From the NCBI RefSeq assembly GCF_030697375.1, contig NZ_JAUYQD010000002.1:21524-85523 (forward strand): 64,000 bases of DNA, given 5' to 3'. Origin of the DNA: Rhodoferax sp. GTDB taxonomy: Bacteria; Pseudomonadota; Gammaproteobacteria; Burkholderiales; Burkholderiaceae_C. A model generated the notes under the pieces. That model did not search any database. It saw only the letters and a program-made list of their open reading frames with translations, and was not told the origin of the DNA. Both the position numbers and the translations under genes were made by a program. Below are positions 1-64,000 of this stretch, piece by piece (positions within the stretch are counted from its first letter, which is position 1; each line of letters begins with the position of its first letter).

Positions 1-851
1 AACATGAAGATTTGTTTGGCCGCCGTGGCGATCAGCTTGGCCACCAGAATTTCTTCCATGCCTGCGCGCGTGAACACCTGCAGGTGTTTCCAGCGGCGCA
101 GGGGCTCCGCCACTGCTTCGGGGTCCCATCCAGGTGCCAGCTGCACCAGGATGGCGTTGACGTTGTGGCTGCTGGTTTGCGACGCTTGCACCGCATCCAA
201 CAGGCCCGGCACGCCGGGGCGGTTGAACGCCGGGTTGGCCGCCGTACGCACGCGGTCGTTCACGATGGCGTCGTTGTCCTTCAAAAACTGGGCCTCTTGC
301 GCATCCTTGAGCGGAACAAACACCATGGGGTCGCCGCCCGAAGAGACCATGCGCTGGGTCAGCCCGACGACGGTGTAGTCGTGGCGGCGGATGCGGATGT
401 GCTCCCCCAGCGAGAAGCCGGTCTTGACATCCGCCACCGCCTCGTAGTGGCTGCGCGTGAGCTGCCGTCCGGCCAGCAGGTAACTGGGTTCACCGGGCAA
501 GCCGCTCTCTATGCCGACAACCATCACGCGGGTGTCGGTGCCGCTGGCAGCGCGCACCTGCATGGTGAAGTAGGTGACGTTGGCCGCTTGCGCGATGCCG
601 GGCATACCGCGCACGCTGCGCACCACATCGTCTTTCAGGCTGGAGGACTCGGCATAGGGCCCTTGGGTGTCTTTTTGCACCACCCACAAATCGGCGCGGC
701 TGTTGTTGAGCAGCGCATGGGCATCGTCCACCATGCCACGGTACACCCCCGCCATCGTCAGCGTCACGCCAATCAGCAGACCCAGGCCCAGGCCGGTCAG
801 CACAAACTTGCCCCAGCTGTGGGCAATGTCACGCCCCGCAAGGCTGATCAT
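1..851 (-). CDS. ABC transporter permease, FtsX/MacB-like (partial)
   Basis: This gene is absent from the ORF track because it runs off the left edge; about 283 residues of the N-terminal part are present. Reading the minus strand from the ATG at 851 gives MISLAGRDIAHSWGKF, then one hydrophobic segment (about residues 15-35, FVLTGLGLGLLIGVTLTMAG) and a long extracytoplasmic region like the MacB periplasmic core (ADLWVVQKDTQG, YLLAGRQLTRSHYE). That is the usual N-terminal half of FtsX-type permeases, whose other transmembrane helices would lie beyond the window. The start overlaps the adaptor stop by four bases (ATGA), so the two are translationally coupled. Adaptor plus FtsX permease implies a MacAB/DevBC-type exporter; the ATPase is probably the next gene outside the window. 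The exported substrate is unknown. Confidence 0.85.
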   Translation of the reverse strand, partial: MISLAGRDIAHSWGKFVLTGLGLGLLIGVTLTMAGVYRGMVDDAHALLNNSRADLWVVQKDTQGPYAESSSLKDDVVRSVRGMPGIAQAANVTYFTMQVRAASGTDTRVMVVGIESGLPGEPSYLLAGRQLTRSHYEAVADVKTGFSLGEHIRIRRHDYTVVGLTQRMVSSGGDPMVFVPLKDAQEAQFLKDNDAIVNDRVRTAANPAFNRPGVPGLLDAVQASQTSSHNVNAILVQLAPGWDPEAVAEPLRRWKHLQVFTRAGMEEILVAKLIATAAKQIFM

Positions 852-2062
852 GGCGCGCGCCCTTGGGCCGCGGTCTTCACCAGTGCGTCCACCACCTTCA
901 CCCGCGCCCCGGCGGTGAGCGCCTTTTGGCTGTAGACCACCACGGAATCACCGGCTTGCAGGCCTTGCAGCACCTGCACCTGTCCCTCCAGGCTGCTGGC
1001 CCCGAGTTGCACCGGTGCAAATTCCGGCTTGCCATCCTTGATACGCCACACACCGACCTGCCCTTGCACGCGCTGCACACTGGCGTTGGGCAGCAGCAGC
1101 GAGGGCGCGGTTTCCGGCAGTTGAAGGGTCACTTCCGCAAGCTCGCCCAAGGAGGCGGCGATGGCCTTGCCTGCGGCGGGCACGTCGAAAGCCACCTGCG
1201 CAATCCGCTCCTCCGTCACGCTGTCGGCCAGCAGATCGACCCGCGCGACCTGGCCGGCAAGCGGCGAATGCGGTTGTGAACGCAGCACGATGCGGGCCGG
1301 CAGCCCCATCGCAAGCCCTGCGGAGCGGCCCTGATCGACCCGCAACTTCACCCACACGCTGGAAAGGTCCACCAGGCGCAGCACCGGCTGCCCGGCCACC
1401 ACCGTACTGCCGGCCTCGGCATCGCGGCTGGTCACCACGCCGTCGGCCGGGGCCAGCAGCCGCAGGTTGCCCCGCTGTTGTGCCAGTGCGGCGCGCTCGG
1501 CCTGGAGGCGGGCGAGGTCCTGGCCCGCACCAGTCAGATTGGCCTGCGCCGTTTGAAGCGCGGCGTCTGCAGAGGTTTTTTCTAGCAAGCGGGACTCCAG
1601 TGCGCCGGAGCTGATGAAGTTTTGGGCCGCCAGATCCTGGTTGCGCTTGGCATTGGTATGGGCCAGCTCACGCTTGGCCCTGGCGTCGGCAACCTGCGCC
1701 CCGGCTGCGGACTGCGCACTCCCCGCCCGCGCGACCGTCGCATCCAGGGCCTTCAGGCGCTGGTCCAGGTCCACCGCATCCATTTCGGCCAGTAGTTGCC
1801 CCGCCTTCACCACCTCGCCCACATCAACCCGCACGCCCAGTACCCGGCCGGCAACCGTGGGGCCCACCATCCAGCTGCGCCGCGCCTCCACCGTACCGAT
1901 GCCGAAAATGGCTGGCCGCAATCGCCCCTCCTGTACCGCGGTGACCGTGACTTGCAGCGGAGCCAACGGCCCCGCATGGAGTGCCATGTAGCCGAGCACG
2001 CCCAGCACCAACAGCGCCAGCACGGGCAGGCCCAAACGTTTCAGCACGATAGATCGGTTCAC
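848..2062 (-). CDS. Efflux periplasmic adaptor (HlyD/MacA-like membrane fusion protein)
   Basis: A 404-residue protein. The ORF track extends it to 2515 through tetR; I place the start at the GTG at 2062, which overlaps the tetR stop (GTGA) and gives MNRSIVLKRLGLPVLALLVLG, a normal N-terminal membrane anchor. The order is anchor (residues 8-28), first half of the barrel-sandwich/lipoyl domain (GPTVAGRVLGVRVDVGEVVKAGQ), an Ala/Gln-rich coiled-coil hairpin (about 90-185), second lipoyl half (LRLLAPADGVVTSRDAEAG), beta-barrel, and a membrane-proximal domain ending in VVVYSQKALTAGARVKV. It should bridge the inner-membrane permease to an outer-membrane channel. It lies in an overlapping tetR-adaptor-permease operon, so it is probably controlled by the TetR protein. 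Confidence 0.88.
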   Translation of the reverse strand: MNRSIVLKRLGLPVLALLVLGVLGYMALHAGPLAPLQVTVTAVQEGRLRPAIFGIGTVEARRSWMVGPTVAGRVLGVRVDVGEVVKAGQLLAEMDAVDLDQRLKALDATVARAGSAQSAAGAQVADARAKRELAHTNAKRNQDLAAQNFISSGALESRLLEKTSADAALQTAQANLTGAGQDLARLQAERAALAQQRGNLRLLAPADGVVTSRDAEAGSTVVAGQPVLRLVDLSSVWVKLRVDQGRSAGLAMGLPARIVLRSQPHSPLAGQVARVDLLADSVTEERIAQVAFDVPAAGKAIAASLGELAEVTLQLPETAPSLLLPNASVQRVQGQVGVWRIKDGKPEFAPVQLGASSLEGQVQVLQGLQAGDSVVVYSQKALTAGARVKVVDALVKTAAQGRAP

Positions 2063-2697
2063 GGTGTTTCCTTCAATGTGATTCCACGGAGGTAGATCGC
2101 AAACACCCCTGGCGCCTGCGCAGCAAGGGCCTGCACTTGGCCACTGAGAAGTGATTGCATAACCAAACCTTGAACGGCCCCCAAAAACAGCACCGCCGCA
2201 GACGGCAGGTCGGTATCGGGTGGCAGCAGCTTCTGGGCGATGGCGCTTTGCAGCAGGCCCGTGACCAAGGCGCGGTGCTTCTGCATCAATGCGCGCACCG
2301 CCAATTTGAGTGCGGTCTCCTGGGCGTGCTGCAGTTCCTGAAAAACGATACGGGGCACCCCCGGATTGGCAACCACAAAGTCCACATGCGCGATGAATAC
2401 TTGTTGCAGAGCCGTCAGCGGGTTCACGCCCCCGGAATCCCCGTTTGGAGCAGTTGCCGCCGAATTTAACTGCTGCATCAAATTGTCGGAAACCCAACCC
2501 AGCACCGCAAGCCAAATGGCCTCTTTGCTGGAGAAGTGCCGAAAAACGGCGCCTTGGGTGATACCCACAGCCTCCGCCAGATCACCCGTGGTGATGTCCG
2601 CCGGGTTGCGCTGCGCCGCCAGCAACAGCGCCGCGTTTATCAGGCTGGCCTGCCTGACATCCGTCGTTTGCCGTGGGGGTGGAATGGGGCGAGACAT
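2059..2697 (-). CDS. TetR/AcrR-family transcriptional regulator
   Basis: A 212-residue regulator. The N-terminal helix-turn-helix is clear: SLINAALLLAAQ, then ITTGDLAEAVGITQGAVFRHFSSKEAIW, the TetR signature. The C-terminal 140 residues form the helical ligand-binding and dimerisation part (IVFQELQHAQETALKLAVRAL). It is the first gene of a three-gene operon with an efflux adaptor and an FtsX-type permease, the normal arrangement for a local repressor induced by an exported compound. A perfect 8-bp inverted repeat lies six bases upstream of its ATG, so autoregulation is likely. The ligand cannot be deduced. Confidence 0.9.
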   Translation of the reverse strand: MSRPIPPPRQTTDVRQASLINAALLLAAQRNPADITTGDLAEAVGITQGAVFRHFSSKEAIWLAVLGWVSDNLMQQLNSAATAPNGDSGGVNPLTALQQVFIAHVDFVVANPGVPRIVFQELQHAQETALKLAVRALMQKHRALVTGLLQSAIAQKLLPPDTDLPSAAVLFLGAVQGLVMQSLLSGQVQALAAQAPGVFAIYLRGITLKETP

Positions 2698-2703
2698 GTC
2701 TCT

Positions 2704-2723
2704 ATGTAATTGCGTAATTACAT
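2704..2723. promoter_or_regulatory. Palindromic operator for the TetR regulator
   Basis: ATGTAATTGCGTAATTACAT has two perfect 8-bp arms (ATGTAATT/AATTACAT) around GCGT. It sits immediately upstream of the tetR start on the minus strand, the usual place for an autoregulatory TetR operator. The arms are AT-rich in a GC-rich context, so chance is unlikely. Confidence 0.75.
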
Positions 2724-2766
2724 GGATTGTAAAACCTTTTCACATACCCGCACGGGTATATTTCGG

Positions 2767-2921
2767 CTAGCCCAACTGCCCCCAAGCCTTCTCCAGCCGC
2801 TTGACGCTCACCGGCTGCGGCGTGCGCAGTTCCTGCGCGAAAAAGCTCACGCGCAGCTCTTCCAACAGCCAGCGGAACTCCACCATGCGGTCATCGCTCA
2901 CGCCCTTGCGTTCGGCGACCA
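2767..2921 (-). pseudogene. Duplicated 3' end of hrpA (remnant)
   Basis: This stretch encodes on the minus strand the last 50 or so residues of HrpA (…EELRVSFFAQELRTPQP…EKAWGQLG) and its own TAG stop at 2767-2769, but nothing of the rest of the gene. Bases 2774-2921 match the real hrpA end at 4865-5012 with 7 mismatches and no gaps (141/148). The match breaks off abruptly at 2921. It is therefore a duplicated gene end on the far side of the ATPase/TOPRIM-like cassette. The following 174 bases (2922-3095) hold no recognisable gene and presumably contain the cassette promoter. Confidence 0.9.
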
Positions 2922-3095
2922 TAACTACATGGTGCCCATCTTCCCGATGACGGCAGCACTGAGGTATCCAAATTATTGGAGCCTAGCCGCGTTCCGCGAC
3001 AATACCAGTAACAAAGCCTCATCCAAGGCACTCTTGGCCGAGATTCGGTTACATCAAAGTAGGGGCGACGGGCCTCCCCTGCACGGAGATTCAGC

Positions 3096-4247
3096 ATGCT
3101 GATCACACATATCAAACTAAAAAACTGGCGTAACTTCAGAACTCTGGATGTGCCGATGCGCGAGGTGAGTTACCTCTTGGGGCCGAATGCATCGGGCAAA
3201 TCCAACCTGCTTGACGTATTTCGGTTTCTGCGCGATATCAGCAAACCCAAGGGCGGGGGGCTTCAGCAAGCGGTGTCTGACCGAGATGGCATCACCAAAG
3301 TACGGTGTCTGCATGCACGCAAAGACACAGAAGTTCTGATGGACGTCGAGCTGGCTGAAACCGCCGACAGCCCGCCGGTGTGGCGTTATGTCCTGGGCTT
3401 CAAAACGGAGGGCAAGGGTGCGCAACGAATTGTTGTTTCGCGGGAAGAGGTGTGGCACGACGGTGTACAGATCGTGATGCGCCCCAATGAGAGCGATAAA
3501 GCAGATGTGATGTTGCTCACGCAAACCCATCTGGAGCAGATTCAGACCAATGCACGCTTCCGTGATTTGGTCGAATTTTTCAGCGACACCACTTACCTGC
3601 ACTTGGTACCTCAGCTACTGAAATTTTCCGGAAAAATCGGGGGCCGCCACTTGGAGGATGACCCGTTTGGACAGGGGTTTCTGGACCGTATTGCGAAGAC
3701 ACCAGAAAAAACACGCACCGCCCGCCTCAACAAAATCACCGAGGCACTGACGCTCGCCGTACCCCAATTCAAAGAACTCCGATTTGTCAAGGACGAACTG
3801 GGCCACCCCCACTTGGAGGCCTTGTACGCCCACCACCGTCCCAACGCGGGATGGCAATCCGAGGAGCATTTTTCCGATGGAACCTTGCGCCTGCTTGGTC
3901 TGTTGTGGACACTGCTGGACGGAAACTCCCTCTTGTTACTGGAAGAACCGGAAATCTCCCTCAACGACGCCATCGTGAAAGAAATTCCCTTAGTCCTGCA
4001 CCGGTTGCAACGAAACAGAAAAATCAAACGTCAAATTATTCTGAGTACGCACAGCGAAGCCTTGCTCAGCAACCCTGGAATTGATGGGCGCGGGGTGGTT
4101 GTGCTGGAAACCGGGCCACAGGGCTCCACAGGCAGAATGCTCGCAGAAGATGAGGTCTCCGCGCTTGACGCTGGGCTGACGGTAGCCGAGGTGGTACTCC
4201 CCAAAACTCGACCAACCTCGGTAAACCAGTTGGGCCTTTGGCAATGA
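3096..4247 (+). CDS. AAA-family ATPase (AAA_15/AAA_21, OLD/RecF-like), putative defence sensor
   Basis: 383 residues with an SMC/RecF-like N-terminus (ITHIKLKNWRNFRTLDVPM), Walker A GPNASGKSNLL at about residue 30, an ABC-type signature region (EEHFSDGTLRLLGLLW), Walker B LLLLEEPEISL, and the switch strand IILSTHSEALL. This is the domain order of the single-chain ATPases found in OLD nucleases, PARIS (AriA), Gabija-like and RloA-type systems, but it has no C-terminal TOPRIM domain. That part appears to be supplied by the next gene, which starts inside its stop codon (ATGA). The pair is bracketed by a duplicated hrpA 3' end, which suggests acquisition as a cassette. A role in anti-phage defence is inferred from architecture and setting. 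A general DNA-transaction ATPase is the alternative. Confidence 0.8.
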   Translation: MLITHIKLKNWRNFRTLDVPMREVSYLLGPNASGKSNLLDVFRFLRDISKPKGGGLQQAVSDRDGITKVRCLHARKDTEVLMDVELAETADSPPVWRYVLGFKTEGKGAQRIVVSREEVWHDGVQIVMRPNESDKADVMLLTQTHLEQIQTNARFRDLVEFFSDTTYLHLVPQLLKFSGKIGGRHLEDDPFGQGFLDRIAKTPEKTRTARLNKITEALTLAVPQFKELRFVKDELGHPHLEALYAHHRPNAGWQSEEHFSDGTLRLLGLLWTLLDGNSLLLLEEPEISLNDAIVKEIPLVLHRLQRNRKIKRQIILSTHSEALLSNPGIDGRGVVVLETGPQGSTGRMLAEDEVSALDAGLTVAEVVLPKTRPTSVNQLGLWQ

Positions 4248-4831
4248 TAAAGGTGGCCCTGGCGATAGAGGATGAGCTGAGCAAAGCCATTGGTCTGCGT
4301 TTGCTCGCCGAGCTACCGACCCCTGTTACGCCCAATCTCATCCTGCACAAGGGTGGATCCGGCTATCTGAAATCGCGTATGGACAACTGGCGGGAAATGT
4401 CGCAACGCCAAATCGTGTTCATATTGACGGACCTCGACCGAATCCCTTGCCCCTTGGCACTGCGCGCCGATTGGCTTGGCAAAACGCATCAACCTGCCAA
4501 CTTGCTGCTGCGCGTCGCGGTCCGGGAAGTCGAGTCCTGGGTGTTGGCCGACCATATCGCGATACGCAAGCTGATCGGAAATAAAGGTGCACTGCCCCCG
4601 CAACCCGACGATCTTCCAGACCCCAAGCAGCATTTGCTCAAGCTCGCAAAACTTGCACCCCGGCCAGTGCGTCAGGACTTGGTCAAAGAGGCGGGGGCCA
4701 TTGCATGCCAAGGCATTGGCTACAACACGCTCCTGTCGCATTGGGTGCAATCCGATTGGAGCCCGGAGCGCGCTGCAGAACGTTCGCCCAGTTTGGAGCG
4801 AACCCGCCAGAGGCTACGCGAATTGCAATAA
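4244..4831 (+). CDS. TOPRIM-like (DUF4276/RloB-like) partner of the AAA ATPase
   Basis: 195 residues. The ORF track begins at a TTG at 4238; the ATG at 4244 overlaps the ATPase stop as ATGA and is the better start. I see a short N-terminal strand with an acidic residue (VALAIEDELSKAIGLRLL), a hydrophobic strand ending in an acidic pair (IVFILTDLDRIPCP), and REVESWVLADH, which resembles the conserved (R)E-x-EaW-llaD segment of DUF4276/RloB proteins. These fit the glutamate and DxD of a TOPRIM nuclease. Coupled ATPase + TOPRIM genes are the plan of PARIS (AriA/AriB) and of split OLD-like systems, so this would be the effector nuclease. The assignment rests on motif spacing only, without a fold search. 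Confidence 0.55.
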   Translation: MIKVALAIEDELSKAIGLRLLAELPTPVTPNLILHKGGSGYLKSRMDNWREMSQRQIVFILTDLDRIPCPLALRADWLGKTHQPANLLLRVAVREVESWVLADHIAIRKLIGNKGALPPQPDDLPDPKQHLLKLAKLAPRPVRQDLVKEAGAIACQGIGYNTLLSHWVQSDWSPERAAERSPSLERTRQRLRELQ

Positions 4832-4857
4832 GCGAATTGCAACAGTTGGCAACGTAC

Positions 4858-7800
4858 TCACCCTAACTGCCCCCAAGCCTTCTCCAGCCGTTTCACACTC
4901 ACCGGCTGCGGCGTGCGCAGTTCCTGCGCGAAAAAGCTCACGCGCAGCTCTTCCAGCAGCCAGCGAAACTCCACCATGCGGTCGTCGCTCACGCCCTTGC
5001 GTTCGGCCACCAGCCGCCAGTAGCGTTGCTCCAGGGGACGCAATTCCGCCAGGCGGGTGGTGTCGCGGGCCGGGTCGGCGCGGTATTTCTCCAGCCGGGC
5101 GGTGATGGCTTTTTGGTAGCGGGCGTAGTGCTGCAGGGCGGTCCAGGGGGTTTGCAGCAGAAAGCGCTTGGGCATCAGGCGCGCCAGTTGCTGGGCGGCG
5201 TCCGCCGTGGCCTCGGGCGCGTTTTTGGTGTCCTTGATCTTTCGGGCGGCGATGGCGTACTCCAACAGGATGGTGGCGGCCAGGCGCGCCACCTCCGTGG
5301 CGATCAGGGTCAGGCGGCCCCGGCCTTCCTCCACCCGGCGTTTGAAGGCGAATTCGTCGGTGGGCAGCGGGTCCAGCAAAAAGGCCCGGTCCAGCGCCAC
5401 GGCGATGATCTGCTCGCGCAGCTCTTCGAGGGTGCCGCCGCCCGTGCCGCTGTCCGACCGGCCCACCTGCATGAAGGTGACGGCCATCTTCTGCAGGTCG
5501 GGAATATTTTTTTCCAGGTACTTGAGCGCGTCCTTGAGCTGCAGCGCAAACAGGCGGCGCAGGCCGGCGCGGTGTTTGGCCGCCGCCATTTCAGGTTCGT
5601 CAAACACCTCCACGGTGACCGCATCGCTCGCGTCGATGAGGGCGGGGAAACCGATGAGGGTTTGGCCGCCCTTGCGGATTTCCAGCAGCTCGGGCAGCTC
5701 GCCAAAGGTCCAGGCGGTGTGGCGCTGGTCCTGCAGTGCCGGCTTGGCCTTGCCCGCAGGCGCCGCGTTGGCGCCTGACGCTCCTGATTTCATAGCTGCC
5801 TGCGCAGATTCCACGCGGGCTGGAGCCCTATTTTGTGCAGAATTTCCATCCGCACGGCCTGCTGGACCCGCACTTGCTCCGTTTTTGATAGCTGCTTGCG
5901 CACTGTCCACGGTGGCTAGAGCACTATTGGACTCCTTATTTTGGTTGACCTGCCCCAGTTTCAGGTTAGCCAACGCCTGGAAGGCACCGCGCGCCTGTTT
6001 GCCCCACTCGGCTTTGAGCGCACTTAAGCTTCGCCCCTGCCCCAGTTGGCGGCCATGTTCGTCCACCACGCGGAAGTTCATGAAAAAGTGCGGCGTGAGC
6101 ATGTCGACCTTGATGTCGGCCCGGGCAATGTCCAGTGCGGTGGCGTCGCGCACCATCTTCAACACGGCATCGACCAAGCCGCCGCTGCCAAACTTCTCGG
6201 GCGCGTTCAGCGCTTCGGCAAACTTGGTGGCCGTGTCGGGCAGCGGCACCAGGCGGCTGCGCGGGCGCTGGTGCAAAGTCTTGAGCAAGGCCTGGACCTT
6301 CTCTTTGAGCATGCCCGGCACCAGCCACTCGCAGCGCTCCTCGTTCACCTGGTTCAGCACAAACAGCGGCACGGTCACGGTCAGGCCGTCGCGCGCGTCG
6401 CCGGGCTCGTGCAAATAGGTGGCGGCGCAGTCCACTCCGCCCAATCGAATCGTTTTGGGGAAGGACGCGGTGGTGATGCCGGCCGCCTCGTGGCGCATCA
6501 GTTCTTCGCGGGTCAGGCGCAAAAGCGTGCTTTCGCGGTGCCCGCCCGGAGTGACATGCTCAGGGAGGTGGGGTGGCAGAGCGTTCTGCGTAGGTAAAGG
6601 AGGAGCCCGCAAAGCGGGCGGGGGACACGGAGCAGAACGCTCTGCCGCCCCGCCTCCCGGGTTGTACTGCGGCTTTTTGGATTCCTCGCGATACCAGCGC
6701 TCGAAGCTGTAGCCGCTGCACACGTCGGCGGGCAACTGCTGGTCGTAAAAGGCGTAGATGAGCTCGTCGTCCACCAGCACGTCTTGCCGGCGCGCCTTGT
6801 GCTCCAGGTCTTCCACCTGTTTGATGAGTTTCTGGTTGGCGGCCAGGAAGGGCAGCGCGGTTTCCCACTCCTTGCCCACCAATGCTTCGCGGATGAAGAT
6901 TTCGCGCGCACCCACCATGTCCACGCGGCCGTAGTTGACCCGGCGCCCGCTGTAAACCACGATGCCGTACAGCGTGGCCCGCTCCAGCGCCACCACCTCG
7001 GCCGCCTTCTTTTCCCAATGCGGGTCCAGCAGTTGTTTCTTCAGCAAATGGCCGCCCACCTGCTCCAGCCACTGCGGCTCGATGGCGGCAATGCCGCGGC
7101 CAAACAGGCGCGTGGTCTCCACCAGCTCGGCCGCCACAATCCACTTTCCCGGTTTTTTAACCAGGTGCGCGCCGGGGTGGGCGAAGAACTTGATGCTGCG
7201 CGCCCCCAGGTATTCGCCGTTTTGCCCCTCTTCCAGCTTGCAGCCGATGTTGCCCAGCAAGCCCGCCAGCATGGACAGGTGCAGCTGTTCATACGAGGCC
7301 GGAGCCGCGTTCAGCAACCATTTGTGCTCGGCCACCACCGTATGCAGCTGCGAATGGATGTCCTTCCACTCGCGCACGCGGCGCATGTTGACGAAGTTTT
7401 GGCGCAGCAGCTGTTCGTACTGGCGGTTGGATAACTTGTGCGTTGTAGTTTGCGCCGGGAGTTGAGGCGGCTGGGCGCTCTGCTCCGTGTCCCCCGGCCT
7501 TCGGCCTCCTCCTTTTACCTGCGCAGAACGCCCAGTCACCCCAACTCCCTGAGTCGAGTAAGGCTCACCACCCCGCGCATCGTGAATCCACTTCCACAAC
7601 TTCAGGTAGCCGCTGAACTCACTCTTCTCATCGTCAAACTTGGCATGCGCCTGGTCGGCCTGCTGCTGCATGTCCATGGGCCGGTCCCGCACATCCTGCA
7701 CGCTGAGCGCCGAGGCGATCACCAGCACCTCGTCCAGCGCCTGGCGACTGCGGGCTTCCAGAATCATGCGGCCCACACGCGGGTCCAGCGGCAGCTTGGC

Positions 7801-9147
7801 CAGCTCCTGGCCCATGGGCGTCAGTTCGTTGGCATCGTCCACCGCGCCCAGCTCATTGAGCAACTGGTAACCATCGGCAATGGCGCGTCCCGAGGGGCGC
7901 TCGATGAACGGAAAATCTTCCACGATGCCAAGGTGCAACGACTTCATCCGCAAAATCACGCCGGCCAGGGACGAGCGCAGAATTTCGGGGTCGGTAAAAC
8001 GCGGGCGGCCGTCAAAGTCGGCCTTGTCGTACAGGCGGATGCAAATGCCGTTGGCCACGCGCCCGCAGCGCCCGGCGCGCTGGTTGGCCGAGCTTTGGCT
8101 GATGGGCTCCACCAGCAACTGCTCCACCTTGCTACGGAAACTGTAGCGCTTCACGCGCGCCGTGCCTGCGTCAATGACGTAGCGGGTGCCCGGCACCGTG
8201 AGCGAGGTTTCCGCCACGTTGGTGGCCAGCACCACGCGCCGCCCGGTGTGGCCGTCAAAAATGCGGTCCTGCTCGGCCGGGCTCAGGCGGGCAAACAGGG
8301 GCAGCACTTCGGCATTGCGAAACAGGGGCTGGTGGCTCAGGTGCTTGCGCAAATGGTCGGCCGCCTCGCGGATTTCGCGCTCGCCGGGCAAAAAAATCAG
8401 GATGTCGCCGCCGTTGTGCGGGTCGCGCCAGAGCTCGTCCACCCCATCGGCGATGGCCGAGTTCAGGTCGTATTCGCGCGACTCTTCAAATGGCCGGTAG
8501 CGCTGCTCCACCGGAAACATGCGCCCGGAGACCATGATGACGGGGGCTGGCCCCTTGGCGGACGCAAAGTGGTCGGCAAAACGCTGCGCGTCAATCGTGG
8601 CCGAGGTGACGATGATTTTCAGGTCCGGGCGGCGCGGCAAAATCTGGCGCAGGTAACCCAGCAAAAAATCGATGTTCAGCGAACGCTCGTGCGCCTCGTC
8701 GATGATGATGGTGTCGTAGGCTTTGAGTAGCGGGTCGGTCTGCGTCTCGGCCAGCAAAATACCGTCGGTCATGAGCTTGACCGAGGCGTCACGGCTCAGC
8801 CGGTCCTGAAAACGCACCTTGAAGCCCACCACATCGCCCAGCGGCGTTTTCAGTTCCTCGGCAATGCGTTTGGCCACGGAAGACGCCGCAATCCGGCGCG
8901 GCTGGGTGTGGCCAATGAGCTTGCCGCGCGGCGCGGGCCGGCCATCGGGCAAAGTCTTGGGGTAGTTGCACAGCCCGCGCCCCATGGCCAGGGCGATCTT
9001 GGGCAACTGCGTGGTTTTGCCGGAACCTGTCTCACCACACACGATGACCACTTGGTGCGCGCTGATGGCGGCCATGATCTCTTCGCGTTTGGCGGAAACT
9101 GGCAGGGACTCGGGGAAATCAATTGTCAATCGTTGCATGATGCGCAT
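4858..9147 (-). CDS. hrpA: ATP-dependent RNA helicase HrpA
   Basis: A 1429-residue DEAH-box helicase, longer than the roughly 1300 residues usual for HrpA. Motifs: Walker A GETGSGKTTQLPK (about residue 38), TQPRRIAA, DEAH, SATI, the helicase-C motif QRAGRCGR, then HA2, OB and the long C-terminal DUF3418-type region ending in EKAWGQLG. It unwinds RNA and has been linked to mRNA processing and to stalled-ribosome handling. The excess length is partly due to four in-frame repeat insertions: two 93-96-bp palindromic elements (proline/glycine-rich inserts) and two copies of the SAQAAIK-encoding repeat. The gene is intact despite these. Its 3' end is duplicated at 2767-2921, and mobile defence genes lie on both sides. 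ATG at 9147 is used; the ATG at 9138 is equally possible. Confidence 0.95.
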   Translation of the reverse strand: MRIMQRLTIDFPESLPVSAKREEIMAAISAHQVVIVCGETGSGKTTQLPKIALAMGRGLCNYPKTLPDGRPAPRGKLIGHTQPRRIAASSVAKRIAEELKTPLGDVVGFKVRFQDRLSRDASVKLMTDGILLAETQTDPLLKAYDTIIIDEAHERSLNIDFLLGYLRQILPRRPDLKIIVTSATIDAQRFADHFASAKGPAPVIMVSGRMFPVEQRYRPFEESREYDLNSAIADGVDELWRDPHNGGDILIFLPGEREIREAADHLRKHLSHQPLFRNAEVLPLFARLSPAEQDRIFDGHTGRRVVLATNVAETSLTVPGTRYVIDAGTARVKRYSFRSKVEQLLVEPISQSSANQRAGRCGRVANGICIRLYDKADFDGRPRFTDPEILRSSLAGVILRMKSLHLGIVEDFPFIERPSGRAIADGYQLLNELGAVDDANELTPMGQELAKLPLDPRVGRMILEARSRQALDEVLVIASALSVQDVRDRPMDMQQQADQAHAKFDDEKSEFSGYLKLWKWIHDARGGEPYSTQGVGVTGRSAQVKGGGRRPGDTEQSAQPPQLPAQTTTHKLSNRQYEQLLRQNFVNMRRVREWKDIHSQLHTVVAEHKWLLNAAPASYEQLHLSMLAGLLGNIGCKLEEGQNGEYLGARSIKFFAHPGAHLVKKPGKWIVAAELVETTRLFGRGIAAIEPQWLEQVGGHLLKKQLLDPHWEKKAAEVVALERATLYGIVVYSGRRVNYGRVDMVGAREIFIREALVGKEWETALPFLAANQKLIKQVEDLEHKARRQDVLVDDELIYAFYDQQLPADVCSGYSFERWYREESKKPQYNPGGGAAERSAPCPPPALRAPPLPTQNALPPHLPEHVTPGGHRESTLLRLTREELMRHEAAGITTASFPKTIRLGGVDCAATYLHEPGDARDGLTVTVPLFVLNQVNEERCEWLVPGMLKEKVQALLKTLHQRPRSRLVPLPDTATKFAEALNAPEKFGSGGLVDAVLKMVRDATALDIARADIKVDMLTPHFFMNFRVVDEHGRQLGQGRSLSALKAEWGKQARGAFQALANLKLGQVNQNKESNSALATVDSAQAAIKNGASAGPAGRADGNSAQNRAPARVESAQAAMKSGASGANAAPAGKAKPALQDQRHTAWTFGELPELLEIRKGGQTLIGFPALIDASDAVTVEVFDEPEMAAAKHRAGLRRLFALQLKDALKYLEKNIPDLQKMAVTFMQVGRSDSGTGGGTLEELREQIIAVALDRAFLLDPLPTDEFAFKRRVEEGRGRLTLIATEVARLAATILLEYAIAARKIKDTKNAPEATADAAQQLARLMPKRFLLQTPWTALQHYARYQKAITARLEKYRADPARDTTRLAELRPLEQRYWRLVAERKGVSDDRMVEFRWLLEELRVSFFAQELRTPQPVSVKRLEKAWGQLG
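4865..5012 (-). repeat. Direct repeat: hrpA 3' end, intact copy
   Basis: These 148 bases align without gaps to 2774-2921 with 7 mismatches. The two copies are in the same orientation and flank the ATPase/TOPRIM-like genes. This copy is part of the functional hrpA. Confidence 0.9.
5787..5835 (+). repeat. Family-1 dispersed repeat inside hrpA (copy 1)
   Basis: Contains CATAGCTGCCTGCGCAGATT, a variant of the ATAGCTGCTTGCGC core, followed by the GGGCTGGAGC part. On the hrpA coding strand it encodes RVESAQAAMKSGAS. It adds an Ala-rich linker to a non-conserved part of HrpA. Confidence 0.75.
5881..5930 (+). repeat. Family-1 dispersed repeat inside hrpA (copy 2)
   Basis: Reads GATAGCTGCTTGCGCACTGT followed by GGTGGCTAGAGC. 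On the hrpA strand it encodes TVDSAQAAIKNGAS, nearly the same peptide as the neighbouring copy about 90 bases away. The two copies and the intervening sequence form a tandem low-complexity insert in HrpA. Confidence 0.8.
6563..6658 (-). repeat. Family-2 palindromic element inside hrpA (copy 1)
   Basis: 96 bp with 27-bp terminal inverted arms, 6563-6589 and 6632-6658. The inner 15 bases, GGCAGAGCGTTCTGC and its complement, are perfect and the outer 12 differ at two positions. The loop contains a second hairpin, GCCCGC-aaa-GCGGGC. It is a multiple of three, keeps the hrpA frame open and encodes an Ala/Pro-rich insert (AAERSAPCPPPALRAPP). The same unit occurs in opposite orientation at 7457-7549. 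Confidence 0.85.
7457..7549 (+). repeat. Family-2 palindromic element inside hrpA (copy 2)
   Basis: 93 bp with 27-bp arms, 7457-7483 and 7523-7549, starting GGGAGTTGAGGCGG, with four arm mismatches. The core CTCTGCTCCGTGTCCCCCG, an inner hairpin GGCC-ttc-GGCC, then CCTCCTTTTACCT-CGCAGAACG match copy 1 read in reverse. In this orientation the hrpA frame reads VTGRSAQVKGGGRRPGDTEQ, an unrelated peptide, again without a stop. Confidence 0.85.
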
Positions 9148-9384
9148 TATCCAAGTAGGCTGGATCTTTCCTGAATGTCGCAGCTACTGTTCCCGAGGAC
9201 CTGATGGCTTCACCCACCAACCTCAACCTCAAACTACGAGCGGGACATCGTCAGCCTATCTGGCCCACCACTTCAACTGCCCCACTTGCATCGCTGGCGG
9301 GCGTGGCAGCCGCTACGGGTTGCACTGTGGAACCGGCGCGGCATTGCGGCGGGAGTATTCCGAGTGGTAGAGCAACTCTATCAG
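9148..9384. other. Intergenic stretch between hrpA and the restriction gene
   Basis: 237 bases with no ORF that I can support. It must carry the hrpA promoter (minus strand) and the 3' flank of the restriction gene. No terminator-like hairpin or repeat stood out. Confidence 0.5.
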
Positions 9385-10290
9385 TCAGTTCAACCCGGGA
9401 TAGGTATCATTTCTCATCGCGTGTGGGCAATAGCGTTTATCAAAGTAGACCAACTTCATAGCATTGAAAACCGCAGATTTGATGACCGCAGTCTTACCCG
9501 AGTCGCCATCGGTATTGCTAATGTCAAAGTCTGCCTCTGTAACCGTTCCAACTTTAACTTCCCAAATCCACACTGTGTCGCCGCGTGTCTCTTTGCCTTT
9601 CGTGTAATTTCCAAATTTATCGCCGAGCACATACCGAAACGTTATGTAATGTCCGGGCTTTGGAAGATGTCCTTTTGGCCTGTTCGTCTCTAATGCCATC
9701 TTCAATTCCAAATTTTTCGCAGCGGATTTCAATGGAAGTAAATCAGGGTAGTGGTGCGGCTTGTTGCGCTTATACAGCCCCCCTGAGCACTCAGCAATTG
9801 CACCGCCAACCAAATTGCCAACCATGGATGAGAGATTTGCCAATTCGACCAGTTTTCCAATCGGGGGAGACCCTCTCGATACCAATTGCCCATCAATCAT
9901 GTCAAGCGTGTGATAACAAGCATGGATAGCATCACTGAGTGCACTCGCCGATAGTCCAGTGAAGTTTTGCAGTTCGCTCTTATTCCGCAGACATTCTTGG
10001 GGGATAACACGCGCTTTTTCTTCAATGAAAGCATCCGCTTCTGTCAGATGACCAGCAACGACCTGTTCAGCCTTTTGCAACAAATCAGATAGGGGCACCC
10101 CAAGGGCATTTGAGATCTGCGCGGCAATCGCGACAGATGGAGTTCGCTCGCCCTTTTCTAAAAGACCAATCGTGGTTCTGTGAACGTTAGCTTTGTCTGC
10201 TAACTCTTCATGTGTCAGGCGTTGATTTAGCCTAAGTGCTTTTAGAAGATTTAAAAGGATGCCCACAATGGGGTGGTGTTGTTCGTTCAT
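9385..10290 (-). CDS. Putative type II restriction endonuclease with N-terminal XRE HTH domain
   Basis: 301 residues in two parts. Residues 10-72 are an XRE/Cro-type helix-turn-helix (LTHEELADKANVHRTTIGLLEKGERTPSVAIAAQISNAL), like a restriction controller (C) protein. The C-terminal part has HYPDLLP followed after about a dozen residues by LELKMALE, fitting the PD-(D/E)XK catalytic pattern, then a GHLPKPGHYITFRYVLGD beta region and DTVWIWEVKVG. The gene is divergent from a C5-cytosine methyltransferase across a 98-base gap. I read the pair as a restriction-modification system in which controller and nuclease are one polypeptide. The recognition sequence is unknown. Base composition is more AT-rich than in the neighbours, suggesting transfer. 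The alternative is an HTH regulator with a non-catalytic ligand domain, but the motif and partner favour a nuclease. Confidence 0.7.
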   Translation of the reverse strand: MNEQHHPIVGILLNLLKALRLNQRLTHEELADKANVHRTTIGLLEKGERTPSVAIAAQISNALGVPLSDLLQKAEQVVAGHLTEADAFIEEKARVIPQECLRNKSELQNFTGLSASALSDAIHACYHTLDMIDGQLVSRGSPPIGKLVELANLSSMVGNLVGGAIAECSGGLYKRNKPHHYPDLLPLKSAAKNLELKMALETNRPKGHLPKPGHYITFRYVLGDKFGNYTKGKETRGDTVWIWEVKVGTVTEADFDISNTDGDSGKTAVIKSAVFNAMKLVYFDKRYCPHAMRNDTYPGLN

Positions 10291-10355
10291 TCATTGCGCC
10301 AAACTGTTTGAGGCGCGGATCGTAGGCGCTCAACAGCGAGAAAGCTACGCGACAA

Positions 10356-10382
10356 TAGTCTCCACCGTCCCTATAATGACTA
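10356..10382 (+). promoter_or_regulatory. Methyltransferase promoter with candidate controller site
   Basis: A perfect -10 box TATAAT (10372-10377) lies 17 bases after a weak -35 (GCGACA, 10349-10354). The implied start site, around 10384, leaves only a few bases before the ATG at 10389, so translation may be nearly leaderless. TAGTC (10356) and GACTA (10378) form a 5-bp inverted repeat bracketing the -10, reminiscent of AGTC/GACT half-sites of controller proteins and a plausible target for the HTH domain encoded divergently. Confidence 0.5.
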
Positions 10383-10388
10383 CCATGA

Positions 10389-11564
10389 ATGACGCAAAGT
10401 GTTTTTATGACTAAACGAGTTCTGTTTGATCTTTTTTGTGGAACCGGCGGGTTTTCGTCAGGGTTTGATAACGGAGGCCATGGTTTTTCAACCCGATTCG
10501 GAATAGACGTCCTGCCGATGGCAGTGGAGACGTTCAAACGCAACCATCAAAATGCATATGGCTTAGCCGGAGACATTAGAAAGGCGCGTCGTTCAGAAAT
10601 CGCAGAGCGACTTAACCTGAAAAAGGGAGATGTAGATGTAATCATCGGAGGCCCGCCTTGCCAAGGCTTTTCTTCTATAAGGCCTTTTCGATCCACCAAT
10701 GACGATGATCCGAGAAATAGCCTGTTCGAGGAATATGCGTCCTTCGTTAACTTTTTCCGACCCCGTGCTTTCGTTATAGAAAATGTCGTGGGTTTAGCCA
10801 CTCACAAAGATGGTGACACCATTCAAGCCATGGAAGCATGTTTTCATGAGCTTGGATATGACTGTGAATGGCGAATACTGAACTCTGCGCACTATGGTGT
10901 TCCACAAAAACGGGAAAGACTGATCATGATTGGTGTTGAGCGAGGAGGAAAAATTAATTTCCCTCAGCCAACCCATCAAAGCCTTAGTCCGACAATTGGC
11001 TACAAGGACAGAAACAAGGTCCACACGCCCTCTCAGCCCGACTTATGGACTCAAGAAATAAGGATTCCGGCGGCCGTAAGCGTGATGGATGCTATTGGTG
11101 ATCTGCCGGAGGTTGCACCGGGGGATGAGGTGGCCAAATACGACAAACCACCCAGCAACGAGTATCAACAGGAACGGAGACGCAACGCCAAAACTTTATC
11201 GCTACATAGCGCGACAAATCACAGCAAAAAGATGATAGAAATTGTTAGGCACTCTGGGAAAAATATCTACTCAATCCCCAAACACCTCATAACGAGCGGA
11301 TTCAGTTCAAGCTATTCTCGTTTAGATGCAGATGATCCCGCCGTTACGATTACTGTCAACTTTGTTCATCCTTCGTCGAACAGATGCATTCACCCAATTC
11401 AGCATCGTGCTTTAACACCCCGGGAAGGCGCGAGACTTCAGTCATTCGACGATACATTTGAGTTTGCAGGTAACAGAACTCAAATCGTCAAACAAATTGG
11501 CAATGCAGTTCCGCCACTTTTGGGTCGGGCAATCGCTGGTGCAATCGCGGAAATACTAGCCTGA
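10389..11564 (+). CDS. DNA (cytosine-5)-methyltransferase
   Basis: 391 residues, normal for a type II m5C enzyme. Motif I is LFDLFCGTGGFSSGF, motif IV GGPPCQGFSSI with the catalytic Cys, motif VI FVIENV, motif VIII QKRERLIMIG, then a target-recognition region (about residues 190-310), and motifs IX-X at the end (LTPREGARLQSF, QIGNAVPPLLGRAIA). It transfers a methyl group from S-adenosylmethionine to C5 of cytosine within the target site, protecting the host from the divergent putative nuclease. ATG at 10389 is used; an in-frame ATG at 10407 is the alternative. The gene is clearly richer in A and T than hrpA or argA, consistent with horizontal acquisition. Confidence 0.93.
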   Translation: MTQSVFMTKRVLFDLFCGTGGFSSGFDNGGHGFSTRFGIDVLPMAVETFKRNHQNAYGLAGDIRKARRSEIAERLNLKKGDVDVIIGGPPCQGFSSIRPFRSTNDDDPRNSLFEEYASFVNFFRPRAFVIENVVGLATHKDGDTIQAMEACFHELGYDCEWRILNSAHYGVPQKRERLIMIGVERGGKINFPQPTHQSLSPTIGYKDRNKVHTPSQPDLWTQEIRIPAAVSVMDAIGDLPEVAPGDEVAKYDKPPSNEYQQERRRNAKTLSLHSATNHSKKMIEIVRHSGKNIYSIPKHLITSGFSSSYSRLDADDPAVTITVNFVHPSSNRCIHPIQHRALTPREGARLQSFDDTFEFAGNRTQIVKQIGNAVPPLLGRAIAGAIAEILA

Positions 11565-11963
11565 ATCTATGGTGCCGTACAAATATTGTTCGACCGAGCG
11601 TTATGAATTGTCGTGCTTGAGCAAGTCAGCGGTGGCGAGAGCGGTTTAGCTCAACAAGCACTAGTTGATCAGCGCAACTACAAGTTTATTCTTTTCACGC
11701 GTTCTTTCATTGCCAGGTTGGACGACTATTAATCGAATTGACGCCGTAGCGTCTTTGCAGAGCCCATTGACAGCAAGTCAAAGGAGACCTGCGCTTCTGG
11801 CCTAGTCAGAACCGATCTCGCCGCAGACTGTGATGACCTGGTGCTTGACTATCGCCGTCATGGTCTCTTCACGCTTACCAGCGAGCAGACGGAGACTGAT
11901 GGAAATCGATGGTTGGAATCGTCAGTACACCGATTTTCCATCGGTGGCAACCCTGCGTTGACG
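11565..11963. other. Gene-free spacer between methyltransferase and toxin-antitoxin pair
   Basis: About 400 bases with no convincing coding sequence. The ORF in the track that starts at 11841 is only the upstream open extension of the antitoxin gene. Near the right end, GATGGAAATCG (about 11898) and CGATTTTCCATC (about 11931) form an imperfect inverted repeat of unknown role. The region looks like degenerate junction DNA of an island. Confidence 0.4.
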
Positions 11964-11980
11964 ATGTATAGTTCATACAT
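11964..11980. promoter_or_regulatory. Palindromic operator of the vapBC-like operon
   Basis: ATGTATAGTTCATACAT has 6-bp arms (ATGTAT/ATACAT) and ends one base before the chosen antitoxin ATG. TTGACG just upstream (11958-11963) resembles a -35 box. A palindrome overlapping the promoter is the usual autoregulation site of ribbon-helix-helix antitoxins. Confidence 0.65.
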
Positions 11981-11981
11981 C

Positions 11982-12263
11982 ATGAAAAATTCTTCGGAGC
12001 TCTCACGCACCCAGATCTACCTGACACAGCAGCAGCAATTGCAGCTGGCACAGGTTAGCTGTGGGTCTGCGGCCACTAAGAGTGCACTGATTCGCCAAGC
12101 GATAGACCAATTTCTCGCCCAGCAACCGAAAACCTGCGTCACAGACAAGACGCAACATTTGCAAAGCATCTTTGGGCTGTGGGCGCAGCGCGACGACATG
12201 AAAGACCCGGCCAGCGTCGTTCTGCAGCTGCGGCAACCGCGCTACATGACAACCAAATCATGA
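11982..12263 (+). CDS. Ribbon-helix-helix antitoxin (VapB-like)
   Basis: 93 residues from the ATG at 11982; the ORF track starts 47 codons further upstream, across the palindromic operator. The N-terminus has the ribbon-helix-helix pattern: SRTQIYLTQQQQLQL as the strand, then SAATKSALIRQAIDQFLAQQ as the helices. The C-terminal tail (HLQSIFGLWAQRDDMKDPASVVLQLRQPR) would bind and block the toxin. It overlaps the PIN-domain toxin gene by four bases (ATGA), as expected for coupled antitoxin-toxin expression. An alternative in-frame ATG at 11964 would place the operator inside the gene. Confidence 0.85.
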   Translation: MKNSSELSRTQIYLTQQQQLQLAQVSCGSAATKSALIRQAIDQFLAQQPKTCVTDKTQHLQSIFGLWAQRDDMKDPASVVLQLRQPRYMTTKS

Positions 12264-12655
12264 GTTCACCCAAAGAAGTGCTGATAGGCACCGACGTACT
12301 CATTTGGTTGGCACGCGGCAATGCCAATGCCAGCCACGTTATCGAGTCACTTGGCGATTGGTCCATTTCCTCCGTCAGCTATATGGAAATGCTCCAAGGC
12401 TGCCGGAATAAGGCGGAGCGAAAGGCAGTGCAAAAGGCATTCAAATCAACGCAGAATACGATTCTTGGAGTCACCGCCGCCATCAACGACCAAGCCGTGG
12501 CGTTGCTTGAGCTTTACACACTGCCCAATAGTCTGCAGATGGCGGACGCTCTTATAGCCGCTACGGCGCTAGAACATTCTTTACCTTTACTAACCTGCAA
12601 TGGCAAACTCTTCAAAGTGGTCAACGGTCTACAGGTCGTTGTTTTCAAACCCTAA
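12260..12655 (+). CDS. PIN-domain ribonuclease toxin (VapC-like)
   Basis: 131 residues, normal for VapC. Start chosen at the ATG at 12260, which overlaps the antitoxin stop; the track ORF starts 81 bases earlier, inside the antitoxin gene. PIN acidic positions are visible: GTDVLIWLARG (first Asp), SSVSYMEMLQG (Glu), LQMADALIAATAL (third Asp). The usual TxD near the end is replaced by LLTCNGKLFK, so the fourth acidic residue is Asn or lost; many PIN toxins vary here. It is expected to cut RNA (often tRNA) when the antitoxin is degraded. It is the last gene of the defence segment before argA. Confidence 0.87.
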   Translation: MSSPKEVLIGTDVLIWLARGNANASHVIESLGDWSISSVSYMEMLQGCRNKAERKAVQKAFKSTQNTILGVTAAINDQAVALLELYTLPNSLQMADALIAATALEHSLPLLTCNGKLFKVVNGLQVVVFKP

Positions 12656-12667
12656 TATTTCTGTGAC

Positions 12668-14017
12668 ATGACCTCAGTTTTCAATTTCACCTTTGTGCCC
12701 TGGTTCCGTTCCGTCGCGCCCTACATTCACAAATTCCGCAACCAGACCTTTGTGGTGGGCATCGCGGGCGAGGCCATTGCGGCGGGCAAGCTGCACCATC
12801 TGGCGCAAGACCTGGCCATGATCCAGAGCATGGGGGTGAAGATTGTGCTGGTGCATGGTTTCAGGCCGCAGGTGAACGAGCAGCTCAAGGCCAAGGGCCA
12901 CACGCCCAAGTACTCGCACGGCATCCGCATCACCGACGAGGTGGCGCTGGACTGCGCCCAGGAGGCGGCGGGCCAACTGCGTTACGAGATTGAGGCGGCG
13001 TTCAGCCAGGGCCTGCCCAACACCCCCATGGCCGACTCCACGGTGCGGGTCATCTCGGGCAACTTCCTCACGGCGCGGCCCGTGGGCATTGTGGATGGCA
13101 TCGATTTCCAGCACTCGGGGCTGGTGCGCAAGGTGGACATTGCGGGCATCACCCGCACGCTGGACATGGGCGCCATGGTGCTGCTGTCGCCCTTTGGTTT
13201 TTCACCCACCGGCGAGGCGTTTAACCTGAACATGGAAGAAGTGGCCACCTCGGTCGCCACCGCATTGCAAGCGGACAAGCTGATCTTCGTGACTGAAATT
13301 CCCGGCATCCGCATCGACCCCACGCAGCCCGCCAGCGAAGAGAACCCGATCGACACCGAGCTGCCTTTGGCCGCCGCCGAAAAGCTGCTGGCCACCTTGC
13401 CCACCGCCAACCTGCCCACCGACATCGGTTTTTATCTGCAGCACTGCGTCAAGGCCTGCAAGGCCGGGGTGGAGCGCAGCCACATCATCCCGTTTGCGGT
13501 GGACGGCTCTATTTTGCTGGAGGTCTATGTGCACGACGGCATCGGCACCATGGTGGTGGACGAAAAGCTGGAGAGCCTGCGCGAAGCCACCGAAGAAGAT
13601 GTGGCCGGCATCCTGCAACTGATTGAGCCCTTTGAGAAAGACGGCACCCTGGTCAAACGCAGCCGCACCGAGATCGAGCGCGACGTGGGCAACTACACCA
13701 TCATCGAGCACGACGGCGTGATCTTTGCCTGCGCAGCCCTCTACCCCTACCCTGAAAGCCGTACCGCCGAAATGGCGGCACTCACCGTGTCCCCCGAGGT
13801 ACAGGGCCAGGGCGATGGTGAACGGGTCTTGAAACGCGTGGAACAACGCGCCAAGGCCGCTGGCCTGGACAGCATTTTTGTGCTGACCACCCGCACCATG
13901 CACTGGTTCATCAAACGCGGTTTTGTGCAGGTGGAGCCCGAGTGGCTGCCCGAGGCGCGCAAACGCAAATACAACTGGGATAGGAAGAGCCAAGTGCTGG
14001 TCAAGAAGATCAGCTAA
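12668..14017 (+). CDS. argA: Amino-acid N-acetyltransferase (N-acetylglutamate synthase)
   Basis: 449 residues, the size of classical ArgA. The N-terminal amino-acid-kinase fold (residues 15-280: FRNQTFVVGIAGEAIAAGKL, KIVLVHGFRPQVNEQL) is the arginine-sensing, ATP-independent domain. The C-terminal GNAT domain (about 300-449: MAALTVSPEVQGQGDGERVLKRVE) binds acetyl-CoA. The enzyme acetylates L-glutamate as the first step of arginine synthesis. It starts 12 bases after the toxin gene and is followed closely by a LysR gene. Feedback inhibition by arginine is known for the family. Confidence 0.93.
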   Translation: MTSVFNFTFVPWFRSVAPYIHKFRNQTFVVGIAGEAIAAGKLHHLAQDLAMIQSMGVKIVLVHGFRPQVNEQLKAKGHTPKYSHGIRITDEVALDCAQEAAGQLRYEIEAAFSQGLPNTPMADSTVRVISGNFLTARPVGIVDGIDFQHSGLVRKVDIAGITRTLDMGAMVLLSPFGFSPTGEAFNLNMEEVATSVATALQADKLIFVTEIPGIRIDPTQPASEENPIDTELPLAAAEKLLATLPTANLPTDIGFYLQHCVKACKAGVERSHIIPFAVDGSILLEVYVHDGIGTMVVDEKLESLREATEEDVAGILQLIEPFEKDGTLVKRSRTEIERDVGNYTIIEHDGVIFACAALYPYPESRTAEMAALTVSPEVQGQGDGERVLKRVEQRAKAAGLDSIFVLTTRTMHWFIKRGFVQVEPEWLPEARKRKYNWDRKSQVLVKKIS

Positions 14018-14035
14018 GCCGCCCCGCCCTGCGCC

Positions 14036-14974
14036 ATGAACCTGCGTTTTGTCGAAGCCTTTTACTGGGTGGCGTCCCTCAAAAGCATCTCGCGGGCGGC
14101 GGAGAAACTGTTTTTGACCCAGTCGGCCATGTCCAGCCGCATTGCCACGCTGGAAGAAGAGCTGGGCGTGCTGCTGCTGGACCGCAGCGACAAACGTTTC
14201 AAGCTCACCGGCGCCGGTGTCCGATTTTTGGTGCATGCCAACAAGCTGCTGGAGCTGCAGCGCGAGGTCAAGGCCGAGATGGGTTCGGGCGTGGCGGTGG
14301 CGGTGTCCATGCGCATAGGCGCCATCGAGTCGGTGCTGCACTCCTGGCTGATCCCCTGGCTGGAGCAGCTGCGCAGTGAGCAGCCCGGGCTGGAGCTGGA
14401 GCTGACCGTGGAGACCACACCCATTCTCAAGGAGCAAATCCAGCGCGGCACCTTGGATTTGGCCTTTGCAGTCTTGCCCGCCTCGGCCGACGGCGTGCGC
14501 AACCACGCGCTGCCGCCCATGGACATGGCTTTTGTGGGGCACCCGGAACTGCACAAAAAAGCCAAATACCGGCTCGATGAGCTGGCCGAAATGGAGCTGC
14601 TGACCTTCCAGAAAGGCTCGCAGCCCAATGTCACCCTGCTCGATTTGTTTCGCCAGCACCGCCTGCAGCCCAAAAAGGTGCACGCCATTTCGTCCATTTC
14701 CGCCATGGTGCAACTGGTGCAAGGCGGCTTTGGTGTGGCCCTGCTGCCGCGTGTGGCGGTGGCCCGTTTGACGGGGTTCTACAGCCTCAAGGTACTGGAC
14801 TGCGACGCCAAAATTCAGTCCCTGCCCATCCACGCCAGCTACCGCGCCGACCCCACCTCCAACACCGTGGAAACGGTGGTCACCTCGGCCATCGCGTTCG
14901 TCGAAGGTGCATCGCATGCACCAAAAAAATCAATCAAGGGTAAACCCTTATCATCGAAAAAATCGATGACATAA
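14036..14974 (+). CDS. LysR-type transcriptional regulator of the adjacent catabolic operon
   Basis: 312 residues. N-terminal winged HTH: NLRFVEAFYWVASLKSISRAAEKLFLTQSAMSSRIATLEEELG. The rest is a periplasmic-binding-like effector domain (MRIGAIESVLHSWLIPWLEQL, GTLDLAFAVLP). It lies 18 bases after argA and 88 bases before the DUF1445/TRAP/oxoprolinase genes on the same strand. From position I infer control of that operon, with 5-oxoproline, D-glutamate or a related compound as candidate inducer. The C-terminal 20 residues are Lys/Ser-rich and probably disordered. Confidence 0.88.
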   Translation: MNLRFVEAFYWVASLKSISRAAEKLFLTQSAMSSRIATLEEELGVLLLDRSDKRFKLTGAGVRFLVHANKLLELQREVKAEMGSGVAVAVSMRIGAIESVLHSWLIPWLEQLRSEQPGLELELTVETTPILKEQIQRGTLDLAFAVLPASADGVRNHALPPMDMAFVGHPELHKKAKYRLDELAEMELLTFQKGSQPNVTLLDLFRQHRLQPKKVHAISSISAMVQLVQGGFGVALLPRVAVARLTGFYSLKVLDCDAKIQSLPIHASYRADPTSNTVETVVTSAIAFVEGASHAPKKSIKGKPLSSKKSMT

Positions 14975-15062
14975 GCAACATTTTTTGCGTTTGCGCAAGG
15001 ACACCTGAGCTTCCACAATTCGCCCATCGCCAGAGTTCTGGCATGCGAATGGAGGAAACCAG

Positions 15063-15887
15063 GTGCAATCTCTCTCTGAATCCGCGGTATCGGTTTTTGG
15101 CCCCCAGGGCATCAAAGATGCGCAGCATGTGCGCAAAATGGTTCGCCAAGGTGCCTGGGCTTCCCACACCAGCGGTTTGGCCAGCGACCATGTGCAAGGC
15201 AATGTGGTCATCCTCCCCGAGGCCTTGGCCGGAGACTTTTTGCGCTACTGCCAGCGCAACCCCAAGCCCTGCCCGGTGCTGGCCGTGTCGGAGCCCGGCC
15301 AGGCCATGTTGCCCAGCCTGGGCGATGACATCGACATCTGCTCCGACCTGCCTCGCTACCGGGTATGGCGCCATGGCGAAGTGATCGACGAGCCCACCGA
15401 CATCACGGCCCTGTGGCGCAACGATCTGGTGACCTTTGTGCTGGGCTGCTCCTTCTCTTTTGAGCAAGCCCTGCTGGAAGCGGGCCTTCCCCTGCGCCAC
15501 ATTGCACAGGGCAAAAACGTGGCCATGTACCGCACCAACATCCCTACCCAGCCAGCCGGCCTGTTCCACGGCCCCATGGTGGTGTCCATGCGCCCTATGA
15601 AGGCGGCTGCGGCCATCCGGGCGGTGCAGGTCACCTCCCGGTTTCCCAATGTGCATGGCGCACCAGTGCACCTGGGCAACCCCGCGCTCATCGGCATTGC
15701 CGACCTCGGCGCCCCCGACTACGGGGACGCGGTGGAAGTGATGGACGACGAAATTCCGGTGTTCTGGGCCTGCGGCGTCACGCCCCAGGCAGCGCTGGTC
15801 CAGGCCCGCCCCGCGTTCTGCATCACCCATGCGCCAGGGGCGATGCTGATCACTGACCTTCTCAACCAACAACTTGCCTCTTTTTAA
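15063..15887 (+). CDS. DUF1445 putative hydro-lyase (YcsI / D-glutamate cyclase family)
   Basis: 274 residues, full length for the family. The start is a GTG at 15063, supported by GGAGG at 15051-15055 seven bases before it. Family features include [30 protein letters not shown] near the N-terminus, [24 protein letters not shown] in the middle, and [11 protein letters not shown]-like and [14 protein letters not shown] segments. Bacterial members (B. subtilis YcsI) lie beside 5-oxoprolinase genes, and the family is grouped with mammalian D-glutamate cyclase, which forms 5-oxo-D-proline. Here it heads an operon with a TRAP transporter and a fused oxoprolinase. I infer handling of D-glutamate or 5-oxoproline; the exact reaction is not proven by sequence. 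Confidence 0.85.
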
Positions 15888-15925
15888 CCTGCCTCTTTTT
15901 TGACCCGACCCACCAAGGAACTGAA

Positions 15926-16897
15926 ATGAAAAAACTTGCTTTTGTAATGGCCTGCACCTCCACCCTGGCGGCCCCCCTGGCCTTCGGCCAGACCAAGTGG
16001 GATTTGCCCACCGGCTACGCCACCAACACCTTCCAGACCGAAAACGTGCAGCAGTTTGCCGACGAGGTGGCCAAGGCCACGGCGGGTAAGCTCAAGATCA
16101 CGGTGCATGCGGGCGCATCGCTGTACAAGATGCCCGAGATCAAGCGGGCCGTGCAAACCGGCCAAACGCAGATAGGCGAGTTCATCCTCTCCAGCGCCGC
16201 CAACGAAAACCCGCTGTTCGGCGTGGACTCGATTCCCTTCCTGGCCAGCAGCTACGGCGCCGCCAAAAAGCTCTACATTGCCTCCAAACCCGCCACCGAG
16301 AAGCTGCTGTCGGAGCAGGGCCTGAAGCTGCTGTTCTCCGTGCCATGGCCCGGGCAGTCCCTGTACTCGATCAAGCCCATGAAGGTGATGGACGATTTCA
16401 AAAGCACCAAGATGCGCGCCTACAACCCGGCCACCACGCGTATTGCGCAGTTGGTCAAGGCGCAGCCGGTCACCATCCAGTTGGCCGAACTGGGGCAGGC
16501 CCTGGCGACCGGTTCGGTGGACAACTTTTTGACCTCCAGCGCCAGCGGCATTGACAGCAAGCTGTTTGAGCAAACCAAGTATTTCTACATCGTGAACGCC
16601 TGGTTGCCGCGCAATGCCACGGTGGTGAACAAGAAGGCCTTTGAGGCCCTGGACAAAGCCACGCAAGACGCAGTGCTGGCCGCGGCCACGGTCGCCGAAG
16701 AGCGCGGCTGGGCTGCGAGCCGGGCCAAGGACTCGGCCTACGTCAAGGAACTGGCCAAAAACGGCATGACCACCAGCCTGCCGCCCGATGACATCTACGA
16801 CGGCCTGAACAAGATCGGTGTGACCATGACCGAGGAATGGCTCAAAAGCGCCGGCCCCGAAGGCAAGGCCATCATCGACGCCTACCGCAAGCTGTAA
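15926..16897 (+). CDS. TRAP transporter solute-binding protein DctP (copy 1)
   Basis: 323 residues beginning with a signal peptide (KKLAFVMACTSTLAAPLAFGQ). The mature part has TRAP DctP features: ENVQQFADEVAKATAGKLKITVHAGASLYKM, GQTQIGEFIL, then the hallmark hinge segment DDFKSTKMRAYNPATTRIAQLVKAQPV, whose Arg normally binds a carboxylate of the substrate. It should capture a carboxylic acid in the periplasm and pass it to DctQM encoded next. The operon points to 5-oxoproline or a related amino-acid derivative as substrate, but this is inference. A paralogue follows the permease genes. Confidence 0.93.
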   Translation: MKKLAFVMACTSTLAAPLAFGQTKWDLPTGYATNTFQTENVQQFADEVAKATAGKLKITVHAGASLYKMPEIKRAVQTGQTQIGEFILSSAANENPLFGVDSIPFLASSYGAAKKLYIASKPATEKLLSEQGLKLLFSVPWPGQSLYSIKPMKVMDDFKSTKMRAYNPATTRIAQLVKAQPVTIQLAELGQALATGSVDNFLTSSASGIDSKLFEQTKYFYIVNAWLPRNATVVNKKAFEALDKATQDAVLAAATVAEERGWAASRAKDSAYVKELAKNGMTTSLPPDDIYDGLNKIGVTMTEEWLKSAGPEGKAIIDAYRKL

Positions 16898-16945
16898 GCG
16901 CACCCTCCAAGGCCCCCAACGCCCGCCCCCTGTTTGTCTCTCTAG

Positions 16946-17467
16946 GTGCATGCCATGAATACGTTCGTCAAAAATTTCTACAAATTCCTGCTGCTCATGG
17001 CATGCATTTCCATGGTGTCTGCCTTCTTGGTGATCATGCTGGGGGTGGCCGCACGGGAGTTCGAGTGGGACATCCCCGGCCTGGACGCCTACGCCGGCTA
17101 TGCCATTGCCGCCACCCTGTTTCTGGCCCTGCCCGAGACGCTGCGCCACGGGGACCACATCCGGGTCACCATGGTGCTGCAAAAGCTCCCCCCGCGCATG
17201 GGGGCCATTTTTGAATACTGGTGCCTGGGCGCTGCCACGCTGCTGAGCGCCTATTTCGCCTGGTATGCCTGCCACATGGTCTGGATCTCTTACACCTTCC
17301 ATGACGTGTCGGCCGCCGCCGATGCCACCCCCCTGTGGATACCGCAAATCGCCATGGCGCTGGGCAGCATTGGTTTTGCCGTGGCCTTTGCCGACGCACT
17401 CCTGAGCCGCATCCAGGGCCGTGCTTTCTTTGAAGAAGCCGACGGTGAATCCGCCCGCGCCGAATAA
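16946..17467 (+). CDS. TRAP transporter small permease DctQ
   Basis: 173 residues with four hydrophobic segments: LLLMACISMVSAFLVIMLGVAAREF; AYAGYAIAATLFLALPETLRHGDHIRV; CLGAATLLSAYFAWYACHMVW; IPQIAMALGSIGFAVAFADALL. This is the DctQ pattern, including the conserved R-x-gDHI-rV region after helix 2. It forms the membrane complex with DctM and lies between the DctP and DctM genes with short gaps. ATG at 16946 is used. Confidence 0.92.
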   Translation: MHAMNTFVKNFYKFLLLMACISMVSAFLVIMLGVAAREFEWDIPGLDAYAGYAIAATLFLALPETLRHGDHIRVTMVLQKLPPRMGAIFEYWCLGAATLLSAYFAWYACHMVWISYTFHDVSAAADATPLWIPQIAMALGSIGFAVAFADALLSRIQGRAFFEEADGESARAE

Positions 17468-17497
17468 AACCCATCCACTCCACTCTGAAAGACTGCC

Positions 17498-18793
17498 ATG
17501 GATATCTTGATCGCTGGAGCATTGGTACTGATGCTCTTCCTGGTTCTGGGCTCGGGCCTGTGGATCGGCCTGTCGCTGCTGGGCGTGGCCGTGATTGCCA
17601 TGGAAATGTTCACCCAGCGCCCCGTGGGCGACGCCATGCTGCTGACCATCTGGGGCTCCACCTCCAGCTGGACCCTCACCGCGCTGCCCCTGTTTTTGTG
17701 GATGGGTGAGATCCTGTTTCGCAGCAAGCTCTCGGAAGGCCTGTTCAAAGGCCTGGCGCCCTGGCTGGACCGCCTGCCAGGCCGCCTGCTGCACGTCAAC
17801 GTGATTGGCAGCACCATCTTTGCGGCTGTCTCGGGCTCCTCGGCGGCCACCTGCGCCACCATCGGCAAGATTTCCCTGCCCGAGCTCAAAAAGCGCGGTT
17901 ACCCGGACGATATTTCGATTGGCACCCTGGCCGGCGCCAGCACCCTGGGCCTCTTGATTCCCCCGTCCATCATCATGATTGTGTACGGCGTGGCGGCCAA
18001 TGTGTCCATCGCCAAGCTCTTCATCGCCGGGGTGATTCCGGGCCTGGTGCTGGCGGCGCTGTTCAGCGGCTACATCATCGTGTGGGCCCTGCTCAACAAG
18101 GACAAGGTGCCCCCGGCCGACCAGTCCATGACCTTTGCACAAAAGGTCTATGCCTCGCGCCACCTGATTCCCGTGGTGTCCCTGATTGCCCTGGTGCTGG
18201 GTTCGATTTACTCCGGCGTGGCCACGGCCACCGAAGCGGCGGCACTGGGGGTGGCGGGCTCCCTCATCCTGTCGCTGCTGGAGCGCACGCTGAACTGGTC
18301 CAGCTTCAAGGCCGGGCTGATGGCGGCCTGCCGGGTGTACTGCATGATCGGCCTGATCTTGGCCGGCGCAGCCTTCCTGACCCTGGCCATGGGCTTCATC
18401 GGCTTGCCGCGCCACTTGGCGGAGTTCATCGGTGGCTTGCATCTGTCGCCGCTCATGCTGATTGTGCTGCTGGTGGGCTTCTTCATTGTGCTGGGCTGCT
18501 TCTTGGACGGCATCTCCATGGTGGTGCTGACCATGTCGGTGCTCTTGCCCACGGTCGAAAAAGCCGGGTTTGACCTGATCTGGTTCGGCATCTTCATCGT
18601 GCTGGTGGTCGAGATGGCGCAAATCACACCGCCGGTGGGCTTCAACCTCTTCGTGCTGCAAGGCCTGACCAAACGGCAGCTCACCTACCTGTCCAGGGTG
18701 ACCCTGCCCTTCTTCCTGGTCATGCTGTTCATGGTCTTCCTGACCTACTTCGCCCCCGACATCGTGCTGTGGATGCCCCGCAACATGAGCTGA
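17498..18793 (+). CDS. TRAP transporter large permease DctM
   Basis: 431 residues and about twelve hydrophobic segments, the expected size of DctM. Recognisable parts are LFLWMGEILFRSKLSEGLFKGL, the conserved SGSSAATCATIGKISLPELKKRGY, GASTLGLLIPPSIIMIVYGV, and EMAQITPPVGFNLFVLQGLT near the C-terminus. It carries the sodium-coupled transport path. It is third of the TRAP genes, directly after DctQ, and ends 67 bases before a second DctP gene. The 992-residue antisense ORF in the track is an artefact of codon bias. Confidence 0.94.
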   Translation: MDILIAGALVLMLFLVLGSGLWIGLSLLGVAVIAMEMFTQRPVGDAMLLTIWGSTSSWTLTALPLFLWMGEILFRSKLSEGLFKGLAPWLDRLPGRLLHVNVIGSTIFAAVSGSSAATCATIGKISLPELKKRGYPDDISIGTLAGASTLGLLIPPSIIMIVYGVAANVSIAKLFIAGVIPGLVLAALFSGYIIVWALLNKDKVPPADQSMTFAQKVYASRHLIPVVSLIALVLGSIYSGVATATEAAALGVAGSLILSLLERTLNWSSFKAGLMAACRVYCMIGLILAGAAFLTLAMGFIGLPRHLAEFIGGLHLSPLMLIVLLVGFFIVLGCFLDGISMVVLTMSVLLPTVEKAGFDLIWFGIFIVLVVEMAQITPPVGFNLFVLQGLTKRQLTYLSRVTLPFFLVMLFMVFLTYFAPDIVLWMPRNMS

Positions 18794-18860
18794 CCGTTCG
18801 CCTTCTGGTTCGGCCCCGCCAGGGGCCACTTTTTGCACCTTAACCTCCTCGGAGATTGCC

Positions 18861-19835
18861 ATGAAACTGGTTCTGATTGCCGCGCTGTGCGCGGCCGGGG
18901 TAAGTCACGTCTCTGCCCTGCACGCCCAAACCACCTGGACCGTGGCGACCGGCTACCGTGCCGAGTCCTTCCACACCGAGAACATCGCCCAGTTTGGGCG
19001 CGATGTACAGGCGGCCACCCAAGGTGAACTCAAGCTGGAACTGGCCCCCAACGGCAGCCTGTTCAAGCTGGGCGACATTCTCCAGGCGGTGCAGGACGGC
19101 AAGGTGCAGGCCGGCGAAACCATCATGACCAGCCTGGCCAAAGACATCCCGATTGCGGGGGCGGACGCCGTGCCCTTTGTGGTGGGCAGCTACCAACAGG
19201 CGCTGCGCCTGTGGCAGTTGCAACGCCCTGGCATGGAGCAGGCCTTTGCCCAGCGTGGGTTGAAGATTTTGTTCTCCGTGCCCTGGCCGCCCCAGGGCCT
19301 GTATTCCACCCGCCCGGTCAAGACCACCGCCGACTTCAAGCACATGAAGATGCGCACCTACAACCAGACCACGGTGCGTATCGCCGAAATGCTGGGGGCC
19401 GTGCCGGTGGACGTGGCCATGGTCGATGTGGGCAAGGCCGTCAACGAAGGCCGCCTGGACGCCATGATCACCTCGGCCGTGACGGGGGTGGAAAACAAGG
19501 TCTGGGGCCCCATCAAGTACTACTACGAGCTCAACGCCTGGTTCCCCAAAAACATCGTTTTTGTCAACGCCAAAAATTTTGATGCCCTGGCTCCCGCTGC
19601 GCGTGCTGTGGTCCTCCAGGCCGCAGCGGCGGCCGAAGCCCGGGGCTGGGCGGCCAGCCAATCGGCCGCCGTGGGTGCGACCAAAGAGCTCCAGGCCAAC
19701 GGCATCAAGGTGGAGCGGCTGTCCAGCGAGCTTGATATCGACATCAAACGCATGGGCGACCGTTTTTCACGTGAATGGGTGCGCTCGGTAGGCAAGTCCG
19801 CAAGCAGTATCTTCGTCTCCTATTACTTCAACTAG
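18861..19835 (+). CDS. TRAP transporter solute-binding protein DctP (copy 2)
   Basis: 324 residues with a signal peptide (KLVLIAALCAAGVSHVSALHAQ). It is a clear paralogue of copy 1: WTVATGYRAESFHTENIAQFGRDV, LFSVPWPPQGLYSTRPVKTTADFKHMKMRTYNQTTVRIAEMLGA and LNAWFPKNIVFVNAKNFDAL match position by position. The C-terminus is short and aromatic (IFVSYYFN). It sits between DctM and the oxoprolinase, with an AGG-containing leader (cctcggagattgccATG). Two binding proteins for one permease pair suggest two related substrates or affinities, for instance the two enantiomers of one compound; this is speculation. Confidence 0.92.
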   Translation: MKLVLIAALCAAGVSHVSALHAQTTWTVATGYRAESFHTENIAQFGRDVQAATQGELKLELAPNGSLFKLGDILQAVQDGKVQAGETIMTSLAKDIPIAGADAVPFVVGSYQQALRLWQLQRPGMEQAFAQRGLKILFSVPWPPQGLYSTRPVKTTADFKHMKMRTYNQTTVRIAEMLGAVPVDVAMVDVGKAVNEGRLDAMITSAVTGVENKVWGPIKYYYELNAWFPKNIVFVNAKNFDALAPAARAVVLQAAAAAEARGWAASQSAAVGATKELQANGIKVERLSSELDIDIKRMGDRFSREWVRSVGKSASSIFVSYYFN

Positions 19836-19866
19836 ACCTGTGCGTCACTTTTTTTAAGAGAACACC

Positions 19867-22800
19867 ATGCCAAACACCACCACCCCACTGGACTCCAAGC
19901 TCTGGCAATTCTGGATTGACCGCGGCGGCACTTTCACCGACGTGGTGGGCAAGCGCCCTGACGGCAGCTTGGTCACCCACAAGCTGCTGAGCGAAAACCC
20001 CGAGCAGTACAAGGACGCCGCTGTGGCTGGCATCCGCCACTTGCTGGGGCTCAAAAAGGGCGAGCCCGTCACCCCCGACCGGGTGGCCTGCGTCAAGATG
20101 GGCACCACCGTGGCCACCAACGCGCTGCTGGAACGCAAGGGCGAGCCCACCCTGCTGGTGACCACACGCGGCTTTCGCGATGCGCTGCGCATTGCCTACC
20201 AAAACCGCCCCCGCATTTTCGACCGCAACATCCAGTTGCCCGAGCTGCTGTACAGCGCCGTGGTGGAGGCCCGTGAACGCGTCGGCGCCCACGGCGACCT
20301 GATCGAGCCGCTGAACGAGTTGCTATTAAAAGAGGAGCTGCTTACGCAATATACACGGGGGCTGCGCAGTGTTTCCATTGTATTTATGCACGGCTACCGC
20401 TACACCGCGCATGAACTGGCGGCCAAACGCATTGCGCAGGAAGTGGGCTTCACGCAGATCAGCACCTCGCACGAAACCAGCCCCATGATGAAGTTCGTCA
20501 GCCGGGGCGACACCACGGTGGTGGACGCCTACCTCTCGCCCATTTTGCGCCGCTACGTGGAGCAGGTGGCGGGCGAGATGCCCGGCGTGAAGCTGTTTTT
20601 CATGCAGTCCTCGGGCGGGCTGACGGATGCCCATGTGTTCCAGGGCAAGGACGCGATTTTGAGCGGCCCGGCCGGCGGCATCGTGGGCATGGCCCGCACC
20701 GCCGCCATCGCGGGCATCGAGAAGATCATTGGCTTTGACATGGGCGGCACATCCACCGACGTGTCGCACTACGCAGGCGAGTTCGAGCGCGAGTTCGAGA
20801 CCCAGGTGGCCGGGGTGCGCATGCGCGCGCCCATGATGAGCATCCACACCGTGGCGGCTGGCGGCGGCTCGCTGCTGGCCTTTGACGGTGCGCGGTTTCG
20901 CGTGGGGCCGCAAAGCGCGGGCGCCAACCCCGGCCCGGCCAGTTACCGCCGGGGCGGCGCACTGGCGGTGACCGATGCCAATGTGATGATGGGCAAGATC
21001 CAGCCGCGCTACTTCCCCAAGGTGTTTGGCCCCCATGCCGACGAGGCGCTGAGCCTGGAAGCCGTGCAGGCGAAGTTTGACGAGCTGGCCGCACAAACCC
21101 AGCGCCCGCCCGAAGAGGTGGCCGAGGGCTTCATCAACATCGCCGTGCAGCAGATGGCCAACGCCATCAAGAAAATTTCAGTCGCCCGCGGCTACGACGT
21201 CACCGGCTACACCCTGCAATGCTTCGGCGGCGCCGGTGGGCAGCACGCCTGCCTGGTGGCCGACGCCCTGGGCATGACGCGTGTGTTTGTGCACCCCCTG
21301 GCCGGCGTGCTCAGCGCCTACGGCATGGGCCTGGCCGACCAGACCGTGATCCGCGAGCAGGCGGTGGAAGTGAAGCTCAGCCCCGAAGCCCTGACCGACG
21401 TGGTGGCCCGGCTGGACGCCCTGGCCGCGCAGGCCGAGGGCGAACTGACACGCCAGCAGGTCAACCAGGGCACCCTCAGCACCCACCGCCGTGTGCATGT
21501 GCGCTACGAAGGCAGCGACGCGGCCCTGGTGGTGGCCTACCCCACGGGCACCGCCACCCCCACCGCCACCACGGCGCTGATCGTGGCCGGTTTTGAGGCC
21601 GCCTACCGCCAGCGCTTTGCCTTCCTCATGCAAGGCAAGGGGCTGATTGTGGAGGCCGTGTCGGTGGAGGCCGTGATTGCCGGCGACGCCCCGGAAGAAC
21701 CCCGCCACGCCCTGCACGCGCCGCGCGACCTGCAGGCCTGCGGCGCCGTGCGTGAACGGGTGCGCATGTACTCGGGCGGCCAGTGGGTGCAAGCGGCCCT
21801 GGTGGTGCGCGAGGACCTGCGTCCCGGCGACACCATTCCCGGCCCGGCCATCATTGCCGAGAAGAATGCGACCACCGTGGTGGAGCCCGGCTGGGCTGCC
21901 ACTTTGACAGAGTTTGACCACCTGGCCCTCGTCCGCACTGAAAAGCGTGCTGTCAAATTTGCAGTGGGCACCACGGTGGACCCGGTGCTGCTGGAGGTGT
22001 TCAACAACCTCTTCATGAACATCGCCGAGCAAATGGGCCTGCAACTGCAAAACACCGCCTACTCGGTGAACATCAAGGAGCGTCTGGACTTCAGCTGCGC
22101 GCTGTTTGATGCGGCCGGCAACCTGATCGCCAATGCGCCCCACATGCCGGTGCATTTGGGCAGCATGGGCGAGAGCATCAAGACCGTGGTGCGCGAGAAC
22201 GCGGCCACCATGCAGCCGGGTGACGTGTATGTGCTCAACGACCCCTACCATGGCGGAACGCACCTGCCGGATATCACGGTCATCACGCCGGTGTATCTGG
22301 ACGGGAAACCGACGTTTTATGTTGGGTCGCGCGGCCACCATGCGGACGTGGGCGGCACCACGCCGGGCTCCATGCCGCCCTTCTCCACGCGCATCGAGGA
22401 AGAAGGCGTGCAGATCAACAACTTCAAGCTGGTGGACCGCGGCGTGCTGCGCGAGGCGGAGATGGTGGCACTGCTCAGCAGTGGCGAATACCCGTCGCGC
22501 AACACGCAGCAAAACATGGCCGACCTCAACGCCCAGATTGCCGCCAACGAAAAAGGCGTGCAAGAGCTGCGCAAGATGGTGGAACACTTCGGCCTGGACG
22601 TGGTGCAGGCCTATATGGGCCATGTGCAAGCCAACGCCGAAGAGTCGGTGCGCCGCGTGATCACCCGCCTCAAAGATGGTGCCTTCACCCTACCGCTGGA
22701 CAACGGCGCGCAGATCCAGGTGGCGATCCGTGTCAACGCACTTGAGCGCAGCGCGGTGATCGACTTCACCGGCACCTCAGAGCAGCAGGTCAACAACTTC

Positions 22801-23526
22801 AACGCCCCCATGGCGGTGTGTATGGCGGCGGTGCTGTATGTGTTTCGCACCCTGGTGGACGACGACATTCCGCTCAACGCGGGCTGCCTCAAACCGCTGC
22901 AGGTCATCATTCCGCAGGGCTCCATGCTCAACCCCAATCCACCGGCCTCGGTGGTGGCGGGCAATGTGGAAACCTCCACCTGCATCACCAACGCCCTGTA
23001 CGGCGCCCTGGGCGTGATGGCGGGCAGCCAGTGCACCATGAACAACTTCACCTTCGGCAATGCGCGCTACCAGTACTACGAGACCATTTCGGGCGGCTCC
23101 GGCGCGGGAGTGGTGACGAATGCGGCGGGCGAGACGGTGGGCGGCTTCCACGGCACCAGCGTCGTGCAAACCCACATGACCAACTCGCGCCTGACCGACC
23201 CCGAGATTTTCGAATTCCGCTTCCCGGTGCGCCTGGAAAGTTACGAAATCCGCGAGGGCTCGGGCGGCGCCGGCCAATGGCACGGTGGCAACGGCGGCGT
23301 GCGCCGGGTGCGTTTCCTGGAGAACATGACGGCCAGCATTTTGTCCAACGGCCGCACCCATGGTGCCTTCGGCATGGCCGGTGGCCAACCGGGCCAGGTC
23401 GGCGTAAACCGTGTGTTGCGTGCCAATGGCGAGGTGGAGCAACTAGGTCACATCGGGCAGGCGGAAATGCACCCCGGCGACATCTTCGAAATTTCGACGC
23501 CAGGGGGTGGTGGATACGGTGCGTAG
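19867..23526 (+). CDS. 5-oxoprolinase / hydantoinase, fused HyuA-HyuB
   Basis: 1219 residues, the length of the full 5-oxoprolinase (OplAH-type) fusion. The N-terminal HyuA part (1 to about 690) has an actin-like ATPase fold: FWIDRGGTFTDVVGKRPDG, KMGTTVATNALLERKGEP, IGFDMGGTSTDVSHY, and the Gly-rich CFGGAGGQHACLVADALG. The C-terminal HyuB part (about 700-1219) starts PVLLEVFNNLFMNIAEQMG and contains HMPVHLGSMGESIKTV, NDPYHGGTHLPDITV, VGSRGHHADVGG and the terminal GGGGYG. These enzymes use ATP to open 5-oxoproline or hydantoin-type rings. The DUF1445 neighbour favours 5-oxoproline. A degenerate copy of the family-1 repeat appears to lie near residue 155. Confidence 0.93.
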   Translation: MPNTTTPLDSKLWQFWIDRGGTFTDVVGKRPDGSLVTHKLLSENPEQYKDAAVAGIRHLLGLKKGEPVTPDRVACVKMGTTVATNALLERKGEPTLLVTTRGFRDALRIAYQNRPRIFDRNIQLPELLYSAVVEARERVGAHGDLIEPLNELLLKEELLTQYTRGLRSVSIVFMHGYRYTAHELAAKRIAQEVGFTQISTSHETSPMMKFVSRGDTTVVDAYLSPILRRYVEQVAGEMPGVKLFFMQSSGGLTDAHVFQGKDAILSGPAGGIVGMARTAAIAGIEKIIGFDMGGTSTDVSHYAGEFEREFETQVAGVRMRAPMMSIHTVAAGGGSLLAFDGARFRVGPQSAGANPGPASYRRGGALAVTDANVMMGKIQPRYFPKVFGPHADEALSLEAVQAKFDELAAQTQRPPEEVAEGFINIAVQQMANAIKKISVARGYDVTGYTLQCFGGAGGQHACLVADALGMTRVFVHPLAGVLSAYGMGLADQTVIREQAVEVKLSPEALTDVVARLDALAAQAEGELTRQQVNQGTLSTHRRVHVRYEGSDAALVVAYPTGTATPTATTALIVAGFEAAYRQRFAFLMQGKGLIVEAVSVEAVIAGDAPEEPRHALHAPRDLQACGAVRERVRMYSGGQWVQAALVVREDLRPGDTIPGPAIIAEKNATTVVEPGWAATLTEFDHLALVRTEKRAVKFAVGTTVDPVLLEVFNNLFMNIAEQMGLQLQNTAYSVNIKERLDFSCALFDAAGNLIANAPHMPVHLGSMGESIKTVVRENAATMQPGDVYVLNDPYHGGTHLPDITVITPVYLDGKPTFYVGSRGHHADVGGTTPGSMPPFSTRIEEEGVQINNFKLVDRGVLREAEMVALLSSGEYPSRNTQQNMADLNAQIAANEKGVQELRKMVEHFGLDVVQAYMGHVQANAEESVRRVITRLKDGAFTLPLDNGAQIQVAIRVNALERSAVIDFTGTSEQQVNNFNAPMAVCMAAVLYVFRTLVDDDIPLNAGCLKPLQVIIPQGSMLNPNPPASVVAGNVETSTCITNALYGALGVMAGSQCTMNNFTFGNARYQYYETISGGSGAGVVTNAAGETVGGFHGTSVVQTHMTNSRLTDPEIFEFRFPVRLESYEIREGSGGAGQWHGGNGGVRRVRFLENMTASILSNGRTHGAFGMAGGQPGQVGVNRVLRANGEVEQLGHIGQAEMHPGDIFEISTPGGGGYGA
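20319..20372 (+). repeat. Degenerate family-1 repeat inside the oxoprolinase gene
   Basis: GTTGCTATTAAAAGAGGAGC, TGCTTACGCAAT, then ACACGGGGGCTGCG follows the order of the family-1 consensus (GCTATTAA..AGCTGCTTGCGCA..ACGGGGGCTAGAG) with several changes. It encodes LLLKEELLTQYTRGLR. It may be an old insertion; chance similarity cannot be excluded. Confidence 0.5.
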
Positions 23527-23555
23527 ACATCTGCGTTAACACTGAGGGGAGCGGC

Positions 23556-24302
23556 ATGCGGCATTTCAAAGTGTGGATGGCGCTGGCAGTAGCCATGCTG
23601 CTGTCAGGTGCCGCCTCAGCGGACACCTTCAAGTTGGTAACGCTGGAGTACCCGCCCTACGAGTACACCGAAAACGGGGAACACAAGGGCCTGGCGGTGG
23701 AGGTTGTTCGCGCAGCCTTCAAGCTGATGGGCCATGGGGTGCTGATCGAGTCCTATCCCTGGGCGCGGTCCCAAAAGATGTTCGAACAGGGCCAAGCAGA
23801 CGGCATCTTCACCTACTTCAAGAACCCACAGCGGGAGGAGTTTGCACTATTTGGCAAGGAGCCCGTGGTGACGCAGACCATTTCGCTGTGGGTATTGAAG
23901 GACTCCAAAATCGAGTTCAGCGGAGACCTGAGCAAACTCCAACCCTACTCCTTTGGCGTAGTCAACACCGTGAGTTACGGGGAACGGTTTGATACGGCGG
24001 TCAAGTACGAATTGCTGCACACCGACGTCGCACACAGCATCGAGAGCTGCATCAACAAGCTGCTGGCCGGGCGAACTGACATTTGGGTCAGCAACCGTTT
24101 TGGTGCCATCCATGAACTCAAGCGCCTTGGCAAGCTGGACCAGGTGAAGGAGTTGAAGCTACCGGTGCAAGAGGTACCTGCGTATGTGGGGTTCTCCAGG
24201 CTGCACAACCACACCGCGCTGCGCGATGCCTTTGACCAGGCATTGGTCAATCTGAAACACACCGGTGCCTACGACCGATTGGCCAAAAAGTACTCGGAAT
24301 AG
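23556..24302 (+). CDS. Periplasmic solute-binding protein, SBP_bac_3 family
   Basis: 248 residues from the ATG at 23556, preceded by GAGGGGAG; the track ORF extends upstream through the oxoprolinase in another frame and should be trimmed. The signal peptide is VWMALAVAMLLSGAASA. The mature start FKLVTLEYPPYEYTENGEHKGLAVEVVRAAFKLMG is the family-3 amino-acid-binding fold; ADGIFTYFKNPQREEFALF and the C-terminal LVNLKHTGAYDRLAKKY are also typical. There is no permease gene next to it, so it could be an orphan receptor or work with a transporter elsewhere. It lies 29 bases after the oxoprolinase and may belong to that operon. Confidence 0.85.
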   Translation: MRHFKVWMALAVAMLLSGAASADTFKLVTLEYPPYEYTENGEHKGLAVEVVRAAFKLMGHGVLIESYPWARSQKMFEQGQADGIFTYFKNPQREEFALFGKEPVVTQTISLWVLKDSKIEFSGDLSKLQPYSFGVVNTVSYGERFDTAVKYELLHTDVAHSIESCINKLLAGRTDIWVSNRFGAIHELKRLGKLDQVKELKLPVQEVPAYVGFSRLHNHTALRDAFDQALVNLKHTGAYDRLAKKYSE

Positions 24303-24352
24303 CTGGGCCGCAACCTTATCAACTCTTGTGCCGATGTCAGACGTGGCGTTTA

Positions 24353-24511
24353 GGATGTGGCGAGGAATAATTTCCCGGATTGGCCCGAGGAGTCGGGATG
24401 CGATGTGAGGCGCAAGACGTGCGGTGTGGCGAGCCACACAAGCGGATTGCAACGAAGCAGCGCGCCCGAATCCGACAGGACAAAATGGGAAACTTATTTC
24501 TTGCCACATCC
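24353..24511. mobile_element. MITE-like palindromic element
   Basis: 159 bp starting GGATGTGGCGAGGAATAATTT and ending with the near-complement (AAACTTATTTCTTGCCACATCC): about 24-bp terminal inverted repeats with two mismatches and one gap. TTA occurs on both outer sides (24350-24352 and 24512-24514), compatible with a 3-bp target duplication. The interior holds a perfect palindrome, GTGTGGC-ga-GCCACAC, and further stem sequence (CGGATTGG/CGAATCCG). It has no ORF. The structure fits a non-autonomous element mobilised in trans. The parental transposase family is unknown to me. Confidence 0.6.
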
Positions 24512-24586
24512 TTAGCAGGTACTTGGCCGCTGTAATCACTGACTGTGCCGAGCGCTTGTCCGCGATGTTGCCTACCCGCACTCTCA

Positions 24587-24907
24587 ATGAAAACTCTCAA
24601 ATCGTCGGTGTTGGATGTTCCGGCAGCCGCGTTGTCATGGCTGGGAAGGCAGGGAACTCGTGCCATTGCAACGTTGGTCATCGTGGGTATTGCCGTGCCA
24701 CCAGCTGGTACCTTTCTTAAGCCCTATCTCACAGAAGCGGTATTGCTCGGGTTTATGGCCTCACAGCGCAATATGGGCCTGGTACTTGTCGCAACCAACG
24801 GGGCTTTGCCCGATTTGACGTGGCTGTATTTCGCGCTCTCCCAATTTCCTATTTATCCGTCACCGCAGTTGCTCCAACCGTTGGTACGGCGGATACGCGC
24901 GTCGTGA
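24587..24907 (+). pseudogene. Remnant of a bile acid:sodium symporter-like transporter (internal deletion)
   Basis: 106 residues are open from the ATG at 24587. The N-terminus (ALSWLGRQGTRAIATLVIVGIAVPPAGTFLKPYLTEAV) looks like the first helices of an SBF-like/bile-acid-symporter membrane protein of about 300 residues. It continues directly into FMASQRNMGLVLVATNGALPDLTWLYFALSQFPIYPSPQLLQPL, which looks like the last helices. I infer an in-frame deletion of roughly the middle two thirds near residue 50. The product could not be a working transporter. It lies beside the MITE-like element, which may be related to the rearrangement. Family assignment is by recall of motif style. Confidence 0.5.
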
Positions 24908-25237
24908 TGGGCTTGCCGTAGTCTGCTGGACGCCACGAACAAATGAAGGGACACCCAATCCACCTGCCCAAGGGCGTGGTGGGTGCGGCTTGCGAGCGCA
25001 GGCTCCATTCGCGGTTGCCACAGAAGAGGCGCGCCAGCTACGGTGTTCACGAACTGGCGCAGCCACGCCAAAAGCGTTCGCCCGCGAGGTGAGACGGAGT
25101 CCGCAAGTTACGCCGCCCGCCTTGCGCGAGGTGGATGCCTGAAAAATGAACCCCTGCCCCCTTTGCGTCTGCATTTCCGCAGGATTTGTAAAGCCCCTGC
25201 GTGCTACCTTTCAGGCCTCATTATTTGCAGCCTGACC
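24908..25237. other. Gene-free region
   Basis: 330 bases of mixed composition with no ORF or structured element I can support. It may be decayed coding sequence between the transporter remnant and the GyrI-fold genes, and must contain the promoter of the latter. Confidence 0.4.
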
Positions 25238-25699
25238 ATGCCCACTTTCACCCACAACGCGCCCCTGACCATCGCGGGTCTGGCCCTTCGCACCTCCAAC
25301 GCCACGGCGTTCGAGGACATCCCGCGGCACTGGGGCGCGTTTTTTGCGCAGCAGGTGCTGGCGCACATCCCCGACAAAATCAGCGACGAGGTGTACGCGG
25401 TCTACACCGGCTTTGACCGCATCCCCCAGACCGCGGACGACATCTACCGCCTGGGCTACACCTTGGTGATCGGGGCGGCGGTGTCCAGCACCGCGCACCT
25501 GCCCCAGACGCTGACCAGCACGCTGATCCCGGCAACCCGGCGCGCGGTGTTTGCCGTCGAACCCGCCCAGCCCGAGCAGGTGGGCGCGCAGTGGCAGAAA
25601 ATTTGGCAGATGCAGGATCTGCAACGGGTATTCGCACCGGACTATGAACACTACGCAAGCGATGGCAAGATCAGCATTTTGGTGAGCGTGGCCGCATGA
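25238..25699 (+). CDS. GyrI-like/effector-binding domain protein
   Basis: 153 residues from the ATG at 25238 (the track ORF starts 85 codons upstream without support). The single domain has the effector-binding fold pattern: LTIAGLALRTSNATAFEDIPRHWGAFFAQQV, EVYAVYTGFD, YTLVIGAAVSS, TRRAVFAVEPAQPEQVGAQWQKIW, and a final strand ISILVSVAA. Such stand-alone domains bind small molecules and resemble the C-terminal half of AraC-type regulators such as Rob. It overlaps the next gene by four bases (ATGA). Confidence 0.8.
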   Translation: MPTFTHNAPLTIAGLALRTSNATAFEDIPRHWGAFFAQQVLAHIPDKISDEVYAVYTGFDRIPQTADDIYRLGYTLVIGAAVSSTAHLPQTLTSTLIPATRRAVFAVEPAQPEQVGAQWQKIWQMQDLQRVFAPDYEHYASDGKISILVSVAA

Positions 25700-26304
25700 C
25701 AAAAATCGACTTTAAAAAAGAGCTGAAATCCTTTTACCAAGCCTCCGCAGCCCAGGTGGTCGAGGTGGAGGTGCCGCCCTTCAACTACCTGATGGTGGAC
25801 GGCGTCGGCGACCCCAATACGGCGCCCGCCTATGCCCAGGCCGTGGAGGCATTGTTTTCGGTGGCCTATACCGCCAAGTTCATGCTCAAAAAAGCGGTGC
25901 CGTCCGTGGACTATGCCGTCATGCCCCTGGAAGGCCTGTGGTGGATGGATGACATGGCACGGTTCTCGACCGCCGACAAGTCCCAATGGCAATGGACCAT
26001 GATGATCCAGCAGCCGCCCCTGGTGAGCCGTGCCACCATCGACGCCGCCATCAACACGGTACAAACCAAGAAAGGGCTGGTTGGCCTGGAGCGCTTGCGT
26101 TTTGCCCCCTTTGCCGAAGGGCGCTGCGCCCAGGTACTGCATGTGGGGCCATTTTCCGAAGAAGGCCCCACCATTGCGCGCTTGCACCAATTTATCGACG
26201 CACGGGCCAAGCGAACCGGCAAACACCATGAAATCTACCTGAGCGATATCCGCAAGGCCGATCCCAAAAACTGGAAAACCATTCTGCGCCAGCCCATGCA
26301 GTAA
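25696..26304 (+). CDS. GyrI-like small-molecule-binding protein
   Basis: 202 residues. It starts IDFKKELKSFYQASAAQVVEVEVPPFNYLMVDGVGDPN and continues with YAVMPLEGLWWMDD, KGLVGLERLRFAPFAEGRCAQVLHVGPFSEEGPTIARLHQFI and HHEIYLSDIRKADPKNWKTILRQPM. This is the pattern of GyrI-like domain proteins (COG4832 type), which bind small aromatic or cationic ligands; some members hydrolyse cyclopropanoid toxins. Coupled translationally to the gene before and 19 bases from an AraC-type gene carrying the same domain. The substrate is unknown. Confidence 0.82.
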   Translation: MTKIDFKKELKSFYQASAAQVVEVEVPPFNYLMVDGVGDPNTAPAYAQAVEALFSVAYTAKFMLKKAVPSVDYAVMPLEGLWWMDDMARFSTADKSQWQWTMMIQQPPLVSRATIDAAINTVQTKKGLVGLERLRFAPFAEGRCAQVLHVGPFSEEGPTIARLHQFIDARAKRTGKHHEIYLSDIRKADPKNWKTILRQPMQ

Positions 26305-26323
26305 GGAAGGAAACCACCGCACC

Positions 26324-27199
26324 GTGTCCCGCAGCCCCCGCCCCTTCAGCGACTACCACACCCGTCTGCAACGGGTGAGTGATTTCATCCACGACCACCT
26401 GGACCAGCCGCTCAACATGGTGCAGTTGGCCGAACTGGCCTGTCTGTCCCCCGAGCATTGGCACCGGATTTACGCCGCTTTTTTTGGTGAAACCATGGCC
26501 GCCACCGTCAAGCGCCTGCGTTTGCAGCGCGCCGCGGCATTTTTGGCGCAGTCCACCCTGCCGATTCAGCAGGTGGCGCTGCAATCGGGCTACCCCAATG
26601 TGCAGTCCTTCACCCGCACTTTTTCCAACGCTTATGGGCTGCCGCCCGCACAGTACCGCCAGGGGGGCCAGCACGCGGTGTTCCATTACACCCAACCGCA
26701 GTACCAGGACGGTGTATTTGACGTGCGCCATGTCGAGATCACCTCCATTGCGGTGATCAGTGTGCCGCACCAGGGCTCATTCATGGGCATCAGCAAAGCC
26801 TTTGGCACCCTGTATGGCTGGCTGGGCGCGCACCAAGTCAACGCAGAGGGCCTGCGCTGCCTGGGCATTTACCACGACGATCCGTTTGCCGTGGAGGAGT
26901 CGGCCCTGCGTTCACACGCTTGCGTAGCGCCGGAAGCCGACACGCTGCAACAGGTCAACATCACGCCCCCCTTGGAGCGCTGCACGATTGCGGGTGGGCA
27001 TTACGCGGTACTGCATTACTGTGGGCCCTATGCGTCCATGCATGCGGCCTACCGCTGGTTGTTTGGGTACTGGTTGCCCCAGTCCGGCTGGGAGGTGGCG
27101 GACAACCCGGTTTTTGAAGACTACTTGAACAGCCCGCAGGACACCGCCCCAGCGGATTTGCGCACCGACATTTACATGCCGCTGCGCAATCCGGTTTAG
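26324..27199 (+). CDS. AraC-family regulator with C-terminal GyrI domain
   Basis: 291 residues starting at a GTG (26324), with GGAAGGAAA upstream. The N-terminal DNA-binding domain has two HTH motifs: LNMVQLAELACLSPEHWHRIYAAFFGETMAATVKRLRLQRAA and IQQVALQSGYPNVQSFTRTFSNAYGLPPAQYR. Residues 130-291 form a GyrI-like effector domain (VEITSIAVISVPHQGSFMGISKAFGTLYGWL, IAGGHYAVLHYCGPYASMHAAYRWLFGYWL, TDIYMPLRN). Rob/SoxS-like activators with this layout respond to small toxic compounds. It follows two stand-alone GyrI-fold genes that may sequester or process the same ligand. Confidence 0.9.
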   Translation: MSRSPRPFSDYHTRLQRVSDFIHDHLDQPLNMVQLAELACLSPEHWHRIYAAFFGETMAATVKRLRLQRAAAFLAQSTLPIQQVALQSGYPNVQSFTRTFSNAYGLPPAQYRQGGQHAVFHYTQPQYQDGVFDVRHVEITSIAVISVPHQGSFMGISKAFGTLYGWLGAHQVNAEGLRCLGIYHDDPFAVEESALRSHACVAPEADTLQQVNITPPLERCTIAGGHYAVLHYCGPYASMHAAYRWLFGYWLPQSGWEVADNPVFEDYLNSPQDTAPADLRTDIYMPLRNPV

Positions 27200-27217
27200 C
27201 GGTTTTTGCTTAAAAGA

Positions 27218-28828
27218 TTATTCCCACTCAATGGTGGCGGGCGGCTTGGAACTCACATCGTAGGTAACGCGGTTGATGCCGCGCACTTCGTTGATGATGC
27301 GGCTGGACACTTTTTTGAGCAGCGCATAGGGCAACTCGGCCCAATCCGCCGTCATGAAGTCGCTGGTTTGCACCGCGCGCAGGGCCACCACATAGTCGTA
27401 GGTACGGCCATCGCCCATCACACCCACGCTCTTCACCGGCAAAAACACGGTGAAAGCCTGGCTGGTTAGGTCGTACCAGCTCTTGCCGGTCTCCGCATCC
27501 ACAAAATTGCGCAACTCTTCGATAAAAATCGCATCGGCCCGGCGCAGCAAATCGGCGTATTCCTTTTTGACTTCGCCCAAAATCCGCACACCCAGGCCGG
27601 GGCCGGGGAAGGGATGGCGGTACACCATGTGGTAGGGCAAGCCCAGTGCCACACCCAGTTCGCGCACTTCGTCCTTGAACAGTTCGCGCAACGGCTCCAG
27701 CAGTTTCAGACCCAATTGCTCGGGCAAGCCACCCACGTTGTGGTGGCTCTTGATGACCACGGCCTTCTTGGTCTTGGCTCCGCCGGACTCGATCACGTCG
27801 GGGTAAATCGTGCCCTGCGCCAGCCAGGCGACGTGGCGCGACTGGTCGTTTTTGAGCTTGCCGGCCTCGGCCTTGAACACCTCCACGAACTCACGGCCAA
27901 TGATCTTGCGTTTGGCTTCCGGGTCGCTCACGCCAGCCAAATGGCCCAGGAACTGGTCCGCCGCATCGACACGCACCACCTTGGCGTGCAGCTTGCCGAC
28001 GAACATCTCCATCACCATGTCGCCTTCGTTCAGGCGCAACAAGCCGTGGTCTACAAACACACAGGTCAACTGGTCCCCAATGGCACGGTGGATCAGCGCG
28101 GCAGCCACGGAAGAATCCACACCACCGGACAGGCCCAGAATCACCTCTTCACTACCGACCTGGGCGCGGATATGCTCCACCGCTTCGGCGATGTAGTCAC
28201 CCATGATCCAGTCGGCGCGGGTGCCGCAGATCTCCAGCACAAAACGCTCCAAAATGGCTGCACCGCGCTTGGTGTGGGTCACTTCGGGGTGAAATTGCAC
28301 GGCATAAAAGCGGCGCGCTTCGTCGGCCATACCGGCAATCGGGCAGCTGTCGGTGCTGGCCATGAGTTTGAAGCCAGATGGCAACTCGGTGACCTTGTCG
28401 CCATGGCTCATCCAAACCTGCAGCATGCCGTGGCCTTCGGCCGTGGCGTAGTCCTGGATGCCTTGGAGCAATTCGGTGTGGCCGTGCGCACGCACATCGG
28501 CGTGGCCGAACTCGCGGTGGCTGCTGGCGGCCACCTGGCCCCCCAATTGCACAGCCATGGTGAACATGCCGTAGCAGATGCCCAGCACCGGAATGCCCAG
28601 CTCGTACACCACGGAAGGTGCCCGCAGGTCGTGCTCTTCATAGGTGCTGGCATGGCTGCCGGACAAGATGATGCCCTTGAGATTGCCGTCCCGCGCGTAT
28701 TCGCGGACCCATTCATTGCTCACATCGCAGGGATGCACTTCGCAAAAAACATGTGCTTCGCGGATGCGCCGGGCAATGAGCTGGGTAACCTGAGAACCGA
28801 AGTCGAGGATGAGGATTTTTTGGTGCAT
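27218..28828 (-). CDS. guaA: GMP synthase (glutamine-hydrolysing)
   Basis: 536 residues, typical GuaA. The glutamine amidotransferase domain starts [21 protein letters not shown], has the nucleophile in [15 protein letters not shown], and the His/Glu pair in [11 protein letters not shown]. The ATP-pyrophosphatase loop is [17 protein letters not shown], and the C-terminal dimerisation domain ends [19 protein letters not shown]. It converts XMP to GMP. It lies downstream of guaB on the same strand, so the last two steps of GMP synthesis are encoded together, with a 134-base gap containing inverted repeats. Confidence 0.97.
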
Positions 28829-28900
28829 GGCAGAAAAGATGGTTTCAGTTTGCGTGCCTTATCCCAGAAACACCGCAGATCTGGCTTTGCCAGTCTGCCG

Positions 28901-28958
28901 GTGTTGCCCCCGGCAAGGGGGATGGCGCAACGACACGAAGTGCGCGCAGCCTGGGGGT
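28901..28958. repeat. Intergenic inverted-repeat unit between guaB and guaA
   Basis: CCCCC-ggcaa-GGGGG (28907-28921) is followed by GCGCA-acgacacgaag-TGCGC. Two adjacent hairpins in a short gap resemble the dispersed intergenic repeats common in Comamonadaceae. It could attenuate or stabilise the guaBA transcript. No T-run follows, so it is not a standard terminator. Confidence 0.45.
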
Positions 28959-28962
28959 GTGC

Positions 28963-30432
28963 CTAGTCAGCGCGGTAGTTAGGGGCTTCTTTGGTGATTT
29001 GCACGTCGTGCACATGGCTTTCGCGGATGCCGGCGGTGGTGATCTCCACAAACTCCGCATTGTTCTGCATGTCTTCAATCGTCGCGGCGCCGCAATAACC
29101 CATGCTGGCCCGTACGCCACCCGCCATCTGGAACACGATGGACACCATGGAACCCTTGTAAGGCACGCGGCCTTCAATGCCTTCGGGCACCAGCTTGTCG
29201 GCGTTGGGGTTGCCGGTGGTGGATTCCTGGAAGTAGCGGTCGGCACTGCCTTGTTGCATGGCGCCAATGCTGCCCATGCCGCGGTAGCTCTTGTAGCTGC
29301 GGCCCTGGAACAAAATGACTTCGCCGGGCGCCTCTTCGGTACCGGCAAACATACCACCCATCATCACGGTGCTGGCACCGGCGGCAATGGCTTTGGAAAT
29401 ATCACCGCTGTAACGAATGCCACCGTCCGCGATCAAGGGAACACCGGTCCCTTTCAGTGCGGTAGCGACGCTGTCGATGGCCATGATCTGGGGCACGCCG
29501 ACACCTGCCACGATGCGGGTGGTGCAGATGGAGCCGGGGCCGATGCCCACTTTGACCGCGTCGGCACCCGCTTCCACCAGGGCCAAGGCCGCTGCGCCGG
29601 TGGCGATGTTGCCGCCAATCACGTCGATGTGCGGGTAGTTTTGCTTAACCCAGCGCACGCGCTCAATCACCCCTTTGCTGTGGCCATGCGCAGTGTCCAC
29701 CACGATGGCGTCTACACCGGCACGGGCCAGCGCCTCAACGCGCTCTTCGGTGCCCTCGCCCACCCCCACCGCCGCACCCACACGCAGCTTGCCATGGGCA
29801 TCGCGTGCAGCATTGGGGAAACTGGTTTGTTTGGTGATGTCCTTGACGGTGATCAGGCCCTTGAGTTCAAAGGCATCGTTGACCACCAGCAAACGTTCAA
29901 TTTTGTACTGGTTCAGCAGCACTTTGGCCTGCGCCAAGGTGGTGCCATCGGGCACGGTGACCAGCTTGTCGCGCTGGGTCATGATGTGGCTCACCGGCAG
30001 GTCATACCGGGTCTCAAAGCGCAGATCACGGCCGGTCACAATGCCAACCACCTTGCCACCGTCACACACAGGGAAGCCAGACACGCCGAGCTGGTCCGAC
30101 AATTCCATGACTTGGCGCACGGTGTGCATGGGGGTGATCACGACCGGATCACGCAACACGCCGGACTCGTAGCGCTTGACCTTGGACACCTGTGCGGCCT
30201 GCTCTTGCGCAGACATGTTCTTGTGCACGATGCCGATACCGCCCTCCTGCGCAATGGCAATAGCCAAGCGGGCTTCGGTGACCGTGTCCATGGCGGCAGA
30301 CACCAGGGGCAGGTTCAAAGCGATGTTGCGGGAGAAACGGGTGGCGAGGGATGTGTCCTTGGGAAGGACTTGGGAGAACGCTGGCACCAACAAGACGTCG
30401 TCGAAGGTGAGCGCTTTGCCGATAAGGCGCAT
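28963..30432 (-). CDS. guaB: Inosine-5'-monophosphate dehydrogenase
   Basis: 489 residues, the standard length. It begins [33 protein letters not shown]. Two CBS domains occupy about residues 90-205 ([25 protein letters not shown]). The TIM barrel has the phosphate-binding and catalytic loop [21 protein letters not shown] with the active-site Cys, and the flap region [25 protein letters not shown]. It oxidises IMP to XMP with NAD+, the committed step of guanine nucleotide synthesis, and is followed by guaA on the same strand. Confidence 0.97.
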
Positions 30433-30519
30433 GTTCTTAGCTCCAAATGACGGATTGTACCCGTGCGGCGCGATTCGCTTTTTTATACCCTATCTGCCTG
30501 TGGCGGCTACACTTCGCCC

Positions 30520-31050
30520 ATGAAACCGTTTCACGCATTTTTGACCGCTACTTTGACCCTGACTTGCGTCGTAGCGTCTGCCCAGTGGCAATGGGTTGAC
30601 AAGGACGGACGCAAAGTTTTCAGTGACCGCGCACCCCCCACGGATGTTTTGGATAAAAATATTCTGAAGCGACCTCCAGGGCGGGGGGGCAATACAAAGC
30701 CAGCCGAAACGGCGAGCGCAGACGCAGAATCAACGCCAGGTGCAGCCGCCCCCGCCTTGGCACCGGCAGCGCCAGCTGTGCCCAAGGGAGCCGGTGTCGA
30801 TAAAGAGCTGGAAGCCAAAAAGAAGCAAGCCGCGGACGCGGAAGCCGCCAAGCGCAAGGCAGAAGAAGAACGAATCACCAAAGCCAAAATCGAAAATTGT
30901 GCCCGGGCCAAGCAAGCCAAGGCAACGTATGACTCCGGCATACGCATTGCACGCGCCAATGCCGCAGGTGAACGGGAAATTATGGACGATGCAGCCCGCG
31001 CCGCCGAGGTCAAGCGCATCCAAGGCGTAATCAGCGCAGATTGCCAATAG
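30520..31050 (+). CDS. DUF4124 domain protein, exported, coiled-coil C-terminus
   Basis: 176 residues from the ATG at 30520 (19 codons inside the track ORF). A signal peptide (FHAFLTATLTLTCVVASA) is followed directly by the DUF4124 signature QWQWVDKDGRKVFSDRAPPTDV. A low-complexity Ala/Pro segment (about 60-95) and a Lys/Glu/Ala-rich helix (EAKKKQAADAEAAKRKAEEERI) follow. The family is common in Burkholderiales and probably periplasmic, but its role is not established. The gene is divergent from guaB with an 87-base gap. Confidence 0.82.
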   Translation: MKPFHAFLTATLTLTCVVASAQWQWVDKDGRKVFSDRAPPTDVLDKNILKRPPGRGGNTKPAETASADAESTPGAAAPALAPAAPAVPKGAGVDKELEAKKKQAADAEAAKRKAEEERITKAKIENCARAKQAKATYDSGIRIARANAAGEREIMDDAARAAEVKRIQGVISADCQ

Positions 31051-31067
31051 GGCCGATAGGCCGGGGC

Positions 31068-31403
31068 TCAATACCCGGCTTTGGCGCCCACCCTTCGTTT
31101 GGCAAACAAACCCGCCGATTTGGCGCCCTGGCGCACAAAACGCTCCCGCCGCGCCACCTTGGGGTCTACGGTGAGGGGCCTGCTGAGTTCGACCCGGTCA
31201 TGCTCCCGCAACACATGCTGCGGGGGTATTTTTCGGCCCCATACGCCCAATTCCACGGCATTCACCTGGGCTGGTGACATCTCCTGGAGTAACCCGCTGA
31301 TGTGCACGGCCTGCGCAGCCGTACAGCCCTGCTCCACCGTCAAGGCCACTTCACGGACTTCACGGGCTTGGGGAGAATAAACCAGCGTGACGGAAATCAG
31401 CAT
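31068..31403 (-). CDS. RnfH-family ubiquitin-like protein (UPF0125)
   Basis: 111 residues with the beta-grasp pattern of RnfH proteins: ISVTLVYSPQAREVREVALTVEQGCTAAQAVHISGLL, then VELGVWGRKIPPQHVLREHDRVELSRPLTVDPKVARRERF. In many proteobacteria this gene follows ratA, as here, with which it is directly contiguous. The function is not settled; a link to Rnf complex assembly has only been suggested by name. A basic tail (FAKRRVGAKAGY) ends the protein. Confidence 0.87.
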   Translation of the reverse strand: MLISVTLVYSPQAREVREVALTVEQGCTAAQAVHISGLLQEMSPAQVNAVELGVWGRKIPPQHVLREHDRVELSRPLTVDPKVARRERFVRQGAKSAGLFAKRRVGAKAGY

Positions 31404-31847
31404 TCAATCCCCATACACCTGCTGCGCACGTTTGACAAACGCATCGACCAGGTTGGCGGCAATCTTGTCAAACACCGGCCCCACGAGTTTGCCCAGCGTG
31501 GCATTGTCAAAACCGTAATTCAGCGACAGTTCCACTTTGCAGGCCCGTTGCGAGCCATCGCCTAGCGGATGAAAGTTCCATTCTCCGTCCAGCCGCGAAA
31601 AAGGCCCCTTCACCAATTGCAAACCCACCCGATGGGGCGGGGTGTGGGTATTGCGGGTCGTGAAGGTCTGGCGGACACCGCCAAAGGAAATACCCACCTC
31701 TGCGGTCATTCCACCCTTGTCCTGGTCCAGCACTTTGGCATGGTCGCACCAGGGCAAGAACTGCGGATACTGCGCTACATCGGTCACTAGCACATACATC
31801 TCTGCCGGGCTGTACCAGATCAAAACGGACTTTGTTACGGTTTTCAT
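31404..31847 (-). CDS. ratA: RatA-like START/coenzyme Q-binding protein
   Basis: 147 residues from the ATG at 31847; the track start at 31886 has 13 unsupported extra codons. The sequence KSVLIWYSPAEMYVLVTDVAQYPQFLPWCDHAKVL is the hallmark of the RatA/Coq10 family, followed by GGVRQTFTTRNTH, FSRLDGEWNFHPL and a C-terminal helix (ANLVDAFVKRAQQVYG). E. coli RatA was described as inhibiting 70S ribosome association; homologues bind ubiquinone. Its divergent position next to smpB and upstream of rnfH is the conserved arrangement. Confidence 0.88.
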   Translation of the reverse strand: MKTVTKSVLIWYSPAEMYVLVTDVAQYPQFLPWCDHAKVLDQDKGGMTAEVGISFGGVRQTFTTRNTHTPPHRVGLQLVKGPFSRLDGEWNFHPLGDGSQRACKVELSLNYGFDNATLGKLVGPVFDKIAANLVDAFVKRAQQVYGD

Positions 31848-31927
31848 AGAATGGAGGTCTGCGCGGGATTGTAGACAAGCCCACAAGCACCTCTTTCTTT
31901 CCCGTCTGTCACCCCCATTTGAGTCCC

Positions 31928-32401
31928 ATGGCCAAAAAACCTGATACCGCTACCCGCATCGCCGACAACAAGAAGGCCGCCTACAACTATTTTTTCGAAG
32001 AACGCTTTGAGACCGGGCTGGTGCTGGAGGGCTGGGAGGTCAAATCCTTGCGCGAAGGCAAAGTGCAGCTTACCGACGGCTACGTCGTGGTGCGCAACGG
32101 CGAATTGTTCATCATCGGCCTGCAAATCACCCCCTTGGGCACGGCATCCACCCACATCAGCCCCGACAAGGTGCGCACCAAGAAACTCTTGCTGCACAAG
32201 GAAGAAATCAAGCGTTTGATTGGCAAGATCGACCAAAAAGGCTACACCCTGGTGCCACTTAACTTGCATTGGAAAGCGGGAAAGATCAAGTGCGACATTG
32301 CCTTGGCCAAGGGCAAGGCCGAACACGACAAGCGCAACACCATCAAGGACCGCGAAGGCAAACGGGAAGTGGCACGGGCCATGAAGAGCTACAGCCGCTA
32401 A
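31928..32401 (+). CDS. smpB: SsrA-binding protein SmpB
   Basis: 157 residues from the ATG at 31928 (the track uses an upstream TTG). Characteristic segments: [89 protein letters not shown], and the basic C-terminal tail [17 protein letters not shown] that enters the ribosomal decoding centre. It delivers tmRNA to stalled ribosomes. ssrA itself is not in this window. Confidence 0.96.
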
Positions 32402-32416
32402 TTATTTTCTGCATGC

Positions 32417-32445
32417 GGGAATAAACCGGGCGCCAGCGGTGTTTA
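32417..32445 (+). promoter_or_regulatory. Candidate ECF sigma-dependent promoter
   Basis: GGGAATAAA (32417-32425) followed 11 bases later by CGGTGTTTA (32437-32445) resembles the GGAATAA/CGTT-type promoters used by ECF sigma factors. It lies 46 bases before a lipoprotein gene that precedes an ECF sigma/anti-sigma pair, so it may be autoregulated. Confidence 0.55.
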
Positions 32446-32491
32446 TGGGAGTGCAAATGCTTGTTTGCACCGACCAACTCAGGAGTTTCCC

Positions 32492-32875
32492 ATGCCATTG
32501 ACCCCACGCTCTGCCATCGCCGCCACCCTGGCGCTTGCCCTTTTGGGTGCTTGTGCCGCCCTGGCACCCACCCCCACCAAGACCGCTGATGGCGTGCTGG
32601 TAGGCACCAACGGCATGACGCTGTACACCTTTGACAAAGATGTAGCGGGCAGCGGTAAGTCGCTGTGCAATGGCCCTTGCGCCGCCAACTGGCCACCCTT
32701 GATGGCGGCCGGGTCGGACAAGGCCTCGGGCGACTACAGCATCATCACGCGGGACGACGGCAAGCCACAGTGGGCGGTGAAGGGCAAACCCCTGTATTTC
32801 TGGGTCAAGGACAGCAAGCCCGGCGACCAGACCGGTGACGGCGTCAACAAAGTCTGGCATACCGCCAAGCCCTGA
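32492..32875 (+). CDS. Secreted repeat lipoprotein, COG4315 family
   Basis: 127 residues from the ATG at 32492 (GGAG upstream). The lipobox is ALALLGAC. Two copies of the family motif follow: GMTLYTFDKDVAGSGKSLCNGPCAANWPPL and KPLYFWVKDSKPGDQTGDGVNKVWHTAKP. Members of this family often stand beside ECF sigma/anti-sigma genes, as here. They are thought to sit in the cell envelope, possibly in redox or stress response; the biochemical role is unclear. Confidence 0.87.
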   Translation: MPLTPRSAIAATLALALLGACAALAPTPTKTADGVLVGTNGMTLYTFDKDVAGSGKSLCNGPCAANWPPLMAAGSDKASGDYSIITRDDGKPQWAVKGKPLYFWVKDSKPGDQTGDGVNKVWHTAKP

Positions 32876-32887
32876 TTTGGCGTAGAG

Positions 32888-33439
32888 ATGAATCCTCAGC
32901 CCATTGTCAACCACATTCCCGCGCTGCGCCGCTACGCACGCGCGCTGACCGGGGATGCATGGGCTGCCGATGACTTGGTGCAAGACACCCTGGAGCGGGC
33001 CTGCAGCAAATGGCGCTTGTGGTTAGTCGGGTCCGACCTGCGCGCCTGGCTCTTCACTGTCATGCACAACCTGCTCGTCAACCAAGTTCGCCAATCCGCC
33101 CGACAAGCCTCGGGCCGCTCTGTTGACATTGACGAAGTCGCCCACGAACTGCCCGCGCCCGATGCCAACCTGGGGCCCCTGCTGGATTTACAGCGCTGCC
33201 TCTTGCGCTTGCCGCAGGAGCAGCGGGTGGTGCTGCTCTTGGTCACCATGGAGGACATGGGCTACGCCGACGTGGCACGCATCACCGGTGTCCCCATCGG
33301 CACGGTCATGTCGCGCCTCTCACGCGCCCGCAGCCGGCTTCAGGAATTGATGGATGCCCCAGCCCATGTCCATGCACACACCACCGACTCGGCATCCGCC
33401 GACGGTAAAAGTGCGCCCGCCTTACGGCGCTTGAAATAA
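32888..33439 (+). CDS. ECF-type RNA polymerase sigma factor
   Basis: 183 residues. Region 2: IPALRRYARALTGDAWAADDLVQDTLERACSKWRLW. Region 4: RCLLRLPQEQRVVLLLVTMEDMGYADVARITGVPIGTVMSRLSRARSRLQEL. The C-terminal 30 residues (VHAHTTDSASADGKSAP) are unstructured. It follows the lipoprotein gene by 12 bases and is followed by a membrane anti-sigma gene, a conserved lipoprotein-sigma-anti-sigma unit. The inducing stress is unknown. Confidence 0.92.
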   Translation: MNPQPIVNHIPALRRYARALTGDAWAADDLVQDTLERACSKWRLWLVGSDLRAWLFTVMHNLLVNQVRQSARQASGRSVDIDEVAHELPAPDANLGPLLDLQRCLLRLPQEQRVVLLLVTMEDMGYADVARITGVPIGTVMSRLSRARSRLQELMDAPAHVHAHTTDSASADGKSAPALRRLK

Positions 33440-33455
33440 GCTGCAGGATCACACG

Positions 33456-34298
33456 ATGAATCCTTCTCCATCCCCCCCCTCATCTCGCCCCTTGACCAAC
33501 GACGAAATCCATGCCCTGGTGGATGGTCAGGCCGCGCCTGCGCAGCGGGCTGCCTTGCAGGCGCGCTTGACACTGGATGCCGACGCACAGGCGACGGTGC
33601 TGAAATGGCAGCGCCAGCGTGATGCCCTGCGAGGTTTGCTCCAACAGGTAGAGCAGGAACCTGTCCCGGCCAGTCTGCTGTCGGCGGGACAGACAGCCAC
33701 AGGTTCCCGACAAACCCTCCAACAGTGGTCACACTGGGGCGGCATGGCCGCCAGCACCCTGCTGGTCTTTGGGGCGGGTTGGCTGTCCCATGGGCAATGG
33801 GAGATGACGCACTTGTCCTCCGGCACGCCCATGTCCAAAGCGGCGCATGGCCGTGAATTCATCCACCAGGCCGCCTTGGCCCATGCGGTCTATGCACCCG
33901 AAGTCCGCCATCCGGTGGAGGTGACGGCCACCCAACAGGAGCATCTGGTCCAATGGCTGTCCAAACGCGTGGGCAAACCGCTCAAAGTGCCCCAACTGTC
34001 AGACCAGGGATACGATTTGGTCGGTGGGCGCTTATTGCCGGGCAATGAGGGTGCGCGGGCCCAATTCATGTTCCAGAATGCGGGCGGTCAACGGGTGACC
34101 CTGTATTTGGGAGTGATGGATACCAACTCGCTCAATTCATCCAACGCGGCCCGAGATGAGACGGCGTTCCGCTTTTCCAGCGATGGACCTGTGCCCAGTT
34201 TCTACTGGGTCGACCAGGGATTTGGGTACGCACTCACCGGGCCCATGACGCGGGAAGGCTTGTTGGCATTGGCCGAGGCCATCTACCGGCAACTCTGA
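33456..34298 (+). CDS. Membrane anti-sigma factor
   Basis: 280 residues. The N-terminus TNDEIHALVDGQAAPAQRAALQARLTLDADAQATVLKWQRQRDAL is the cytoplasmic anti-sigma helical domain. It lacks the His-x3-Cys-x2-Cys of zinc-binding types. One transmembrane helix follows (HWGGMAASTLLVFGAGWLS), then a periplasmic region that contains VKVPQLSDQGYDLVGGRLLPGNEGARAQFMFQNAGG. It should hold the preceding ECF sigma factor at the membrane until an envelope signal arrives. Confidence 0.87.
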   Translation: MNPSPSPPSSRPLTNDEIHALVDGQAAPAQRAALQARLTLDADAQATVLKWQRQRDALRGLLQQVEQEPVPASLLSAGQTATGSRQTLQQWSHWGGMAASTLLVFGAGWLSHGQWEMTHLSSGTPMSKAAHGREFIHQAALAHAVYAPEVRHPVEVTATQQEHLVQWLSKRVGKPLKVPQLSDQGYDLVGGRLLPGNEGARAQFMFQNAGGQRVTLYLGVMDTNSLNSSNAARDETAFRFSSDGPVPSFYWVDQGFGYALTGPMTREGLLALAEAIYRQL

Positions 34299-34308
34299 GG
34301 CGACTGAT

Positions 34309-35406
34309 TCAGCCCAAATCCCGCAAGGGATGCGCCCAGGCCGGCCAGGGGGATTCAAAGAAAGGTGCCACCTGTTCGGGCGTAACGTCTTCAATCCGTG
34401 CAGGACTCCACTGCGGACTGTGGTCCTTGTCCACCGCCAGGGCACGGATGCCTTCCACCGTTTCCGAGCTGGCCCCGCTGCGCCCCAGGTGCTGGGTATT
34501 GAAACAGTGGCGAACGATATCGCGCTCCATACGCAGATCCTCGGCCAGAGTCATGCCACGCGCACGGCGCACCTGTTCCAGCACCACATGCAGCATCAAG
34601 GGCGAACGTTTGCGCAAGGTGGCGGCGGTGTGTTGTGCCCATGCACTGTCGTCCGCCTCCAAGGCATGCACGATCTCCGGCATCGATTGCATCGAAAAAA
34701 ATGGGTCAATAAGGGCTCTAGCCCCCGTGGAATGTGCGTGAGCAGCTACTGAATAGATAGCAAGCCATTGGCCGATTGCATCTGGCAGATCCAGATTGGT
34801 GTTGGCCAATGCGTCCCAGGCCTCTTCAAGGCGCATTTCGTCCAGACAGGCGTCCGCCAAACCCATCTCCATCGCGGTGGCGGCGTCCATCACCTCACCC
34901 GTCAGCGCCTGCCACTCGCCCGTGCGCCCCGGACAACGGCTCAAAAAGTACCCTCCGCCTACGTCCGGAAACAGGCCGATATGCGTCTCTGGCATGGCCA
35001 TCTTGGTTCGTCCCGTCACCAAACGGTGCGAGCCCCCCTGGCTGATCCCCATGCCCCCGCCCATGACCACGCCATCCATGAAGGCGATGTAGGGTTTGGA
35101 AAAGTTGTGAATCAGGCAGTTAAGTGCATATTCCTCGGTGAAAAAATCCTCCAGCTGGGGATTTCCAGCCAAGGCAGCCTGGTGGAAGAAGCGGATGTCA
35201 CCGCCGGCGCAGAAGCTGCCAAACGGCCCGGTCTTGCCCATACCCCGTATCGCCACCGCCTTGACGGCGCTTTCCTGCTGCCATTGCAGCAGCACGGTGG
35301 TCAGGCTGCGCACCATCTCCAGATTCAGGGAATTCAGGGCTTTGGCGCGGTTCAGGGTGATACAGCCCAAGCGCCCGCGCACTTCCGTCAAAACCAAATC
35401 GCTCAT
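34309..35406 (-). CDS. Enoyl-CoA hydratase/isomerase family protein (3-hydroxyisobutyryl-CoA hydrolase-like)
   Basis: 365 residues from the ATG at 35406; the track adds five codons from a GTG. The crotonase fold is clear: LGCITLNRAKALNSLNLEMVRSL, FGSFCAGGDIRFFHQAAL (oxyanion hole), VMGGGMGISQGGSHRLVTGRTKMAMPETHIGLFPDVGGGYFLSRC. The length, the ETHIGLFPDVGG segment and the C-terminal part fit 3-hydroxyisobutyryl-CoA hydrolases of valine breakdown better than 260-residue hydratases. A family-1 repeat is inserted in frame (LAIYSVAAHAHSTGARALID). It overlaps the end of the DMT transporter gene by four bases. Confidence 0.85.
   Translation of the reverse strand: MSDLVLTEVRGRLGCITLNRAKALNSLNLEMVRSLTTVLLQWQQESAVKAVAIRGMGKTGPFGSFCAGGDIRFFHQAALAGNPQLEDFFTEEYALNCLIHNFSKPYIAFMDGVVMGGGMGISQGGSHRLVTGRTKMAMPETHIGLFPDVGGGYFLSRCPGRTGEWQALTGEVMDAATAMEMGLADACLDEMRLEEAWDALANTNLDLPDAIGQWLAIYSVAAHAHSTGARALIDPFFSMQSMPEIVHALEADDSAWAQHTAATLRKRSPLMLHVVLEQVRRARGMTLAEDLRMERDIVRHCFNTQHLGRSGASSETVEGIRALAVDKDHSPQWSPARIEDVTPEQVAPFFESPWPAWAHPLRDLG
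34707..34772 (-). repeat. Family-1 dispersed repeat inside the enoyl-CoA hydratase gene
   Basis: On the minus strand it reads TTGCTATCTATTCAGTAGCTGCTCACGCACATTCCACGGGGGCTAGAG, which follows the full consensus closely. The frame used differs from that in hrpA and truB, so the encoded peptide is different (SVAAHAHSTGARA). Confidence 0.75.
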
Positions 35407-36275
35407 AACCGTTGTCTCCACCCAATCACTTCATTCACCACCAATGCACCAATCACCAAGGTGCCGCCGGTTAAAACTGCACGGGACGGCTCTTCCCCCG
35501 CACCGACCCAGGCCAACAAGATACCGAAGATGACCTCCAGCAACTGCAGCAGCGATATTTCAGGTGCCTTCAAAACACGGGCACACCACACCGACAGCAC
35601 GCAGGGCAAGGCCAATTGTCCTACGCCCAACAGGCCCAGCAATGTCACATCATGGACACTGGCCTGAAAAGGATAGGCCAACGGAAAGGTCAACACCGTT
35701 GAGATCACCGCGCCCACCAGCACAGCGGGGACCAAATCAACGTTTTGGCCCTGGGCGTGGGAATGTTGGGTGGCAGTCCAGTTGGTGGCACCGGCGATGG
35801 GTACACACAGGGCCACCAAGGTGCCCCACAGCGAGCCTTGGGACAGTTGGGCTGCGTACATGTACACAATACCCACGCCCGCGGCCACAATCGCCACCCA
35901 GGTTCGCAGGGGTACACGGTGGCCAATAAAAACCCGTGCGATCAGGGCGGTGAGCAAAGGCCCGATGGACATGGTGACCAGCACATTGCCCACCGTGGTG
36001 AGGGTGAGGGCCACCATGAAGGCGGTGAACATCACACTCCAGCACAGACCCGACACCCAAAACAGGCCACTGGCGCGGCGTATCTTGCCAAAGATCTCTC
36101 GCCCCTGGAACAGCGGCAAGATCAACAACAGGCTCAACGCCGTGAACAAGGCCCGCCAAAACGTGACCTCAAAACTCCGGGCAAATTCCAGATGGCGTGT
36201 GACCACACCGGCGGTGGACCACATCAGGGCCACCGCCACCATCAGGAACACCGCCCGATTGTGGGTCAACCGCAA
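35403..36275 (-). CDS. DMT-superfamily (EamA) transporter
   Basis: 290 residues and ten hydrophobic segments in two EamA repeats. The first begins AVFLMVAVALMWSTAGVVTRHL, with FWRALFTALSLLLILPLF; VTMSIGPLLTALIARVFIGHRVPLRTWVAIVAAGVGIVYMY closes it. The second repeat ends VIFGILLAWVGAGEEPSRAVLTGGTLVIGALVVNEV. These proteins export amino acids or other metabolites; the substrate is not predictable. It follows typA by eight bases and overlaps the next gene (ATGA). Confidence 0.9.
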   Translation of the reverse strand: MRLTHNRAVFLMVAVALMWSTAGVVTRHLEFARSFEVTFWRALFTALSLLLILPLFQGREIFGKIRRASGLFWVSGLCWSVMFTAFMVALTLTTVGNVLVTMSIGPLLTALIARVFIGHRVPLRTWVAIVAAGVGIVYMYAAQLSQGSLWGTLVALCVPIAGATNWTATQHSHAQGQNVDLVPAVLVGAVISTVLTFPLAYPFQASVHDVTLLGLLGVGQLALPCVLSVWCARVLKAPEISLLQLLEVIFGILLAWVGAGEEPSRAVLTGGTLVIGALVVNEVIGWRQRL

Positions 36276-36283
36276 GGCGAGGC

Positions 36284-38110
36284 TCAGGAGCGGCCAGCGC
36301 GCTTGCGTTCGCTTTCCGTCAGATGGCGCTTGCGCAGACGAATCGACTTGGGTGTGATTTCGACCAACTCGTCGTCCTCGATGAACTCAACGCCATATTC
36401 CAGCGTGCACTCGATCGGAGGCGTGATCTTGGTCGCATCTTCCTTGCCGCTGACGCGGAAGTTGGTCAGCTGCTTGGTACGTGTAGCGTTGACCACCAGG
36501 TCGTTGTCACGGCTGTGGATACCCACAATCATGCCTTCGTACACGGGGTCGTTGGGGCGAACAAACATGCGGCCACGGTCGTCCAGCTTGCCCAGCGCGT
36601 AAGTGAAAATTTCACCGGCATCCATGGAAATCAGCACGCCGTTTTTACGGCCACCGATATCACCCTTGTGCGCCTCGTAGCTGTCGAAAATGTTCGAGAT
36701 CAGGCCAGAGCCACGGGTCAAGTTCAGGAATTCATTGGTGAATCCGATCAGACCCCGCGCAGGAATGCGGTACTCCAGGCGTACACGGCCGCGGCCGTCC
36801 GGCTCCATGTTGACCAAGTCGCCCTTGCGCTCGCCCAAAGCTTGCATCACGCCGCCCTGGTGTTGCTCTTCGATGTCGGCCGTGACCAACTCGATAGGCT
36901 CGTGCTTCTCGCCATTCACGTCTTTCATCACGACGCGTGGCTTGGAGACCGCCAGTTCGTAGCCTTCACGGCGCATGTTTTCCAACAAAATGGTCAGGTG
37001 CAGTTCGCCGCGGCCCATGACTTCGAAGATGCCTTCTTCGTCGGTTTCCTTGACGCGCAGCGCCACATTGTGTTGCAGTTCTTTTTGCAGACGGTCCCAG
37101 ATCTGGCGGCTGGTCACATATTTGCCTTCACGGCCCGCCAAGGGGCTGGTGTTGACGCAGAAGTTCATGGTCAAGGTCGGCTCATCGACCTTGAGCATGG
37201 GCAGTGGAGCGGGGTTGGCCGGGTCGGTGATCGTGACGCCAATGCCGATATCCGCAATGCCGTTAATCAACACGATTTCGCCGGGGCCGGCTTCGGTAGC
37301 CTGCACGCGCTCCAAGCCCTGGAAGGTCAATACCTGGTTGATACGGCCTTTGATAGGCTTGCCATCCACGCCTTCCATCACCACCACGTCCATCATGGGC
37401 TTGATCGTGCCCTGGCTGATACGGCCGACACCAATGCGACCCACGAAGGTCGAAAAGTCAAGCGCGGAAATTTGCAGCTGCAGCGGTGCCGCAGGGTCAC
37501 CCTTTTGGGCAGGCACGTGTTGGAGCACGGTGTTGAACAAGGCCGACATATCAGGGCCCCACTGCTCACCTGGCGCGCCCTCTTCCATCGACGACCAACC
37601 GTTGATACCCGAGGCGTAGACTACGGGGAAATCCAGTTGCTCATCGGTGGCGCCGAGCTTGTCAAACAAATCAAATGCGGCATTGACCACGAAATCTGGA
37701 CGTGCACCAGGCTTGTCCACCTTGTTCACCACCAGAATCGGCTTCAAGCCCAGGGCCAAAGCCTTCTTGGTCACAAAGCGGGTCTGGGGCATGGGGCCTT
37801 CTTGGGCGTCAATCAACAGCACCACACCATCGACCATGCTCAAGGCACGTTCCACTTCGCCGCCGAAGTCCGCGTGTCCGGGGGTATCCACGATGTTGAT
37901 GTGGGTACCTTCCCAGGTCACCGCGCAATTTTTGGCCAAAATCGTAATGCCACGCTCTTTTTCGATGGCATTGTTGTCCATCACGGTGTCAACCACTTTT
38001 TCATGGTCGGCAAAGGTACCGGACTGGCGCAGCAATTGGTCGACCATGGTGGTCTTGCCATGATCGACGTGGGCGATGATGGCGATGTTGCGGATTTGTT
38101 TAATGCTCAT
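36284..38110 (-). CDS. typA: Ribosome-associated GTPase TypA/BipA
   Basis: 608 residues, the standard size. G1 is AHVDHGKTTMVDQLLRQSGTF, G2 region KERGITI, G3 DTPGHADFGGEVERAL, G4 NKVDKPGAR. Elongation-factor domains II, III and V and the TypA-specific C-terminal domain follow (DPVYEGMIVGIHSRDNDLVVNATRTKQLTNFR). It acts in 50S subunit assembly and stress adaptation. It lies 13 bases after truB in the rimP-nusA-infB-rbfA-truB-typA series. Confidence 0.96.
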   Translation of the reverse strand: MSIKQIRNIAIIAHVDHGKTTMVDQLLRQSGTFADHEKVVDTVMDNNAIEKERGITILAKNCAVTWEGTHINIVDTPGHADFGGEVERALSMVDGVVLLIDAQEGPMPQTRFVTKKALALGLKPILVVNKVDKPGARPDFVVNAAFDLFDKLGATDEQLDFPVVYASGINGWSSMEEGAPGEQWGPDMSALFNTVLQHVPAQKGDPAAPLQLQISALDFSTFVGRIGVGRISQGTIKPMMDVVVMEGVDGKPIKGRINQVLTFQGLERVQATEAGPGEIVLINGIADIGIGVTITDPANPAPLPMLKVDEPTLTMNFCVNTSPLAGREGKYVTSRQIWDRLQKELQHNVALRVKETDEEGIFEVMGRGELHLTILLENMRREGYELAVSKPRVVMKDVNGEKHEPIELVTADIEEQHQGGVMQALGERKGDLVNMEPDGRGRVRLEYRIPARGLIGFTNEFLNLTRGSGLISNIFDSYEAHKGDIGGRKNGVLISMDAGEIFTYALGKLDDRGRMFVRPNDPVYEGMIVGIHSRDNDLVVNATRTKQLTNFRVSGKEDATKITPPIECTLEYGVEFIEDDELVEITPKSIRLRKRHLTESERKRAGRS

Positions 38111-38123
38111 GGTTCACTTTCTC

Positions 38124-39080
38124 TTAAATCTGCTCAGATTTTTTCAGTATTTGCTCTATCTCCAGCGGGCTCAATAGCCGCCCTGGTATCAATTCACCCG
38201 CTTTCACCTGGGCCGTACCCAGCAAGGCGTGTGGGTTTTCACCGTACACGGCGACTCGCGACTCGTCAGGCCATGCCCCCCGGCGGCGTACACCGCTCAA
38301 GAAGCGCCCTGCACTCTCCCCCTCCAGCGCAACAACCGTGTGGTCGCGCAACAGCGACTCCACCGGCATCAGGCAAGCCAACCGTTGTTCCTCGGTCATA
38401 GCTTCCAGCGCCTCCAGCGTGACGCATTGAGAAACCGAAAAGCCCCCGGTTTCAATCCGCCGCAATGCGGTCAAATGCGCGCCACACCCCAAGGCCTCAC
38501 CTATATCTTCCCCAAGGGTTCGAATGTAAGTTCCCTTGCTGCATTTCACTACCATTTTGATAGCTGCTTGCGCACTGTCCATAGGGGCCAGAGTCGCTTT
38601 TAATGCATGAATTGTGACCTCACGGGCCACCCGTTCCACTTCAATCCCGGCACGGGCATATTCGTACAGGGCCTTTCCATCCTTCTTCAACGCGCTGTGC
38701 ATGGGGGGCACCTGATGGATGACTCCCGTAAAACGCGACAGGACACCTTGCAAGTCAACGTCAGTGACCTGAACGGGGCGCTCTTCAATCACCTCACCTT
38801 CGGCATCTGCCGTGCTGGTCTTGACACCCAAACACGCCACCGCTTCATACGTTTTGTCGGCATCCAACTGCAATTGGCTGAACTTCGTGGCCGCCCCAAA
38901 ACACAGTGGCAACACGCCGGTTGCCAGTGGATCCAAGGTACCGGTGTGCCCCGCTTTTTCAGCGCGCAGCAGCCATTTTACTTTTTGCAATGCATCGTTG
39001 CTGGACCAGCCCAATGGCTTGTCCAGCAACAGCACCCCATGCACGGGGCGCCTTGCAACCCGTGCACGTGGCGCATTCAT
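38124..39080 (-). CDS. truB: tRNA pseudouridine-55 synthase
   Basis: 318 residues from the ATG at 39080; the track starts 14 codons earlier, inside rbfA. It begins RRPVHGVLLLDKPLGWSSNDALQKVKWLL and contains the catalytic-Asp motif GHTGTLDPLATGVLPLCFG, then YEAVACLG, the KCSKGTYIRTLGEDIGEALG segment, and a PUA-like C-terminal region. It makes pseudouridine 55 in the T loop of tRNA. A family-1 repeat is inserted in frame just before KCSKGTYIRTL, adding LAPMDSAQAAIK between two conserved strands, apparently tolerated. Confidence 0.95.
   Translation of the reverse strand: MNAPRARVARRPVHGVLLLDKPLGWSSNDALQKVKWLLRAEKAGHTGTLDPLATGVLPLCFGAATKFSQLQLDADKTYEAVACLGVKTSTADAEGEVIEERPVQVTDVDLQGVLSRFTGVIHQVPPMHSALKKDGKALYEYARAGIEVERVAREVTIHALKATLAPMDSAQAAIKMVVKCSKGTYIRTLGEDIGEALGCGAHLTALRRIETGGFSVSQCVTLEALEAMTEEQRLACLMPVESLLRDHTVVALEGESAGRFLSGVRRRGAWPDESRVAVYGENPHALLGTAQVKAGELIPGRLLSPLEIEQILKKSEQI
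38554..38604 (+). repeat. Family-1 dispersed repeat inside truB
   Basis: TTTTGATAGCTGCTTGCGCA followed by CTGTCCATAGGGGCCAGAG. On the truB strand it encodes LAPMDSAQAAIK, nearly the peptide seen in HrpA (TVDSAQAAIK) and the yejF-like ATPase (APAECAQAAIK). Confidence 0.85.
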
Positions 39081-39084
39081 GGGG

Positions 39085-39453
39085 TCAGTCTTCCTTGGCC
39101 CGAGAAGAAACCGCACGCGCAATCAAGGCGTTCATGTCAGCGGCCTTCTCAGTGGTGCGATCAAACAGGAAGTGCAAGGTAGGCACCGTATGGATATGCA
39201 GCCGTTTGAACAAACCCGCACGTAAAAAACCCGCCGCCTGGTTCAGGCCTTCGGTACACGCTACGGGGTCACCCACGAGCAGACTGAAGAATACCTTGGC
39301 GTGGGCATAGTCAGGGGTGACCTCCACCGCCTGGATTGTCACCATCCCCACGCGCGGGTCTTTCAACTCGCGCGCAATCAGCTCGGTCAGATCCCGCTGG
39401 ATCTGATCGGCCACTTTGAAGCTACGGTTAGGGGTACTGGACTTTTTACGCAC
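39085..39453 (-). CDS. rbfA: 30S ribosome-binding factor RbfA
   Basis: 122 residues with the family pattern [50 protein letters not shown] near the start and [35 protein letters not shown] in the second half: a KH-type fold that binds 16S rRNA during late 30S maturation. It lies between infB and truB with gaps of under 20 bases. Confidence 0.95.
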
Positions 39454-39470
39454 GATTTAAACCACGTCCA

Positions 39471-42407
39471 TTACAGCGTACGAGCAACTTCACGGATCTC
39501 AAAGAACTCCAACACGTCACCCTCTTGGATATCGTTGTAATTCTTGATATTCAAGCCGCATTCAAAGTTCTCGCGCACTTCTTTGGCATCGTCCTTGAAA
39601 CGCTTGAGCGAGTCCAATTCACCGGAGTAGATGACCATGTTGTTACGCAACAGACGCAGACGCGCGGTACGCCGCACAATGCCGGCAGTGACCATACAAC
39701 CGGCAATCGAACCGATCTTGGACACCTTGAACACCTGACGAATTTCGGCAGTACCGATAACTTCTTCCTTCTTGTCCGGTGTCAACATGCCCGACATGGC
39801 CAGTTTCAAATCATCAACCGCGTCATAAATGATGTCGTAGTAGCGAATGTCCACACCGTTGTTTTCAGCCAGCTTGCGTGCGCCTGCATCGGCACGGGTG
39901 TTGAAGCCAATGATGACCGCCTTGGAGGCAATCGCCAGATTCACATCCGACTCGCTGATGGCGCCAACGGCGGCGTACACCAGTTGCACCTTGACCTCGT
40001 CCGTGGACAGTTTGAGCAAGGACTGCGCCAGCGCTTCTTGCGAACCCTGCACGTCGGCCTTGACGATGATGGGAACCATCTTGACTTCGCCCGCAGAGAT
40101 GTCCGAGAACATATTCTCCAGCTTGGCCGCTTGCTGCTTGGCCAACTTGGTATTGCGGAACTTGCCCGCACGGTAGGTGGAGATTTCGCGGGCACGGCGT
40201 TCGTCCGCCATCACCATGAACTCGTCACCGGCTTGCGGCACTTCCGTCAAGCCCTGGATTTCCACTGGAATCGAAGGACCCGCGGTTTTGATGGTTTTTC
40301 CATTTTCGTCCAACATGGCACGTACACGGCCATAGGTCGAACCGGCCAACACGATATCGCCTGTTTTCAAGGTACCGGATTGCACCAAAATGGTTGCAAC
40401 AGGGCCGCGTCCTTTGTCCAGACGCGCCTCGATCACCAGACCCTTGGCCATGGCGTCTACAGGCGCACGCAGCTCAAGCACTTCCGCTTGGAGCAATACC
40501 TGTTCAAGCAATTCATCAATACCTTGGCCGGTTTTGGCTGACACAGGAACGAACGGCGATTCACCGCCGAATTCTTCTGGCACCACCTCTTCCACCACCA
40601 ACTCGTTCTTGACGCGCTCAGGATTGGCATCCGGCTTGTCAATCTTGTTGATAGCCACCACGATAGGCACGCCTGCCGCTTTGGCATGTTTAATGGCTTC
40701 TTTGGTCTGCGGCATCACGCCATCGTCGGCGGCCACCACCAAAATCACGATGTCGGTAGCCTTGGCGCCACGGGCACGCATGGCCGTAAATGCCTCGTGA
40801 CCAGGGGTATCCAGAAAAGACACCATGCCACGTGGCGTTTCCACGTGGTAGGCACCAATGTGCTGGGTAATACCACCGGCTTCACCCGAAGCCACTTTGG
40901 CGCGGCGAATGTAGTCCAGCAGCGAGGTCTTACCATGGTCCACGTGGCCCATCACCGTCACCACGGGAGCGCGCGGCAAGGATTCCGCATGCTGTTCAGA
41001 CACTTCTTCGTCCGTAAATGCTTCAGGATCATCCAAGGCAGCAACCACCGCAGTGTGTCCCATTTCCTCCACCACAATCATGGCGGTGTCTTGGTCCAAA
41101 GGCTGGTTGATCGTGACCATCTGGCCCAGCTTCATCAGGTGTTTGATCACCTCCGACGCTTTGACCGCCATCTTGTGGGCCAACTCGGCCACGGTAATGG
41201 TTTCAGGCACATGCACTTCGATGACGCGCGCCTCGACTGGAGCCGCTTGCACCCGTTGGTCGTCGCGGTCCCGGTCATTGCTGCCGCGACGGCCGCGGGG
41301 GCCAGCGCGCCAATTGGTGCCACGGCCTGCGCCGGCACCGGTGTCGCCACGGGTTGGAATAGCTTTCTTCTTAGCTGGATCCCCCGCCCAACTGCTGGAG
41401 AGTTTGGCGGATTTCACTTCCTTACCAGCGCCCGCGCCATTGGCTGGTGTAGCAGCAGAGGCTCCAGGAGCACCAGGCTTGGCGGGTTTAGCCGCCACAG
41501 TTCCTGCAGCCGGCTTGTGCAAAGTACCCTTGATACCCGCTTTTGCCGCCTCAGCCCTAATTTCTTCAGGTTTCTTGACAGGAGGTGGTGGCTTTCTGGC
41601 GGGAGCCGACATCATCAATCGAATGGCAGCCGCCTCAGCTTCTGCCTTGCGCCTGCGCTCACCCAAATCAGCGGCCCGGGCAAGCTCTTCGGCTGCACGA
41701 ACTTTGGAATCAGCGGCCGCTTTTTCACTAGCCTGTTGCTGAGCCTTTGCCGCCACCTGGGCTTTTTCAGCCACTTCCAATGCCTTAACCGCTGCAGCCT
41801 CCGCCACGTTTTGCGTTTTTGTCACAGGAGGGGCGACTGGTTTAGCTTTTTCTGCTGCGGCTCGCGCTGCCGCTATTTCAGCCGCCTTGGCCGCAGCAGC
41901 TTCAGCCGCTTGGCGGGCTTTTGCTTCTTGCTCTTCACGCTCGCGTCGACGTTGTGCCAACTCTTCTTCCTGACGACGGATCAGTTCCGCTTGACGTTGC
42001 GCCTCTTCCTCGCGGCGGACAAGTTCAGCGTTGTCAATGACAGACTGGGCTGGTACTTGAACAGGCATTTCTTGCTCGGCCACGTCAACAGGCTGATCCA
42101 CGCCATCTTCACGCCGCACAAAGGTGCGCTTTTTACGCACTTCGACCTGGATCGTGCGCGCTTTCCCCGTGGAATCCGCCTGCTTGATCTCGGTGGTTTG
42201 CCGCTTTACCAAAGTAATCTTCTTGCGTTCCAGACTGGCGGTGCCATGGCTATTTTGCAAGTAGTTCAACAAGCTATGTTTGTCGGCATCGGTCAGAACG
42301 TCGGAGGCAGCCGACTTGGCTACCCCGGCGGACTTCAACTGCTCAAGCAATGTATCGTTGGATTTTTTGAGTTCGATTGCAAACTCGGCGACGGTCGTAC
42401 TGGACAT
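39471..42407 (-). CDS. infB: Translation initiation factor IF-2
   Basis: 978 residues. The N-terminal IF2 subdomain is [25 protein letters not shown] long Ala/Glu/Lys/Arg-rich helical and low-complexity linker (about residues 110-400) follows, of the length usual in Burkholderiales. The G domain begins [24 protein letters not shown], with [16 protein letters not shown] and [13 protein letters not shown]; domains II-IV end in [15 protein letters not shown]. It positions initiator tRNA on the 30S subunit. It lies between nusA and rbfA. Confidence 0.97.
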
Positions 42408-42498
42408 TTGTTGTGTAACCTTTAGTTCGGCATAACAAGCCCTGCGGGCAATTGTTAGCCATCACTGAAATTTCGTTTTCATGACCTTGACTCTAGTC

Positions 42499-43989
42499 TT
42501 AAGAAGCTGCGTCATTGGCAAACCAATGTTCCCGCGCCTTCATGATCATGGCCTTGGCTTCGTCCGCAGACTGGCCAGTGATTTCTGTGAGTTCATCCAC
42601 AGCCAAATCGGCCAAGTCGTCGCGGGTGTGAACACCACTGTCCGCGAGCTTCCCAATCAGTTCAGCAGTGATGCCTGCAAGGTCACGCAAATCCAGCGAA
42701 ACCTCTTCAACACTCTCCTCATGGGCAATTTCCATGGTCAACAGCGCGTTCTTCGCACGGCTGCGCAATTCGTTGACGGTGTCTTCGTCGAAACTCTCGA
42801 TTTCGAGCATCTCTTCCAAGGGTACGTAAGCAATTTGCTCCAAGCTGGTAAAACCTTCGGAAATCAGCAAGTCAGCCATTTCCTCGTCCACATCCAGCTT
42901 TTCCATGAACAGCTTGCGACCGGCGTCGTCTTCGCCTGCCTGCTTCTGCTCCGACTCCGCCGCATCCAGAATGTTGATTTTCCAACCCGTCAGATCAGAC
43001 GCCAGGCGCACATTTTGACCGCCGCGGCCAATGGCAATGGCCAAATTTTCTTCATCCACCACGACATCCATGGCGTGGCGTTCTTCGTCGACCACAATGC
43101 TGGACACATTGGCGGGCGCCAAGGCACCAATCACAAATTGCGCTGGATCTTCGCTCCACAACACAATGTCCACACGCTCACCAGCAAGTTCATTGGTCAC
43201 ACCATTGACCCGCGTGCCACGCACACCGACACAGGTACCAATGGGGTCTACGCGTTTGTCGTGTGACAACACTGCAATCTTGGCGCGAGAGCCAGGATCG
43301 CGGGCGCAGGACTTGATCTCCAGCAGCCCCTGTTCGATCTCAGGCACTTCTTGGCGGAACAACTCCACCATGAATTCCGGTGCGGAACGCGACAGCACAA
43401 TAGGCGCACCACGCAGGGTCAGATCCACTTCCATGATCATGGCGCGAACACGGTCGCCGGTGCGCAGATTTTCCTTGGGGATCATCTCGCTGCGGCGCAA
43501 ACGACCCTCTACACGACCGCTCTCGACAATGATGTCGCCCTTGTCCATGCGCTTGACCGTACCGACAAATATTTTTTCGCCGCGCGACATAAAGTCATTC
43601 AGCAGCATCTCGCGCTCGGCATCACGGATTTTTTGCAAAATCACTTGCTTGGCCGCCATGGCCCCAATACGCCCAATCGGCACCGACTCCACCGATTCCT
43701 CGATGTACTCATCCACTTCGATGTCGGGGATCTGCTCTTTGGCTTCAAACAGCAGGATTTCCTGATCAGGCAATTGCAAACCAGCCTCATCGGGAACGAC
43801 GTGCCAACGGCGGAAAGTTTCATAGTTACCACTGTCGCGATCCAAGGCGACACGGATATCCACCTCACCGGAGTACAACTTTTTGGTCGCCTGCGCCAGG
43901 GCCGCTTCCACAGCACCCATGACCACATCCAGCTCCACGTTTTTCTCACGTGAGATAGCCTCAACCAGCATCAACAGTTCGCGATTCAT
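42499..43989 (-). CDS. nusA: Transcription termination/antitermination protein NusA
   Basis: 496 residues from the ATG at 43989; the track start at 44079 runs back into rimP. NusA N-domain: [37 protein letters not shown]1 domain around [22 protein letters not shown], two KH domains ([50 protein letters not shown]), and two C-terminal acidic helical repeats ([60 protein letters not shown]). It modulates RNA polymerase pausing and termination. Confidence 0.96.
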
Positions 43990-44047
43990 GCCATGACTCT
44001 CCTGAACACTCTTTTCAACCAATACAAAAATACCAAACCAAAATCGA

Positions 44048-44653
44048 TTACTCGGCCTCGCCGTCCGCCCCACCCGCACCCTTGCGCCCCTTGAAGCTCA
44101 CAATCGGCGCCAGCCTGGCCTCACGCAATTCATCCAGCGTAAAACCCAAAGCCTGCAGAGGCGGCGGGACCCGTTTTTTACTTACTTTTTGACCCGGCTT
44201 GACTACAGGCGCATCACTCCAAACGATCTGCCACCCTACACCACCATCCGCAGCCACCACTCTTTCCAAAACACCCCGAAATTTCTTGCGACTGGGACTC
44301 ACTTGCCCAGCTGCCGCAGCCCCCATGGGGGCCTTGAGCGTGATGTCCACCATTTGGCCTGCGAAACGCTCGTAATCCTGTTCGTGGCGCAATGGACGGT
44401 CGATGCCAGGAGACGAAATCTCTAGACGCTTGTATTCCACCCCATCCACCTCCAGCGCAAACTGCAGCTGACGATTGACCTTCTCGCAATCCTCTACATT
44501 GATGAACTGCTCCACGGCAGGCACACCCTCTACAGGCGGAACCCAGGGCAAATCGATGGTAATACGCAGCAAACCACCGGCAGAGCGTTCGATCTCCACC
44601 AGGTCATACCCCAAACCAATGACGGTTTGCTCAACAATTTCCCGTAATGCCAC
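44048..44653 (-). CDS. rimP: Ribosome maturation factor RimP
   Basis: 201 residues. It starts [42 protein letters not shown], with [47 protein letters not shown] as the conserved centre and a C-terminal SH3-like domain. It is somewhat longer than the 150-160 residues of E. coli RimP, with additions around residues 110-150 and at the end ([16 protein letters not shown]). It is needed for 30S maturation and is the first gene of the nusA operon here. Confidence 0.93.
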
Positions 44654-44684
44654 GTAAAAATCAGCCTATTCAAAAACAATCGAC

Positions 44685-44716
44685 CAAAAAAAACGGGCGG
44701 TAATTACCCGCCCGCT
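44685..44716 (-). terminator. Intrinsic terminator between the Yej-like operon and rimP
   Basis: On the minus strand a GC-rich stem (GCGGGCGGGTAATTACCGCCCG, one bulge) is followed by eight T residues. By orientation it lies upstream of rimP and downstream of nothing else visible on that strand except read-through from the Yej-like genes, whose last gene ends at 44775. It would insulate the nusA operon from them. Confidence 0.75.
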
Positions 44717-44774
44717 TGGTCGTGAGCTTTGGATTGTACTGCAAAAGTGCGAAAAACCCTTGATTTTTAAGGAA

Positions 44775-46367
44775 TTATTCCGCCGCCGCGAGCAGGATCT
44801 GGGTGTATTCGTGCTGTGGCTGGCCAAAGACTTGCGCCACAGAACCGCGCTCCATGATTTTCCCGCCCTGCATCACCAGAACCTGATGGGCCATGGCACG
44901 AACGACCGCCACATCGTGGGTGATCAGAAGATAAGCCAAACCCCGTTCACGCTGCAAGCCCTGCAGCAGTTGCAAGATCTGCTGCGCCATCGTGACATCC
45001 AGCGCACTGGTGGGCTCATCCAGCACCAGCAGCCGCGGCTGCACGATGAGTGCCCGGGCAATAGCAATGCGTTGGCGCTGGCCGCCGGAAAACTGGTGTG
45101 GATAACGCTCCAGCAAGCCGGGAAACTGCCCCTCGTCCAAACCCACTTCGCCCAAGGTATTTCTCACCCGCTGGCAGCGCTGGGCGGCAGACAGCTCCGG
45201 TTCGTGCACCAGCAGTCCCTCGCCCACAATTTCTTCCACCGTCATGCGTGGCGACAGCGACGAAAAGGGGTCCTGAAACACCACTTGCACGTCTTTGCGC
45301 AAGGCGCGGTCCGCATGGACACCCGCCCCCCAACTTTGCCCGAACAAAGACATGGCACCCTTGAACTTCAGCAGACCCAGAGCCGCCAAAGCCAAGGTGG
45401 ATTTGCCCGAGCCCGACTCCCCCACTACCCCCAGGGTCTGACCAGACGGCAACTCCAGGTCCAGCTGCGACACCGCCACAAATTCACCATGGGAAAACCA
45501 GCCGCGCAAACCCGGCAGGGGCACCGGATAAGCCACCCGTATGCCGCGCGCGACCAAGGCCGGTTCGGCTGTTGCGGGGCTTTCGAGCACATTGCGCACA
45601 GGCTTGCTGCCCATCAACCGGCGGGTGTAAGCGTGTTGCGGCGCAGCAAACAGGTCCGCCACCGCACCTTGCTCAACGATGCGCCCGCTTTCCATCACGG
45701 CCACACGGTCGGCAAACTGGCGCACCAGGTTCAGGTCATGGGTGATCAGCAACACGGCCATGCCGTATTTTTTTTGCAAATCGGTGAGCAAGTCCAAAAT
45801 CTGCTTGCGCACCGTCACATCCAAGGCGGTAGTTGGTTCGTCGGCCAACAACAGTTGGGGGCGACATGCCAGGGCCATGGCGATCATGGCCCGCTGGCGC
45901 TGGCCGCCGGACAGCTGGTGGGGGTAGGCTTTGGCCCGGCGTGCCGGATCTTCAATTCCCGTATCCGCTATTAATTTAATAGCTGCTTGCGCACATTCTG
46001 CGGGGGCCAGGCCCATTTTTAGCTGTAGAACTTCGGCAATCTGCTCTCCGATGGTGAACACCGGGTTCAGTGCCGTCATGGGCTCCTGGAAAATCATGGC
46101 GATGTCTTGCCCCCGAATGGCTTGCAGCTGGCGCGAAGGCAGATGCAGCAAATCGACTTTGCGCTCCCCCGGTGCGAACCACGCATGGCCCTGCACCTGC
46201 GCGCCTTGGACCAACCCCAGCAGACTCAAGGCCGTTACCGTCTTCCCGGAACCCGACTCCCCCACCAGTGCCAGCTTTTCACCCGCTTTGATCTCAAAGT
46301 CAACCCCATGGACCACCGTACGCCCACCGAAGGACAACTCCAGCCCCTGAACCCGTAACAAACTCAT
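44775..46367 (-). CDS. yejF: Peptide ABC transporter ATP-binding protein with two nucleotide-binding domains (YejF-like)
   Basis: 530 residues with two complete ABC domains. Domain 1: Walker A GESGSGKTVTALS, signature LSGGQRQRAMIAMALACRPQLLLADEPTTALD. Domain 2: GESGSGKSTLALAALG, FSGGQRQRIAIARALIVQPRLLVLDEPTSALD. Fused duplicated ATPases are typical of YejF in the YejABEF peptide importer, and the gene order supports this. A family-1 repeat lies in frame in the helical part of domain 1, giving GLAPAECAQAAIKLIADTG. The start overlaps the preceding permease gene by four bases (ATGA). Confidence 0.92.
   Translation of the reverse strand: MSLLRVQGLELSFGGRTVVHGVDFEIKAGEKLALVGESGSGKTVTALSLLGLVQGAQVQGHAWFAPGERKVDLLHLPSRQLQAIRGQDIAMIFQEPMTALNPVFTIGEQIAEVLQLKMGLAPAECAQAAIKLIADTGIEDPARRAKAYPHQLSGGQRQRAMIAMALACRPQLLLADEPTTALDVTVRKQILDLLTDLQKKYGMAVLLITHDLNLVRQFADRVAVMESGRIVEQGAVADLFAAPQHAYTRRLMGSKPVRNVLESPATAEPALVARGIRVAYPVPLPGLRGWFSHGEFVAVSQLDLELPSGQTLGVVGESGSGKSTLALAALGLLKFKGAMSLFGQSWGAGVHADRALRKDVQVVFQDPFSSLSPRMTVEEIVGEGLLVHEPELSAAQRCQRVRNTLGEVGLDEGQFPGLLERYPHQFSGGQRQRIAIARALIVQPRLLVLDEPTSALDVTMAQQILQLLQGLQRERGLAYLLITHDVAVVRAMAHQVLVMQGGKIMERGSVAQVFGQPQHEYTQILLAAAE
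45969..46021 (+). repeat. Family-1 dispersed repeat inside the yejF-like gene
   Basis: GCTATTAATTTAATAGCTGC, TTGCGCACATTCTGCGGGGGCCAG is close to the consensus and shows the inverted pair TATTAA-TTTAATA at its left end. On the yejF strand it encodes APAECAQAAIK. Confidence 0.85.
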
Positions 46368-47440
46368 TGGTCCGCCTTTCGGGGGTCCAACGCGTCGCGC
46401 AAGGCGTCACCCATCAGCGTCAGCAGCAGCAGGGTGACCACCAGCACTGCAAACGTGGACAACGAAATCCACCAGGCGTCGATATTGTTCTTGCCTTGCG
46501 ACAGCAGTTCCCCCAGCGAGGGCGTGCCCGGTGGCACCCCCAGGCCCAGAAAATCCAGCGACGTGAGCGCCAAAATGGCACCGCTCATGCGAAACGGCAG
46601 GAAGGTCACCACCGGCGTCAGGCTGTTGGGCAGCACATGGCGCACGATGATCTTCCAGTCCGACACGCCCAGCGCCTTGGCCGCGCGCACATAGTCCAGT
46701 TGCCGGTTGCGCAAAAATTCGGCCCGCACATAGTCGCTCAACCCCATCCAGCCAAACAGGCTGAGCAACACCAGCAGCAAGGCGATGCTGGGGGCGAACA
46801 CCGCACTAAAAATAATCAACAGGTACAACTCGGGCATCGAGCTCCAGACCTCGATAAAGCGCTGGAACACCAGATCTGTCTTGCCACCAAAAAAACCCTG
46901 CACGGCCCCGGTCACGACGCCCAACGCCACCCCCGTCACAGTCAAGGCCAAGGCGAATAACACACTGACGCGAAAGCCGTAGATCAGCTGCGCCAACAGG
47001 TCGCGCCCCCGGTCATCGGTACCCAGCCAATTGGCCCGGCTGGGCGGCGCGGGGTTGGGCGCTTTGGCAAAGTAGTTGAGGGTTTTGGCGCCATAGGGGT
47101 TGGGCGCAAACAGCGCCCAGTTGCCCGGCTCGGCCAAGCGCTGCTGGATAAAGGGGTCGAGGTAATCGGTTGGCGTCGCGAAATCACCGCCAAAAGTGGT
47201 TTCGGGGTAGTCGTGCAGCAGGGGGGTATACACCTGTCCCTGGTAAACCAGCAGCAGTGGGCGGTCGTTGGACACCAGTTCAGCCAACAGGCTCAGCACC
47301 AGCAATACGCAAAAAATCAGCAAACTGGCGTAGCCCAGGCGGTTGCGCCGGAAGCGTAGCCAAGCGCGACGCGAGGGCGAGGCCCCGGCGGGGGTTGGTA
47401 AACGCTCAGTCAAATTTGACACGGGGGTCCGCCCAGACAT
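46364..47440 (-). CDS. yejE: Peptide ABC transporter permease (YejE-like)
   Basis: 358 residues. One N-terminal helix (YASLLIFCVLLVLSLLAELV), a periplasmic loop of about 80 residues with DYPETTFGGDFATPTDYLDPFI, then the binding-protein-dependent transport domain: GTDDRGRDLLAQLIYGFRVSVLFALALTVTGVALGVVTGA, and the EAA-type loop YVRAAKALGVSDWKIIVRHVLPNSLTPVV. The GTDDRGRD and large-loop features are typical of YejE/OppC permeases. Its start overlaps the end of the yejB-like gene by 35 bases. Confidence 0.92.
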   Translation of the reverse strand: MSGRTPVSNLTERLPTPAGASPSRRAWLRFRRNRLGYASLLIFCVLLVLSLLAELVSNDRPLLLVYQGQVYTPLLHDYPETTFGGDFATPTDYLDPFIQQRLAEPGNWALFAPNPYGAKTLNYFAKAPNPAPPSRANWLGTDDRGRDLLAQLIYGFRVSVLFALALTVTGVALGVVTGAVQGFFGGKTDLVFQRFIEVWSSMPELYLLIIFSAVFAPSIALLLVLLSLFGWMGLSDYVRAEFLRNRQLDYVRAAKALGVSDWKIIVRHVLPNSLTPVVTFLPFRMSGAILALTSLDFLGLGVPPGTPSLGELLSQGKNNIDAWWISLSTFAVLVVTLLLLTLMGDALRDALDPRKADQ

Positions 47441-48434
47441 AACACAGGTCCGAAATCAATTTGGTCACCAGTCCGATCAAGGTAAAGAGGTAGAGCGTGC
47501 CCATGACCACCGGGTAGTCGCGCCGAATCACACTCTCGTAACTCAGCAAGCCCAGGCCATCGAGGGAAAACAGGGTTTCGATCAACAGCGAACCGGTAAA
47601 GAAGGCGCCGATAAACGCCGCTGGAAAGCCGGTGATGATGGGGATCATGGCGTTGCGCAGCACATGTTTCCACAGCACCTGTCGTTCGGAGAGGCCCTTG
47701 GCCCGGGCCGTCACCACGTACTGCTTGCGTATTTCTTCCAAAAACGCATTTTTGGTCAGCATGGCGGTCACCGCAAAACTGCCCAGCACCATGGCGGTGA
47801 CCGGCAAGGCAATGTGCCAGAGGTAGTCGGCAATGCGCGCGCCCCAGCCCATTTGCTCCCAGCCACTGGAGGTAAGGCCCCGCAGCGGAAACCACTGCAA
47901 TTGCCCGCCAAACACCACCAGCAGGGCCACGCCCAGCACAAAGCCGGGAATCGCATACCCCACCAGGATCAGCAAGGTGGTCACCATGTCAAACCGCGAC
48001 CCCGCACGCACGGCCTTGGCCACGCCCAGGGGTACGGCGATCAGGTAGCTGATAAAAAAGGTCCACAGCCCCAAACTCATGGAGACCGGCAGCTTTTCCC
48101 AAATGAGTTGGGAGACTTCGCGGTTCTGGAAAAAGCTTTTACCCAAATCAAAGCGCGCAAACTGCACCAGCATCTGCCAAAAACGCTCGGGCGCGGGTTT
48201 GTCAAAGCCATACAGGGCTTTGGCCTGTTCAATGCGTTTGGGGTCCACCCCCTGGGAGCCCCGGTAGCTCAAACCACCGCCTTCGGCTCCGCCACCCGCG
48301 CCCGCCTTGGCCTCCGCCAGGTACTGCTCCACCGGCCCGCCGGGCACAAACTGGATCACCACAAAGGTCAATAACAAAACACCCAACAGCGTGGGCACCA
48401 TCAAGATGAGGCGTTTCAGGGCGTAGAGGAACAT
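47406..48434 (-). CDS. yejB: Peptide ABC transporter permease (YejB-like)
   Basis: 342 residues. It starts FLYALKRLILMVPTLLGVLLLTFVVIQFVPGGPVEQYL, the OppB/YejB N-terminus. A periplasmic stretch (GAGGGAEGGGLSYRGSQGVDPKRIEQAKALYGFDKPAPERF) separates it from five further helices, and the EAA loop is YVVTARAKGLSERQVLWKHVLRNAMIPI. With the YejE-like protein it forms the inner-membrane channel. YejABEF in E. coli imports microcin C and peptides; the physiological substrate here is unknown. Confidence 0.92.
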   Translation of the reverse strand: MFLYALKRLILMVPTLLGVLLLTFVVIQFVPGGPVEQYLAEAKAGAGGGAEGGGLSYRGSQGVDPKRIEQAKALYGFDKPAPERFWQMLVQFARFDLGKSFFQNREVSQLIWEKLPVSMSLGLWTFFISYLIAVPLGVAKAVRAGSRFDMVTTLLILVGYAIPGFVLGVALLVVFGGQLQWFPLRGLTSSGWEQMGWGARIADYLWHIALPVTAMVLGSFAVTAMLTKNAFLEEIRKQYVVTARAKGLSERQVLWKHVLRNAMIPIITGFPAAFIGAFFTGSLLIETLFSLDGLGLLSYESVIRRDYPVVMGTLYLFTLIGLVTKLISDLCYVWADPRVKFD

Positions 48435-48595
48435 GTTAAGGCCTTATGCGCCGGGCCGCCCCAAGCAAGGCCAGCCCCCTCGGAGCTGAGTTCTGCGGCT
48501 CCCAGCCTGCCTGCGCAGGATGGGACAGAACGAAGAGACCTTGCCTCTGGCATCGGCCTGTACAGCAGCCCGCATAGCGCAGGAGCGTGGGGGCC
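48435..48595. other. Intergenic repeat-like stretch between yejA-like and yejB-like genes
   Basis: 161 GC-rich bases without an ORF. It starts with GGGCCGCCCCAAGCAAGGCCAGCCCCCTCGG, a style of intergenic repeat I associate with Comamonadaceae, and ends with GCGTGGGGGCCTC; several short inverted arms are present. It may reduce the permease/ATPase message relative to the binding-protein message. Confidence 0.4.
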
Positions 48596-50395
48596 TCATG
48601 GCTTTGCCCACCAGGTTTCAATGGCCCAGGTTTCACCTTGGGCATAGGGCGGCATCGGATCGGGGCGGTTCAGCCGCCAGGCATTGAAGGCCATGCGGTG
48701 TGTTCCGGCAGACCATTGCGGCACCAGCAAATGGCTGTGCCCAATCACCCGGTCCAAGGCACGGCAGGCGGGCAACAGCTCCGCCTGTGTTTTGGCCCCG
48801 GTGATGTGCTGAATCAAGGCGTCCACGGCCGGGCTTTTGATACCACTGTGGTTGCCGGAGTCTTCCTGGTCGGCCGCCTTGCTGCCAAACAGGTCTGCAA
48901 ACTCCTGCCCCGGGTTGTGGGTGCCCTGGTAGGCCAGGGAGGTGATGTCAAATTCAAATTTTTGCAGGCGCTGTTGGTACAGCGCAAAGTCCACCGGCCT
49001 GAAAACCAGCTTGACCCCGATTTTCTCCAGGTTGCGCGCCCAGGGCGTGACGACCCGGGCGCCGGCTTCGTTGCTGTCCAAATACTCCAGCTCCAGCACC
49101 TCATTCGCGGCATTGCGCAAAGCGCCCTCACGGTAGGTCCAACCCGCTTCTTTCAACAATGCCTGCGCCTGGCGCAGGTTCTCGCGCAAACTGCTGTCGC
49201 CATCGGTGCGCGGTGACACCGCCACCGGGCCAAACACAGCCGCAGGAACTTGTTTTGACCAAGGCTCCAGCAAGGCCAGCTCCTGCGCACTGGGTAGGCC
49301 ACTGGCTTGGCAATCGGTATTGCCAAACAGGCCCTGCACCCGCTGGTAGGCGCCGTAGAACATTTGCCGACTCATCCATTCAAAATCCAGCGCCAAGCCC
49401 AGCGCCTGGCGTACCCGCACATCCTTGAGCTTGGGGCGCCGGGTATTGAACACATAACTCTGAAAACCGGTGGGCAAGCGGTGCTGGAATTCGGCCTTGA
49501 GCAGTTCGCCGGAATCAAATTTGCGCCCATTGACCCGTCTGGCCCAGTCACCGGCGGAGAAAAAACGCATCAAATCAAACTCCCCCGCCTTGAGCGCTTC
49601 GAGCCGGGCCGTGTTGTCTTTGTAGATCTTGACGGTGATGCGGTCAAAGTTGGCAGTCCCGCGCCGCACATTGAGGTTTTGGGCCCAGTAGGCAGCATCG
49701 CGCACATAGGTGATGTCCTTGCCAAAATTGACCGGGCCAATTTTGTACGGCCCGCTGCCAATGGGAATGTCCATCACGATCTGGTCAAACGGCTTGGCCA
49801 CCCCCTTGTCCACGCCCCAACGGTGGCTGAACACCGGCAGGCCTCCTACGGTCAAGGGCAATTCACGGTTCGGGCGCTTGAAACGGAAGCGTACCGTCAA
49901 GGCATCGACCACCTCCGCAGCGCTCACCTCTTCAAAAGCGCTGCGGTAGCCCGGCGAGGCAAGCGGCCCCGTCAAGGTGTCAAAGCTGTGCTTCACGTCC
50001 CGGGCCAACACCGGATCACCATTGTGGAAACGGGCCTGGGCGCGCAATCGGAAGGTCGCACTCAGGCCATCAGGGGACACCACCACGTCTTCGGCCAGCA
50101 GCCCGTAACCTGTGGCGGTCTCATCCAAAGCCCCCACCAGCAGGGTATCGAACATCAAATTGCTCAGGTACGCCGGAGCCGAACCTTTGATGGTGAAGGG
50201 ATTGTATTTATCAAAGGTGGACAGCCGGAGATTGCTCACCAGCCGCAACTCGCCCCCCTTGGGCGCGTTGGCATTCACGTAGCTGAACTGCGTAAAACCC
50301 GGGGAATACTTCATCTCACCCCACAGCGCATAGCCGTGCGCAGCCCAACCCGTTCCAGCGAACAAGGACAGCAAGAAGACAAAGAGGTAACGCAT
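48596..50395 (-). CDS. yejA: Extracellular solute-binding protein, family 5 (YejA-like)
   Basis: 599 residues from the ATG at 50395; the track start at 50497 lies in the divergent promoter region and inside fabI. Signal peptide: RYLFVFLLSLFAGTGWAAHGYA. Mature features: WGEMKYSPGFTQFSYVNANAPKGGELRLVSNLRLSTFDKYNPFTIKG, then DTLLVGALDETATGYGLLAEDVVVSPDGLSATFRLRAQARFHNGDPVLARDV. The PKGG-LRL N-terminus is typical of YejA. It is the first gene of the yejABEF-like operon and captures peptides in the periplasm. It is divergent from fabI across 43 bases. Confidence 0.92.
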   Translation of the reverse strand: MRYLFVFLLSLFAGTGWAAHGYALWGEMKYSPGFTQFSYVNANAPKGGELRLVSNLRLSTFDKYNPFTIKGSAPAYLSNLMFDTLLVGALDETATGYGLLAEDVVVSPDGLSATFRLRAQARFHNGDPVLARDVKHSFDTLTGPLASPGYRSAFEEVSAAEVVDALTVRFRFKRPNRELPLTVGGLPVFSHRWGVDKGVAKPFDQIVMDIPIGSGPYKIGPVNFGKDITYVRDAAYWAQNLNVRRGTANFDRITVKIYKDNTARLEALKAGEFDLMRFFSAGDWARRVNGRKFDSGELLKAEFQHRLPTGFQSYVFNTRRPKLKDVRVRQALGLALDFEWMSRQMFYGAYQRVQGLFGNTDCQASGLPSAQELALLEPWSKQVPAAVFGPVAVSPRTDGDSSLRENLRQAQALLKEAGWTYREGALRNAANEVLELEYLDSNEAGARVVTPWARNLEKIGVKLVFRPVDFALYQQRLQKFEFDITSLAYQGTHNPGQEFADLFGSKAADQEDSGNHSGIKSPAVDALIQHITGAKTQAELLPACRALDRVIGHSHLLVPQWSAGTHRMAFNAWRLNRPDPMPPYAQGETWAIETWWAKP

Positions 50396-50438
50396 GCGAC
50401 AATTCTGCCTTAGTCGAAGCATTTTTTGAGAGGACGAT

Positions 50439-51233
50439 ATGGGCTTTTTAACTGGCAAGAAGTTGTTGATCACGGGTGTGTTGTCAAACCGTTCCATTGC
50501 CTATGGCATTGCCAAATCCTGCCATGCGCAGGGCGCCGAGCTGGCATTCAGCTACGTGGGGGAACGCTTCAAGGACCGTATCACCGAATTCGCTGCCGAT
50601 TTTGATTCGAAGCTGATTTTTGACTGTGATGTGGGTGACGATGCCCAAATTGAGAAGCTGTTCGTTGATTTGGCGGTGCACTGGCCCAAGTTTGACGGCT
50701 TTGTGCACAGCATCGGCTACGCACCCCGCGAAGCCATTGCAGGTAATTTTCTGGACGGTCTGACCCGCGAAAACTTCCGCATCGCCCACGACATCAGCGC
50801 CTACAGCTTTCCGGCCATGGCCAAGGCCGCCCTGCCCTATCTGAATGAAAATTCATCTTTGCTCACCCTGACCTACCTGGGCGGCGTGCGTGTGGTGCCC
50901 AGCTACAACACCATGGGTTTGGCCAAGGCCTCGCTGGAGTCCTCCGTGCGCTACCTGGCGGACGCCATCGGCCCGCGCGGCATGCGTGTCAACGGACTGA
51001 GCGCAGGTGCGATCAAGACTCTGGCCGCCAGTGGCATCAAGGATTTTGGCCGCTTGCTAGCCATTTCTGCCAACGCATCGCCCCTGCGGCGCAATGTGAC
51101 CATTGACGAGGTGGGCAATGTCGCGGCCTTCTTGTTGAGCGATCTGGCCTCGGGCATGACCGGGCAGATTTCTTATGTGGACTGTGGCGTCAGCCAGACA
51201 GCCGTGGCCGTCGTCGAAGCGCCCAACGCCTGA
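50439..51233 (+). CDS. fabI: Enoyl-[acyl-carrier-protein] reductase (NADH) FabI
   Basis: 264 residues, the size of FabI. FLTGKKLLITGVLSNRSIAYGIAKSCHAQGAELAFSY is the nucleotide-binding start. DGFVHSIGYAPREAIAGNFLDGLTRENF and the catalytic stretch YLGGVRVVPSYNTMGLAKASLE carry the Tyr...Lys pair of the FabI type. The RBS is GAGAGGA before the ATG. It catalyses the last reduction of each fatty-acid elongation cycle and is the target of triclosan-type inhibitors. Confidence 0.96.
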   Translation: MGFLTGKKLLITGVLSNRSIAYGIAKSCHAQGAELAFSYVGERFKDRITEFAADFDSKLIFDCDVGDDAQIEKLFVDLAVHWPKFDGFVHSIGYAPREAIAGNFLDGLTRENFRIAHDISAYSFPAMAKAALPYLNENSSLLTLTYLGGVRVVPSYNTMGLAKASLESSVRYLADAIGPRGMRVNGLSAGAIKTLAASGIKDFGRLLAISANASPLRRNVTIDEVGNVAAFLLSDLASGMTGQISYVDCGVSQTAVAVVEAPNA

Positions 51234-51242
51234 AGTTGTAAG

Positions 51243-51300
51243 TAAAAATAGCTGCTAGCCCCCGTAGAACGGGCGCAAGCAGCTATTAAATCAATAGCAA
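51243..51300 (-). repeat. Family-1 dispersed repeat, intergenic, with full hairpin
   Basis: AATAGCTGCT...AGCAGCTATT are 10-bp perfect arms enclosing CCCGT-aga-ACGGG. Read on the minus strand it is TTGCTATTGATTTAATAGCTGCTTGCGCCCGTTCTACGGGGGCTAG, close to the family consensus. It lies between the convergent fabI and decarboxylase genes, where it could act as a bidirectional terminator-like structure. Confidence 0.85.
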
Positions 51301-51304
51301 TTGC

Positions 51305-53593
51305 TCAGGTCTTGACGCAATCTGCGTAGTAGTGCATCTGGCCGTCCGGCCCCACTTCTTCCACCAAGCCGTGAATGTCCGTCTCAAAACCCGGGCACTG
51401 GGTATTGAATTCGCGTGAGAACTTGAGGTAATCCACAATCTTGCGGTTGAAGACCTCACCCGGAATCAGCAAGGGAATGCCAGGCGGGTAGGGCGTGACC
51501 AAGCCCACCGTCACGCGGCCTTCCAGGTGGTCAATCTCGACCCGTTCGGTTTTGCGCAGCGCAATATGGGCATATGCATCGCTGGGCTTCATGGCCGGCA
51601 CCAGGTCGCTCAGGTACATATCGGTGGTCAGCCGGGCAATGTCGTACTTGGCGTAGAGCTGGTGCACGTGCTGGCACAGATCCGCCAATCCCATTTTTTC
51701 GTACTTGGGATGCTTTTGGCAGAACTCGGGCAGGATGCGCCACATGGGCTGGTTCTTGGCGTAGTCGTCCTTGAACTGCTGCAAGGCCGTCAGCATGCTA
51801 TTCCAGCGGCCCTTGGTGATGCCGATGGTGAACATGATGAAGAAGCTGTACAAGCCGGTTTTCTCCACCACCACCCCGTGTTCGGCCAGGAATTTGGTGA
51901 CGATGCTGGCGGGAATACCGGTCTTGGCGAACTTGCCGTTCAGGTCCATGCCCGGTGTCACGATGGTTGATTTGATCGGGTCCAGCATGTTGAAACCGGT
52001 CGCCATCTTGCCAAAGCCGTGCCAGTTGACACCAGCCTTGGCTTTGGCCGATTCGCCCTTGATGATCCAGTCATCGGCGCGGCCAATGCCCTCGTCCACC
52101 AGTTTGTCAGGGCCCCAGACCTTGAACCACCAGTCGGCGCCGTATTCCTCATCGACCTTGCGCATGGCGCGGCGGAAGTCCAGCGCTTCGGCAATGCTTT
52201 CTTCGACCAAAGCGGTACCACCGGGGGGCTCCATCATGGCAGCCGCCACGTCGCAACTGGCAATGATGCTGTACTGCGGGGAGGTACTGGTGTGCATCAA
52301 ATACGCTTCATTGAACAGGTGTTTGTCCAGCTTGACGGTTTGCGAATCCTGTACCAGCACGTGGCTGGCCTGGCTGATACCCGCCAACAGCTTGTGGATG
52401 GACTGCGTGGCGTACACCATGGCGTGTTTGGGACGCGCCCGGTTTTTGCCCATGGCATGGTAGGTGCCATAAAACGGGTGAAATGCCGCATGGGGCAACC
52501 AGGCTTCGTCAAAGTGGATGTTCTCCACATAGCCGTCCAGCATGCCTTTGACGGTTTCGGTGTTGTACAACACACCGTCGTAGGTGGACTGCGTCAGTGT
52601 CAATACGCGGGGCTTGATGCTATTGACATCCACCCCTTTCAGGTGCTGCTGAATCAGGGGATTGGCCTGGATTTTGGCCTTGATCGAGGCCTGCTCAAAC
52701 TCGCTCTTAGGGATAGGGCCGATGATGCCAAAGTGGTTGCGCGTGGGCTTCAAGAACACAGGGATAGCCCCGGTCATGATGATGGCGTGCAAATTGGACA
52801 CATGGCAATTGCGATCCACCACGACCACGTCGTTGGGCGCCACAGTGTGGTGCCACACCATTTTGTTGCTGGTGCTGGTGCCGTTGGTCACAAAGAAGCA
52901 ATGGTCGGCATTGAAAATACGCGCCGCATTGCGCTCGCTGGCTGCCACCGGACCCGTGTGGTCCAACAGCTGGCCCAACTCTTCCACCGCGTTGCACACG
53001 TCGGCGCGCAGCATGTTTTCACCAAAAAACTGGTGGAACATTTGCCCCACCGGGCTCTTCAAAAACGCCACGCCACCCGAGTGACCCGGGCAATGCCAGG
53101 AATAGGAACCATCTTCCGCGTAGTCCAGCAAGGCCTTGAAGAAGGGTGGTTGCACGCCTTCCAGGTAGCTCTTGGCCTCGCGGATGATGTGGCGCGCCAC
53201 AAACTCCGGCGTGTCCTCGAACATATGGATAAATCCATGCAACTCGCGCAAGATGTCGTTGGGGATATGGCGCGAGGTTTTGGTTTCGCCATACACATAG
53301 ATGGGCACATCCAGGTTCTTGCGCCGCACCTCTTCAATGAAATGGCGCAGGTTCAGCACAGCGGGGTCCAAATCGGGCCCGGGGGTGAATTCTTCGTCGT
53401 CAATCGACAAAATGAAGGCGCTGGCCCGGCTTTGCTGCTGTGCAAACTGGCTCAAATCGCCGTAGCTGGTCACACCCAGAACCTCAAACCCCTCTGACTC
53501 AATGGCCTGCGCCAGCGCACGAATCCCCAATCCTGAGGTATTTTCAGAACGAAAATCTTCGTCAATGATGATGATGGGAAAACGAAACTTCAT
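51305..53593 (-). CDS. Arginine/lysine/ornithine decarboxylase (PLP-dependent, group III)
   Basis: 762 residues from the ATG at 53593; the 931-residue ORF in the track continues into the divergent nfeD region. The N-terminal response-regulator-like wing domain is FRFPIIIIDEDFRSENTSGLGIRALAQAIESEGFEV. The PLP domain has SWHCPGHSGGVAFLKSPVG, FFVTNGTSTSNKMVWH, HFDEAWLPHAAFHPFYG, and the Schiff-base lysine in YATQSIHKLLAGISQASHV. The size and domains match AdiA/LdcI/SpeC-type enzymes. The residue before His-Lys is Ile (SIHK), where the E. coli enzymes have STHK. Which amino acid is used cannot be decided from sequence by eye. Confidence 0.9.
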   Translation of the reverse strand: MKFRFPIIIIDEDFRSENTSGLGIRALAQAIESEGFEVLGVTSYGDLSQFAQQQSRASAFILSIDDEEFTPGPDLDPAVLNLRHFIEEVRRKNLDVPIYVYGETKTSRHIPNDILRELHGFIHMFEDTPEFVARHIIREAKSYLEGVQPPFFKALLDYAEDGSYSWHCPGHSGGVAFLKSPVGQMFHQFFGENMLRADVCNAVEELGQLLDHTGPVAASERNAARIFNADHCFFVTNGTSTSNKMVWHHTVAPNDVVVVDRNCHVSNLHAIIMTGAIPVFLKPTRNHFGIIGPIPKSEFEQASIKAKIQANPLIQQHLKGVDVNSIKPRVLTLTQSTYDGVLYNTETVKGMLDGYVENIHFDEAWLPHAAFHPFYGTYHAMGKNRARPKHAMVYATQSIHKLLAGISQASHVLVQDSQTVKLDKHLFNEAYLMHTSTSPQYSIIASCDVAAAMMEPPGGTALVEESIAEALDFRRAMRKVDEEYGADWWFKVWGPDKLVDEGIGRADDWIIKGESAKAKAGVNWHGFGKMATGFNMLDPIKSTIVTPGMDLNGKFAKTGIPASIVTKFLAEHGVVVEKTGLYSFFIMFTIGITKGRWNSMLTALQQFKDDYAKNQPMWRILPEFCQKHPKYEKMGLADLCQHVHQLYAKYDIARLTTDMYLSDLVPAMKPSDAYAHIALRKTERVEIDHLEGRVTVGLVTPYPPGIPLLIPGEVFNRKIVDYLKFSREFNTQCPGFETDIHGLVEEVGPDGQMHYYADCVKT

Positions 53594-53722
53594 CGAGTAA
53601 CTCCAGCAAGAGGCAAAAAAACGGGAAAACAGGCGCGAAGTGTAAGGACTAATTGTGTCCAACATGTGGTGCTGCACAGCTTTTGACCCACAATGTGGCG
53701 TTGTCAACACACTGAGGGATCT

Positions 53723-54148
53723 ATGGCCGAACCAACCATCTGGTGGCTGCTGGCGGGTGGCACCGTTGCGGTAGAGCTTTTGACCGGTACTTTCTACCTG
53801 CTGATGCTGGCCATTGGCATGGCGGCGGCGGCAGTAGCGGCGCATATGGGTGCCAGTCAAATCGTCCAATTGGTGGTCGCCGCCGCTGTCGGTGGTGGTG
53901 CAGTGGTGGCCTGGCATCTGAAACGCCAAGCCAGTCGCCCCGAACCACCAGCCCAATCCAACCCAAATGTCAACATGGACATTGGCGAATCCGTGCAAAT
54001 TAGTGCATGGAACCCGGATGGAACCGCCAGCGTGCAATACCGCGGGGCCCATTGGACCGCGATTCACCGTCCCGGAATTTCTCCCACCGCAGGGACCCAC
54101 CGAGTAGCAGAAATGGTGGGAACCCGTCTTTTAGTCGATAAAGCTTAA
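53723..54148 (+). CDS. NfeD-family membrane protein
   Basis: 141 residues from the ATG at 53723 (GAGGGATCT upstream; the track start is ten codons earlier). Two to three transmembrane helices occupy residues 5-70 (IWWLLAGGTVAVELLTGTFYLLMLAIGMAAAAVAAHMG; IVQLVVAAAVGGGAVVAW). The C-terminal OB-fold domain follows: GESVQISAWNPDGTASVQYRGAHWTAIH. NfeD proteins pair with SPFH/stomatin proteins, and the next gene, 11 bases away, is one. Confidence 0.9.
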   Translation: MAEPTIWWLLAGGTVAVELLTGTFYLLMLAIGMAAAAVAAHMGASQIVQLVVAAAVGGGAVVAWHLKRQASRPEPPAQSNPNVNMDIGESVQISAWNPDGTASVQYRGAHWTAIHRPGISPTAGTHRVAEMVGTRLLVDKA

Positions 54149-54159
54149 AAGGAAAACCT

Positions 54160-55068
54160 ATGGAAATAGCATTTATTCTTCTGGTCATTGCCGTCATATT
54201 TGTGACCCGATCCATCAAAGTCGTCCCACAGCAACACGCCTGGGTGATTGAAAGGCTGGGCAAATACCATGGCACGCTGACTCCGGGCTTGAACATCCTG
54301 GTGCCTTTTGTCGACAAGGTGGCCTACAAACATGTGCTCAAGGAAATCCCCTTGGACATCGCCAGCCAGGTGTGCATCACCCGGGACAACACACAGCTGC
54401 AGGTGGATGGTATTCTGTACTTTCAGGTGACCGACGCCATGCGTGCGAGTTACGGTTCGTCCAACTACATCGTCGCAATCTCCCAGTTGGCCCAAACCTC
54501 GTTGCGCTCCGTTATTGGCAAACTCGAACTGGATAAAACCTTTGAAGAGCGGGACATCATTAACGCCCAAGTCGTTGCCGCCATTGATGAAGCAGCGCTG
54601 AACTGGGGCGTGAAAGTCTTGCGCTACGAAATCAAGGATCTGACTCCGCCGAAGGAAATCTTGCATGCCATGCAGGCCCAGATTACCGCTGAACGTGAAA
54701 AACGGGCCTTGATTGCCGCGTCGGAAGGCCGCCGTCAAGAGCAAATCAATATCGCCACCGGTGAACGCGAGGCATTTATCGCCCGCTCGGAAGGCGAAAA
54801 GCAGGCTGCCATCAACAGGGCGCAGGGTGAAGCTGCCTCCATTACCGCCGTGGCGCAGGCCAATGCACACGCCATTGAACTCGTCGCTGCGGCGATTCGG
54901 CAGCCCGGCGGTGAACAGGCCGTGCAACTCAAAGTGGCAGAGAAAGCGGTGGAAGCCTATGGCCGGCTGGCTGCGGACGCCACCACGACTCTGATCATTC
55001 CAAGCAATATGGGCGAGGTTTCTGCGTTCATCGCCTCGGCCATGAAAATGGCGCAGACCACGAAATAA
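54160..55068 (+). CDS. qmcA: SPFH/stomatin-like membrane protein QmcA
   Basis: 302 residues. The N-terminal membrane segment is EIAFILLVIAVIFVTRSI, followed by the SPFH domain: VPQQHAWVIERLGKYHGTLTPGLNILVPFVDKVAYKHVLKEIPLDIASQVCITRDNTQLQVDGILYFQV. A long Ala/Glu/Arg-rich helix (AEREKRALIAASEGRRQEQINIATGEREAFIARSEGEKQAAI) drives oligomerisation. These proteins form membrane microdomain scaffolds and affect FtsH protease. It is in an operon with nfeD and ends before a strong terminator. Confidence 0.93.
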   Translation: MEIAFILLVIAVIFVTRSIKVVPQQHAWVIERLGKYHGTLTPGLNILVPFVDKVAYKHVLKEIPLDIASQVCITRDNTQLQVDGILYFQVTDAMRASYGSSNYIVAISQLAQTSLRSVIGKLELDKTFEERDIINAQVVAAIDEAALNWGVKVLRYEIKDLTPPKEILHAMQAQITAEREKRALIAASEGRRQEQINIATGEREAFIARSEGEKQAAINRAQGEAASITAVAQANAHAIELVAAAIRQPGGEQAVQLKVAEKAVEAYGRLAADATTTLIIPSNMGEVSAFIASAMKMAQTTK

Positions 55069-55080
55069 ATCTCAGCAATA

Positions 55081-55117
55081 AAAAACCCCGCAATGCTTGT
55101 GGCATTGCGGGGTTTTT
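55081..55117 (+). terminator. Intrinsic terminator after qmcA
   Basis: A perfect 16-bp stem, AAAAACCCCGCAATGC / GCATTGCGGGGTTTTT, with a five-base loop and a T-run. The A-run on the other side makes it bidirectional, so it also ends transcription of the minus-strand tRNA-Ser gene. Confidence 0.92.
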
Positions 55118-55123
55118 ACTTTC

Positions 55124-55213
55124 TGGCGGAGCAGGCGGGATTCGAACCCGCGGTGGGTTTTACCCCACGCACGCTTTCCAGGCGTGTGACTTAAACCGCT
55201 CATCCACCGCTCC
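55124..55213 (-). tRNA. tRNA-Ser (anticodon GGA)
   Basis: The minus strand folds as a class II tRNA of 90 nt including an encoded CCA. The acceptor is GGAGCGG/CTGCTCC (one G-U), the anticodon stem-loop CACGCCT-GGA-AAGCGTG, a long variable arm (CGTGGGG-taaa-ACCCACC region) and the T arm GCGGGTTCGAATCCCGC. GGA reads UCC and UCU serine codons. Confidence 0.95.
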
Positions 55214-55273
55214 AGAGCCTACGATTCTACCCTGCGATTGGTTCATTTTTTTACTCTTACCACCACACATGAC

Positions 55274-55326
55274 AAAAAAAAACACCCTAGCGGGTGCTTT
55301 TGATGCCGCCATTCAATGAATGGCGG
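55274..55326 (-). terminator. Double hairpin/terminator after livK
   Basis: Next to the livK stop a perfect hairpin CCGCCATTC-aat-GAATGGCGG (55306-55326) is followed on the minus strand by GCACCC-gcta-GGGTG with a run of nine T residues (A-run at 55274-55282). The second is a normal intrinsic terminator for the minus-strand livK gene. Confidence 0.8.
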
Positions 55327-55340
55327 GCAATGCGCTTCAA

Positions 55341-56534
55341 TTAGCGAATCACAGCCAATGTTTCGAGCTTGCCAGCACGAACGGTCTTCAGTGTCAACGC
55401 ACCATTCTTGATGTCACCCTTTTCGTCAAACGAAATGGGGCCTGTCACACCCTTGTAATCGGTGGTGGCAGCCAGCACAGGCAGGTACTTGGCTGGATCA
55501 GACGAGTTGGCCTTCACCATGGCAGCCACCATGACCTTCACGCCGTCGTACACATACGGTGCATACACTTGCACATCCGCGTTGAACTTGGCTTTGAATT
55601 TGGTCTTGAACTCTTCCATACCGGCTTTGGCTTCACCTTCCACGCCACCTGCTTCTGCACAGAAAACCTGGTCATCGGCAATGGCGTCGCCGCCAAGCTT
55701 GACCAGCTCCGTGGAGCAAATGCCGTCACCGCCCATGAACTTGGCCTTGATGCCCAAGGATTTCATTTGCTTGAGCATAGGACCGGCCACGGCATCCATA
55801 CCACCGAAGAACACAACATCAGGCTTCTTGCCCTTGATCGTGGTCAGAATGGAATTGAAGTCGGTCGCTTTGTCGGTGGTGAACTCTTTGGCCACCACTT
55901 TGCCGCCAGCGGCTTCCACCGCCTTGGCAAACTCTTCTGCAACACCTTGGCCGTAGGCTGTACGGTCATCGATCACCGCAATGGATTTACCCTTCAAGGT
56001 GCCCACAGCGTACTTGCCCAAGGTGCCGCCCAGTTGGGTGTCATCGGCCACCAAACGGAAGGCTGTTTTAAAGCCCTGACGTGTGTATTTGGGGTTGGTG
56101 GCGGAAGGAGAAACCTGGGGAATACCGGCATCGCTGTATAACTTGGAAGCGGGGATGGTCGTGCCTGAATTCAGGTGACCAATCACACCGGCGACTTTGG
56201 CATCCACCAGCTTTTGTGCCACTGCAGTGCCTTGTTTTGGATCGGCCGCATCATCTTCGGCCATCAACTCCAATGTCACCTTCTTGCCGTCGATCATGAC
56301 GCCAGCTGCATTGAGTTCTTCAATGGCCAAACGCGCGCCGTTTTCATTGTCTTTGCCCAAATGGGCGATCGCTCCACTGGTTGGGCCCACATGGCCGATT
56401 TTCACAACTGCTGCCGTTGCGGCAGGAGCGGCTGCAGGTGCAGCTGCGGGAGCGGCTTCTTCTTTTTTTCCGCACGCCACCAGCAAAGTTGCTGCGGCCA
56501 ATACTGTCAAAGTACTTTTCACCGTAAATTGCAT
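55341..56534 (-). CDS. Branched-chain amino-acid ABC transporter substrate-binding protein (LivK-like)
   Basis: 397 residues. An N-terminal lipoprotein-type signal (LTVLAAATLLVACGKKEEA) is followed by an Ala/Pro-rich spacer and a type I periplasmic-binding fold: VVKIGHVGPTSGAIAHLGKDNENGARLAIEELNAAGVMIDGKKV. Other marks are HLNSGTTIPASKLYSDAGIPQVSPSATNP and FFGGMDAVAGPMLKQMKSLGIKAKFMGGDGICSTELVKLGG. No liv permease genes are in the window. It is flanked by its own terminator, so it is probably transcribed alone. The substrate could be Leu/Ile/Val or another small amino acid or amide. Confidence 0.92.
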   Translation of the reverse strand: MQFTVKSTLTVLAAATLLVACGKKEEAAPAAAPAAAPAATAAVVKIGHVGPTSGAIAHLGKDNENGARLAIEELNAAGVMIDGKKVTLELMAEDDAADPKQGTAVAQKLVDAKVAGVIGHLNSGTTIPASKLYSDAGIPQVSPSATNPKYTRQGFKTAFRLVADDTQLGGTLGKYAVGTLKGKSIAVIDDRTAYGQGVAEEFAKAVEAAGGKVVAKEFTTDKATDFNSILTTIKGKKPDVVFFGGMDAVAGPMLKQMKSLGIKAKFMGGDGICSTELVKLGGDAIADDQVFCAEAGGVEGEAKAGMEEFKTKFKAKFNADVQVYAPYVYDGVKVMVAAMVKANSSDPAKYLPVLAATTDYKGVTGPISFDEKGDIKNGALTLKTVRAGKLETLAVIR

Positions 56535-56676
56535 AGAAACTCCAAAATTTAAACAAACAGAAAATGAGCGTGAATTAATTTACTCCACAGCTCTCACGAT
56601 ACCGCAGTTTGGCGCACGCCCACATAGGGAAGCTACCAAGGCATTCGATTTATTTACCCCCACAGGAGAACACGGA

Positions 56677-56958
56677 TCAGGTGTCGAATGGGTTCTTTTC
56701 TGCCAGGGCCTGTGCAACCGTTTGCCGCACAAACGATTCCATTTCCAATTGCAGTTGCGGGAGCAACAAACGCATTTGCTCCTGGAGCTGTCGTTGCAAT
56801 ACTTCGCGAAGCTGGTGCTCCACCGTTGGTGCGACCCGTTGCAGCAAATTTTCGATCAGCAGTTCGCGGTCTATTGCCAATGCGAGCTGGGGTGCACTCG
56901 GATGAACCACTTCGGTCAAGGTAGGAACGGAGCGTTTGGTTTTCTTGGGCATGGACAT
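56677..56958 (-). CDS. Small hypothetical protein downstream of holC
   Basis: 93 residues. The start codon overlaps the holC stop by one base (TAATG), indicating translational coupling; the ATG six bases in (56952) is an alternative. The N-terminus is basic (MPKKTKRS); the rest is predicted amphipathic helix rich in Gln/Leu/Glu (LLIENLLQRVAPTVEHQLREVLQRQLQEQMRLLLPQLQLEMESFVRQTV), like a small coiled-coil partner protein. I do not recognise a family. Its position after holC and pepA suggests a conserved small gene of this operon. Confidence 0.7.
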   Translation of the reverse strand: MSMPKKTKRSVPTLTEVVHPSAPQLALAIDRELLIENLLQRVAPTVEHQLREVLQRQLQEQMRLLLPQLQLEMESFVRQTVAQALAEKNPFDT

Positions 56959-57395
56959 TAGCCAGCTCCCCTCAACGTCAAATCGTGCCGAAGTATCTTG
57001 TATCCCCGTTCGGCGTACTGACGCCAGCGAACACGCGCCAAATCACGGTCTGCACCGTCGGTTCCTACCACTTCGATCACACGTTCAAATTTTTCAAATC
57101 CGTCGGGCATCTCATCTGCCAAGTTCACCAACACATTGGGTTGTACAGGCACTTGGACGACTTGGTTGGCCAGCACCACAGGGCTTCGTTGTTGCATCAA
57201 TATGTCCGCTGTATTCCAACAATGCGCCACAAAATCCGTGGGGGATGTGGCCCACAAATCGGAGTCCAGTCGGTGCAGCACTGCAGCGTCAGCCACCACC
57301 AAGACCTTGGCGCCGCTGCCCACCGCCTTGCGCAGTAACCGGCAGGCGTAGTTCAGTTTATTGGGTGCGCCAAAGTGGAATGCAACGTCCGTCAC
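56958..57395 (-). CDS. holC: DNA polymerase III subunit chi
   Basis: 145 residues. TDVAFHFGAPNKLNYACRLLRKAVGSGAKVLVVADAAVLHRLDSDLWATSPTDFVAHC is the HolC N-terminus, followed by SPVVLANQ and the C-terminal RWRQYAERGYKILRHDL. Chi links the clamp loader to single-strand binding protein. The gene overlaps the pepA stop by four bases, and pepA-holC adjacency is conserved in proteobacteria. Confidence 0.93.
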   Translation of the reverse strand: MTDVAFHFGAPNKLNYACRLLRKAVGSGAKVLVVADAAVLHRLDSDLWATSPTDFVAHCWNTADILMQQRSPVVLANQVVQVPVQPNVLVNLADEMPDGFEKFERVIEVVGTDGADRDLARVRWRQYAERGYKILRHDLTLRGAG

Positions 57396-58837
57396 TTGGT
57401 GCTAGCCTGCGCCAACAGGTACTCTACCAGCAGCCCCACAGGGCGGCCGGTTGCCCCCTTGGCCGCGCCACTCTTCCAGGCGGTTCCCGCAATGTCCAGA
57501 TGGGCCCAAGAAAATTTCTCGGTAAACCGCTGCAAGAATTTGGCGGCAGAAATGGCCCCCCCCGCCCGGCCTGCGACATTGGCCACATCGGCAAAACCCG
57601 TCTTGAGTCCTTCGGCGTACTCATCGTCCAATGGCATGCGCCAGCACAGGTCTTGCGACGTATTGCCTGCTGCCATCAATGCATCGCCCAACGCATCTTG
57701 CGACGCAAACAAACCGCTGCGTACACCGCCCAAAGCCACTACACAGGCCCCAGTAAGCGTTGCAATATCCACCACGGCTGCGGGTTTGAACCGTTCCGCA
57801 TAGGTCAATGCGTCACACAGTACCAGGCGGCCTTCGGCGTCGGTATTGAGGATTTCGATGGTTTGCCCCCCCATGCTGGTCACCACATCACCAGGTTTGA
57901 CCGCCCGGCCATTGATCAGGTTTTCGCAGGCGGGAATCAGGCCCACCACATTGATGGCGGGTTTGAGTTCTGCCAAACTGCGAAAAACGCCCAAAACACT
58001 GGCGGCGCCGGACATATCAAACTTCATTTCGTCCATTTCAGCAGCCGGTTTGATCGAAACGCCGCCACTGTCAAAGGTAATGCCCTTACCGACCAACACC
58101 GTTGGCGGCTTGGCCTTCAAGGCACCGTTGTAGCGCAGCACCACAAACTGCAGAGGCTGGTCCGAACCTTGTGCCACCGCCATAAATGCCCCCATCCCCA
58201 GCTTGGCGACCTCTTTGGGACCCAGAACTTCACAACTTATCTTGGGAAATTCCGCCAATTTTTCGGCGGCCTGGGCCAGCAAGGTGGGGGTTGCATGGTT
58301 GGCTGGCCGATTGGCCCACTCTTTTGCCAACTCCATGCCCAACACAATCGCTGCGGCACGGTCAAAAGAGGTTTGCACCTCAGACGCATTGGTGGTGGCG
58401 ATCACCACTTTTTGCACGGATCGCCCCTCGGGCTTGGATTTGGTCGATGTGTAGGTGTAGGTTGCATCCGCCACCGCCAGCACGGCCGCCCGGACCGCGG
58501 CTTCATGCGCAGGGCTAGCAAAACACAGCAGCAACTTCTTGAGATGGCTGGATTTGGCCCCCCCAACCGCAGCCGACACCGCAATACGCACTTGCTTGGC
58601 TGTGCCCTCCCCTATCCCCACCAGCACCACCCGCGTGGCATTGGCTTGCAAGGGGCGGTACAAAAACAGCAATTTGCCGGGCTTGGCTTCAAAATCCGCA
58701 GACTTGAGGGCCTGCGCGACCAAAATGGACAAATCGTCTTTGCCAGCCTTGAAAGTTTGGGACACCAACACCAGCAATGCATCGCATTTTTCGTTGGCGG
58801 CCCCCACAAGGCCCATCGGTTTGAGTTCAAAGTTCAT
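57392..58837 (-). CDS. pepA: Leucyl aminopeptidase (cytosol aminopeptidase)
   Basis: 481 residues, an M17 family enzyme. The catalytic C-terminal half begins with WANRPANHATPTLLAQAAEKLAE and contains LVGKGITFDSGGVSIKPAAEMDEMKFDMSGAASVLG (metal-binding Lys and Asp), the NTDAEGRLVLCDAL signature and GALTGACVVALG-type metal-site loop. It removes N-terminal residues from peptides with two metal ions. It is divergent from lptF across 81 bases. Confidence 0.95.
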   Translation of the reverse strand: MNFELKPMGLVGAANEKCDALLVLVSQTFKAGKDDLSILVAQALKSADFEAKPGKLLFLYRPLQANATRVVLVGIGEGTAKQVRIAVSAAVGGAKSSHLKKLLLCFASPAHEAAVRAAVLAVADATYTYTSTKSKPEGRSVQKVVIATTNASEVQTSFDRAAAIVLGMELAKEWANRPANHATPTLLAQAAEKLAEFPKISCEVLGPKEVAKLGMGAFMAVAQGSDQPLQFVVLRYNGALKAKPPTVLVGKGITFDSGGVSIKPAAEMDEMKFDMSGAASVLGVFRSLAELKPAINVVGLIPACENLINGRAVKPGDVVTSMGGQTIEILNTDAEGRLVLCDALTYAERFKPAAVVDIATLTGACVVALGGVRSGLFASQDALGDALMAAGNTSQDLCWRMPLDDEYAEGLKTGFADVANVAGRAGGAISAAKFLQRFTEKFSWAHLDIAGTAWKSGAAKGATGRPVGLLVEYLLAQASTK

Positions 58838-58918
58838 AATTCGGGTTCTCTAATTAGTTCAAGGCAGTGTTTGCTCACCTCGGCGTAGGCGACGAGTTGC
58901 CCTGGAAATATCCATCCA

Positions 58919-59998
58919 ATGTTATTCCATTCCTCCATCCGCAAGGAACTCGCACGCAGTTTTGGTGCCACACTGGTGGTGCTGGTGACTGTGGTGATGA
59001 CAATGACCCTGATCCGCACACTGGGTGAGGCATCACGCGGGACGTTTGACCCGTCCGATGTGCTGCTGATCATGGGCTACACCGTGCTCTCCGACCTTCC
59101 CACTATTTTGTCCATGAGTTTGTTCATTGCGGTGCTCAGTGTATTGACGCGCATGTTCCGCGACAGCGAAATGGTGATTTGGTTTGGCAGCGGCCATGGG
59201 CTGGCTTCTTTGCTCAAACCGCTGTTTCGGTTTGCCTGGCCCATCCTCTTGGTCGTTCTGGCGCTGGCTTTCTTTATTCTTCCGTGGGCATTTGGACGAA
59301 TTGAAGATTTGCGCGACAAATACGAAAAAAGAGGCGATATCGCGCGTATTGAACCCGGCCAATTTCAGGAGTCCGCCAATGGTGATCGCGTTTTTTTCAT
59401 AGAAAAAGATGCGGGCGGCAAGATGGTTGGAAAAAATGTATTCATCGCCACCAACGAACAAGGCAAAGAAACCGTCACCTCAGCGCGCAGCGGCAAAATT
59501 GAGGTCATTGGTGCAGACAAGTTTTTGGTGCTGGAAAACGGACAGCGGCTGGAAAAAACAACAGAAAAATCCGACCTGACGGTCAGCGTATTTGAACGCT
59601 ACGGCGCCAGGGTGGGGGCCGATGACCAGTCCCAACGCAGCTACGAGCCTTCGGCCTCCATGAGCACCTTGGCCTTATTGAAAACACCCATTCCTCGGCA
59701 TTTGGCAGAACTCTCCTGGCGTGCCGGACTCATTTTGGCTGCATTTAATTTTGTGGTCATTGGGCTGGCCGCTGCGGGCGTCAATCCCCGCGTAGGGCGC
59801 ACCGGCAATCTGGGGGTTGCGTTCTTGGCCTTCATTGTTTACTTCAATTTGCTGGTACTGGGCAAAAGCTGGATTGAAGCCGGGCAGGTGAATTGGGGCA
59901 TATTTTTGCTATCCCTACACGGGGGTGCTTTGGCCTTAGGCCTGCTCTGGTTGGTCAAACGCCATTACAACTGGACGCTTCGAGGCCCACGCCCATGA
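58919..59998 (+). CDS. lptF: LPS export ABC transporter permease LptF
   Basis: 359 residues with six transmembrane segments in the LptF arrangement: FHSSIRKELARSFGATLVVLVTVVMTMTLIRTLG, YTVLSDLPTILSMSLFIAVLSVLTRMFRDSEMVIWFGSG, FAWPILLVVLALAFFILPWAF, a periplasmic beta-jellyroll (about 135-260), and three C-terminal helices. With LptG and the LptB ATPase it extracts lipopolysaccharide from the inner membrane. Its stop overlaps the lptG start (ATGA). Confidence 0.95.
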   Translation: MLFHSSIRKELARSFGATLVVLVTVVMTMTLIRTLGEASRGTFDPSDVLLIMGYTVLSDLPTILSMSLFIAVLSVLTRMFRDSEMVIWFGSGHGLASLLKPLFRFAWPILLVVLALAFFILPWAFGRIEDLRDKYEKRGDIARIEPGQFQESANGDRVFFIEKDAGGKMVGKNVFIATNEQGKETVTSARSGKIEVIGADKFLVLENGQRLEKTTEKSDLTVSVFERYGARVGADDQSQRSYEPSASMSTLALLKTPIPRHLAELSWRAGLILAAFNFVVIGLAAAGVNPRVGRTGNLGVAFLAFIVYFNLLVLGKSWIEAGQVNWGIFLLSLHGGALALGLLWLVKRHYNWTLRGPRP

Positions 59999-61101
59999 AA
60001 ACTGTACGACGCCTTTTTTATGGAGAAGTGCTGCTGTCGGTGACGCTGGTCACCCTGGGGTTTATCGCCTTGTTTTATTTTTTTGATTTTGTAGAAGAGT
60101 TGCAATCGGTGGGGAGGCACAGCGCGGTGGGTTACCAAATTCCACAGGCACTGGTCTATGTGGCCCTGATGGTCCCCAGCCACCTGTACGAGCTGCTTCC
60201 CATCACGGTATTGATTGGCACCATCTTTGTGATGGCGCGTTTGGCGCAAAGCTCCGAGTTCACGATCCTGCGCACCAGCGGACTCGGACCTTGGCGGGCC
60301 TTGCAAACACTTTCCGCGCTGGGCATGGTTTTTGCCATTTTTACCTTTGCCGTGGGGGACTATGTGGCGCCCTTGGCAGACAAAACAGGCCAAATGCTGA
60401 AAGCGCGGTTCCGGGGAAATATCACGGTAGGAAAAACCGGTGCATGGCTCAAAGAGAAACAAGCGTATGGCCACTACGCGGTGAATGTAGGCGCGCTAAC
60501 TCCTGGCGACGGCATGAAAGATGTGCGTATTTTTGAGTTTGACAACCAGGGGTATATGGTGTCCATGACCCGTGCACAGGCTGCGGAATTCAGCACCGAC
60601 GATTCCTGGCGTCTCAATAAGGTGGACCGCACCGAATTCTCTGGCGCCGATGCCCCAGCCTCCCGTGTTGATCGCGCGCAAATCGACAGCGTTCGCTGGC
60701 CAACCCAGATCAGTGCCGAAATGGTGGCGGCGGCGGTGTTGCGGCCCGAGCGCATGGGCACGATCGACCTGTTCCAGTACACGCGCCATTTGCAGGCGAA
60801 CGGCCAAGCCGCACAAAAATACGAAATCCAATTTTGGAAAAAAGTGTTCTACCCTATGAGCTGCCTGGTGATGGTGGTGCTGGCACTGCCCTTCGCCTAC
60901 TTCCACTTCCGGTCTGGCAGCATCGCCACCTATGTGTTTGGCGGCGTCATGGCGGGCATCAGCTTTGTGCTGCTCAATAATGTGCTGGGTGACCTGGGCA
61001 ATCTGCAGGGTTGGCAGCCTTGGCTCACGGCTGCCCTACCCGGCTTGATTTATTCTTTTGTATCGCTCACCGCCTTTGCCTGGCTGGTCCTACGACGATG
61101 A
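59995..61101 (+). CDS. lptG: LPS export ABC transporter permease LptG
   Basis: 368 residues from the ATG at 59995 (the track start lies 34 codons back inside lptF). KTVRRLFYGEVLLSVTLVTLGFIALFYFFDFVEELQSVG is the LptG N-terminus; PSHLYELLPITVLIGTIFVMARLAQSSEFTILRTSGLGPWRAL is the conserved helix-loop region that contacts LptB. A periplasmic domain (about 130-265) and three final helices follow. It is translationally coupled both to lptF and to the next gene. Confidence 0.95.
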   Translation: MKTVRRLFYGEVLLSVTLVTLGFIALFYFFDFVEELQSVGRHSAVGYQIPQALVYVALMVPSHLYELLPITVLIGTIFVMARLAQSSEFTILRTSGLGPWRALQTLSALGMVFAIFTFAVGDYVAPLADKTGQMLKARFRGNITVGKTGAWLKEKQAYGHYAVNVGALTPGDGMKDVRIFEFDNQGYMVSMTRAQAAEFSTDDSWRLNKVDRTEFSGADAPASRVDRAQIDSVRWPTQISAEMVAAAVLRPERMGTIDLFQYTRHLQANGQAAQKYEIQFWKKVFYPMSCLVMVVLALPFAYFHFRSGSIATYVFGGVMAGISFVLLNNVLGDLGNLQGWQPWLTAALPGLIYSFVSLTAFAWLVLRR

Positions 61102-61478
61102 CCCATTCGTCCCAAACAAAAGGCGTTGTTCTGTTCGCCCATGGATCGCGCGATCCGCTTTGGAACAAACCAGTGGAAGCCGTTGCCGCTCAGATGGCGG
61201 CCCTCTCCTGTGAGGTCCCCGTGGTATGTGCTTATCTGGAGCTATGCGCGCCAGATTTGGCCGCTGCGACCCAAATCTTGCTTGGGCACGGTGTGCGGGC
61301 CATCACCATCGTGCCCCTATTTCTCGGAGTGGGAAGACATGCCCGCGAAGACCTCCCAACGCTGGTCGACGCATTGCGCGCACAGCATCCTAACGTCGAG
61401 TTCACACTCCAACCCGCAGTGGGTGAAGATCCCCGCCTTGTTCAATTGTTGGCCCAAATAGCCCTGGACGGGTCGTAG
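61098..61478 (+). CDS. CbiX/SirB-family sirohydrochlorin chelatase-like protein
   Basis: 126 residues from the ATG at 61098, overlapping the lptG stop (ATGA). GVVLFAHGSRDPLWNKPVEAVAAQM has the metal-binding His of the CbiX family; VCAYLELCAPDLAAATQILLGHGVRAITIVPLFLGVGRHAREDLPTLVDALRAQHP contains the second His. The short single-domain form (CbiX-S) inserts metal into sirohydrochlorin for sirohaem or cobalamin. It directly precedes cysB, the regulator of sulfur assimilation, which needs sirohaem for sulfite reductase. That makes a sirohaem role plausible. Confidence 0.88.
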   Translation: MTHSSQTKGVVLFAHGSRDPLWNKPVEAVAAQMAALSCEVPVVCAYLELCAPDLAAATQILLGHGVRAITIVPLFLGVGRHAREDLPTLVDALRAQHPNVEFTLQPAVGEDPRLVQLLAQIALDGS

Positions 61479-61527
61479 CTATAGATTGTTGCGAGATAAT
61501 AAATATCATCTTTAGCTTAAATTTGAT

Positions 61528-62493
61528 ATGAACCTACACCAGTTTCGCTTTGTCCAGGAGGCCGCCCGACGCAACCTCAACCTCACCGAGGCGGCCAAGG
61601 CCCTGCACACCTCCCAGCCCGGGGTGTCCAAAGCCATCATTGAACTGGAAGAAGAGTTGGGGGTGGATATTTTTGCCCGCCATGGCAAACGCCTCAAACG
61701 CATTACCGAACCAGGGCAGCAGGTCCTGAAAAGCATTGAAATCATCATGCGCGAGGTCGGCAACCTCAAACGCATTGGCGAGCAATACAGTGCACAAGAC
61801 AGCGGCACCTTGTCCATCGCCACGACCCACACCCAAGCCCGTTACGTGCTGCCTGAAAAAGTTGCCGCCTTGCGCACGGCCTACCCCAAGGTCAACATCA
61901 GCCTGCACCAGGGTGCGCCAGACCAGGTGGCGCGCATGCTGATCGACGAAGTGGCCGAAATTGGCATTGCTACCGAGTCGCTGGCCGCTTACTCCGAACT
62001 GGTCACCCTCCCCTGTTACGAATGGCAGCACATGCTGGTGTTACCAGCCGACCATCCCCTGGCGCACAAGGAACGTATCACGCTGGAAGACGTGGCACTG
62101 GAACCCTTGATTACCTACCACCCATCATTTACCGGCCGCACCAAGATTGACGCCGCCTTCGCCACCCGCAAGCTCGAACCCCGCATTGCATTGGAAGCCA
62201 TTGATTCAGACGTGATCAAGACCTATGTGCGCTTGGGCCTGGGCGTAGGCATTGCCGCAGAAATGGCCGTGCGCGACGTGCAGGAAGACTGCGAGAAGAA
62301 CGGCGGCAAAGGCGGTTTGGTGGTGCGCCCTGGCGGCCAATTGTTTGGCCACAACGTGGCCCGTGTCGCCTTTAAACGCAGTGCCTACCTGCGCAATTTT
62401 GTTTACACCTTTGCCGAATTGCTCAGCGACCGCCTGACCCGTAACCTCATTACCCGGGCCATGGAGGGCCATGTCAATGACTATGAGTTGTGA
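61528..62493 (+). CDS. cysB: LysR-type regulator CysB
   Basis: 321 residues. MNLHQFRFVQEAARRNLNLTEAAKALHTSQPGVSKAIIELEEELGVDIFARHGKRLKRITEPGQ is the CysB/Cbl DNA-binding domain. The effector domain has SIATTHTQARYVLPEKVAALRTAYPKVNISLHQGAPDQVARMLIDEVAEIGIATE, with the threonines that bind sulfate or N-acetylserine. It controls sulfur assimilation genes. It lies 49 bases after a CbiX-like gene. A Cbl-type paralogue is the alternative. Confidence 0.92.
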   Translation: MNLHQFRFVQEAARRNLNLTEAAKALHTSQPGVSKAIIELEEELGVDIFARHGKRLKRITEPGQQVLKSIEIIMREVGNLKRIGEQYSAQDSGTLSIATTHTQARYVLPEKVAALRTAYPKVNISLHQGAPDQVARMLIDEVAEIGIATESLAAYSELVTLPCYEWQHMLVLPADHPLAHKERITLEDVALEPLITYHPSFTGRTKIDAAFATRKLEPRIALEAIDSDVIKTYVRLGLGVGIAAEMAVRDVQEDCEKNGGKGGLVVRPGGQLFGHNVARVAFKRSAYLRNFVYTFAELLSDRLTRNLITRAMEGHVNDYEL

Positions 62494-62555
62494 AACCTTG
62501 CGGGACAGACCGCAGACTGCGCAGCAGACAAGCTCTGTCGCCAACTGATTAAGCC

Positions 62556-63710
62556 ATGAACCCCACTCCCCCTCTGACAAGCCGCCTACCCGCTGTCGGC
62601 ACCACGGTCTTTTCCGTCATGTCGGCCTTGGCCACACAACACCAGGCCGTCAATCTGGGCCAGGGCTTTCCGGACTTTGCCTGCGACCCCGCCCTGGTCA
62701 ACCATGTGACGCAGGCCATGCAGGCCGGGCACAACCAGTACCCGCCCATGCCCGGTATTCCTGCGCTGCGCGAAGCTATCGCTACAAAAATAGAAGCGCT
62801 TCACGCCCGCCACTACAGGGCTACCGACGAAATCACCATCACAGCCGGGGCAACCCAGGCCATCATCACGGCTATTTTGGCGGTGGTGCATCCCGGGGAT
62901 GAAGTGATCGTGCTGGAGCCCTGCTACGACAGCTATGTGCCCAATATCGAGCTGGCGGGCGGCGTAGTGGTGCGCGTGCCCCTTACACCCGGCACCTTCC
63001 GCCCGGACTTTGGCAAAATCGCCGCGGCCATCACCCCCAGAACCCGCGCCATCCTGATCAACTCGCCACACAACCCCAGCGCCACCGTGTGGTCGCGCGC
63101 GGACATGCTGGCACTGCAAGACCTGCTGGCCCCAACCGACATCCTGCTCATCAGTGACGAAGTGTATGAACACATGGTATTTGATGGCGCCCAGCACGAA
63201 AGCGCGGCCCGTTTTCCTGGCCTGGCCGCGCGGGCCTTCATCGTCTCCAGTTTTGGAAAAACCTACCATGTAACCGGCTGGAAGGTGGGCTACGTGGCGG
63301 CACCGGCTGCGATGACCGCTGAATTTCGCAAGGTCCACCAGTTCAATGTGTTCAGCGTCAACACCCCGGTGCAATACGGTTTGGCGAATTACATGGCCGA
63401 CCCCAGGCCCTACCTGGATTTGCCAGCGTTTTACCAGCGCAAGCGCGACCTGTTCCGCGAAGGGCTCAAGCAAACCAGGTTCAAACTGTTGCCCAGCGAA
63501 GGCAGCTACTTTCAATGCGTGGACATTTCGGAGGTGAGTGACCTCGGTGAAGCAGAGTTTTGCCAATGGTTGACCGCCGAGGTAGGTGTAGCAGCCATTC
63601 CCCTGTCCGCTTTTTATGGCAACCGCTTCGACCAGCATGTGGTGCGGTTTTGCTTTGCTAAACAGGATGCAACACTCCATGCCGCACTCCATAAATTGCT
63701 ATCTATTTGA
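62556..63710 (+). CDS. PLP-dependent aminotransferase (YbdL/methionine aminotransferase-like)
   Basis: 384 residues, fold type I aminotransferase. VNLGQGFPDFACDPALVNHVTQAMQAGHNQYPPMPGIPALREAIA is the N-terminal region typical of YbdL/kynurenine aminotransferases. GATQAIITAILAVVHPGDEVIVLEPCYDSY, NSPHNPSATVW, SDEVYEHMVFDG and the lysine in SSFGKTYHVTGWKVGYVAAP follow. E. coli YbdL prefers methionine; the position after cysB fits sulfur amino-acid metabolism. A degenerate repeat may lie near residue 75. Confidence 0.92.
   Translation: MNPTPPLTSRLPAVGTTVFSVMSALATQHQAVNLGQGFPDFACDPALVNHVTQAMQAGHNQYPPMPGIPALREAIATKIEALHARHYRATDEITITAGATQAIITAILAVVHPGDEVIVLEPCYDSYVPNIELAGGVVVRVPLTPGTFRPDFGKIAAAITPRTRAILINSPHNPSATVWSRADMLALQDLLAPTDILLISDEVYEHMVFDGAQHESAARFPGLAARAFIVSSFGKTYHVTGWKVGYVAAPAAMTAEFRKVHQFNVFSVNTPVQYGLANYMADPRPYLDLPAFYQRKRDLFREGLKQTRFKLLPSEGSYFQCVDISEVSDLGEAEFCQWLTAEVGVAAIPLSAFYGNRFDQHVVRFCFAKQDATLHAALHKLLSI
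62774..62825 (+). repeat. Possible degenerate family-1 repeat inside the aminotransferase gene
   Basis: AGCTATCGCTACAAAAATAG, AAGCGCTTCACGC, then ACTACAGGGCTACCG follows the order of the consensus but with many differences. It encodes AIATKIEALHARHYRATDE, which also fits a normal aminotransferase sequence. Weakest member of the set. Confidence 0.3.
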
Positions 63711-63760
63711 TAGCTTCTTGCGCAGTATCTCAGGGCAATCGCACCTAAATTGATAGCAAA
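63695..63760 (+). repeat. Family-1 dispersed repeat, intergenic, next to the IS element
   Basis: TTGCTATCTATTTGATAGCT then TCTTGCGCAGTATCTCAGGGC matches the consensus up to the GGGC part. It starts just inside the aminotransferase stop region and runs toward the transposase gene, after which the similarity ends. The insertion-sequence end may lie within it. Confidence 0.65.
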
Positions 63761-63826
63761 CAAGTGAGCGTCCAAGCGGGAATTGAGGGAACAATACCCG
63801 TATCGTTATTGAATCATGGACATTGA

Positions 63827-64000
63827 ATGACCCAAAGCAAGGGAAGCAGCCTCTTGGAGCACCTCAAGCGCGTGCAGGACCCCCGCGTCAAGCGCACGCG
63901 ACGCCACGAACTGTTGGACATATTGGCCATCGCGCTGTGCGCCACCATTGGAGGTGCCGATGACTGGGTGCAAGTGGTGCAGTTCGGCAAAGCCAAGCAA
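63827..64000 (+). mobile_element. ISAs1-like transposase gene, 5' part (cut by window edge)
   Basis: 58 codons are visible from the ATG at 63827. SLLEHLKRVQDPRVKRTRRHELLDILAIALCATIGGADDWVQVVQFGKAK is the N-terminal DDE-associated domain of ISAs1-family transposases (EDPR..R-H-L..IL.IAL.A...GA..W..). The DDE catalytic core lies outside the window. The left end of the element should be between 63711 and 63826, possibly near CAGGGCAATCGCACCTAAAT at 63731. Confidence 0.85.

Follow-up and report, generated by a model that had tools for sequence, protein, structure and literature searches.

Known sequence signals and dispersed repeats

DNA uptake sequences, DUS in Neisseriaceae and USS in Pasteurellaceae, show a core-genome bias, species dialects, intragenic copies and, in Haemophilus, rigid, slightly bent AT-tracts (PMC3630211, PMC7811141). 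They measure 9-12 bp, or about 30 bp with the USS flanks, are dispersed in both orientations at about one copy per kb, and have a demonstrated role in uptake. Uptake sequences originate in a length-neutral manner. To our knowledge, no uptake sequence has been described in Burkholderiales. A species that we take to belong to the same family as the organism studied here is Verminephrobacter eiseniae. For this species, natural transformation with a possible sequence preference has been reported (PMC4212676).

The repeat described here was found in a 64-kb window (the whole stretch of DNA that was analysed) and throughout the genome. Like DUS and USS, it is dispersed in both orientations with intragenic copies, a core-genome bias and species dialects, and its copies inside genes sit in place without changing their length. 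Two of its AT-tracts lie about one turn apart, as do the rigid, slightly bent ones of USS (PMC3630211, PMC7811141). In contrast to DUS and USS, the element is two-part and about 63 bp long, is roughly tenfold rarer (about 0.13 copies/kb) and is known from sequence alone, and the distribution of comEC does not match its own. We know of no uptake sequence that comes near to a length of 63 bp or is as rare as about 0.13 copies/kb.

REP and BIME elements are also short repeats with hundreds of mostly intergenic copies; a survey of REP elements does not mention Comamonadaceae genera (PMC3733652). Rickettsia palindromic elements (RPEs) resemble our element in that repeat DNA occurs, with a favoured frame, in many unrelated protein genes. 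RPEs are insertions. The element, unlike RPEs, adds no length and has no conserved palindrome or stem.

The element in the window and in the genome

The consensus, about 63 bp long, consists of a W-tract, GCTAnnnnWWTTnATAGCTGCTTGCGCA, a short variable stretch, ACGGGGGCTAGAGGCC and WWTT. Copy statistics are based on 99 genome copies, almost all of which match the core perfectly; when aligned, they define an element that extends from roughly -17 to +44 relative to the core and reads cTTTTGCTATTAATTTgATAGCTGCTTGCGCAnnnTCTACGGGGGCTAGAGGCCnATTTGgC. A profile built from these copies detects eight elements in the window (Table 1) and none in the reversed sequence. Even the weak copy in the ORF at 19867-23526, with only 28.2 bits, scores higher than all reversed-sequence matches.

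Table 1. Copies of the 63-bp element detected by the profile in the 64-kb window.
Location	Host gene or ORF (strand)	Element	Strand	Score (bits)	Reading or remark
hrpA, copy 1	4858-9147 (-)	5774..5836	+	66.4	ARVESAQAAMK
hrpA, copy 2	4858-9147 (-)	5870..5932	+	69.1	ATVDSAQAAIK
inside ORF	19867-23526 (+)	20316..20378	+	28.2	weak, diverged
enoyl-CoA hydratase family gene	34309-35421 (-)	34705..34767	-	51.7	SVAAHAHSTGARALID; other orientation
truB	38124-39122 (-)	38542..38604	+	65.9	LAPMDSAQAAIKMVVK
yejF-like ABC ATPase gene	44775-46367 (-)	45961..46023	+	69.4	LAPAECAQAAIKLIA
intergenic, between convergent SDR and Orn/Lys/Arg decarboxylase genes		51242..51304	-	77.4	
over start of ORF and adjoining region	62586-63692 (-)	63692..63754	+	46.4	

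The initial annotation had noticed a nearly identical peptide in three unrelated proteins and attributed it to a DNA repeat. All of these peptides are present: two in HrpA, LAPMDSAQAAIK in TruB, directly ahead of KCSKGTYIRTL, and LAPAECAQAAIK in the YejF-like ATPase. The DNA that they share consists of four in-register copies at 5781, 5877, 38549 and 45968. There is indeed a repeat in truB, but the limits given for it, 38554-38604, are too narrow for an element that begins at about 38542. The enoyl-CoA hydratase gene, which has a Pfam ECH_2 match, holds another coding copy that had been missed.

Genome-wide (5.78 Mb, 115 contigs), the 14-nt core ATAGCTGCTTGCGC has 269 matches with at most one mismatch (145 + 124), as compared to three for the reversed pattern. 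Relatives of its TruB assign the genome to Rhodoferax. According to an automatic gene model, 71 of the 99 copies are intergenic, 25 lie within genes and 3 extend across gene ends, while genes account for 87% of the window sequence. The same repeat thus occurs in unrelated genes, with 23 coding copies in different genes having been read individually. The hosts are, as we presume, mostly core genes: truB, yejF-like, hrpA, lolD, lpxB, dsbB and ksgA, and also dapE, an argF-like gene, maf, putA and the enoyl-CoA hydratase gene. Outside the window, these names were assigned by sequence recognition; Pfam was applied to the window genes.

The SAQAAIK frame, read from the strand opposite the motif, is used by 16 of the 23 coding copies, the LIAACA frame by four and the ASSYE frame by three. 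In intergenic copies, these frames are open in 57, 71 and 51% of cases, respectively. The SAQAAIK frame is therefore favoured beyond its openness (16 of 23 versus 27% expected, p = 3e-5). The proposal that a DNA repeat places a near-identical peptide in unrelated proteins thus holds genome-wide, with a preferred frame; a uniform frame and orientation, as had been assumed, applies to these 16 copies, while overall three frames and both orientations are in use. The peptide is not a conserved unit, since the motif yields LIAACA or ASSYE in other genes and 71 of the 99 copies are non-coding. SAQAAIK is real but secondary, a by-product of the DNA motif: it represents the complementary strand of the motif in the frame that is best tolerated by proteins. 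As a whole, the earlier interpretation is partly supported.

Coding copies do not lengthen their host genes

The peptide had been likened to an RPE-type insertion, an in-frame event that adds a short helical peptide. Comparison with element-free orthologs overturns this reading, most of these being equally long. In truB, the stretch measures 63 nt in every genome compared, among them the element-free G017 and G004, in which the site has profile scores of -81 and -64. The same holds for yejF (63 nt, including the element-free G063, G017 and G004), where two fixed motifs are 45 aa apart whether or not the ortholog carries the element. Eight orthologs of the enoyl-CoA hydratase gene can be aligned without any gap inside the element. 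TruB is just 4 aa longer at this site than the E. coli structures, which led us to reject an insertion into a TruB loop.

Seventeen further coding genes were aligned with orthologs from the element-poor genomes G017, G004 and G047, all of which score below -27. No length change is seen against any ortholog for an ABC transporter gene, the gene at -1500 of L025, lolD, an ArnT-like gene, maf, lpxB and dsbB, and none against two of three orthologs for the acyl-CoA synthetase gene, which differs by at most 1 aa, and for the argF-like gene. In the remaining genes the difference is 1-7 aa; it reaches 9-14 aa in dapE and ksgA and 7-23 aa in the hrpA linker. In none of the aligned coding genes did we find the clean and consistent gain of 21 aa that is expected of an insertion. 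Nor are the copies confined to variable loops: in LolD, LpxB and DsbB, the element lies within conserved, ungapped stretches.

RPE-like insertion agrees with the preference for a single frame and with the recurrence of one peptide across unrelated proteins, and it could account for dapE, ksgA and hrpA, where the stretches hosting the copies are 7-23 aa longer than in the orthologs. As most genes gain no length, conserved ungapped stretches are hosts, and both strands and three frames are used, we consider this explanation most improbable. Judging from these alignments, the motif apparently overwrites existing sequence inside core genes and leaves their length unchanged.

Architecture of the element

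The element has three A/T tracts, at positions -16..-13, -5..-2 and 38..41, in which AA and TT occur as alternatives and TpA steps are scarce (p < 0.005 for each tract). The two left tracts are about 11 bp apart, which is about one helical turn. RNAalifold, applied to 68 copies, did not predict a conserved RNA pairing or stem. This architecture looks like that of a protein-DNA recognition motif.

MITEs and enterobacterial RU elements with coding capacity, as described in two reports (PMC2229807, PMC2759123), are likewise small repeats with intergenic and intragenic copies. The element differs from them as so described in that it is not inserted into genes and has no visible terminal inverted repeats or target duplications; neither was seen in aligned copies with 90-nt flanks or in a second alignment, duplications being assessed by eye.

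A search for subfamilies by linkage between columns yielded local linkage only, restricted to neighbouring columns and fading beyond about ten positions, and one minor right-half variant. This variant, ...CCCATATGCCGAAAGGCC... with linked positions, is represented by five or six copies (L052, L054, L058, L060 and L078, around 1501).

Conservation and origin of the copies

The elements are evidently old and constrained, as far as orthologous loci can tell. Among five element-rich species, the element is retained in 139 orthologous comparisons and missing in 4, these being directed comparisons in which a pair may count twice. The four comparisons concern two loci only, L323 12997 and L342 9106, where the element is absent in a close relative. 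Both sites are in poorly aligned intergenic DNA of differing length, so that gain or loss may involve an indel there.

In intergenic ortholog pairs, strong positions show 0.077 differences per site, compared to 0.293 for weak positions and 0.196 for the 60-nt flanks; the values for coding pairs are 0.055, 0.170 and 0.080. As a profile match was needed in both species, these values are biased towards conserved strong positions, although few pairs were lost. As an independent check, how well a column outside the core is conserved among the copies of the present genome (G000) was found to predict how well it is conserved between G007 and G049 (rho -0.58, p = 1e-5, 20 pairs). DNA that is not shared between species has a lower element density (6 versus 69 copies, p = 0.02, the counts being non-independent), a pattern that a core-genome signal acquired slowly would give.

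Individual loci can be followed across species. An element-like sequence is present at the truB site in 36 of 80 loci examined, among them loci of Ramlibacter, Acidovorax and Paenacidovorax; the reversed controls have none. The intergenic copy at 51242..51304 has a counterpart between the same genes in G007, G074, G049, G001, G065 and G041. The place of the first hrpA copy is also occupied in G049 and G001, while the second has no counterpart in either. It is very probable that we are dealing with a constrained, length-neutral DNA motif.

The mode by which copies arose, on which a recognition motif and templated replacement differ, left conflicting traces. In comparison with element-free orthologs, ancestral-like letters outnumber novel ones among the deviations from the consensus (84 versus 32; 34 internal). 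In coding copies, the ancestral letters are interspersed among gained motif letters and many codons have been altered synonymously towards the motif, both of which fit a letter-by-letter approach under protein constraint. Profile scores, by contrast, are nearly discrete, with hardly any sites lying between background and full elements. Element-rich sequence that had been retrieved independently of the core (about 440 kb) contains elements scoring between about 15 and 80 and one site near 0, and reversed controls yield none. No isolated half elements occur in the window. The score gap and the missing halves fit all-at-once copying better than a slow approach.

The repeat might be a selfish one, spread and homogenised by templated replacement that overwrites similar stretches instead of inserting, through ectopic gene conversion or microhomology-based double illegitimate recombination. 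The discrete scores and absent halves speak for this, as do long near-identical blocks in unrelated genes such as lolD and yejF, and homogenisation predicts species-wide dialects. Yet the columns lack the long-range linkage that subfamilies would leave, ancestral letters (84 ancestral-like versus 32 novel) alternate with gained ones, and AA/TT alternatives shared by the A-tracts are unexpected from a decaying master copy. On balance we find templated replacement unlikely. The truB copy was also considered as the origin of the family and rejected: it leaves the consensus at positions dictated by its Lys-Cys codons, and so looks constrained rather than like a founder.

Dialects and species distribution

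Copies in G007 read TGCTCGCGCA...CCATGGGCGCTAG, those in G000 TGCTTGCGCA...TACGGGGGCTAG, and this difference between the G007 group and G000 is also seen at shared loci, for instance truB, yejF and enoyl-CoA hydratase. An Acidovorax truB element (L167, 2461-2523) reads GGTTGCGCTTGACCATCAAGCGCCAGAG; its GCGCTTG/CAAGCGC arms could pair, and it is possibly another dialect.

Searching 61 genomes of the same genus with a model gave a bimodal result, with at least 87 matches in 25 genomes, 12-72 in four and 0-4 in the others. In a yejF tree of 30 species, a single change divides element-rich from element-free species, with weak branch support.

Hundreds of mostly intergenic copies would also fit a REP-like element moved by a RAYT (Y1) transposase, and one of the three Y1 genes of the present genome is flanked by elements (L309 2462-2524 and 3344-3406, on G000:C65). 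However, a Y1 gene occurs about once per genome in element-free species as well and does not tell rich from free genomes apart, which speaks against a RAYT association; the Y1 genes of G007, G001, G049, G074, G041, G063 and G013 have no adjoining elements. Besides lacking a consistent RAYT association, the element differs from REP and BIME elements in that it has no conserved hairpin and is often coding, its coding copies being length-neutral. Mobilization by a RAYT transposase is thus very unlikely.

A candidate DNA recognition signal

The evidence points to an unrecognised genome-wide DNA signal, which many Rhodoferax species retain at hundreds of set positions, and not to a jumping repeat. 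It may well be a DNA recognition motif of about 63 bp that is kept by drive or selection, similar to a DNA uptake sequence, rather than an inserted peptide or a transposing element. A putative DNA-binding machinery would recognise the motif, and biased recombination or selection would draw sequences towards the species' own form of it, in a process akin to the drive-based build-up of DNA uptake sequences in naturally transformable bacteria. The nearly discrete scores and the absence of half elements count against this, as do the dapE, ksgA and hrpA copies in their longer stretches.

As to the specific mechanism, we propose uptake-type drive only tentatively. Length and rarity of the motif weaken it, and so does comEC, which is present in most element-rich genomes but also in free ones and does not separate the two. 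In G041, which is element-rich and 99% complete, the ComEC domains PF03772 and PF13567 both went undetected, which weakens it further.

A site for a nucleoid, segregation or replication protein, selected for chromosome function and not by uptake drive, would behave identically at the sequence level and differ in its reader alone. Purifying constraint on motif positions, the A-tract architecture, all-or-none presence between species and the elements of G041 agree with such a site. Against it, the 86 sites on the G007 chromosome have neither regular spacing (CV 0.94) nor a strong orientation pattern (weak clustering, p = 0.03), and rewriting about 20 residues of core proteins is costly when the site could be intergenic. 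We regard this explanation as rather unlikely. Oriented sites of the Chi or KOPS kind were considered and discarded, as orientations on the G007 chromosome are near-equal and cluster weakly.

For the recognition motif kept by drive or selection, a wider claim can be made with some reserve: it could represent a new class of long (about 63 bp) genome-wide signal in Comamonadaceae, with a putative reader machinery, that rewrites core-protein segments in place and switches dialect at many loci together. If so, many core proteins (TruB, LolD, LpxB, DsbB and others) would have had about 20 residues remodelled by a DNA-level signal without mobile insertion, and part of the variation of these proteins would be unrelated to their function. 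Motif-bearing and motif-free species, and those with differing dialects, would then offer a natural experiment in which the reader protein could be sought, and the motif could be tested directly as a candidate signal for sequence-guided DNA exchange in Burkholderiales. In the literature covered, from which subscription papers were mostly absent, we found neither the core or arm sequences nor a description of Rhodoferax or Comamonadaceae repeats.

Other repeats in the window

An Rfam scan of the window returned one tRNA and nothing else. The 3′ end of hrpA (4862-5012) matches 2771-2921 as a 151-nt direct repeat with 95% identity, so part of hrpA seems to have been duplicated about 2 kb away. 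Inside hrpA, 6563-6660 and 7455-7499 contain a G+C-rich inverted repeat (45 nt, 84% complementary), which also forms a local hairpin with arms of 93%. Together with the 63-bp element, hrpA thus harbours two unrelated repeat families.
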